DNA from: Acidithiobacillus ferrivorans
GTDB taxonomy: Bacteria; Pseudomonadota; Gammaproteobacteria; Acidithiobacillales; Acidithiobacillaceae
DNA: 32,810 nt
Assembly: GCA_020723125.1 (NCBI GenBank)
Contig: DYJM01000013.1
Coordinates: forward strand, 1 to 32,810
Direction: 5' to 3'
The position numbers were made by a program, and so were the translations under genes. Below the pieces are notes generated by a model. That model was not told where the DNA came from and did not search any database. It saw nothing but the letters and a program-made list of their open reading frames with translations. Of this stretch, positions 1 to 32,810 are shown one piece after another (position 1 is the first letter of the stretch; the number at the start of each line of letters is the position of its first letter).

Positions 1-101
1 GCTCAGACAGCTCTCCTGACGGGCGCAGGATTTCGCCAAGAACAACAACGGCTCAGAACAAAAGTCGCTGCAAAGCACCCACGGCAACTGCCGTTTTTAG
101 G
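1..101 (-). repeat. Partial copy of a structured dispersed repeat (copy 1)
   Basis: Read on the minus strand from 101 down to 1, this stretch aligns almost without gaps to the first 101 bases of the complete element at 19800-20061. Blocks shared with that copy include ACGGCAGT near the end, GCGACTTT, CCGTTGTTGTTCTTGG and GAAATCCTGCGCCCGTCAGG. The element is cut by the window edge, so its other arm is not visible. The small hairpin ACGGC-AACT-GCCGT followed by TTTT (81-98) forms its outer end and could also act as a weak terminator for plus-strand transcription. Confidence 0.8.
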
Positions 102-111
102 ATTATCTGTC

Positions 112-139
112 TTGACTTCTCTCGAATAAACACTAAATT
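112..139 (+). promoter_or_regulatory. Putative sigma-70 promoter of the amidase gene
   Basis: A TTGACT -35 box (112-117) and TAAATT -10 box (134-139) are separated by 16 bp, just outside the repeat and about 40 bp before the TTG start codon of the amidase. Assigned by consensus match only. Confidence 0.4.
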
Positions 140-181
140 GCCTCTATAACTTGAGATTTTAAAATAAGTTGGGGGCGTGTT

Positions 182-1168
182 TTGTGTGATTCATCCAGAA
201 CTTATTCCAATCGGCGTCAATTTCTTCGGCAGTTAGCTCTGGGTGGAGCTCTGCTCGGAACCTGGAAAATGGCGGATGCGGGCAATTTCCTGCGCAGCCG
301 AGCGAAAGAACGTCCCATTGTGGTTTGCCTGGATCCCGGTCACGGGGGCCACGACCCAGGTGCGGTGGGTTTGCGTGGCACCCGGGAAAAGGACGTGGTG
401 CTCGACGTCGGCCTCGGTCTGGCCCAACGTTTGCGCGAAACCCCGGGGATACAGGTCATCATGACCCGGCATACGGATCAATATATTCCGCTGTTGTCGC
501 GCATGCACCTGGGTTCACGATATCGGGCTGATCTGTTTATTTCCATTCATGCGGATGCTTTTCCTGACCCTGACGTACGGGGTTCCACGGTCTGGGCGTT
601 GTCAGGGAAGGGCGCCAGTAATGCCGCAGCGCGCTGGCTGGCGAAAACCCAAAATGCAGCAGACCCCTTACTGAGCAAGTTGCCTGTAGGCAGCCCGAAT
701 CCCATGCTCAATGAAGTGCTCATCAATATGACCCAGACGGCCGCCATGAATGCAGCGGCAGCGGCGGCAGATGTGATGATTCGCGGTCTGGCGGGGGTGG
801 AAGGGCTCCATAATGCGGCCGTGCAACATGCTAATTTTGTGGTGTTGCGTGCGCCCGATGTGCCTTCCATGTTGGTCGAGACCGCCTTTATTTCCAACCC
901 GCAGGAAGAACAGCGATTGCGTGACCCGGAATTTCGTCAGACCCTTGCGCGCAGTATGCACGATGCTATTGTTGCCCACTTTGTGAAGGCACCACCTACT
1001 GATAGCTGCTGGTCATCGGCCAATCATGTTCTGGGCCATCATGAAACTCTCTCGGAAGTCGCGCGACGGTATGGCCTCAGTGTTGAAGCGCTCCGCCTTG
1101 CCAATAATCTCCCCCATGGTGAAGAGCCAGCAGGCACCCATCTGCGTGTTCCGATCATGGGTACCTGA
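182..1168 (+). CDS. N-acetylmuramoyl-L-alanine amidase (AmiC/AmiB type) with Tat signal and LysM domain
   Basis: Predicted zinc amidase that cleaves the bond between N-acetylmuramic acid and the stem peptide of murein in the periplasm, usually to separate daughter cells. Residues 10-32 form a twin-arginine signal (NRRQFLR followed by a short hydrophobic stretch). The Amidase_3 domain spans about 45-268. It has DPGHGG (zinc ligand H54), E69, SIHAD (H123) and the catalytic glutamate in LVETAFISN (E233). The stretch ASNAAARWLAKTQNAADPLL matches the AmiB/AmiC region that carries the autoinhibitory helix. A C-terminal LysM domain (about 275-326) should bind peptidoglycan. The N-terminal AMIN domain of E. 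coli AmiC is missing. The start is TTG, chosen because GGGGG lies about 8 bases upstream and it keeps the whole Tat signal. Confidence 0.9.
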   Translation: MCDSSRTYSNRRQFLRQLALGGALLGTWKMADAGNFLRSRAKERPIVVCLDPGHGGHDPGAVGLRGTREKDVVLDVGLGLAQRLRETPGIQVIMTRHTDQYIPLLSRMHLGSRYRADLFISIHADAFPDPDVRGSTVWALSGKGASNAAARWLAKTQNAADPLLSKLPVGSPNPMLNEVLINMTQTAAMNAAAAAADVMIRGLAGVEGLHNAAVQHANFVVLRAPDVPSMLVETAFISNPQEEQRLRDPEFRQTLARSMHDAIVAHFVKAPPTDSCWSSANHVLGHHETLSEVARRYGLSVEALRLANNLPHGEEPAGTHLRVPIMGT

Positions 1169-1240
1169 GATCAGCTTCTGTGCAGTTTTACGGGCAAGTG
1201 ATATAAGCAAGCAGTTGGCCGACAGAACCATAGGTGGACA

Positions 1241-1900
1241 TTGCAGTATTCTCAGACAGAACCCCGGACAGAAAGAAATCAGACGCGGCTCGAAGAGTGG
1301 ATTAATGGACTCCTGCATGGTGCTGGAGCCATGGGTGCCTTGCTGATATTTATTGTCTGGTTGCTGGGGGCGGCGTTGCACAGTAAAGCACTGGTCATTG
1401 TCAGCGTTTCGGTATTTGTGGCTACCATCCTGATGTTATATGCGGCATCCACCATCTATCATTTGTTGCCACAGGGACCCGCCAAGCTGTTTTTTCAATG
1501 GGTGGATCGTTCGGCCATATACCTGTTGATTGCCGGCACCTATACGCCCGTAACCCTGATGGTTTTGCACGATGTCTGGGGGATGATTCTTCTGGTGCTG
1601 GAATGGGTGCTGGCGTTGGTGGGTATTTTACTGTTGGTGTTCACCGGAAAGCGCTTTTATAGCCTATCGTTGATGCTCTATTTGCTGATGGGTTGGATGG
1701 CAGTGTTTGCGGTGCTGCCTTTGTACCGCGCCTCTCCAGGCTGGTTTTTGTGGCTGTTACTGGGTGGCGGTGCCGCTTATACGCTGGGAGTTGTTTTCTT
1801 TCTGTTGGACCAGCGTAAATACTTCCATTCGATCTGGCATATTTTTGTCCTTGCCGGTACGGCTCTGCAATTCTGGGCTATTCTGCAGTTTGCGGGTTGA
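1241..1900 (+). CDS. trhA: TrhA/YqfA family membrane protein (hemolysin III family)
   Basis: Seven-transmembrane protein of the hemolysin III/PAQR-like group in the CREST superfamily. Conserved residues expected to bind a metal in this superfamily are visible: S70 and H74 (AASTIYHLLP), D89 and a C-terminal HSIWH (H196, H200). The E. coli homologue YqfA is linked to membrane energetics; the hemolysin name is historical and no haemolytic activity should be assumed. It starts with TTG preceded by TAGGTGGA, a good ribosome-binding site. Its length of 219 residues is typical of the family. It sits 72 bp after the amidase on the same strand and may be cotranscribed with it. Confidence 0.88.
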   Translation: MQYSQTEPRTERNQTRLEEWINGLLHGAGAMGALLIFIVWLLGAALHSKALVIVSVSVFVATILMLYAASTIYHLLPQGPAKLFFQWVDRSAIYLLIAGTYTPVTLMVLHDVWGMILLVLEWVLALVGILLLVFTGKRFYSLSLMLYLLMGWMAVFAVLPLYRASPGWFLWLLLGGGAAYTLGVVFFLLDQRKYFHSIWHIFVLAGTALQFWAILQFAG

Positions 1901-1910
1901 CCTGATATAC

Positions 1911-1938
1911 TTGCTATTATCCGGTGGATACTTATAAT
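1911..1938 (+). promoter_or_regulatory. Promoter of tRNA-Glu
   Basis: TTGCTA (1911-1916) and a perfect TATAAT (1933-1938) with a 16-bp spacer lie 10 bp before the mature 5' end of tRNA-Glu, which is the usual spacing for a tRNA promoter with a short leader. Confidence 0.65.
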
Positions 1939-1948
1939 CTGTGGGCCT

Positions 1949-2024
1949 GCTCCCATCGTCTAGCGGTCTAGGACACTGGCCTCTCACGTCGGTAACAGGG
2001 GTTCGAACCCCCTTGGGAGCACCA
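1949..2024 (+). tRNA. tRNA-Glu (anticodon CTC)
   Basis: A 76-nt cloverleaf with a perfect acceptor stem GCTCCC/GGGAGC, the bacterial tRNA-Glu D-arm (CGTCTAGCGGTCTAGGACA), anticodon loop CTCTCAC giving CTC, a T arm with GGTTCGAAC, and an encoded CCA. It reads GAG codons. No clear terminator follows within 100 bp. Confidence 0.95.
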
Positions 2025-2174
2025 GTTACCGTCTCAGTGAAAATTATACTGTTATGGAGTTGGGTATGACGCGGGGTCACCCAGCCAATTGATCCCTTTG
2101 CCTTGCCAGCCCTCTGTCGGACAAGTACCATCCCATGCAGAAATGGAACGCGTAAGAGCGGGAGCATAAAAATC

Positions 2175-3050
2175 ATGTTTCATGGCAGTATGGTAGCTTT
2201 GGTGACGCCCATGCGCGCAGATGGCGCCGTGGACGATACGGCATTGCGGGATTTAGTGGAGTGGCATATCAGTGAAGGCACCCATGCGCTGGTAGCTGTG
2301 GGTACTACCGGCGAGTCTGCCACTTTGGAAATGAAAGAACATGTTACGGTGATTCGTAGCGTTGTTGAGCAGGTCAGGGGGCGGATACCCGTCATTGCCG
2401 GAACCGGTGCCAATGCCACCCATGAAGCCATCAGCCTGACCAAGGCGGCCATGGAAGCCAAGGCAGATGCGGCGCTTCTGGTTTCTCCTTACTATAACAA
2501 ACCGACTCAGGAAGGGCTTTTTCAGCATTATACGGCTATTGCCGAGGCCTGCCATTTCCCCATGATCCTTTATAATGTGCCCGGCCGTACGGCGGGAGAC
2601 ATTCTCCCGGAAACTGTGGCCCGCCTGGCCCCGCGCGCCTGTGTGGTGGGTATCAAGGAAGCCAGTGGTAAAGTCGAGCGGGTGGCCGAAATCCTCCATC
2701 AGTGTGGTGATCAGGTTGAAGTGTATACCGGAGATGATGCGGCGGCCTTGGCGGCCATGTCTTTGGGGGCCAGAGGGGTCATTTCCGTAACGGCCAATGT
2801 GGCCCCGCGCCTCATGGCTGAAATGTGCAATCTGGCGCTGGCAGGTGAATTTGTGGCCGCCAGAGCGGTCAACGCGCAGTTGCTGGGTCTGCATCGTGAC
2901 TTGTTTTTAGAGTCCAATCCCATCCCGGTGAAATGGGCCTTGCAGGAAATGGGACGGGTGGGGCCCGCGCTGCGATTGCCCTTGACCCCGTTGTCCGAAA
3001 TGTATCACGAGCGTCTGCGCAGCAGTTTGCGCGCAGCGCATTGTCTTTGA
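2175..3050 (+). CDS. dapA: 4-hydroxy-tetrahydrodipicolinate synthase
   Basis: Condenses pyruvate with aspartate semialdehyde, the first committed step to diaminopimelate (peptidoglycan) and lysine; cytoplasmic TIM barrel. At 291 residues it matches E. coli DapA (292). All key residues sit at the E. coli positions: the GTTGES motif with T44 and T45, Y133 in LYNVPGRT with R138, and the Schiff-base lysine K161 in GIKEASG. The ATG at 2175 is preferred over an in-frame start 72 bp upstream because it gives the normal family N-terminus (MFHGSMVALVTPM) and has GGGAG upstream. It heads a plus-strand run with bamC, as in E. coli. Confidence 0.96.
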   Translation: MFHGSMVALVTPMRADGAVDDTALRDLVEWHISEGTHALVAVGTTGESATLEMKEHVTVIRSVVEQVRGRIPVIAGTGANATHEAISLTKAAMEAKADAALLVSPYYNKPTQEGLFQHYTAIAEACHFPMILYNVPGRTAGDILPETVARLAPRACVVGIKEASGKVERVAEILHQCGDQVEVYTGDDAAALAAMSLGARGVISVTANVAPRLMAEMCNLALAGEFVAARAVNAQLLGLHRDLFLESNPIPVKWALQEMGRVGPALRLPLTPLSEMYHERLRSSLRAAHCL

Positions 3051-3086
3051 TTTTTTCGCGCTCAGTCGCGTTTAGTGGGGTTTTGC

Positions 3087-4211
3087 ATGCGCCGTTATGT
3101 TGCTCTTGCCGTGGTTGCCAGCCTGGGTTTGGGAGGGTGTTCGTATATTCCTTTCCTGCATACCAGTACAGGTCCGAAATATGAAGATTCGCAGGTCATG
3201 AAACCCTTGGCCGTTCCTCCGGACCTGCTGGCGCAGGTACCGGCACCGGGGGTGACTATTCCAGGAGGACCCGTGAACCCCGCTACCGTGTCGGATAGCA
3301 CCATGGGCGGATATGGTGTTTTCCAGCCGCGTGAAGCGCCCGGCCAAAAGCCCATAGAAGAAAAACCGTTGGCCGGGGTCAGTTCGCAAATTGTCGGTAG
3401 CGGTGCAGAACTGAGCCTGACGACGCAGGCCAAACCTGCGCAGATATGGGCTGCAGTCAAGGAAACCCTGGCAGCCAGCAAGACCCCTATCGAAAAATTT
3501 GCGCCGGAGCAGGGTGAACTGGTGACTGGCTGGCATAATTTCCGTACCGGTATTGCGGCCTTTTTCGGCAATACCCTGGCGCCTTCATATCGTGAACGCT
3601 ACGCTTTTCATTTGCAGGCCGCCACCGATGGTAATGAGGTTTTAAGTATCCAGCAGGAGCGTTACTGGAATAATCCCCAGGGTAGTTCGGTGGAATGGAA
3701 AAAGGTCCCTGCCGATGCTGATCATAATCGCGACTTGCTGCAGGCTGTGCAGAAGCGTCTGAGCCAGTCGGTGCTGCTGGCAGAAATGCCCAAAATCAAG
3801 GTGACACGCTATCGGGATGACGGTGGTCCTTATCTGGTTCTGAATGCAGTTCCTGCAAAAGCCCAACCCGCCGTTGAGGTGGCCCTGCAAGGCCTGGGTT
3901 ATCCAGTTCGCAGCGAAGGAATGGGGGACTGGTCGGTGCTGATTCATGAAGGCGGTAAGCAGGCCCGGCAAAAGCAGAGTTTTGTGGGCGGGATTCTGAA
4001 CCGCACCTGGGACAGCATCAAGGCTATCTGGAGCAGCCCGAAGGAACAGGAGCCGGTTTCGGTGCGGGTCCGTCTGCTGGCCATGAAAGACAACTCCGGT
4101 AGCGTTCTGGAAACCGAGCCGGGGGTAGGTAAAACAGCACCCAAGTGGTCGGTGGAACTGCTCAACAAGTTGCAGACGGCCCTGACCCCGCAATCCGGGG
4201 GTAATGCATGA
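3087..4211 (+). CDS. bamC: Outer-membrane assembly lipoprotein BamC (NlpB/DapX family)
   Basis: Likely subunit of the BAM complex that inserts beta-barrel proteins into the outer membrane. The N-terminus MRRYVALAVVASLGLGGC is a lipoprotein signal with lipobox LGGC (C18). A low-complexity proline-rich linker follows, then two helix-grip-like domains, the first starting near LSLTTQAKPAQIWAAV. The ATG at 3087 is chosen over an upstream GTG because it starts directly at the signal peptide and has TGGGG upstream. It lies 36 bp after dapA, the same neighbourhood as nlpB in E. coli, and its stop overlaps the purB start (ATGA). BamC diverges quickly, so the assignment rests on lipoprotein form, domain style and synteny. 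Confidence 0.85.
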   Translation: MRRYVALAVVASLGLGGCSYIPFLHTSTGPKYEDSQVMKPLAVPPDLLAQVPAPGVTIPGGPVNPATVSDSTMGGYGVFQPREAPGQKPIEEKPLAGVSSQIVGSGAELSLTTQAKPAQIWAAVKETLAASKTPIEKFAPEQGELVTGWHNFRTGIAAFFGNTLAPSYRERYAFHLQAATDGNEVLSIQQERYWNNPQGSSVEWKKVPADADHNRDLLQAVQKRLSQSVLLAEMPKIKVTRYRDDGGPYLVLNAVPAKAQPAVEVALQGLGYPVRSEGMGDWSVLIHEGGKQARQKQSFVGGILNRTWDSIKAIWSSPKEQEPVSVRVRLLAMKDNSGSVLETEPGVGKTAPKWSVELLNKLQTALTPQSGGNA

Positions 4212-5515
4212 TCGAGCGTTATACGCGCCCGGAAATGGGTGCCTTATGGACTCAGGATGCTAAATATCAGGCGTGGCTGGATGTCGAGCTGGCCGCCTGC
4301 CGCGCTCTGGCTGCGCGTGGCGGGATTCCGGCCGAGGCCCTGGCAGAAATTGAAGCAAAGGCGGCTTTTGACAGTGCCCGCATTGCTGAAATCGAGCTGG
4401 AAGTGAAGCATGACGTCATTGCATTTTTGACCTCCGTGGCAGAATTTGTGGGGCCTTCCAGTCGCTTTATTCACCTGGGACTCACTTCCTCGGATGTGGT
4501 GGATACGGGTTTCGGTCTGCAGCTCAAACGCTCGGGTGAACTGCTCCTGAAAGGCATGGATCGGGTTTGTGCCGCGCTGGAACAACTGGCCTGGAAATAC
4601 AAGGATACGGTCATGATGGGCCGTTCGCACGGCATTCATGCCGAGCCCATTACTTTTGGTCTGAAAGTGGCGGTCTGGTATGCCGAGGCGCAGCGTAATC
4701 GGCAGCGTCTGCAGCGCGCCATTGCGGCAGTTTCAGTAGGAATGTTGTCCGGAGCGGTGGGTACATTTGCCAATATCGACCCGGACATAGAAGAAGCAGT
4801 TTGCCGGGAGTTGGGCCTCAGCCCGGAGCTGGCCAGCACCCAGGTGATCTCCCGTGATCGTCATGCCGAGTTTTTCAATACCCTCGCCATCATCGCCGGT
4901 TCCATCGAGAAAATCGCGGTGGAAATCCGGCATCTGCAGCGCACGGAAGTCCTGGAAGCCGAAGAGCCGTTTACGACAGGGCAGAAGGGCAGTTCCGCCA
5001 TGCCGCACAAGCGCAATCCCATTCTTTCCGAAAATCTTACCGGCTTGGCGCGCCTGCTGCGCGGCTATGCCGGTATGGCGCTGGAAGACATCGCCCTCTG
5101 GCATGAGCGGGATATTTCCCATTCCAGTGTGGAGCGGGTTATTGGCCCGGATGCCTGCATTGTCATGGATTTCATGTTCCACCGGGCCAGTGGGTTGCTG
5201 GAAAAACTGGTGGTTTATCCTCAGCATATGATGGATAACCTGAATAAAATGCATGGTCTGATTTTCTCTCAACGGGTATTGCTGGCTTTGACGGCCAAGG
5301 GCATGTTGCGCGAAAACGCTTACCGTGTCGTCCAGCGCAATGCCATGCAGGTCTGGGAAAATGATGCGGATTTCAAGGCGCTGCTGGCTGCGGATCCAGA
5401 TGTTTCGCAGTATCTGCAGGAAAAGGACCTGGCAGAATTGTTTGATCTTGCCTACCACACCCGCAACATTGATCGCATCTTCGCGCGGGTCTTCCCGAAG
5501 GGACAGCCGCAATGA
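4208..5515 (+). CDS. purB: Adenylosuccinate lyase
   Basis: Cleaves SAICAR to AICAR and adenylosuccinate to AMP, both with release of fumarate, in purine synthesis. The fumarase/aspartase superfamily signature [11 protein letters not shown] (residues 261-271) carries the catalytic serine. H141 in [10 protein letters not shown] and the TSSDVVDT motif (93-100) are further active-site elements. The length of 435 residues fits the shorter bacterial type. The start overlaps the bamC stop by ATGA and the 3' end overlaps purC by ATGA, showing translational coupling through bamC-purB-purC. Confidence 0.97.
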
Positions 5516-6222
5516 GTGAACGTCAGGCAGTGTACGAAGGCAAGGCCAAAATTGTTTATGCCAGCAGCGTGGAAGATGAGCTGATCCTGCACTTCAAGGA
5601 TGACACCTCGGCTTTTGATGGAGAAAAAGTCGAGCAGCTTGCCCGCAAGGGCGAGGTCAATAATGCTTTCAATGCCTTCATCATGGAGTACCTGCAATCC
5701 GAGGGTGTACCGACCCATTTTATCCGGCGTCTGGATGCACGCGAAAGTCTGGTGCGCCGTCTGGAAATGATTCCGGTGGAATGCGTGGTTCGCAATCGTG
5801 CCGCAGGCTCTTTAACGAAGCGCCTGGGTATTGAGGAAGGACGGATACTGGAACCGCCGATTCTTGAATTTTTTCTGAAAAATGACGCCTTGCATGATCC
5901 CATGATCAACACCTCACATATTCGCACCTTTGGTTGGGCCAGTGCAGAAGAGGTGGAAGCCATGCGGCGCTGGACCCTGCGCGTAAACACATTATTGAAG
6001 GCGTTGTTTGCCAAGGCCAAGCTGATTCTGGTGGATTTCAAGCTGGAATTTGGACGTTTTCACGGCGAATTATATCTGGGTGATGAATTCAGCCCCGACG
6101 GTTGTCGCTTATGGGATGTCCAAAGTCTGGAAAAAATGGATAAGGATCGCTTCCGGCGTAATCTCGGCGGGGTGGTGGAAGCCTATCTGGAAGTAGCCCA
6201 ACGTCTGGGCGTGTCTCTTTAA
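5512..6222 (+). CDS. purC: Phosphoribosylaminoimidazole-succinocarboxamide synthase (SAICAR synthetase)
   Basis: ATP-dependent joining of CAIR with aspartate to give SAICAR, the substrate of the PurB enzyme encoded just upstream. At 236 residues it matches the bacterial enzyme. Typical blocks are YEGKAKIVY near the N-terminus (ATP loop), [24 protein letters not shown], and [10 protein letters not shown] with [12 protein letters not shown] near the C-terminus. The ATG overlaps the purB stop codon, which supports both the start and cotranscription. Confidence 0.97.
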
Positions 6223-6263
6223 GTTTATTATCGGTTCCAGGTTTTTGAGCGAGGAAACACTTC

Positions 6264-9200
6264 ATGCTGCTGCTGCGCGGCTCTGCGGCCCTTTCTGCCT
6301 TTCGTCTGCAACATCTGCTGAAACTCCTGCAAGAAGCCGAGCTTCCGGTTGCTTATCTGAATGCGCGCTTTGTGCACCTGCTTGACCTGACTGAAGCCCT
6401 CAACGCTGAACAAACTGCTGTGGTCAGCGCTCTGCTGCGCTATGGAACGCCATTTACCGAAGAGTCCCAGGATGAAATTCAGGAGATTTGCGTATTGCCG
6501 CGCCTGGGTACCATTTCTCCATGGTCAAGCAAAGCCAGCGAAATTTTCCGGCATTGCGGGCTTGGCAACGTCCGCAGGGTCGAGCGCGGTGTGTCCTATA
6601 CGCTGAAGCGTGCCGGATCAGGTACTTTCAGTACGACAGAACTGGAGCAAATCCGCCGGCAGCTTCATGATCCCATGACCGAATCTGTGCTTTCTGACTG
6701 GGATGCAGCCGAGGCCATTTTTGAGCACCCCGAACCGGCGCATTTGCGGCGGGTGGCACTGCAGGCAGAGGGCATGACGGCCTTGACTGAAGCCAATCGC
6801 AGCATGGGACTGGCGTTGTCTCCCGCTGAGCTGGATTACCTGAAGGATTATTTTTTAGATTTGGGCCGAGATCCCAGTGATGCCGAACTGATGATGTTTG
6901 CCCAGGCGAATTCCGAGCATTGTCGCCATAAGGTATTTAACGCCCACTACTGTCTGGATGGCGAAAATCAGCCCCAGAGTCTGTTTGGCATGATCCGTGA
7001 AACCCATCGCCGGACTCCGCAAGGCACTTTATCTGCCTACAAGGACAACGCTGCAGTCATGTCCGGTATCAAGGTCAGTCAGCCCTTTGCCGTGGCTGCC
7101 GACGGTCAGTATCGGCCAACGGAAGAAAACACCGCCGTTTTGATGAAGGTGGAAACCCACAATCATCCAACGGCCATTTCTCCCTTTCCGGGCGCGGCCA
7201 CGGGCAGTGGTGGGGAAATTCGGGATGAAGGGGCCACGGGGCGGGGCGGCAAACCCAAGGCGGGTCTGACCGGGTTCTCGGTATCTCATCTGCGTATTCC
7301 GGGTTATACCCAGTCCTGGGAACAGCCTTTTTATGGCAAGCCGGCGCGGATTCGTTCCGCTCTGGAAATCATGCGCGACGGACCGCTGGGTGCGGCCGCT
7401 TTCAACAATGAATTTGGACGTCCGGCCATTGCCGGCTACTTCCGGGTTTTTGAGTGTGATCACGATGGGGTGCATCGCGGTTACCACAAGCCCATCATGC
7501 TGGCCGGAGGGTTGGGGCAAATCCGCCCGCAGATGGTGGAAAAACAGCCTTTGCCGATCGGCGCGAAAGTGTTGGTGATTGGTGGTCCGGCCATGCTCAT
7601 CGGTCTGGGTGGCGGTGCAGCTTCCAGTGTGGCCAGCGGATCGGGCGATGAACAACTGGATTTTGCCTCGGTGCAACGGGGTAATCCCGAAATGCAACGG
7701 CGGGCCCAGGAAGTGATTGAACGCTGCATGGCTTTGGGCCAGGATTCCCCCATCCTCTCCATTCATGATGTGGGTGCTGGTGGATTATCCAACGCCGTTC
7801 CCGAGTTATTACATGATGGGGGTCGGGGCGGGCGCCTGCAGTTGCGCAGGATACCTAATGAAGAACCCGCCATGTCGCCCATGCAAATCTGGAGTAATGA
7901 AGCGCAGGAGCGCTATGTGTTGGCGGTTACTCCAGAGGATTTGCCGCGCTTCGAGGCCATTTGTCAGCGTGAGCGTTGCCCCTACGCCGTACTGGGCGAG
8001 GCTGTGGAAGAAGATGTCCTTCTGGTCGAAGATGCGCTCCTGCAAGATACCCCTGTAGATATGGCACTCAGCGCGCTACTGGGTTGTCCGCCGCGCATGG
8101 AAAGAGATAGCCGGCATCAGATGGTTCAGACCCAATCTCTGGACCTGTCTGGAGCGGTTCTGCGCGATGCTGCCTACGCGGTGCTCCGTCATCCCTCAGT
8201 AGCCAGTAAGGAGTTCCTGATTACCATTGGCGACCGGAGCGTGGGCGGCCTGATTCACCGCGATCAGATGGTCGGTCCCTGGCAGGTGCCGGTTGCTGAC
8301 TGTGGAGTGACTGCAGCGGATTTCTGGAATACCCATGGTGAGGCGATGGCCATTGGCGAAAGGGCGCCAGTGGCGGTTCTGAACCCCGTAGCCAGTGCAC
8401 GTCTAGCCATTGCTGAAGCACTGACCAATCTTTGGGCGGCAGATGTGCGGGCACTGGATAGCATCAAGCTCTCGGCCAACTGGATGGCGGCAGTGGATCA
8501 TCCCGGCGAAGATGCCGCCCTCTTTGATGCCGTCAAGGCAGTAGCACTGGAGCTCTGTCCTGCCCTGGATCTGGCTATCCCAGTGGGAAAAGACTCCTTG
8601 TCCATGCGCACACTCTGGCAGGAGGAAGGGCAGGACAAAGCGGTCGTCTCCCCGCTTTCCCTGATCATTACGGCTTTTGCGCCGGTGCAGGATCTGCACA
8701 AGACCTGGACGCCCCAGTGGGCGGCTCAGGAAGAGACCGATTTATGGCTGGTCGATTTAGGACAGGGCCGTCTGGGGGCTTCCATCCTCGCTCAGACAAT
8801 GGGGCAAATGGGCGCGGAAACGCCGGACATGGATCAGCCCGAACTGTTGCGTAAACTTTTTGCGGCGCTCTGCAGCTTGCGTGAACAGGAACTCGTGCTC
8901 GCCTATCATGACCGTGCCGATGGCGGGCTGTGGGCTACGCTCTGTGAAATGTCATTTGCGAGTCGCTGCGGGGCGGATATGGTGCTGCCTGCCGGGGCCG
9001 ATGTCTGGTCTTTCCTGTTTGCGGAGGAGCCAGGCGTATTACTTCAGGTAGCGGCCAAAGATCGGGAAACCGTGCGGGGCATTTTTGCGGAAATGGATCT
9101 GGACACCCGGGCTCAGTGCCTTGGTGTCGTGCAGGTCGGGCATTGGCATCTGCGGGTACTTCAGGGTGAACAGGTATTACTGGACGAACCTGTTGCGGAA

Positions 9201-10124
9201 TTGCTGCAGGCATGGTCTGAAAACAGCTATCAGATGGCGTCGTTGCGTGACGATCCGCAATGCGCCAAAGAAGCATTTGCCGCCGCGACCGCAATGGAAG
9301 CTCCGCTTTTCTCCCGTGTTCCCTTCAGTCCGCAGATGCCCATGATTCAGCAGGGTGTGCAGCCCAAGGTGGCCATTTTGCGGGAGCAGGGCGTCAATGG
9401 TCAGGTTGAAATGGCGGCAGCTTTTCACCGTGCCGGATTCACGGCTGTGGATGTCCACATGAGTGATCTGGCTAATGGACGTTATCGCCTCAATGATTTT
9501 CAGGCCTTGGCAGCCTGTGGCGGCTTTTCCTATGGCGATGTGCTGGGTGCCGGGGCTGGCTGGGCCAAGTCCATCCTGTTTCATTCGGCATTGCTGGACC
9601 AGTTTGCGGCGTTTTTTGCAGATGAATCGCGTCTGGCCCTGGGTGTCTGCAATGGCTGCCAGATGATGGCTGAATTGCGGGAAATCATTCCCGGAGCCGG
9701 GCATTGGCCATTATTTACCCGTAATCGTTCTGAGCAATTTGAAGCCCGCCTCGCCATGGTGGAAGTGCTGGACTCTCCCTCTCTGTGGTTTAGCGGGATG
9801 GCCGGAACCTATGCACCGATTGTCATCGCCCATGGCGAAGGCCGTGCCCACTTTGACCGTACCACCGAAGGGTCTCCTGCACCGGTCACCATGCGCTACG
9901 TGGACGCCATGGGGCAAGTGGCACGTCATTATCCGGCCAACCCCAACGGATCGCCGGAAGGGATTACCGGGCTCTGCAACGAAGATGGTCGGGTTGCCAT
10001 TTTGATGCCCCATCCCGAGCGGGTCGTGCGTAGCCTGCAAATGAGTTGGGCTCCGGCAGATTGGGGCGAATTGACCCCATGGATGCAGATATTCACCAAT
10101 GCCCGCAACGTACTGGGATCCTGA
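6264..10124 (+). CDS. purL: Phosphoribosylformylglycinamidine synthase, large single-chain type
   Basis: Converts FGAR, glutamine and ATP to FGAM in purine synthesis. At 1286 residues it is the fused gammaproteobacterial form (E. coli 1295) rather than the split PurS/PurQ/PurL type. In order it has an N-terminal PurS-like domain (about 1-150), a linker, two AIRS-type halves (around 220-980, with [20 protein letters not shown] and [14 protein letters not shown]), and a C-terminal class I glutamine amidotransferase domain (about 1030-1286). The amidotransferase has nucleophile Cys in GVCNGCQMM and the His/Glu part near PHPERV. It starts 41 bp after purC with GAGGAAA upstream, so it is probably the last gene of the dapA-bamC-purB-purC-purL run. 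Confidence 0.97.
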   Translation: [1286 protein letters not shown]

Positions 10125-10161
10125 TGTAAATAGATTTCAGCTAATCTGATTCCTGTCGAGC

Positions 10162-10186
10162 GAGATCATTATTCTTGGATGATCTT
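10162..10186 (+). terminator. Hairpin after purL, possible weak terminator or operator of the toxin-antitoxin module
   Basis: AGATCAT (10163-10169) pairs with ATGATCT (10179-10185) around a 9-nt loop. There is no clear T-run after it, so intrinsic termination is doubtful. Its place between purL and the toxin gene also allows a role as an operator. Confidence 0.3.
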
Positions 10187-10247
10187 CGATGGGCCTGCCG
10201 TTCGCCACGCTTTCCAATTGTCCGGCTATGCCGTAGTATATGCCTGT

Positions 10248-10580
10248 ATGCTTACCTTGATCGAGACACCGCTGTTTGCGAGCCTATGGCCGGATTACTG
10301 GACAGAAGAAGAACGTGGCCAGTTCTGTTCATGGCTGGCGCTACAACCGGACGCAGGCGACGTGATCCCCCGTAGCGGAGGATGTCGAAAAATCCGCTGG
10401 AACCGGGCAGGGATGGGAAAGCGAGGGGGCGTCCGGGTGATTTACTACCTGCAACGTGAGGACGGCGAGATATGGCTACTTCTGATCTACGCCAAGAATG
10501 TGCGGAAGAATATCCCGGCGCATGTGCTACAGCAATTACGCAAGGAGATTGACAAGGAGATTGATGATGCCGATGACTGA
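10248..10580 (+). CDS. RelE/HigB-like type II toxin
   Basis: Small basic protein of the RelE/HigB mRNA-interferase superfamily; in this group the toxin cuts mRNA on the ribosome when its antitoxin is lost. From the ATG at 10248 it is 110 residues and begins MLTLIETPLFASLW, a common N-terminus of the family. Family blocks PDAGDVIPRSGGCRKIRW, AGMGKRGGVRVIYY and IWLLLIYAKN are clear. A longer frame starting at 10179 adds 23 residues unlike the family and was rejected. No strong ribosome-binding site is visible before 10248, so the exact start is less certain than the product. The gene precedes and overlaps its antitoxin, the HigBA order. Confidence 0.85.
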   Translation: MLTLIETPLFASLWPDYWTEEERGQFCSWLALQPDAGDVIPRSGGCRKIRWNRAGMGKRGGVRVIYYLQREDGEIWLLLIYAKNVRKNIPAHVLQQLRKEIDKEIDDADD

Positions 10581-10878
10581 AAAGGAACTCGTGGAACGGG
10601 ACGCCAAGCGCGATATTGGCGCGGAACTTCTGGAATCCGTCCGGCAGATGAAGGCCGGGAAAAAAGTTATTGTCCATAAGATTGACGTGCCACAGGTTGT
10701 GCAGGCCCGCATCAGCGCAGGATTGTCACAGTCACAGTTTGCCGCGCTGATGGGAGTATCTATTCGTACCCTTCAGGATTGGGAACAAGGACGGCGCAAT
10801 CCTTCCGGTGCAGCTATGACGCTGCTCCGCATCGCAGCCAGGCACCCGGAGGTGATCCGGGAGGCACAGATGGCATGA
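10567..10878 (+). CDS. HTH (Xre/HigA/NadS-like) antitoxin
   Basis: DNA-binding antitoxin expected to neutralise the toxin encoded just upstream and repress the pair. It has an N-terminal stretch (about 1-45) likely to contact the toxin. The C-terminal helix-turn-helix is in VVQARISAGLSQSQFAALMG and VSIRTLQDWEQGRRNPSG, the standard signature of this antitoxin group. The start is one of the clustered ATGs at 10564, 10567 and 10573. AAGGAG at 10554-10559 fits 10567 best. The gene overlaps the 3' end of the toxin gene, which supports coupled translation. Confidence 0.82.
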   Translation: MPMTEKELVERDAKRDIGAELLESVRQMKAGKKVIVHKIDVPQVVQARISAGLSQSQFAALMGVSIRTLQDWEQGRRNPSGAAMTLLRIAARHPEVIREAQMA

Positions 10879-10986
10879 GTTGACCTGACTAGGGGGGCAC
10901 GACGGATGCGTAAGAGGTTCTTCTGGAGGTGTTGGGTGTACTCCTCACCATTGTTTTCGAGAAGCACCTACACAAAACCCTTTCAT

Positions 10987-11025
10987 AAAAAACAGGCACT
11001 TGGCCGCATGTGCCAAGTGCCTGTT
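10987..11025 (-). terminator. Rho-independent terminator of tRNA-Pro
   Basis: A perfect 14-bp stem, AACAGGCACTTGGC (10991-11004) with GCCAAGTGCCTGTT (11012-11025), and a 7-nt loop. Read on the minus strand it is followed by a run of T residues (10992-10987). It lies directly after the CCA end of tRNA-Pro. Confidence 0.92.
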
Positions 11026-11030
11026 CCATT

Positions 11031-11107
11031 TGGTCGGGGCGATAGGATTTGAACCTACGACATCCTGCTCCCAAAGCAGGCGCGCTACCAAGCTGCGCTA
11101 CGCCCCG
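11031..11107 (-). tRNA. tRNA-Pro (anticodon TGG)
   Basis: A 77-nt cloverleaf on the minus strand: acceptor CGGGGCG/CGCCCCG, D-arm AGCGCAGCTTGGTAGCGC, anticodon stem CCTGC/GCAGG with loop TTTGGGA giving TGG, T arm GTAGGTTCAAATCCTAT, and an encoded CCA (11031-11033 on the plus strand reads TGG). Confidence 0.96.
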
Positions 11108-11116
11108 TCGCGGCAG

Positions 11117-11145
11117 AGAATAGCCGCTTGCTGCTCCGTGGTCAA
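11117..11145 (-). promoter_or_regulatory. Sigma-70 promoter of tRNA-Pro
   Basis: On the minus strand TTGACC (11145-11140) and TATTCT (11122-11117) are separated by exactly 17 bp, 9 bp before the mature tRNA 5' end. The -35 box overlaps the stop codon region of the YtxH-like gene on the same strand. Confidence 0.8.
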
Positions 11146-11501
11146 TCTAAACGGGACAGTTTCCGACGCAGGCGGTCCAGCTCGCTACGGGCCAGGGCGA
11201 TGCCATCATTGAGGCGTTGCCGTTCCCGGTCGTTCAGATCTTTACCCTTTTGGACCAGCTCTTCGCTGTAAATGGCGATGGTATCCAGCAACTCTTCCAC
11301 GCGTTCATTCATCCGCTCACGGGAAGCGACCACTTTGTCCCAGGCACGATTGGCCTGATGGCGAATTTGTTCGCGGGTGCGGTCGCCTGTCTGAGGGGCA
11401 AAAAGCAAAGCGGTTACTGCACCGGCAGCGGCACCCGCCAGCAGGGCAATGCCCAAAGCACCATATCCAAGACCATTACTATCGTTGTCGTAATCCATCA
11501 T
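11142..11501 (-). CDS. YtxH domain-containing small membrane protein
   Basis: Protein of 119 residues with one N-terminal transmembrane helix (about 12-34, GYGALGIALLAGAAAGAVTA) followed by LLFAPQTGDRTREQIR, the hallmark of YtxH/gas-vesicle-like stress proteins. The rest is a highly charged amphipathic helix (about 50-118) likely to form a coiled coil. Its function is unknown; family members are often linked to stress. The start ATG at 11501 has AAGGAG at ideal spacing. It begins 15 bp after pgm ends and is probably the last gene of that minus-strand unit. Confidence 0.75.
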   Translation of the reverse strand: MMDYDNDSNGLGYGALGIALLAGAAAGAVTALLFAPQTGDRTREQIRHQANRAWDKVVASRERMNERVEELLDTIAIYSEELVQKGKDLNDRERQRLNDGIALARSELDRLRRKLSRLD

Positions 11502-11516
11502 AGTCAGACTCCTTCA

Positions 11517-13438
<1,922 letters not shown>

Positions 13439-13468
13439 GGTTCTCAAATTATAGCAGGAGGAAAAAAA

Positions 13469-14374
13469 TCACAAGGCAAAGCCTTGGCTGCGCAGAAAGT
13501 CACGACTGGGGTTTGCACACTGGTTCATCAATGCAATGCGGTGCGGATTGTGGCGGGCGCGGCGCGCCCAGACCCTGGGATGACTCAGGCCTGCCGCAGC
13601 ATAAACCTGTTCCGAGGGGAAAAAGCAGGTGCGCAGAAACTGTCGGAATACCTCACGCAACACCGGGCTGATGGCCTTTTTTTTCAGGCTATGCATGGCC
13701 TGACTGCGCATCTGGATGGTCGTCCGGGCAAAAGCCATATGTCGCGCTTCTTCGCGCATGTGTACATGGGTAATGGCGAGCACGGCAGAAGGAAGATCCT
13801 TACGGGCGTAAATCAGGCGATTCATGCGATCGGGTACATCCTCGCCGATGAGAATAGTCGCCCAAAAAGCCGCAGAACCCTCTGGAGCGTAGCGGGCATA
13901 CAGCCGTGCCAAGGGCGGACGCTCACTCAGAGGGGTCATGAATGGCAGGTGGGAACGCTGCTGGAGTTCCAGAAACATGAGACTATGCCCGACTTCTTCG
14001 CGCAGTTCGTGGAGCTGGTAATGATAGCCCTGGGGATCGCGATACATCTCGTACAGGGAGTTGGCACTGAGTCGCTGGATGAACAGTGCCTCCAGCCAGA
14101 GGCCCAGCTCACAAAAAGAGACGAATTCCACCTGCGAAAGCCGGGTGCGTTCATCCGCGCTGAGCTGCTCGTATTCCGGGAGCCCATAAAGGGAAACCAG
14201 GGAATCCGGCAGCCAGGCACTGTCAGCATCCAGACTTTCCCAGGGGATGGTACTGACCGGGTCCCGGTATTGACTGCTGTGCGCAGACAAACGTCTGACC
14301 AGCGCATCATGATGGCGCTGGATCCGGGCCTGGACGGGAATGTTGGACGCAAAAGTCATGCGCCATTGTGCCAT
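13469..14374 (-). CDS. AurF-like diiron N-oxygenase family protein
   Basis: Predicted ferritin-like diiron oxygenase of the p-aminobenzoate N-oxygenase (AurF) family, whose characterised members oxidise aryl amines. The iron-ligand pattern is complete: E95 region, EEVGH (E127, H130), GED (E178) and HVHMREEARH (H205, E209, H212). The spacings E178-H205 (27) and H205-E209-H212 (4, 3) equal those of AurF E196-H223-E227-H230. The length of 301 residues is slightly shorter than AurF. It starts 3 bp after the SDR gene ends, so it is the third gene of an LLM-SDR-AurF operon. The substrate is unknown. Confidence 0.8.
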   Translation of the reverse strand: MAQWRMTFASNIPVQARIQRHHDALVRRLSAHSSQYRDPVSTIPWESLDADSAWLPDSLVSLYGLPEYEQLSADERTRLSQVEFVSFCELGLWLEALFIQRLSANSLYEMYRDPQGYHYQLHELREEVGHSLMFLELQQRSHLPFMTPLSERPPLARLYARYAPEGSAAFWATILIGEDVPDRMNRLIYARKDLPSAVLAITHVHMREEARHMAFARTTIQMRSQAMHSLKKKAISPVLREVFRQFLRTCFFPSEQVYAAAGLSHPRVWARRARHNPHRIALMNQCANPSRDFLRSQGFAL

Positions 14375-14377
14375 GGT

Positions 14378-15343
14378 CTAGGAGCCCCTCCAAGCTTTAA
14401 GCGGACTGAGACCCTGCGTCTGACGTAGGGAGGACAGTGCTTCGCTGACAGAATAATGTGCCTGCCAGCCAAGTACCTCTTGAGCGCGGCGGGTATCGAC
14501 AACGAGCGGATTTTCCAGAGCCCGAAGCCAGCCCGGGTCGCCCAAAGCCCGATTGAAGGGCCGCAGACGGCGATGGATGCGATGTAACTGCCCTGGGCTC
14601 AATGGTAAAGACCAGCGGCGCGGAATGCTGGACCACGGGACAGGTTCTGCTGCGGCAATATTGAACACCCCCCCATGGGTATGCTCCAGAGCAGCCACAA
14701 TGGCGCGGGTCGCATCGTCTTCATGCAGGCACTGGATGGGTAGATCCGGGTTCTTCATGCGCACATCAAAGGGACTGGTCGCAATGGCGTTTACCAGCTT
14801 TTGCCCATGGGGGCCGATGATGGCATGAAGCCGCAATCGGGTAACTGCCAATGCCGGTTCCTTGGTGGAGAAAATATCCAGCCAGGATTCCAGTGCCGCC
14901 TTGTCTTCACTATAGGCAAAACCGGGAACCGGCCGGCAGGGCCAGTTTTCATCCAGAGGAATGGGATTATCGGGCCAGGCACCGTAAGCGGCAACACTGC
15001 TGGTGTAAATGACATGCTTTACGCCAGCGTTGGCCGCTGCCTGAAAAAGGTGCTGGCTGCCGCGCAGGTTGATGTCGCGCATCTCGCTGCGCCAACGGTT
15101 TTGCGGCCCCAGATGGGGGCTGAGAACCACAAAGGCCAGGTGAATGATCTGGTCAATGTCCGCCAGTTGCTCTGCAAGACGCGGGTCGCGAATATCCATG
15201 CTGAAGTAGCGCATTTTGCCAGAGCTAAAAGCGGGCGGATGAATATCGACAGCGATCACCTGCTGAATATCCGGCCGTTGCACGAGAACCGGAAGTAATG
15301 CTGCAGCCGTATGACCGGCAGCACCGGTAAGCATGATCCGCAT
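14378..15343 (-). CDS. NAD-dependent epimerase/dehydratase (extended SDR) family protein
   Basis: Cytoplasmic Rossmann-fold enzyme of 321 residues. The nucleotide-binding loop is TGAAGHTAA (residues 6-14), slightly unusual because the third glycine of TGxxGxxG is alanine. An acidic residue after strand 2 (AVDIHPP, D33) favours NAD(H). The catalytic set is complete: S116 in YTSSVAAYG and YSEDK (Y144, K148). This combination indicates a sugar epimerase/dehydratase or ketone reductase; the substrate cannot be read from sequence. The start codon overlaps the stop of the upstream LLM gene by one base (TGATG). Confidence 0.85.
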   Translation of the reverse strand: MRIMLTGAAGHTAAALLPVLVQRPDIQQVIAVDIHPPAFSSGKMRYFSMDIRDPRLAEQLADIDQIIHLAFVVLSPHLGPQNRWRSEMRDINLRGSQHLFQAAANAGVKHVIYTSSVAAYGAWPDNPIPLDENWPCRPVPGFAYSEDKAALESWLDIFSTKEPALAVTRLRLHAIIGPHGQKLVNAIATSPFDVRMKNPDLPIQCLHEDDATRAIVAALEHTHGGVFNIAAAEPVPWSSIPRRWSLPLSPGQLHRIHRRLRPFNRALGDPGWLRALENPLVVDTRRAQEVLGWQAHYSVSEALSSLRQTQGLSPLKAWRGS

Positions 15344-16428
15344 CAGCGGGTTTCCGGCGGGTTCAGGAAAGGTATGACTTCTTCCGCGAGCAGTTGCAGG
15401 GAGCGCCGGGTAACTGCACTGGATACCATGCCTGCGCCAACCGCCAGAATCAGGCGATCAACTCCCGCACGTGCATATCTGGAAAGCTTCTTTCGACAGG
15501 TTTCCGGATCACCGACCACCACCATACCCATGCTTTCGAGCATGCGTAAACTCAGGCCGCGCCGCAGCAGGGGCTCAAGGAAGCCGAGCCGGTGATAGTA
15601 TTCATAGCTTTCCCGCAACTGCGCGAGAACCGGCCGGGTCTGATCCAGCAAGCGCTGATAGTACCAGGTAAATCCCTCAGCCAGCCGTCTGGCTTCAACG
15701 GCATCTTCCAGGCAAAGGCAACCAATGGTCATGGCAAAGCCATTATTTTGTCCGGCCTGCAAAGGGCCTTGACCGTGTTGCTGTTGCCAGCTCTTTTTAT
15801 AAGCGCGCAAATCCTGTTTGATCATGAACCAGGGCTTGAAGGGTCCGGAGAGCACTCCGATGCCTTCCTGAGCGGCCCACTGAAAGGTGGTGGGACTGAC
15901 TGCGGCTGTCCACAGGGGAGGGTGAGGCCTCTGGATGGGCTTGGGTAATATATCCAGATTTTCAAACTGATAAAGTTTATCCATGTGGCTGAAGGCAGGT
16001 CCTCCAGCCTGGCGAAGAATTTGCAGACCCTCCTTCATATGTTGACGGCTGTCGGCCATTTGGCTACCGAAAAGTTGATATTCCTTGGGAGAAAAGCCGC
16101 GACCAACGCCGAGCTCCAGGCGTCCGTTGCTGAGAATATCCAGGGCGGCAGCTCGTTCGGCAACCCGGATTATGTGATTATAAGGCAGTACCACAACAGC
16201 ATGTCCCAAGCGTAACTTGCTGGTACGCTGGCTGGCAGCAGCCAGAAAGACTTCGGGAACGCTGGAATGCGAATACTCGCGCATGAAATGATGTTCTACC
16301 AGCCAGGCACCATGAAAACCCAGTTGGTCCGCCAGGCTGAGTTCGTCGAGCGTTTCGTGATAAACTTGGGCTTCGCTGCGGCCCTGATGTTCGGGAACAG
16401 CAAGTTCGTAGAAAAGATCAATTTTCAC
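15343..16428 (-). CDS. LLM-class flavin-dependent oxidoreductase (luciferase-like)
   Basis: FMNH2- or F420-dependent monooxygenase/reductase with a TIM barrel of the bacterial luciferase family. Typical blocks are VKIDLFYELAVPEH, GFHGAWLVEHHF, VVVLPYNHIIRVAERAAALD, ELGVGRGFSPKEYQLFG and a C-terminal VGDPETCRKKL. From the GTG at 16428 it is 361 residues, normal for the family. An in-frame TTG at 16491 would add 21 unrelated residues and was rejected; GGAGG lies 10 bases upstream of the GTG. It is the first gene of the LLM-SDR-AurF operon. Its start is only 15 bp from the start of the divergent small gene at 16444. Confidence 0.88.
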   Translation of the reverse strand: MKIDLFYELAVPEHQGRSEAQVYHETLDELSLADQLGFHGAWLVEHHFMREYSHSSVPEVFLAAASQRTSKLRLGHAVVVLPYNHIIRVAERAAALDILSNGRLELGVGRGFSPKEYQLFGSQMADSRQHMKEGLQILRQAGGPAFSHMDKLYQFENLDILPKPIQRPHPPLWTAAVSPTTFQWAAQEGIGVLSGPFKPWFMIKQDLRAYKKSWQQQHGQGPLQAGQNNGFAMTIGCLCLEDAVEARRLAEGFTWYYQRLLDQTRPVLAQLRESYEYYHRLGFLEPLLRRGLSLRMLESMGMVVVGDPETCRKKLSRYARAGVDRLILAVGAGMVSSAVTRRSLQLLAEEVIPFLNPPETR

Positions 16429-16443
16429 TGCTGAGGAGCCTCC

Positions 16444-16692
16444 GTGACCCAGATTGCATCTACTCCGCGCCAGATTGCCGAACGCCTGCAAATTGCCATA
16501 CTAACATCAGAACAAATGCGCCTGCACTGGGCGGATGAAAGTACGGGCATTCATTACATGGAAGTCGTCATGCCCCTGGAGTGGCAGGAAAGCCCGGAGG
16601 GAGACTACCTGCTTTGCAAGGTTCTGGCAGAAAATCTGGAAGTGCGGGTACGGGTTGAGCTGATCCAGAATCTTCCGACACCGGTAAAGTAA
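16444..16692 (+). CDS. Hypothetical protein, 82 residues
   Basis: Not recognised. The frame starts with GTG preceded by GAGGAG at good spacing. The product is acidic and looks folded, with no signal or membrane segment: a helix-like start (TPRQIAERLQIAIL) followed by alternating strand-like segments (GIHYMEVVMPLEW, YLLCKVLAENLEVRVRVEL). It diverges from the LLM gene with 15 bp between start codons and converges on orn with a 14-bp gap. The context does not give a function. Coding status is supported by the ribosome-binding site and amino-acid composition only. Confidence 0.55.
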   Translation: MTQIASTPRQIAERLQIAILTSEQMRLHWADESTGIHYMEVVMPLEWQESPEGDYLLCKVLAENLEVRVRVELIQNLPTPVK

Positions 16693-16706
16693 CAGTATCC
16701 AGGATC

Positions 16707-17270
16707 TTACTGCTCAGGAAACTCCAGAAGCTGCGGAAAGATTTTCTCCCGATAATAAGCCAGTTCGTCGATGGATTCACGGATATCCGCCAGGGCCTCA
16801 TGTTTTTCTGCCTTGGGAAATTTCGGGAAGCCGGGATACCAGCGGGAAGTCAGCTCCTTGAGCGTGCTGACATCAATCATCCGATAGTGAAAAAAGCGCT
16901 CCAGTCGGGGCATCAGTCGTGCCAGAAAACGCCGATCCTGGCAAACACTATTGCCGCAAATGGGCGAAGTTCCGGCAGCGACATGCGCGTTGAGAAAATC
17001 CAGGGTCTGGGTTTCCACGGCCTGGGTATCCAGGAGACTGTCCCGCACCCGCTGAATCAGCCCGGATTGACCATGGGTACGCTGATTCCAGTCATCCATT
17101 TTGGCCAGCACGGTGTCAGGATGATGCACGGCCAGCACCGGCCCTTCGCAGATAATGCGAAGCTGGTTGTCGGTGACAATGCTGGCGATTTCAAGAATTT
17201 CATCCTGCTCAGGGTGCAGACCGGTCATTTCAAGATCCACCCAGACTAGGCGTTGGTTTTTAGGGTCCAT
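16707..17270 (-). CDS. orn: Oligoribonuclease
   Basis: DEDDh 3'-5' exonuclease that degrades the shortest RNAs, including pGpG from cyclic-di-GMP turnover; essential in many gammaproteobacteria. From the ATG at 17270 it is 187 residues (E. coli 181). Acidic residues are in [10 protein letters not shown] (D12, E14), NSVCQDRRF and [11 protein letters not shown] (His and Asp of the final motif). The ATG at 17270 has AAGGAT upstream and gives the family N-terminus; the longer open frame upstream runs into the small-RNA region and is not supported. Confidence 0.95.
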
Positions 17271-17322
17271 GCGACATCCTTGTTGAACAAGCAACAATAG
17301 TGTAGCATGATAACCACGATAT

Positions 17323-17480
17323 AAAAAAAGACGGATCGGAGATCCGTCTAATAGCCGCAAAACAACCGCTACAAAACTGTTTCATACCTAAAGCACTGCG
17401 GCCTTCGGGCCGACGGTGCATAAAATTCTTGATGCGCTCCCTCTTTCTGTGAGGCTTGAGTACGTTGTGCCCTCGCCATG
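17323..17480 (-). ncRNA. Candidate small RNA A (tandem paralogue)
   Basis: No protein gene fits here. On the minus strand a promoter-like block (GGAAATATTCC at 17519-17509 and TACTAT at 17492-17487) is followed by about 158 nt ending in a strong terminator: AGACGGATC/GATCCGTCT (17349-17329) and then seven T residues (17329-17323). The last 50 nt before the T-run are the same as in candidate RNA B except for a few bases in the loop and at the upstream edge. A further hairpin, CGGCCCGAAGGCCG, lies in the middle part. The 5' end is inferred from the -10 position. Confidence 0.6.
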
Positions 17481-17486
17481 GACTGC

Positions 17487-17519
17487 ATAGTACGGACGTT
17501 TTGTTTCTGGAATATTTCC
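17487..17519 (-). promoter_or_regulatory. Promoter block of candidate small RNA A
   Basis: GGAAATATTCC followed by AGAAA, then TACTAT 17 bp after the ATATTC segment. The same layout with identical spacing precedes candidate RNA B. The near-palindromic GGAAATATTCC covers the -35 position, so it may be an operator. Confidence 0.5.
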
Positions 17520-17574
17520 GCAAAATACCCTGTTTGACTTTTTTTGGAGGCCCGTTTGCTTGTTCACAGCACCC

Positions 17575-17718
17575 ATAAAAGAAGACGGATCAAAGATCCG
17601 TCTAATAGCCGCAAAACAACCGCTACAAACCTGAAAGCATAACCGTTTTTATCATTTACCGGTCTGCTGAAAAACGCGCTCCACTCTATCTTTTGGTTTG
17701 GGTACCGCTGCTGCCTAT
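17575..17718 (-). ncRNA. Candidate small RNA B (tandem paralogue)
   Basis: About 144 nt on the minus strand between the promoter block at 17757-17725 and a terminator hairpin AGACGGATC/GATCCGTCT (17603-17583) followed by TTCTTTT. The 3' half (17632-17583) is nearly identical to that of RNA A and contains TAGC/GCTA flanking a U-rich loop with UUGUUUUG, a plausible base-pairing site. The 5' parts differ apart from short blocks such as GGAGCGC. No open frame with a ribosome-binding site is visible. Confidence 0.6.
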
Positions 17719-17720
17719 GG

Positions 17721-17757
17721 TGTTATAATAGGCGGTAAATATTTCGGGAATATTTCC
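17721..17757. promoter_or_regulatory. Shared divergent promoter of ompR and candidate small RNA B
   Basis: On the plus strand an extended -10 (TGTTATAAT, 17721-17729) points to the response-regulator gene 74 bp away. On the minus strand TATTAT (17730-17725) uses the same bases as the -10 of small RNA B, with GGAAATATTCC (17757-17747) at its -35. The two -10 elements are superimposed, so transcription probably starts in both directions from one site. Confidence 0.5.
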
Positions 17758-17802
17758 TGATGGGGCACATTGCTTCACAGGGAAGAACAAGCGAGGCAGG
17801 TT

Positions 17803-18486
17803 ATGGCGGTCGTGTTGATAGTGGACGATGATCAAAGGCTTGCAGATATGCTGCGGGAGTATCTGGTAGCACAGGGATTTGCGGTTTTGCTGGCAGCCAA
17901 TGGCAAGCAGATGCGTCAACACCTGCTTGCTGGCCCAATAGATGTCATCGTATTGGACTGGATGTTACCAGGTCAGGATGGCATCAGTCTGGCCAAAGAG
18001 TTACGCAGTAAGGAAGGCGGCCCACCCATTCTGATGCTCTCGGCCCGAGGGGAGGATGACGAGCGCATTCTTGGCCTGGAAAGTGGGGTGGACGACTATT
18101 TGGCCAAGCCTTTTAACGCCAGAGAATTGTTGGCGCGCTTGCGCGTACTGTTGCGGCGGAGCGGCAAGGATGAAGGTGCTGACAAGGTGGAGATCGGAGA
18201 ATTTCACCTGCAGATTTCGGAGCGCCGGCTGTATCGAGGCGATGCTGAGGTGGACATCAACCCGGCGGAAATGGATTTATTGCTGGTTTTCGCACAACGA
18301 CCAAAACGTATTTTGAGCCGGGACTTGCTGCTGCAGCTTTTGGGCGGCGAAGAAGATGGACGCTTTGATCGCAGTATTGATGTGCGCGTAACCCGCTTAC
18401 GAAAAATACTGGAAGAAAATCCCCGTCAACCGCGTTTTCTGCAGACAGAGCGTGGCTTGGGCTATCGTTTTGTGCCGGGTCCATGA
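17803..18486 (+). CDS. ompR: OmpR-family response regulator
   Basis: DNA-binding response regulator of 227 residues. The receiver domain (about 1-118) has the acidic pair VDDD (8-10), phosphoacceptor D52 in IVLDWMLPG, the conserved Ser/Thr in LSARGE and Lys in YLAKPF. The C-terminal winged helix (about 130-227) ends with RSIDVRVTRLRKILEE and TERGLGYRFVP. Wording throughout (DDDQRLADML, ANGKQM, FNARELLARLR) is closest to OmpR rather than PhoB. The ATG at 17803 is chosen over an in-frame TTG 33 bp upstream because it gives the standard MAVVLIVDDD start and follows GAGGCAGG. Its stop overlaps the kinase start (ATGA). Regulation of the nearby Pho locus is possible but not shown. Confidence 0.88.
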   Translation: MAVVLIVDDDQRLADMLREYLVAQGFAVLLAANGKQMRQHLLAGPIDVIVLDWMLPGQDGISLAKELRSKEGGPPILMLSARGEDDERILGLESGVDDYLAKPFNARELLARLRVLLRRSGKDEGADKVEIGEFHLQISERRLYRGDAEVDINPAEMDLLLVFAQRPKRILSRDLLLQLLGGEEDGRFDRSIDVRVTRLRKILEENPRQPRFLQTERGLGYRFVPGP

Positions 18487-19778
18487 GTTTGCGGCGGGGC
18501 AGAAATTTATTTTCGCAGACGGCCTGGACGCTGGGGCCGGGTATTGTCATTTTACAGATTCTGACCTTGGTAATAGTTGTTCTGACCGTGCTTTATCCCT
18601 TGGCAGAACGCTCAGCCGAGGATTTAGCCGGTCTGATTGTGATCAGCGCCAAAACCTACACCGAGCTTTCGCCCGAAAAACGACCGGCTTTTCTGGAAAG
18701 CCTGCGTGCCGATAATGGGGTAGAAATCTCGGCGCAACTGGACCGCTCAATCAAACATACGCATGGTCATATTTATGGTTGGCTTTTGAGCCAGGCACTC
18801 AGTAAACGTCTGGGGAAACCGGTTCCCGTAGATGTGTTGGGTGGCGCGGTACGAACTTTCTGGGTGCCGGTAAATATTTCCGGACAAACCATCTGGGTGC
18901 ATTTTGATCGCGGGCGCCTCGCTTCGTCATTGCCCATCGCCATGATTTTTGTTTTGGCATTTTCGACTCTGGCGCTGGTGGTTTTGACCATGATTCTGGT
19001 GCGCAGGGTTTTAAAACCATTGGATGTCATTTCAACAGCGCTCAGAAGCTCGCTGAAAGCACCCCTGCCGAGTCTGCCCCCTGGTGGAGCCTATGAGTTT
19101 CAGAATATTCTCGATATTTTTGCAGAATTACGCACCCGTTTGCAGGCAATGATTAATCATCAATCGCTTTTATTGACGGGTATTTCCCATGATTTACGTT
19201 CGCCTTTGGCCCGATTGCGCATGGCTTGGGAACTGCTTCCGGAAAATACCCCCCGGCATTTGCACGATGGCATGCTACAGGACATCGAACGCATGGACGC
19301 CCTGCTGGCACAATCGCTGGATCTGGGGCGCGGTATGGCAGCCAAGGTGGCAGATTTCGATTTGATGGTTTTGTTGCAGGAAGTCGGTTCAGATTTTGAG
19401 CGGGCCGGAGGTCAATGGCATGCTCAGTTACCGCGCCGTTATGCTTTTCGGGGTGATCGAGAGGCGTTACGACGCTTGTTATCCAACTTGCTGGATAATG
19501 CCATACGTTATGGCGGCGGAAAGGTTCGCGTGGAGTTCAGAAAAATGGCCAACCAGGTTCTGATCCGCCTCTGTGATGCCGGGCCGGGGATTCCGGAAAT
19601 CGAGTTGGAAAAGGTTTTTGAGCCATTTATTCGTCTGGATGATGCCAGGGGTCACGGGGAGGGAAGCGGATTGGGCCTGGCCATTGCCCGTCAGTTGGCC
19701 GAAGCACAGGGCATGCGCCTGCGCTTGTTGAATGGGGCTGGTGGCGGCTTGTGTGCAGAATTATCCTGGCCCGTTTGA
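18483..19778 (+). CDS. envZ: EnvZ-like sensor histidine kinase
   Basis: Inner-membrane sensor kinase, presumed partner of the response regulator it overlaps. Two transmembrane helices (about 20-40 and 152-173) enclose a periplasmic sensor loop of about 110 residues. A HAMP domain follows (RRVLKPLDVISTALRS). The phosphorylated histidine is H236 in GISHDLRSPLARLRM, the EnvZ-type H-box. The ATPase domain has the N-box LLSNLLDNAIRYGG, G1 DAGPGIP and G2 GEGSGLGLAIA. The length of 431 residues is close to E. coli EnvZ (450). It ends 21 bp before the structured repeat. The stimulus is unknown. Confidence 0.88.
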   Translation: MSLRRGRNLFSQTAWTLGPGIVILQILTLVIVVLTVLYPLAERSAEDLAGLIVISAKTYTELSPEKRPAFLESLRADNGVEISAQLDRSIKHTHGHIYGWLLSQALSKRLGKPVPVDVLGGAVRTFWVPVNISGQTIWVHFDRGRLASSLPIAMIFVLAFSTLALVVLTMILVRRVLKPLDVISTALRSSLKAPLPSLPPGGAYEFQNILDIFAELRTRLQAMINHQSLLLTGISHDLRSPLARLRMAWELLPENTPRHLHDGMLQDIERMDALLAQSLDLGRGMAAKVADFDLMVLLQEVGSDFERAGGQWHAQLPRRYAFRGDREALRRLLSNLLDNAIRYGGGKVRVEFRKMANQVLIRLCDAGPGIPEIELEKVFEPFIRLDDARGHGEGSGLGLAIARQLAEAQGMRLRLLNGAGGGLCAELSWPV

Positions 19779-19799
19779 AGCTGTGCGATTCGGAATATG

Positions 19800-20061
19800 C
19801 CTGACAACGGCAGTGGGCCTGCAGGCTTTGCCGCGACTTTGGCCCGCGCCGTTGTTGTTCTTGGTGAAATCCTGCGCCCGTCAGGAGAGCTGTTCGAGCC
19901 CGCAGGGCGAGTTCTCTCCTGACAGCAGGATGAGCCTTAATGTGAGAGAAATGAAACCATTTTCTTTCATTCTCCGGGGTGGCGCGAGTCGCAATGGACG
20001 TGAGAACAACAGGCAAGGGACGTTGGCGCAAAAAGCCTGCAGGCCCACTGCCGTTGTCAGG
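19800..20061 (+). repeat. Complete 262-bp structured repeat with 30-bp terminal inverted repeats (copy 2)
   Basis: The ends are a perfect 30-bp inverted repeat beginning CCTGACAACGGCAGTGGGCC (19800-19829 and 20032-20061). Further inside, GTTGTTCT (19854-19861) pairs with AGAACAAC (20003-20010). Two internal hairpins follow: ATCCTGC-GCCC-GTCAGGAGAG with CTCTCCTGAC-A-GCAGGAT (19869-19931), and GAGA-gaa-ATGAAA with TTTCAT-TCTC (19944-19974). No transposase and no obvious target duplication are seen. It lies between the convergent envZ and phoD genes. The first 101 bases recur at 101-1. It is either a miniature transposable element or a structured RNA gene; the multi-helix layout leans to a transcribed structure. 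Confidence 0.85.
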
Positions 20062-20079
20062 AGATGTTGATTTTTTGGC

Positions 20080-21459
20080 TCAGATATAGCCCAGATCGGC
20101 GCTGCTGATCTGATGTTCCCAAAGGGTCTTACCCTCAGTGGATTTGCAACTCAGGAGTAGATGACGCCCCGCGCCCTTGCCGAGGAATTCAATGCTGCAA
20201 TAGTTTCTGGCTTCTACCAGCGTACCCGGCACCCGATAGGGGTTGGCGTCACCTCTGGCCGGACTGGAGTTGAGTGGAGAGCTGGTGAGTTCCCAGAGAG
20301 GATAATCGTGTTTGCCAGAGTAGTGTGGGCGGGGCCTGCGCATCAATTCACTGATATGCCGATCTCCCGAAAGAAACAACAATCCCCTGATCTGATTATT
20401 CTGGAGCCAGTCCATAAAATCCTGACGTTCTTCCGGATATAAATTCCAGCCTTCATAAGCATCATCATCATTAAAAAGTTGTCCCCCTGCAGCAATAATT
20501 TTGAAATGCGCACGAGAGCTGAGCAGGGCGTTTTTCAACCAATCCATTTGTGCTTTGCCAAACATTTGCTTGCCGCGTGACAAGTGGGCAGCATCTGCAT
20601 CGCGATACCAGCGATCATCCAGCAGAAAAAAATCGGCATCATTCAGGGTGCACTGGGTAAATACCCCAGGAGTTCCTGGCAGGCCATAAGAGGGATTCGC
20701 CCAATAACTCTGAAAAAGTCGAAGTGAACTTTGTTTCAGGACAAAACTGCTGTCGCTGTCATTGGCTCCATAATCATGATCATCCCAGATGGCTATCTGT
20801 CGGGTAGATTGCAGAAACTTTTGCAAAGGCGGAAAGGCGCGATCCGTCCAGTAGCGCATGGCCATTCCTGCGGGACTTTGAATGTCGGCTTCGCGAAAAT
20901 AAAGATTATCTCCCAACCAGATCATCATATCGGCGGCTTCAGCGGTCATGGGATCATATATTTCGTACCCACCCCCATACGCATTGCCCGGCCGATCATA
21001 TTGCGGATCGTTGATGTACGCGCATGATCCCGTGAGGACTTTGAAATCCGGGGCGGGATGACGCCATTGCCAGAGTTCAGGGGTATGTATTTGCAGATTT
21101 TTTCCGCTCCAGGTTTTGCCGTCCAATTGTATTTCAGTTTGGTAGGTTGTATTCGGAGCAAGGTCATCCAAGGTGAGCAAGGCGGTATAAAACTCCCTGG
21201 CGCTGGTGCTTATTTCGCTGCTGCTTTCACGTAAATGCGGTTGCTGGACGGGCCAATAAGCGATACTCACCCTGGCAGGCCCCAAAGTCTGCATCCAGAT
21301 GCTGGCTGAGCGTTGCGCCGGATAACCGGTCATGGGACCGGCATGCAGGCTCGTGGCCCGCGCAGGCACCGGCATGGCAAAAGCGGTCACGGGCAGGCTG
21401 AGACCAAGCCCTAAACCCAGTCCTGAGTGAGTTATAAATTTTCTACGTGAAATGTACAT
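20080..21459 (-). CDS. phoD: PhoD-like alkaline phosphatase/phosphodiesterase
   Basis: Secreted metallophosphatase that releases phosphate from mono- or diesters, typically Ca2+/Fe3+-dependent in this family. The N-terminus MYISRRKFITHSGLGLG is a Tat signal, fitting export of a folded metalloenzyme. Metal-binding blocks are VLTGSCAY, MIWLGDNLY, AIWDDHDYGAND and FLSGDRHISEL. From the ATG at 21459 it has 459 residues, with AAGAGGGAG upstream; an in-frame extension to 21540 would bury the Tat signal and was rejected. It is the last gene of the Pho-box operon receptor-exbB-exbD-tonB-phoD, 103 bp after tonB, which suggests that it works on the compounds brought in by the receptor. Confidence 0.88.
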   Translation of the reverse strand: MYISRRKFITHSGLGLGLGLSLPVTAFAMPVPARATSLHAGPMTGYPAQRSASIWMQTLGPARVSIAYWPVQQPHLRESSSEISTSAREFYTALLTLDDLAPNTTYQTEIQLDGKTWSGKNLQIHTPELWQWRHPAPDFKVLTGSCAYINDPQYDRPGNAYGGGYEIYDPMTAEAADMMIWLGDNLYFREADIQSPAGMAMRYWTDRAFPPLQKFLQSTRQIAIWDDHDYGANDSDSSFVLKQSSLRLFQSYWANPSYGLPGTPGVFTQCTLNDADFFLLDDRWYRDADAAHLSRGKQMFGKAQMDWLKNALLSSRAHFKIIAAGGQLFNDDDAYEGWNLYPEERQDFMDWLQNNQIRGLLFLSGDRHISELMRRPRPHYSGKHDYPLWELTSSPLNSSPARGDANPYRVPGTLVEARNYCSIEFLGKGAGRHLLLSCKSTEGKTLWEHQISSADLGYI

Positions 21460-21562
21460 CGCTATTGGCTCCCTCTTGGATAGGATATTTGCTCCGGATG
21501 TTTGGGCTTCCGTGGCCGTAGCCATGGTCGCTGCAATCATCCGGGACGGTTTCTGTTATGAG

Positions 21563-22279
21563 CTATTCGTCTTGACCACTGAGTTTGAACTCCACCCAGA
21601 TGCTCAAATCGAAGATTTTGTTCTTGAGACCTGCGGGGACGGCGGGCAGTCGCGCGTCGCGCAAGGCGGCAATGGCAGCGCTATCGAAGGCGCTCATACT
21701 TCCTTTTTGCATGATTTTCACGCCACTAATCTGACCATCATGAAGGGAAAAGTGCAACTGTACCCGTCCATTTTCACCCAGCATTTTTGCAGATTCCGGA
21801 AAACGGACGGCTGCCTGAATGGCGCCTTTCACTTGTGCCAGATAGTCCTCGCGCACGGCCGGGCTCACCGGAGCAGGACTCTGCGGGGGAGGCGGTGGTG
21901 TCGCCATGACTTTGGGTGCCGGAGCTTGCACCGGGCTGGGCAATGGTGATGGTGGCACCGGAATTTTCTCCTGGGGTTTGGCAACAGGGTGTGGAACCGG
22001 CCGCGGTGTTGGTCGTGGAGTCGGTCGCGGTACGGGCTTTGGTTGTACCTTTGGCTTGGGCGTGGGTGGCAACGGTTTGGGCGGAGCGGGTGGCACCAGA
22101 CTGATGGTAACGGGGGCATTGATGGCTGCCGGCGGGGGAGTTTGTTTTGTGCCTTGCCAGATCAGTACGGCGACAAAAGCCGATTCAATGGCGGCTGCAA
22201 TCATCAGCGCCTTGAGGTTGCCTCTACCGTTTGGCGCCTTGACCAGACTTCCCAGCGGACGCAGATCTGCGGACATCAT
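21563..22279 (-). CDS. tonB: TonB family energy-transducing protein
   Basis: Spans the periplasm and passes energy from ExbB/ExbD to outer-membrane receptors. There is one N-terminal transmembrane helix (about 23-41, LKALMIAAAIESAFVAVLIW). A long proline-rich region (about 47-140) with many Pro-Lys and Pro-Arg pairs follows. A C-terminal TonB domain ends it (about 150-235), with AVRFPESAKMLGENGRVQLHF and a DGQISGVKIM turn followed by FDSAAIAALRDARLP. It has 238 residues. Its start overlaps the exbD stop (ATGA), so the two are translationally coupled. It is the only tonB in the window, although two exbB-exbD pairs are present. Confidence 0.92.
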   Translation of the reverse strand: MMSADLRPLGSLVKAPNGRGNLKALMIAAAIESAFVAVLIWQGTKQTPPPAAINAPVTISLVPPAPPKPLPPTPKPKVQPKPVPRPTPRPTPRPVPHPVAKPQEKIPVPPSPLPSPVQAPAPKVMATPPPPPQSPAPVSPAVREDYLAQVKGAIQAAVRFPESAKMLGENGRVQLHFSLHDGQISGVKIMQKGSMSAFDSAAIAALRDARLPAVPAGLKNKIFDLSIWVEFKLSGQDE

Positions 22280-22668
22280 GACACGGGTTTGGCGGCAAGG
22301 CCGATTGCGGTGACCCCGGCATGACGACAGGCATCCATGACTTTTACCAGCGCCTGAATATCGGCGCCCTTATCAGCGGCAATGGTTACCTGGGTTTCTG
22401 ATGGGTTTCCCTGGCGCAATTGGGCTTCGAGATCCTGGAGAGTGATGGTTTTGTCCTTGAATTCCAGGCTGCCATCGGCATGTAGGGTCAATACCACTTT
22501 GGGTTTGGGTAATTCCTGGGCAGAACTGGAACCGGGAAGCTGCGTTGGTAATCCTTGGCTGGGAATCATGTGGACGGTGATCATGATGAAGAAAATCAGC
22601 AAAAATAGCATGATATCAATCATCGGGATAATCTCGACACGCCCTTTTTTCATTTCGAGGTATTGCAT
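22276..22668 (-). CDS. exbD: Biopolymer transport protein ExbD
   Basis: Inner-membrane component of the TonB motor, 130 residues. A cytoplasmic start (MKKGRVEIIPMID) leads into one transmembrane helix (about 13-32) whose IPMIDIMLFLLIFF motif carries the proton-carrying Asp conserved in ExbD/TolR. The remainder is a periplasmic domain with ITLQDLEAQLRQ and VTIAADKGADIQALVKVMD. The next gene, tonB, overlaps its stop. It lies 3 bp after exbB. It is paralogous to the ExbD at 29854, sharing the whole membrane motif. Confidence 0.94.
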   Translation of the reverse strand: MQYLEMKKGRVEIIPMIDIMLFLLIFFIMITVHMIPSQGLPTQLPGSSSAQELPKPKVVLTLHADGSLEFKDKTITLQDLEAQLRQGNPSETQVTIAADKGADIQALVKVMDACRHAGVTAIGLAAKPVS

Positions 22669-22671
22669 GAC

Positions 22672-23349
22672 TCAGGCCTCTTTCGCCGCATAAATGACAG
22701 GCTGGGTCTCGGTAGCATTCAGGGCATGACTATGGTCCAGTCCGGACATACGATTGATGAGCATGCTGCGCAAGGTTTCCATTTGGTGCACGACAAAACG
22801 CATCTGATTTTGCAGACCATTAAAACTGACCAGACCGATAATGGCGATGACCAGACCGGCAGCAGTGGCCATCAGGGCTTCAGCAACACTTCCGGTAATG
22901 GCCGTGGGATTGTTGGCTACGTTGTTTAAAATCTGAAACGCATGAAACATACCGATAATGGTGCCCAGAAGACCCAGCAGGGGAGCCAGGGTAACCGTGG
23001 TATCCAGGAGCCAAAGACGCTTATCCAGCAAGGGGACCTGACGCATGACCGCTTCCTGAAGAATCTCGGAAAGCTGCGCGCTGTCCTTGATATTGGGGAA
23101 ACGGATGGGGATCTGGAGCAATGCGCGAAAGGGAAATTCCGCAGAATCTGCGAGAGGACGCAGGCTTTGTTCCTTAATGTCCGGAAGTTGTTCCAGAGTG
23201 CTCGCCACTTTTTCGCCGAGGCGACTCATACGACTTAAAAACAAAAAACGCTCTATGCTCACCCATAAAACGATCAAGAGGAGCACAGGCATGATATAAA
23301 GAATACCGCCGGATTTGGCGGCAACGCTGGCTATTGTAGAAAAGTCCAT
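22672..23349 (-). CDS. exbB: Biopolymer transport protein ExbB (MotA/TolQ/ExbB family)
   Basis: Proton-channel subunit of the TonB motor, 225 residues, with three transmembrane helices (about 12-32, 120-142 and 158-180). The conserved family core is WLLDTTVTLAPLLGLLGTIIGMFHAF followed by ITGSVAEALMATAAGLVIAIIGLVSFN. It is separated from the upstream receptor gene by 67 bp containing a stable hairpin. The gene is preceded by GAGAG and is part of the Pho-box operon. Confidence 0.94.
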   Translation of the reverse strand: MDFSTIASVAAKSGGILYIMPVLLLIVLWVSIERFLFLSRMSRLGEKVASTLEQLPDIKEQSLRPLADSAEFPFRALLQIPIRFPNIKDSAQLSEILQEAVMRQVPLLDKRLWLLDTTVTLAPLLGLLGTIIGMFHAFQILNNVANNPTAITGSVAEALMATAAGLVIAIIGLVSFNGLQNQMRFVVHQMETLRSMLINRMSGLDHSHALNATETQPVIYAAKEA

Positions 23350-23371
23350 GTTGGTTCTCTCTTGTAAAATT

Positions 23372-23397
23372 GCCTCTCCAAAGTCATAAGGAGAGGC
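23372..23397 (-). terminator. Intercistronic hairpin between the receptor and exbB
   Basis: GCCTCTCC (23372-23379) and GGAGAGGC (23390-23397) form an 8-bp stem with a 10-nt loop. Only AATTTT follows on the minus strand, so it probably terminates partially or protects the receptor mRNA, allowing more receptor than motor protein to be made. Confidence 0.5.
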
Positions 23398-23416
23398 TGA
23401 CTCGGTTATTTAATGC

Positions 23417-25618
23417 CTAGAAAGTGGCATCAATGGTCGCATATACATTGGTTGGGAGATTGAGCTTCAGATTTGGATTGCTGCTGCTGCCGGAATAGCT
23501 CTGTACAAAGCGGCGATCAAACAAATTGTTCAGGTTGAGGCTGGCAGTCACATTTTTGAAGCCCAGAGACTGGCCAAGGGGCGCATTTCTGAAAGTGTAA
23601 CGTAAAGAAGCATTCGTAAAGAAACGACTACCCAAAGGCAGGAATTTACCACCCAGGTTATAGTACGACTGCCCCATCTCATGTAGGGAAACCGTTGCTC
23701 TCAGGCCATGGTAACGGGCAATCAACCCCAGTGCCTCGGTATGATGCGGAGCATAGGGAAAAGGCTGATGAGACGAGGTTAAACGGGCGTCGAGGACGCC
23801 GAAGTTGGCGTAGGCACTGAAAATATTGTTCAGCACGATGTTATTTTGCCAGGAGAGGCCCTGATTTATGGCCGTTCCAGCGTTTGCCAGCACAGTCTGA
23901 TTCTGTGATCCAACCAGTATGGTCGTACTTAAAATGTAGTTCTGGAAATCGACGCGGAAGGCCTGCAGACTGGAGCTCCAGGGGCCGATGTTCCAGTGTG
24001 TACCTAGGCTGTAGGTGTTGGCTTTCTGAGGTTTGAGCTCAGCATTGTAGGTTCCGATATAAAACTGGTTGTATCCAGGAGGATTGGTATTTTGGGTAAA
24101 ATTGACAAATGCATGCCAATTGTCGGTGATACGCAGGTTGGCACCCACAGAAGGTAATACCGAGCCGAAATTTACATTGAATTGACCAGGCTTGTTTTGC
24201 GCCAGAGCCACTGTATTTTTAAAATCCCGGGTGACATAAAGATATTTAAAACCGGCTGCCAGGGTAAGTGCATCGACAGGCTTGTAAGTTAAGTTGATAT
24301 AAGGCTGATAGGTGTTGGTGACCACCGGCTCGGAGTAGGAAGATCCGAGATACGTATTACTGGCACTGAAATAACGGGAATCATGCAGTGAATTATTGTG
24401 ATTGAACCAGAAACCCAGTTCTGTGCTGACCGGACCAAGCGGATAGATGATACGGGCCAGATTCCCCCAGCGATGAGTAATGTTAACGCTATTTCTCAGT
24501 AAAACGCCATTCCTTGCAGGAGAAAATCTGCCAATCGTCCCTGCTGGTGTCAGTAGTGTCTGGGTATATGTAGTCGCACCGGCGCCGAATCCATTACCGT
24601 AGTAGTAATATAACTGATCGGAGAACTTGACCTTGCCAATTTCGCCTTCATATTTGGCGTAGCCCAGCCAGTTCAGGTACTGATTATAGTTATATCCCGT
24701 GTAATTATAATTGGCCTTGCCGTTTGGGAGTAGAGGATTGCTGGTATAACTGTTGTAATCCTGTCCGTATTGGGCTATTTGCGCTGCTGTGGCGCCATTA
24801 TAATAGTTGAAGCGTTGATTGTTCTGGGAGAAAAACAGGGTCAGGGCACCAGGTCCAATCTGAGTAACAGACTTGAACAAAAACTGGTTTTGCAGTGCAC
24901 CGTTATTCTGGAAATAGCCATCCCGCTGAATTTTATTCACATATATCCAGGCGGAAGTCGGGGCAAAGTTCTTGGCAAAAAGACCGGTGTTGATCAAACC
25001 ACCGACATTATATTTACCGAAAGATCCCGCACCGACGATGGGGCGCACAAAAGGCGATGGTGATGGCTTGAGGCTGTAGGTCTCCACGGAGCCGCCGAAG
25101 GCTGAAAGACCTGGAATCGCTGCAGATTCAGCGCCCGGATAATATTTGGTGCCGGCTACCAGTACAGAGGGGATGAACTCGTTGGTGTAATAGGTATAAC
25201 TGTCGTTATCATTGAGCGGGATACCATCCAAGGTAAAATTGATCAGTGATTTGCTGAATCCGTTGATGTAAACGTCATCGCCATCCATGCTGTCACCACT
25301 GCTGACGACCATGGCGTTGGGCATATTGCTCAATACCTGGGTATAGGCGTCGGTGGGTGACAACATTTCAAATTGCCCCCGGGTGATCAGGGTCTCCTGA
25401 TTGGTGGCTCTTTTATTGAATTTCTGGATGCGCTGGATGTCGCTTTTGGGCGTTTCTCCGGTATTGACATTGGGACTGCTACCGAAGAAATTGTTGCTGG
25501 CTGTGGCCGTTCCGGTTACTGTCCCCAAAGACTGATCCGCTTCTGCGCCAATGCCGTAGAGGCTCAGCGTGGCGCTGATAATGGCAAGATGAAGTACTTT
25601 CTTACGGCGATTGATCAT
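23417..25618 (-). CDS. TonB-dependent outer-membrane receptor (Pho-regulated, operon 1)
   Basis: Outer-membrane beta-barrel transporter gated by TonB. From the ATG at 25618 it has 733 residues: a signal peptide (1 to about 27, ending GIGAEA), a short extension, a plug domain (about 70-200, with QVLSNMPNAMVVSSGD, DDVYINGFSK, FTLDGIPLNDND and GLSAFGGSVETYSL), then a 22-strand-type barrel rich in Tyr, Asn and aromatic strands. It ends in Phe (DATF), the usual C-terminal recognition signal for barrel assembly. The in-frame start at 25675 would add 19 residues before the signal peptide; GGGAG precedes the ATG at 25618. The substrate is not readable from the sequence. Cotranscription with phoD under a Pho box suggests a phosphate compound. 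Confidence 0.9.
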   Translation of the reverse strand: MINRRKKVLHLAIISATLSLYGIGAEADQSLGTVTGTATASNNFFGSSPNVNTGETPKSDIQRIQKFNKRATNQETLITRGQFEMLSPTDAYTQVLSNMPNAMVVSSGDSMDGDDVYINGFSKSLINFTLDGIPLNDNDSYTYYTNEFIPSVLVAGTKYYPGAESAAIPGLSAFGGSVETYSLKPSPSPFVRPIVGAGSFGKYNVGGLINTGLFAKNFAPTSAWIYVNKIQRDGYFQNNGALQNQFLFKSVTQIGPGALTLFFSQNNQRFNYYNGATAAQIAQYGQDYNSYTSNPLLPNGKANYNYTGYNYNQYLNWLGYAKYEGEIGKVKFSDQLYYYYGNGFGAGATTYTQTLLTPAGTIGRFSPARNGVLLRNSVNITHRWGNLARIIYPLGPVSTELGFWFNHNNSLHDSRYFSASNTYLGSSYSEPVVTNTYQPYINLTYKPVDALTLAAGFKYLYVTRDFKNTVALAQNKPGQFNVNFGSVLPSVGANLRITDNWHAFVNFTQNTNPPGYNQFYIGTYNAELKPQKANTYSLGTHWNIGPWSSSLQAFRVDFQNYILSTTILVGSQNQTVLANAGTAINQGLSWQNNIVLNNIFSAYANFGVLDARLTSSHQPFPYAPHHTEALGLIARYHGLRATVSLHEMGQSYYNLGGKFLPLGSRFFTNASLRYTFRNAPLGQSLGFKNVTASLNLNNLFDRRFVQSYSGSSSNPNLKLNLPTNVYATIDATF

Positions 25619-25801
25619 GACTGGCTCCCTTCCGTTAGTGTTTGACGCAAAAAACCATAACAACGCAATTTTCATGTTTGCGCTGTCTTAAACCCCTGCC
25701 ATATCCCACCGGAACTTCCGGAACTTACAGTGCGGCCAGAAGGTGGCGGTATTTATTTCAAACAGTCGTTTTGGGCTTACGCTTGGTTATCTAATTGTTG
25801 T

Positions 25802-25861
25802 GTATAATATATAATGCTAATGTGACAGTATGATGACATTTATGTGAACCTTTTGTGACAG
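25802..25861 (-). promoter_or_regulatory. Pho box and promoter of the receptor-exbBD-tonB-phoD operon
   Basis: Four consecutive 11-bp repeats on the minus strand: CTGTCACAAAA, GGTTCACATAA, ATGTCATCATA and CTGTCACATTA (25861-25818). These fit the PhoB-box half-site pattern CTGTCAt plus an AT-rich tetramer. An AT-rich -10 region (TATATT/TATTAT, 25811-25804) follows at the usual distance. The leader to the receptor ATG is about 180 nt and holds a short palindrome, CCGGAACTTCCGG (25709-25721). Otherwise I see nothing in 25619-25801. Confidence 0.8.
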
Positions 25862-25919
25862 TGGGGATGGTTTCTCAGAGCTAAACAGAAAGATGGAGAG
25901 TTAGGGGCTTGGCCGGCTC

Positions 25920-25948
25920 TTGAAGCCTATCGGTCCTTGGGGTAAACT
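25920..25948 (+). promoter_or_regulatory. Putative promoter of tRNA-Leu
   Basis: TTGAAG (25920-25925) and TAAACT (25943-25948) with a 17-bp spacer, 14 bp before the mature tRNA end. Confidence 0.5.
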
Positions 25949-25962
25949 CCTTCTGCTATGTT

Positions 25963-26049
25963 GCCGGGATGGCGGAACTGGTAGACGCGCCGGACTCAAA
26001 ATCCGGTGGTGGTGACATCGTGTCGGTTCGAGTCCGACTCTCGGTACCA
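25963..26049 (+). tRNA. tRNA-Leu (anticodon CAA)
   Basis: An 87-nt class II tRNA with a long variable arm (TGGTGGTGACATCGTG region), acceptor GCCGGGA paired with TCTCGGT through two G-T pairs, anticodon stem CCGGA/TCCGG with loop CTCAAAA giving CAA, T arm GTCGGTTCGAGTCCGAC, and an encoded CCA. It reads UUG codons. Confidence 0.95.
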
Positions 26050-26064
26050 AATTTGATTTGAACG

Positions 26065-26086
26065 GCCCGGTTTATCCGGGCTTTTC
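26065..26086 (+). terminator. Terminator after tRNA-Leu
   Basis: GCCCGG (26065-26070) and CCGGGC (26076-26081) with a TTTAT loop, followed by TTTTCT. A short, GC-rich rho-independent terminator between the tRNA and the lipoprotein gene. Confidence 0.75.
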
Positions 26087-26123
26087 TGTATTTGGCTTTC
26101 AGGTGGTATGGAGGAGCAGGTAC

Positions 26124-26639
26124 ATGTTGATTCAAAGACGTTTTACCTATTTGGCCTTGGCTGCTGCGGTCTCCGCCCTTCCCTTGGGGGGCTGCGTTGC
26201 CCTCGTGGCTGCCGGTGCTGGTGGTGGCGCTGTAGCCTATGTGCAAAATGGCGGGGTCGCCAATTTTTATGCATACTATCCAGCTTCCATGAATCGGGTA
26301 AGCGCTGCTTCTCAGGCGGCATTTGCAGACATGGGCATACGCTATAATGGTGAAATCCGCAAAAGTCCTTCCAAATATCTGTTAGAAGGGATGACCACGG
26401 AAGGGGATACCGTGTGGGTAACCTTGACCTCCATGGCAACGGATGTCACCAAGGCGAATATTCGTATTGGTACCTTCGGTAACAAATCGATGTCCTTGCA
26501 GTTTCAGAAGCTGCTTTCCCAGCATTTGGGTTTGGCTGCCAGTGCGACAGCACCGACAAGCCTTCCGCCTGCGCAAGATAATGTTCCTGCAGAAGGTGCG
26601 CCGCAGCAGCCAGCCCAGGAAACCATCCCCCTACAATAG
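26124..26639 (+). CDS. DUF3568-like lipoprotein
   Basis: Predicted lipoprotein of 171 residues with signal MLIQRRFTYLALAAAVSALP and lipobox LGGC (C24). A glycine/alanine-rich stretch follows, then a compact domain (about 50-140; AYYPASMNRVSAASQAAFADMG, then VWVTLTSMATDVTKANIRIGTFG) typical of DUF3568 proteins of unknown function. The tail (about 140-171) is rich in Pro, Ala and Gln. The ATG at 26124 follows GGAGCAGG and begins the signal peptide directly. It lies upstream of the Pho box of the symporter and has no Pho box of its own that I can see. Confidence 0.75.
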   Translation: MLIQRRFTYLALAAAVSALPLGGCVALVAAGAGGGAVAYVQNGGVANFYAYYPASMNRVSAASQAAFADMGIRYNGEIRKSPSKYLLEGMTTEGDTVWVTLTSMATDVTKANIRIGTFGNKSMSLQFQKLLSQHLGLAASATAPTSLPPAQDNVPAEGAPQQPAQETIPLQ

Positions 26640-26653
26640 AGGGATGGGGGAAA

Positions 26654-26709
26654 CTGTCATAAAAGTGTCATAAAAAGTTCACAATACGGTCATAATTGGG
26701 GTGTAGCCT
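26654..26709 (+). promoter_or_regulatory. Pho box and promoter of the phosphate symporter gene
   Basis: Four 11-bp repeats: CTGTCATAAAA, GTGTCATAAAA, AGTTCACAATA and CGGTCATAATT (26654-26697). A weak -10 such as TAGCCT (26704-26709) follows. The first repeat is a near-perfect PhoB half-site. The spacing puts the last repeat at the -35 position, as in known Pho promoters. Confidence 0.8.
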
Positions 26710-26741
26710 ATCGTAAGGTCCAGACTAGAAAGGAGACCACG

Positions 26742-28151
26742 ATGGCAACACCGCAAGGCAGTTCAACACAAAACGATGTGGCAGATGCGCTTAACTCTGT
26801 CAGTTTCAGTCCGTTTCATCTTAAAGCCATGTTTGCGTCCGCAATGGGCTTTTTCACTTCTGCATATGATCTTTTCATTATTGGTACAGCCCTGGTACTG
26901 ATCAAGGGCGAGTGGCACTTGGGCGCAGCCGAAGTCGGGCTGATTGGTTCCATTTCCCTTATCGCCACTTTTGTGGGTGCCTACGTATTTGGTACCCTGG
27001 CTGATCGCCTGGGCCGCAAGGCCATCTACGGCCTTGAAGCACTGTTGATGACCGTCGGTGCGCTACTATCCGCTTTTGCGCCAGATGTGACAGTGCTGCT
27101 CATCGCCCGCGTTATTCTGGGTTTGGGGATTGGTGGGGATTATCCGCTCTCTGCTGTGCTGATGAGCGAATATGCGAACGTCAAATCCCGTGGTCGCATG
27201 GTCAGCCTGGTTTTTTCAGCCCAGGCCATTGGTTTGGTAACAGGTCCGGTAGTGGCTTTAACGCTGCTGGCGGCGGGTGTGAATCATGATCTGGCCTGGC
27301 GTCTGATGCTGGGACTGGGTGCTTTACCGGCGGCCGCCGTTATCTATATTCGTCGTACCCTACCCGAATCTCCGCGCTGGTTGGCCCGTGTCAAAGGCGA
27401 TGCCGTAGCCGCAAGTAAGCAACTGGCTTCTTTCAGTTTGGGAACGGCAGTTGCTACGGTTCAGGACAAAATTGTCAAGCAGCCTTTGAGCCGTTACTGG
27501 CTGACGCTGCTGGGTACGGCCGGAGGCTGGTTCATGTTTGACTATGCTTATTACGGAAATACCATTTCTACCCCCATGATCATGGCGCATATTGCCCCGC
27601 ATGCCGACGTGGTGACCAGTACGGCTTTGAGTTTGATGGTATTTGCTGTTGCTGCTGTCCCAGGTTATTTTCTGGCGGCTTTCACGATTGATCGTGTTGG
27701 TCACAAGACTCTGCAGATGCTGGGATTTTTTCTGATGGGATTGATGTTCCTGCTGATTGGTGCTTTCCCGGTACTGACGCAATCTGTGGGTGTATTTCTG
27801 GTGCTGTACGGTGTTTCCTACTTTTTTGCGGAATACGGCCCCAATACCACCACCTTTGTTCTGGCCGCCGAACTTTTCCCGGTCAATTTACGGACTACCG
27901 GACATGGCATGTCTGCAGGCACAGCCAAAGTAGGTGCTTTTTTGGGTGCTCTGATTTTTCCGATCTTGCTGCATGATTATGGTTTGCATGGAACTTTGAT
28001 GATCACTTTCTTTTTTGCACTGGCCGGTTTGCTGCTCACGGCTTTCTGCCTCAAGGAGCCTGCTGGTAAATCTCTTGAAGAAGCCAGTGGTGAAGATGTT
28101 GTGGTGCCGATGCGCAAGAATACCACCTCTGCAGGGATGACGCCTTCCTGA
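26742..28151 (+). CDS. MFS phosphate:H+ symporter (PHS family, Pho84-like)
   Basis: Inner-membrane transporter of 469 residues with 12 predicted transmembrane helices. Family marks are GFFTSAYDLFIIG (D43), the MFS loop GTLADRLGRKA, GIGGDYPLSAVLMSEYA (130-144, with D133), and the sugar-porter-like LPESPRW. GDYPLSA plus the AYDLFIIG helix is characteristic of the phosphate:H+ symporters related to fungal Pho84 and Piriformospora PiPT. Proton-driven phosphate import fits the Pho box directly upstream and an acidophile with a large inward proton gradient. The start has AAAGGAG at good spacing. A strong terminator follows, so it is a single-gene unit. Confidence 0.88.
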   Translation: MATPQGSSTQNDVADALNSVSFSPFHLKAMFASAMGFFTSAYDLFIIGTALVLIKGEWHLGAAEVGLIGSISLIATFVGAYVFGTLADRLGRKAIYGLEALLMTVGALLSAFAPDVTVLLIARVILGLGIGGDYPLSAVLMSEYANVKSRGRMVSLVFSAQAIGLVTGPVVALTLLAAGVNHDLAWRLMLGLGALPAAAVIYIRRTLPESPRWLARVKGDAVAASKQLASFSLGTAVATVQDKIVKQPLSRYWLTLLGTAGGWFMFDYAYYGNTISTPMIMAHIAPHADVVTSTALSLMVFAVAAVPGYFLAAFTIDRVGHKTLQMLGFFLMGLMFLLIGAFPVLTQSVGVFLVLYGVSYFFAEYGPNTTTFVLAAELFPVNLRTTGHGMSAGTAKVGAFLGALIFPILLHDYGLHGTLMITFFFALAGLLLTAFCLKEPAGKSLEEASGEDVVVPMRKNTTSAGMTPS

Positions 28152-28168
28152 GGTGTTCCTGATGCATT

Positions 28169-28198
28169 ATCAGGCAGGATTTTTACCTGCCTGATTTT
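28169..28198 (+). terminator. Terminator of the phosphate symporter gene
   Basis: ATCAGGCAGG (28169-28178) and CCTGCCTGAT (28186-28195), a 10-bp stem with a 7-nt T-rich loop, followed by TTTAT. An alternative hairpin (CCTGAT/ATCAGG, 28158-28174) overlaps its left arm. Confidence 0.85.
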
Positions 28199-28290
28199 AT
28201 AAATGAATGCCTTTTGCGGAAAAAGATGTGTGTAAATTTTTTTCCGGAAAGTGCGCAGTTATTGATTAATCAAAAAAATCAGGAGCGAAT

Positions 28291-29100
28291 ATGTTTTATA
28301 CCCTGGTCGGTGGGGTGCTTCATCATGCGATGCATATGACAGATGCCTTGTTATTAATGACGGCTGCTAAAGTGGAAAAGCTCAGCATGCTTGCCGGTTC
28401 CAGAATTCTGGTTTTTTCTGCAGGTAAGCCAGCCGATAAGATAGCGTTACGGTTACAGCGTTCAGGAGCTTTTGTCAAAGCGTTGAACGGTCATGAAAGT
28501 GATGTTTCACCACTCATTAAACGCTGGCATCCGGTTTTGCTGATTATTACGGATTGGACTGTGGATATGGCGCCATGGCTGAATGAATTATTATCCCTTC
28601 CGGTTTGTACGCACTTATCCGTTCTGGCATTGGGTGCCGATGATGAAGCTCATGCCATGTCCGCACTGGATGCCGGTGCCAGCGCCTATCTGGCGGATAC
28701 GGTGACGGAACCTGTTTTGCGGGCGCAAGTGGGAACGCTATTAAAAAGTGGACATCATTGGGAATCCACGGAAGTTCGACAGGACCCTTATATATGGATT
28801 AATCCAGAAAGCAGTCGAATCCGCTTGAACGGTTTTGAAATCCGTCTGAGCCGGAGGTTATTCAGATTTCTGCATTATCTGGCTCTGCATCCGGATCGAA
28901 CATTTACTGCTTTAGAAATTGCCAATGTACTGAGCGATGGTCAAAAATTCATCCAGGAGAACTCCGTTGCTGCTCAGGTTCATCGATTACGTAAATACAT
29001 GGAGGCGGCTGGTGCCGGAGAATGGCTGGAAACGGTACATGGTTTTGGTTATCGGCTGACTTTACCGCAGAAAATATCATTTGATGTGAAATTGTCATAA
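28291..29100 (+). CDS. Atypical response regulator with degenerate receiver and winged-helix domain
   Basis: Predicted DNA-binding regulator of 269 residues. Residues 1-36 are an unusual N-terminal extension. A receiver-like fold follows (about 37-152). Asp88 (LIITDWTV) aligns with the phosphoacceptor, but the N-terminal acidic pair is replaced by VFSAGK (42-46) and the conserved Lys by Asp (YLADTV, D136). Mg2+-dependent phosphorylation is therefore unlikely. The C-terminal OmpR/PhoB-type winged helix (about 168-262) is intact, with AQVHRLRKYMEAAG and ETVHGFGYRLT. The start ATG is preceded by AGGAGCG. No kinase gene is adjacent. It sits between two Pho-box units and its stop codon overlaps the third Pho box, so a role in local phosphate control is a reasonable guess. 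Confidence 0.72.
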   Translation: MFYTLVGGVLHHAMHMTDALLLMTAAKVEKLSMLAGSRILVFSAGKPADKIALRLQRSGAFVKALNGHESDVSPLIKRWHPVLLIITDWTVDMAPWLNELLSLPVCTHLSVLALGADDEAHAMSALDAGASAYLADTVTEPVLRAQVGTLLKSGHHWESTEVRQDPYIWINPESSRIRLNGFEIRLSRRLFRFLHYLALHPDRTFTALEIANVLSDGQKFIQENSVAAQVHRLRKYMEAAGAGEWLETVHGFGYRLTLPQKISFDVKLS

Positions 29101-29136
29101 AAGGTTCATAAAACTGTCACATTAGTTTGTTAAGGT
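29092..29136 (+). promoter_or_regulatory. Pho box and promoter of the second exbB-exbD-receptor operon
   Basis: Three 11-bp repeats: TTGTCATAAAA, GGTTCATAAAA and CTGTCACATTA (29092-29124), then TAAGGT (29131-29136) as a weak -10. The last repeat is identical to the last repeat of the box at 25818-25861. The box begins inside the stop-codon region of the preceding regulator gene. Confidence 0.78.
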
Positions 29137-29170
29137 AGCAGCACCTTCTTTGTTACAAGGTGCTTTTCTG

Positions 29171-29854
29171 ATGAACCTGCAATATCTCATTCACCTCGCC
29201 AACTACTCGGACGGGGTTCTATACATTCTGGGCCTGATGCTGCTGGTGGAACTGGCCGTGATGGTGGATCGCTTCTGGTACCTGCGGCGGACCATTCTGC
29301 GTGGTCTGGTATTCGTTCAGGAACTGGGACGGCATGGGCGTCTGGACCGCGAAGCCCTCAGCACCCTGGCCGAAGATGCCGGCGACTTGCCCGAAGCCGC
29401 TCTGCTGCGTACCGCCGCTGCCCATAGTGGTCAGGTAAAGGGTGAAGCCCTCGCCAGCCGCCTGGAAGAAAGCGTGCTGGTCATTGCGCCGAAACTGGAC
29501 CGTCGCCTGTGGTTGCTGGACACCATTATTACCCTGGCCCCGCTGCTGGGTTTGTTCGGAACCATCATCGGCATGTTTCATGCGTTTTCCGTGCTGGCCC
29601 AGCCTGGGCACGCGCCCATGCAGGTCACGGGGGGTGTTGCCGATGCGCTGGTATCCACCGCCTCCGGTCTGTTCATCGCCATGCTCGGCTTGTTGACCTT
29701 CAATGCCTTCAACAATCAGGTGCGCATGATTCTGCTGCAACTGGACTCGGTGAAAACCATGCTCATCAACCGCATGGATGGTCAGCCGGTCGTGACTTTT
29801 GATGCGGAAGGCCGCCCCAATGCCGAAGCGGTGGCCGTGGCGAGGGCGGGATAA
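29171..29854 (+). CDS. exbB: ExbB/TolQ family proton channel protein (second copy)
   Basis: Second TonB-motor channel subunit, 227 residues from the ATG at 29171 (AAGGTG upstream; an in-frame start 21 bp earlier has no support). Three transmembrane helices are predicted (about 14-32, 117-140 and 155-178). The core WLLDTIITLAPLLGLFGTIIGMFHAF and the region VTGGVADALVSTASGLFIAMLG match the first ExbB closely. The middle cytoplasmic part differs more. It overlaps the next gene by one base (TAATG). No tonB follows within the window, so it may share the tonB at 21563-22279. Confidence 0.93.
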   Translation: MNLQYLIHLANYSDGVLYILGLMLLVELAVMVDRFWYLRRTILRGLVFVQELGRHGRLDREALSTLAEDAGDLPEAALLRTAAAHSGQVKGEALASRLEESVLVIAPKLDRRLWLLDTIITLAPLLGLFGTIIGMFHAFSVLAQPGHAPMQVTGGVADALVSTASGLFIAMLGLLTFNAFNNQVRMILLQLDSVKTMLINRMDGQPVVTFDAEGRPNAEAVAVARAG

Positions 29855-30252
29855 TGGAAAGACGCTATTTCGAGCAGAAAAAGGGCCGGGTCGAAATCAT
29901 TCCAATGATCGACATCATGCTTTTCCTGCTGGTGTTTTTCATCATGATCACCCTGCAGATGATTCCCGACAAGGGGCTCAATCTGCAGTTGCCCACTTCC
30001 AGCGAAGCCAAGAGCCTGCCGCGCCCGCATTTCACCATCAACATTCAGAAAGACGGGTCGGTGAACGTCAAGGGCCATCACTACGACCTGGATGGTCTGG
30101 AGAAAATGCTCGCCAGCGACGGCGACCCCGGCAAGACCCAGATCACCATTGCCGCTGACAGGGGCGTGCCCTTTCAGGATTTCATCCATGTCATGGACCG
30201 CTGCCAGAAGGCGGGGGTGAGTGATATCGGGATTGCGGCGAAAAGTTCTTGA
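29854..30252 (+). CDS. exbD: Biopolymer transport protein ExbD (second copy)
   Basis: ExbD/TolR family protein of 132 residues. The N-terminal KKGRVEIIPMIDIMLFLL is identical to the first ExbD in this window and contains the proton-relay Asp. The periplasmic part (about 45-132) is clearly divergent but keeps QITIAADRGVPFQDFIHVMD and the ending SDIGIAAK. The start overlaps the exbB stop. A 39-bp gap separates it from the receptor gene. Confidence 0.94.
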   Translation: MERRYFEQKKGRVEIIPMIDIMLFLLVFFIMITLQMIPDKGLNLQLPTSSEAKSLPRPHFTINIQKDGSVNVKGHHYDLDGLEKMLASDGDPGKTQITIAADRGVPFQDFIHVMDRCQKAGVSDIGIAAKSS

Positions 30253-30291
30253 ACAAACTTTTTTCTATCTAACGTTAGGGAGTTACAAAAA

Positions 30292-32724
30292 ATGTACCGT
30301 AAAACAAAGATGCGTCCATTAACCCTTGCCTTGGCTGCTACCGGCCTCTTGGGCTTGATACCACTGGCCCATGCGGGGGTGACCGCCCAGACGCGCAGCG
30401 CACGGGTACGCCACAAAACCCATCAGCAAAGCATTGCCGTAGGCGAAGTTTCCAGTAATGTGGTGACACAATCTGTTTATGCGCAGCATACGCCAGAATT
30501 GCCTAGCCAAAAAAAGGTTTTCAAATCAGGTGTCTCATCCAAAGTGCTGGGTCGGAATGAAATAGAGGCAGCCGGACCTGCAGCAGGTGGTGCGCAGATG
30601 CTGAGTTATGCTCCAGGGGTAAATGTTTTGGCCAGTTATGGTACGGGTGCTGCGAAAGCGCAAATTAGTATCGATGGAATCAAGCAGGGTTGGGGACATC
30701 CTAAACCATCGGGCGCAGCACATAGTATCGCTATTTCATTTGATGGCATTCCTATGAATAATCCCGCCACTGGACTTTGGCAATCTCCACAGGTCAATCA
30801 GCCTTCGATCATACAAGGCATCCATGTAACCTATGGACCCGGTAATCCTGAGAATCGTTGGTACAATAACATTGGTGGCGGGATTGATTTTGTACCAATT
30901 CAGCCCACCAAAAAACCGGGTGCCAACATCGGCATGCGCTATGGTAGTGATGATTTTAAAAACATCCACTTTGACGTACGTACCGGGGATGTGGATGGGT
31001 TTTCTGCGGTACTGGCTGGTGGTGTCAGTACAGGAAATAGTTTTCTGAAGGTGCCCGCTGGAACCAAACTGCCGGGGCCGGGAGGGTTGCCGGAAACATC
31101 TGGAACGGTTTTGCCAAGTAATAGTTATGCTTGGTTTTTTAAAGTACGTAAAAGCTTTCATGCTGGTGATGATAGTTTTGGCGCTTATCTTGCCAAAGGC
31201 ACTGCGTACAAACCTTATGATATTCTGCTTTATCCATCCAAGGCAACTATTAATGGTTATGTTTACAATAAGGACTCAAAAAAAGAAGTGCCTATACCTG
31301 GGCCAATATGGAGCCAGCAAACAACGGGATATTATGATACAATGCCATATAAAATTGATAGTAACACCACTTGGATGTTTTACAATAAGTTAAATGTTAA
31401 TATCGGTGCGAAAACTACCCTGCATAATGATATCTGGTATCGTTATGGGCATAGATTGCATCAGCGATACGCATCCTATGCGGTTGGTGCTCCTAATACC
31501 AATGAATATAATAATCCGCATAGCGAAACCTATGGTGACAAGTTATGGTTTGATAGTAAGTTGCCTTATAACCACATATCATTTGGTGGTTACTTCATAA
31601 AAACCAGAGATAACTCAAAGAATGCTTTTTATAGTCAATATGCGCCTTATAATGCCAGTCGTTTTGTTCCAAATGACAAGTTCCGTAGTGACTATTTAGA
31701 TCAAACTGATCTGGCAGCATTTTTCCAGGATACTATTCATCCAATGTCTACACTGGATATTACTCCAGGAGTTCGTGTAGAACAGTTTCAAATGAATTAC
31801 ACCCCATTCACAGAACAGGATTTTCCTGAGGCCAGTATAAAATATCCGCATGGTATTGAGTCCAAACTGCCTGCGGCATCACGTAGTTTAAGTGCGGTAG
31901 AGCCATCCATCAATGTCAGTTGGAGGCCTATGCATCATCTGGCCCTTTTTGCAGGATATAGCGAAGCCTATCAAACGCCTACCTTTGGTGGTGGCGGTGG
32001 ACCTTTCCAAAAACTGCCAGCTAGTTCTCTTTCTCTGGAAAAAGGTCAAAATTATCAAGCAGGCTTCAAAATTCATGTTGCGCATGATGGTGTGTTGAAT
32101 CATTTTCTATTTAACGCCAATTGGTTTTTCACGAGATTTTCTGACCAATACATTCCAATCACAGAGGAGCCTAGTGGAAATGTAATCAATGCGGAGGGAA
32201 CTTCAGATTATGAGGGCGTCAATATTTACGCGGTTGATACGCCACTTTACTGGTTGCATACCTTTGCTAATTTGTCTTTCCAGAAAGCATATTACAGTAA
32301 CTACACGGTTAAGGGTAAGAACTTCCAGGGGTTACCGGTTGAAAATGTGCCATCCTCAACCTTCAATATTGGCGCTTATACGGAATATTATTTGTCGGGT
32401 ATTTTGCTGGAACCCCGGCTTTGGGTGCAATACACTGGTCCCCAAACAATGTATGACAGTATCACCAAGACGCCTTCGCCAACCGCCAAACTCCCTGCTT
32501 ATACACTGTTAAATTTGTCTGTTCACAGTCGGATACCTCTGCATATGCCATACTTCCGTAATGTTGGCGTTGATGTAGATGTGCTGAATTTGTTGGGACG
32601 CCATTACAACAGTTATGAGGAAATCAGTGATGGCAAGACTTTTGGGCCCGATACCAAGGGTGATTTGGTTGGGTTTCCGGGAGCACCGCGTACAGTGTAT
32701 GTAAGCTTGACCGCCAACTTCTGA
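30292..32724 (+). CDS. TonB-dependent outer-membrane receptor (Pho-regulated, operon 2)
   Basis: Complete TonB-dependent transporter of 810 residues. It has a signal peptide (1 to about 28, ending LAHA), a Gln/Arg-rich extension with a possible TonB box near QQSIAVGEVSS, and a plug domain (about 80-215: SSKVLGRNEIEAAGPAAGG, QMLSYAPGVNVLASYGTG, ISFDGIPMNNP, NNIGGGIDFVP). A long beta-barrel follows, ending VYVSLTANF. It is more distant from the first receptor than the two ExbBD pairs are from each other. The coding sequence is visibly richer in A and T than the exbB-exbD genes just upstream. The ATG follows a GGGAG. The substrate is unknown; Pho control suggests a phosphorus compound. Confidence 0.9.
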   Translation: MYRKTKMRPLTLALAATGLLGLIPLAHAGVTAQTRSARVRHKTHQQSIAVGEVSSNVVTQSVYAQHTPELPSQKKVFKSGVSSKVLGRNEIEAAGPAAGGAQMLSYAPGVNVLASYGTGAAKAQISIDGIKQGWGHPKPSGAAHSIAISFDGIPMNNPATGLWQSPQVNQPSIIQGIHVTYGPGNPENRWYNNIGGGIDFVPIQPTKKPGANIGMRYGSDDFKNIHFDVRTGDVDGFSAVLAGGVSTGNSFLKVPAGTKLPGPGGLPETSGTVLPSNSYAWFFKVRKSFHAGDDSFGAYLAKGTAYKPYDILLYPSKATINGYVYNKDSKKEVPIPGPIWSQQTTGYYDTMPYKIDSNTTWMFYNKLNVNIGAKTTLHNDIWYRYGHRLHQRYASYAVGAPNTNEYNNPHSETYGDKLWFDSKLPYNHISFGGYFIKTRDNSKNAFYSQYAPYNASRFVPNDKFRSDYLDQTDLAAFFQDTIHPMSTLDITPGVRVEQFQMNYTPFTEQDFPEASIKYPHGIESKLPAASRSLSAVEPSINVSWRPMHHLALFAGYSEAYQTPTFGGGGGPFQKLPASSLSLEKGQNYQAGFKIHVAHDGVLNHFLFNANWFFTRFSDQYIPITEEPSGNVINAEGTSDYEGVNIYAVDTPLYWLHTFANLSFQKAYYSNYTVKGKNFQGLPVENVPSSTFNIGAYTEYYLSGILLEPRLWVQYTGPQTMYDSITKTPSPTAKLPAYTLLNLSVHSRIPLHMPYFRNVGVDVDVLNLLGRHYNSYEEISDGKTFGPDTKGDLVGFPGAPRTVYVSLTANF

Positions 32725-32736
32725 TTTAGAAATATC

Positions 32737-32766
32737 AGCGCCATTTTATATAAATGGCGCTATTTG
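32737..32766 (+). terminator. Terminator-like hairpin after the second receptor gene
   Basis: AGCGCCATTT (32737-32746) and AAATGGCGCT (32752-32761) form a 10-bp stem with a 5-nt loop, followed by ATTTG, a weak T-tract. Confidence 0.65.
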
Positions 32767-32772
32767 AAAGCC

Positions 32773-32810
32773 ATTGCCCGGCATGGTGCTTCGGTACATT
32801 TCCGGGCAAT
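32773..32810. terminator. Second hairpin at the window edge
   Basis: ATTGCCCGG (32773-32781) and CCGGGCAAT (32802-32810) form a perfect 9-bp stem; the loop contains a smaller GTGC-TTCG-GTAC-like helix. The following bases are outside the window, so a T-run cannot be judged. Confidence 0.45.

Follow-up and report, generated by a model that had tools for sequence, protein, structure and literature searches.

Two tandem units between orn and an OmpR-type regulator gene of Acidithiobacillus ferrivorans probably encode sibling small regulatory RNAs not described before

The window, i.e., the whole 32,810-nt stretch of Acidithiobacillus ferrivorans DNA that was analyzed, contains a 532-bp gap between the ATG of orn (17270, minus strand) and the ATG of an OmpR-type response regulator gene (17803, plus strand). 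An earlier note on this DNA had placed two minus-strand units in the gap; the sequence check found both, and their coordinates were confirmed base for base. In each unit, a box with an 11-bp direct repeat is followed by a -10 element, a non-coding stretch, a 22-nt core and an intrinsic terminator. The features of the locus are as follows.

18483–19778, plus strand: EnvZ-type sensor histidine kinase gene; Pfam HisKA and HATPase_c.
17803–18486, plus strand: OmpR-type response regulator gene, divergent from unit 1; Pfam Response_reg and Trans_reg_C.
17740–17757, minus strand: unit 1, putative activator box GGAAATATTCCCGAAATA, GAAATA-N5-GAAATA, 11-bp direct repeat; matched without mismatch here and at one more place in the genome (unit 2).
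17725–17730, minus strand: unit 1, -10 element TATTAT, 9 nt after the box; register kept in 51 units.
17577–17718, minus strand: unit 1, predicted sRNA of ~142 nt, its start placed ~7 nt past the -10 element; covariance-model score 131.5 bits, fold z -1.34.
17695–17702, minus strand: unit 1, conserved motif CCCAAACC; from the alignment.
17677–17682, minus strand: unit 1, motif GGAGCG; invariant in the 18-sequence alignment A1.
17604–17625, minus strand: unit 1, core TAGCGGTTGTTTTGCGGCTATT, a putative seed; invariant in alignment A1.
17577–17603, minus strand: unit 1, intrinsic terminator, stem 17603–17583; terminator scan and compensatory stem changes.
17502–17519, minus strand: unit 2, putative activator box GGAAATATTCCAGAAACA; sequence, and a 0-mismatch genome match.
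17487–17492, minus strand: unit 2, -10 element TACTAT; sequence, and register in 51 units.
17323–17480, minus strand: unit 2, predicted sRNA of ~158 nt; covariance-model score 90.4 bits, fold z -2.04.
17453–17460, minus strand: unit 2, its version of the CCCAARCC motif, CTCAAGCC; sequence and alignment.
17435–17440, minus strand: unit 2, motif GGAGCG; sequence and alignment.
17350–17371, minus strand: unit 2, core, the same as in unit 1; sequence and genome-wide core search.
17323–17349, minus strand: unit 2, intrinsic terminator, stem 17349–17329; terminator scan.
17299–17307, minus strand: extended -10 promoter of orn, TG-n-TACACT, behind the unit 2 terminator; a TGnTAnnnT-like sequence lies at the same place in the relatives listed.
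16707–17270, minus strand: orn (oligoribonuclease), the downstream neighbour, outside the sRNA units; NCBIfam oligoribonuclease, 270 bits, above cut-off.

The description of the gap as lacking a convincing protein gene holds: no ORF is conserved across the units, and unit 1 has no ORF of at least 15 codons. Also as described before, the spacing between box and -10 element is identical in the two units (9 nt), and the 3′ ends are nearly so; the 22-nt core is the same in both, and the terminator scan of the region returned exactly these two terminators, each with a 9-bp stem and then a T run (shuffled mean, 0.9). The 5′ parts had been called diverged, which is only partly the case, since across the family both units carry CCCAARCC and then, about 10–20 nt later, GGAGCG.

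Both proteins encoded next to unit 1 have the domains of an OmpR/EnvZ-type pair. The regulator combines response-regulator and winged-helix domains, and its best NCBIfam model is OmpR, with 236 bits under an equivalog cut-off of 331; the best model for the kinase is EnvZ, with 191 bits under a cut-off of 415. Just past the two-component genes, the window contains a tonB-exbD-exbB cluster together with a gene for a TonB-dependent receptor (21563–25675, minus strand), and a second such receptor is encoded at 30292–32724 (plus strand). TonB/receptor genes are found close to the regulator in other genera too.

In both units, the promoter block consists of GGAAATATTCC-n-GAAAYA, with 9 nt between the second half-site and the -10 hexamer. 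An ungapped stack of 51 units reads G(G)AAATATTCyn-GAAAyA, nine variable bases, and then yAnnnT. As the box served to select these units, part of its conservation is built in; the -10 element played no role in the selection, and its positions A2 and T6 are identical in 51/51 units at a fixed spacing from the box, although the units share descent and their agreement does not amount to 51 independent observations. With GAAATA and GAAACA as half-sites, the repeat has a period of 11 bp, or about one helical turn, an arrangement typical of OmpR/PhoB-type regulators. A consensus scan of the region found no sigma-70 promoter with a -35 element, which is what would be expected of an activator-dependent promoter. 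The exact box (0 mismatches) has two matches in the 2.4-Mb genome, both at the locus, and all 19 exact boxes in 11 genomes sit at the sRNA locus as well; the site therefore looks dedicated. With one mismatch allowed, the same 11 genomes yielded three further boxes at the locus and 13 elsewhere, and a reversed-pattern control (up to one mismatch) gave one match in total. The geometry of box and -10 element and the near-exclusive location of the box are thus established by comparative sequence analysis.

Based on the divergent adjacency, the promoter geometry, the co-occurrence of regulator and units, and the exclusivity of the box, it is fairly likely that the neighbouring OmpR-type regulator activates both units. 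Alternatively, the same sRNA genes might have another driver, e.g., the paralogous OmpR studied in A. caldus, and the adjacency would then be incidental. Paralogous OmpR-type regulators do exist at ~40–47% identity, and the knock-out study of the A. caldus EnvZ-OmpR (F0726_02628), an OmpR-type system from the same bacterial family, reported predicted boxes with GAAACAT-like half-sites (PMC9861516). The primers of that study map to L128 (G021 C1:60800–64200), with a kinase gene alongside, and not to the orn-linked locus; the product of L128 is a paralogue of the orn-linked regulator, with 42% identity. The identification of the orn-linked locus with the published A. caldus OmpR was therefore rejected, and it follows that the orn-linked regulator is unstudied. 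Against another driver, the confinement of the exact box to the locus is easier to reconcile with a dedicated neighbour than with a global OmpR, and in the loci compared the regulator gene lies next to the units in divergent orientation, even where the two units are split. Moreover, G029, a genome of the same order, has a 50%-identical regulator and a kinase, but neither box nor sRNA, and no orn within 11 kb around the regulator. A driver other than the neighbour is accordingly regarded as unlikely.

In alignment A1 of the predicted RNAs, the first ~15 nt vary, and the core, which adjoins the terminator, does not; overall, the core is nearly invariant and the rest of the RNA varies. Mean identity in ten genomes was 0.94–0.96 for the core-terminator tail, about 0.80 for the boxes and 0.69–0.74 for the middles, and fell to 0.41 for the spacer and 0.51 for the regulator-side flank. 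Relatives show compensatory changes in the terminator stem. A hairpin was also predicted around the core, but it shows no covariation across relatives, and its 5′ arm is missing in some short units; a conserved hairpin was rejected because of this lack of covariation, and the core is thus treated as sequence. Folding is only mildly more stable than that of shuffles (z values as listed above). The borders of the units, the conservation of the core and the covariation of the terminator likewise come from the comparison of genomes. The region has no Rfam match at gathering score, and with E-values up to 10 it matches only Arrc11, L20_leader and PrrF, all with E-values above 3.

DNA and covariance-model searches of 57 genomes detected the units in 28 of the 29 Acidithiobacillaceae genomes, the exception being 61% complete, and in none of the 28 genomes outside this family, two of the same order included. 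Such recurrence across the family rules out chance, and the synteny is family-wide by the same comparison. Copy number at the locus ranges from one to three. The exact 20-mer of the core occurs in 24 stretches among 84,980 species, the records being Acidithiobacillus, Igneacidithiobacillus or else proteobacterial MAG contigs that carry no genus name; viral and plasmid collections gave no meaningful core match. Within a genome, the 3′ tails mostly resemble each other more closely (mean 0.91) than those of non-equivalent units from different genomes do (0.85), a hint of gene conversion.

Several relatives depart from the arrangement in the window. In genera g3 and g4, there is often an extra short unit beside the regulator; the short first unit (L022, L023, L025, L027, L048) has box, -10 element and core, and is without the CCCAARCC/GGAGCG part. 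Its box, close upstream of the regulator gene, could serve autoregulation. The single unit of genus g2 (L029 in G020, L030 in G017) has partial repeats of the 5′ part of the core, GTAGCGGTTGTAGTGGTTGTAGCGGTTG, just before the core. In G026, the units lie ~4 kb apart, one adjoining orn and the other adjoining the regulator, and both are intact; the ~4 kb inserted between them hold several ORFs (L132, 1000–5300). In G010 (L008, first ~100 bases of C114), the box of unit 1 is replaced near the contig start by unrelated sequence, perhaps the end of an insertion element, and the RNA part of unit 1 and the whole of unit 2 are intact despite the loss.

The proposal of paralogous tandem sRNA genes, as put forward in the earlier note, is well borne out: the units have their own promoter block and terminator, no conserved ORF and a copy number of one to three, and box, core and terminator are conserved well above the spacer. 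It is very likely that the units are genuine non-coding transcription units, and what the sequences describe is probably a small regulatory RNA gene, hitherto undescribed and present in two copies, whose set-up is kept across the bacterial family.

As for the function of the core, the analysis favours, with some reserve, units that would act by base-pairing through it. The U-rich pairing site proposed in the earlier note is likewise a hypothesis, with a 17-nt core that hardly varies. A search for core antisense targets (14-mer, up to one mismatch, eight genomes) gave isolated matches only, besides copies of the core itself; those of them that were read in context lie on the wrong strand, in mobile-element-like genes or otherwise outside conserved start regions. 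Core duplex energies for 26 genes of the window revealed no outlier, the best being tonB (-21.6 vs. a mean of -16.9, sd 2.6). For the start regions of TonB-receptor genes, core complementarity compared with shuffled cores had p-values of 0.02–0.06 in set one and 0.15–0.28 in set two; compared with 201 non-receptor genes, no excess was found (p 0.25–0.66 at scores 8–9.5). TonB-receptor mRNAs were dropped as targets, as they are not enriched over these 201 other genes. Porin family PF13609 gave sub-threshold matches only. One stretch of the window, CCGTAAAACAA (30297–30307; codons 2–5 of the TonB-receptor gene at 30292), could pair with the core over 11 bp, one of the pairs being G-U; this match is kept in G003, and is not significant set-wide.

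The core also occurs outside the locus. In the genome of the window, the 20-mer core with up to two mismatches is found only at the locus, and one more match appears at three mismatches. Elsewhere, the core (exact or with 1–2 changes) stands directly before unrelated terminators at about eight places, namely in G002 (L042), G003 (L038 and L039), G004 (L037), G008 (L034), G010 (L155), G016 (L036) and G019 (L035). Two of these sites are at G019 C1:2021380 and G008 C158:19555. The first three bases of the core are the stop codon of a small ORF in the G002, G004 and G016 copies, and inspection by eye found no OmpR-type box at the outside copies. These are the 3′ ends of other transcripts and not decayed copies of the locus. 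Their flanking genes encode SSB, HU-like, sigma-70-like, Dam-type methyltransferase, PLD-like and Panacea-domain proteins, which suggests mobile elements at several of these places. One speculative reading, to which little probability is given, is that core and terminator form a portable regulatory 3′ end. Mobile elements would then carry the core in the short 3′ UTRs of their own operons, beside ssb, HU-like, sigma-factor-like and methyltransferase genes, and transcripts of these operons would give rise to mimics of the host sRNA that feed into the OmpR-driven RNA circuit or titrate it.

The same copies, some of them right after stop codons, raise the possibility that the core is a 3′-end module with a protein-recognized or 3′-end role, which the units merely supply without pairing to mRNAs. 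The near-invariance of the core next to an otherwise variable RNA would agree with this. However, such a role leaves the conserved 5′ motifs and the dedicated promoter unexplained, and a strictly conserved stretch of ~17–22 nt is seen more typically in pairing seeds than where Hfq/ProQ-type proteins bind a 3′ end. A core without a pairing function is therefore considered doubtful.

The remaining explanations fare considerably worse. As orn directly follows unit 2 on the minus strand, the units might be a cis-acting leader or attenuator of orn and not free sRNA genes. Both units, however, end in terminators, unit 1 or several more units lie upstream, and in G026 the units are 4 kb apart; in addition, orn has its own extended -10 promoter between the unit 2 terminator and its start, which indicates that the units are not its leader. 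This reading is highly improbable. Mobile palindromes or plain repeated terminators without transcripts of their own would account for the occurrence of core and terminator at other places in some genomes, but in the genome of the window the core is confined to one locus. The earlier note would have accepted such a reading if homologues had retained the hairpin without the promoter block; among units of the orn/OmpR locus, 51 still have the block, one clear loss was seen (unit 1 of G010), and the reading has next to no probability. Small-protein genes are just as implausible: in some close relatives, an ORF of 16–36 codons starts in unit 2 near the predicted RNA start, but ORF length and frame vary, most of the listed units have none, and the length differences between units are not multiples of three.

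Among known systems, GacA-RsmX/Y/Z is a two-component system that works via a small set of sibling sRNAs, with a dedicated box upstream, and the Rsm RNAs use their many GGA motifs to sequester CsrA/RsmA. In the present case, the regulator is OmpR-type, and each unit has only two GGA motifs, one of them within the terminator stem, which does not correspond to a Csr/Rsm sponge. The sibling csRNAs of CiaRH in Streptococcus are transcribed from CiaR promoters with TTTAAG-N5-TTTAAG, 10 nt and a -10 element (PMC3091779). They share with the present units the sibling sRNAs, a direct repeat of two 6-mers separated by N5 at ~10 nt (here 9 nt) before the -10 element, intrinsic terminators and a copy number that varies between species; strong promoters of the two-component regulator are a feature of the csRNAs. 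The present units differ in the box (GAAAYA instead of TTTAAG), in the tandem position beside the regulator, whose best NCBIfam model is OmpR and not CiaR, and in the phylum, and no sequence relationship to the csRNAs was seen. OmrA/OmrB are tandem sibling sRNAs under an OmpR-type regulator, with near-identical 3′ ends, divergent middles and 1–2 copies, and TonB-dependent receptors are their classic targets (PMC4211561). The units resemble them as apparent tandem siblings behind OmpR-type direct-repeat promoters. In contrast, OmrA/OmrB are 82–88 nt long and pair via a conserved 5′ end, whereas the units are ~142–158 nt long with the invariant segment next to the terminator, have no Rfam match, and OMP targeting is unsupported. 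On these grounds (no Rfam match, another box, the conserved segment at the opposite end of the RNA), the units, as judged from sequence, belong to neither the CiaR-csRNA nor the OmrA/OmrB family. What the analysis adds to the earlier note is the likely regulator, the direct repeat of 11 bp, the two common 5′ motifs and the family-wide distribution.

The scheme that we infer, from transcription and the binding regulator to Hfq dependence, base-pairing, targets and signal, is that of sibling trans-acting sRNAs of the Hfq type, activated by the divergent OmpR-type regulator and pairing via the core; taken as a whole, it is considered likely. The OmpR/EnvZ-like two-component system would sense an envelope signal, and the phosphorylated regulator would bind the direct repeat GAAATA-N5-GAAAYA, standing in for a -35 element, and recruit RNA polymerase to the -10 element 9 nt downstream. 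Each transcript (~142 and ~158 nt) would be ended by a terminator of its own. The G/U-rich core, which hardly varies and immediately precedes the terminator, would base-pair with mRNAs, and the partly divergent 5′ halves may add targets for each sibling. The comparison of genomes also found hfq, over cut-off, in 7/7 genomes.

Acidithiobacillus are acid-living, metal-leaching bacteria, and the literature searched contained no two-component-controlled base-pairing sRNA of this genus, though these bacteria have Hfq. The shared core in 3′ UTRs elsewhere raises the question of RNA mimicry by mobile elements. If the scheme is true, the units would be the likely output of an unstudied OmpR paralogue, and the pair of sensor and regulator, with its best DNA site restricted to the sRNA genes that it controls, would represent a compact case of signalling mainly through RNA.
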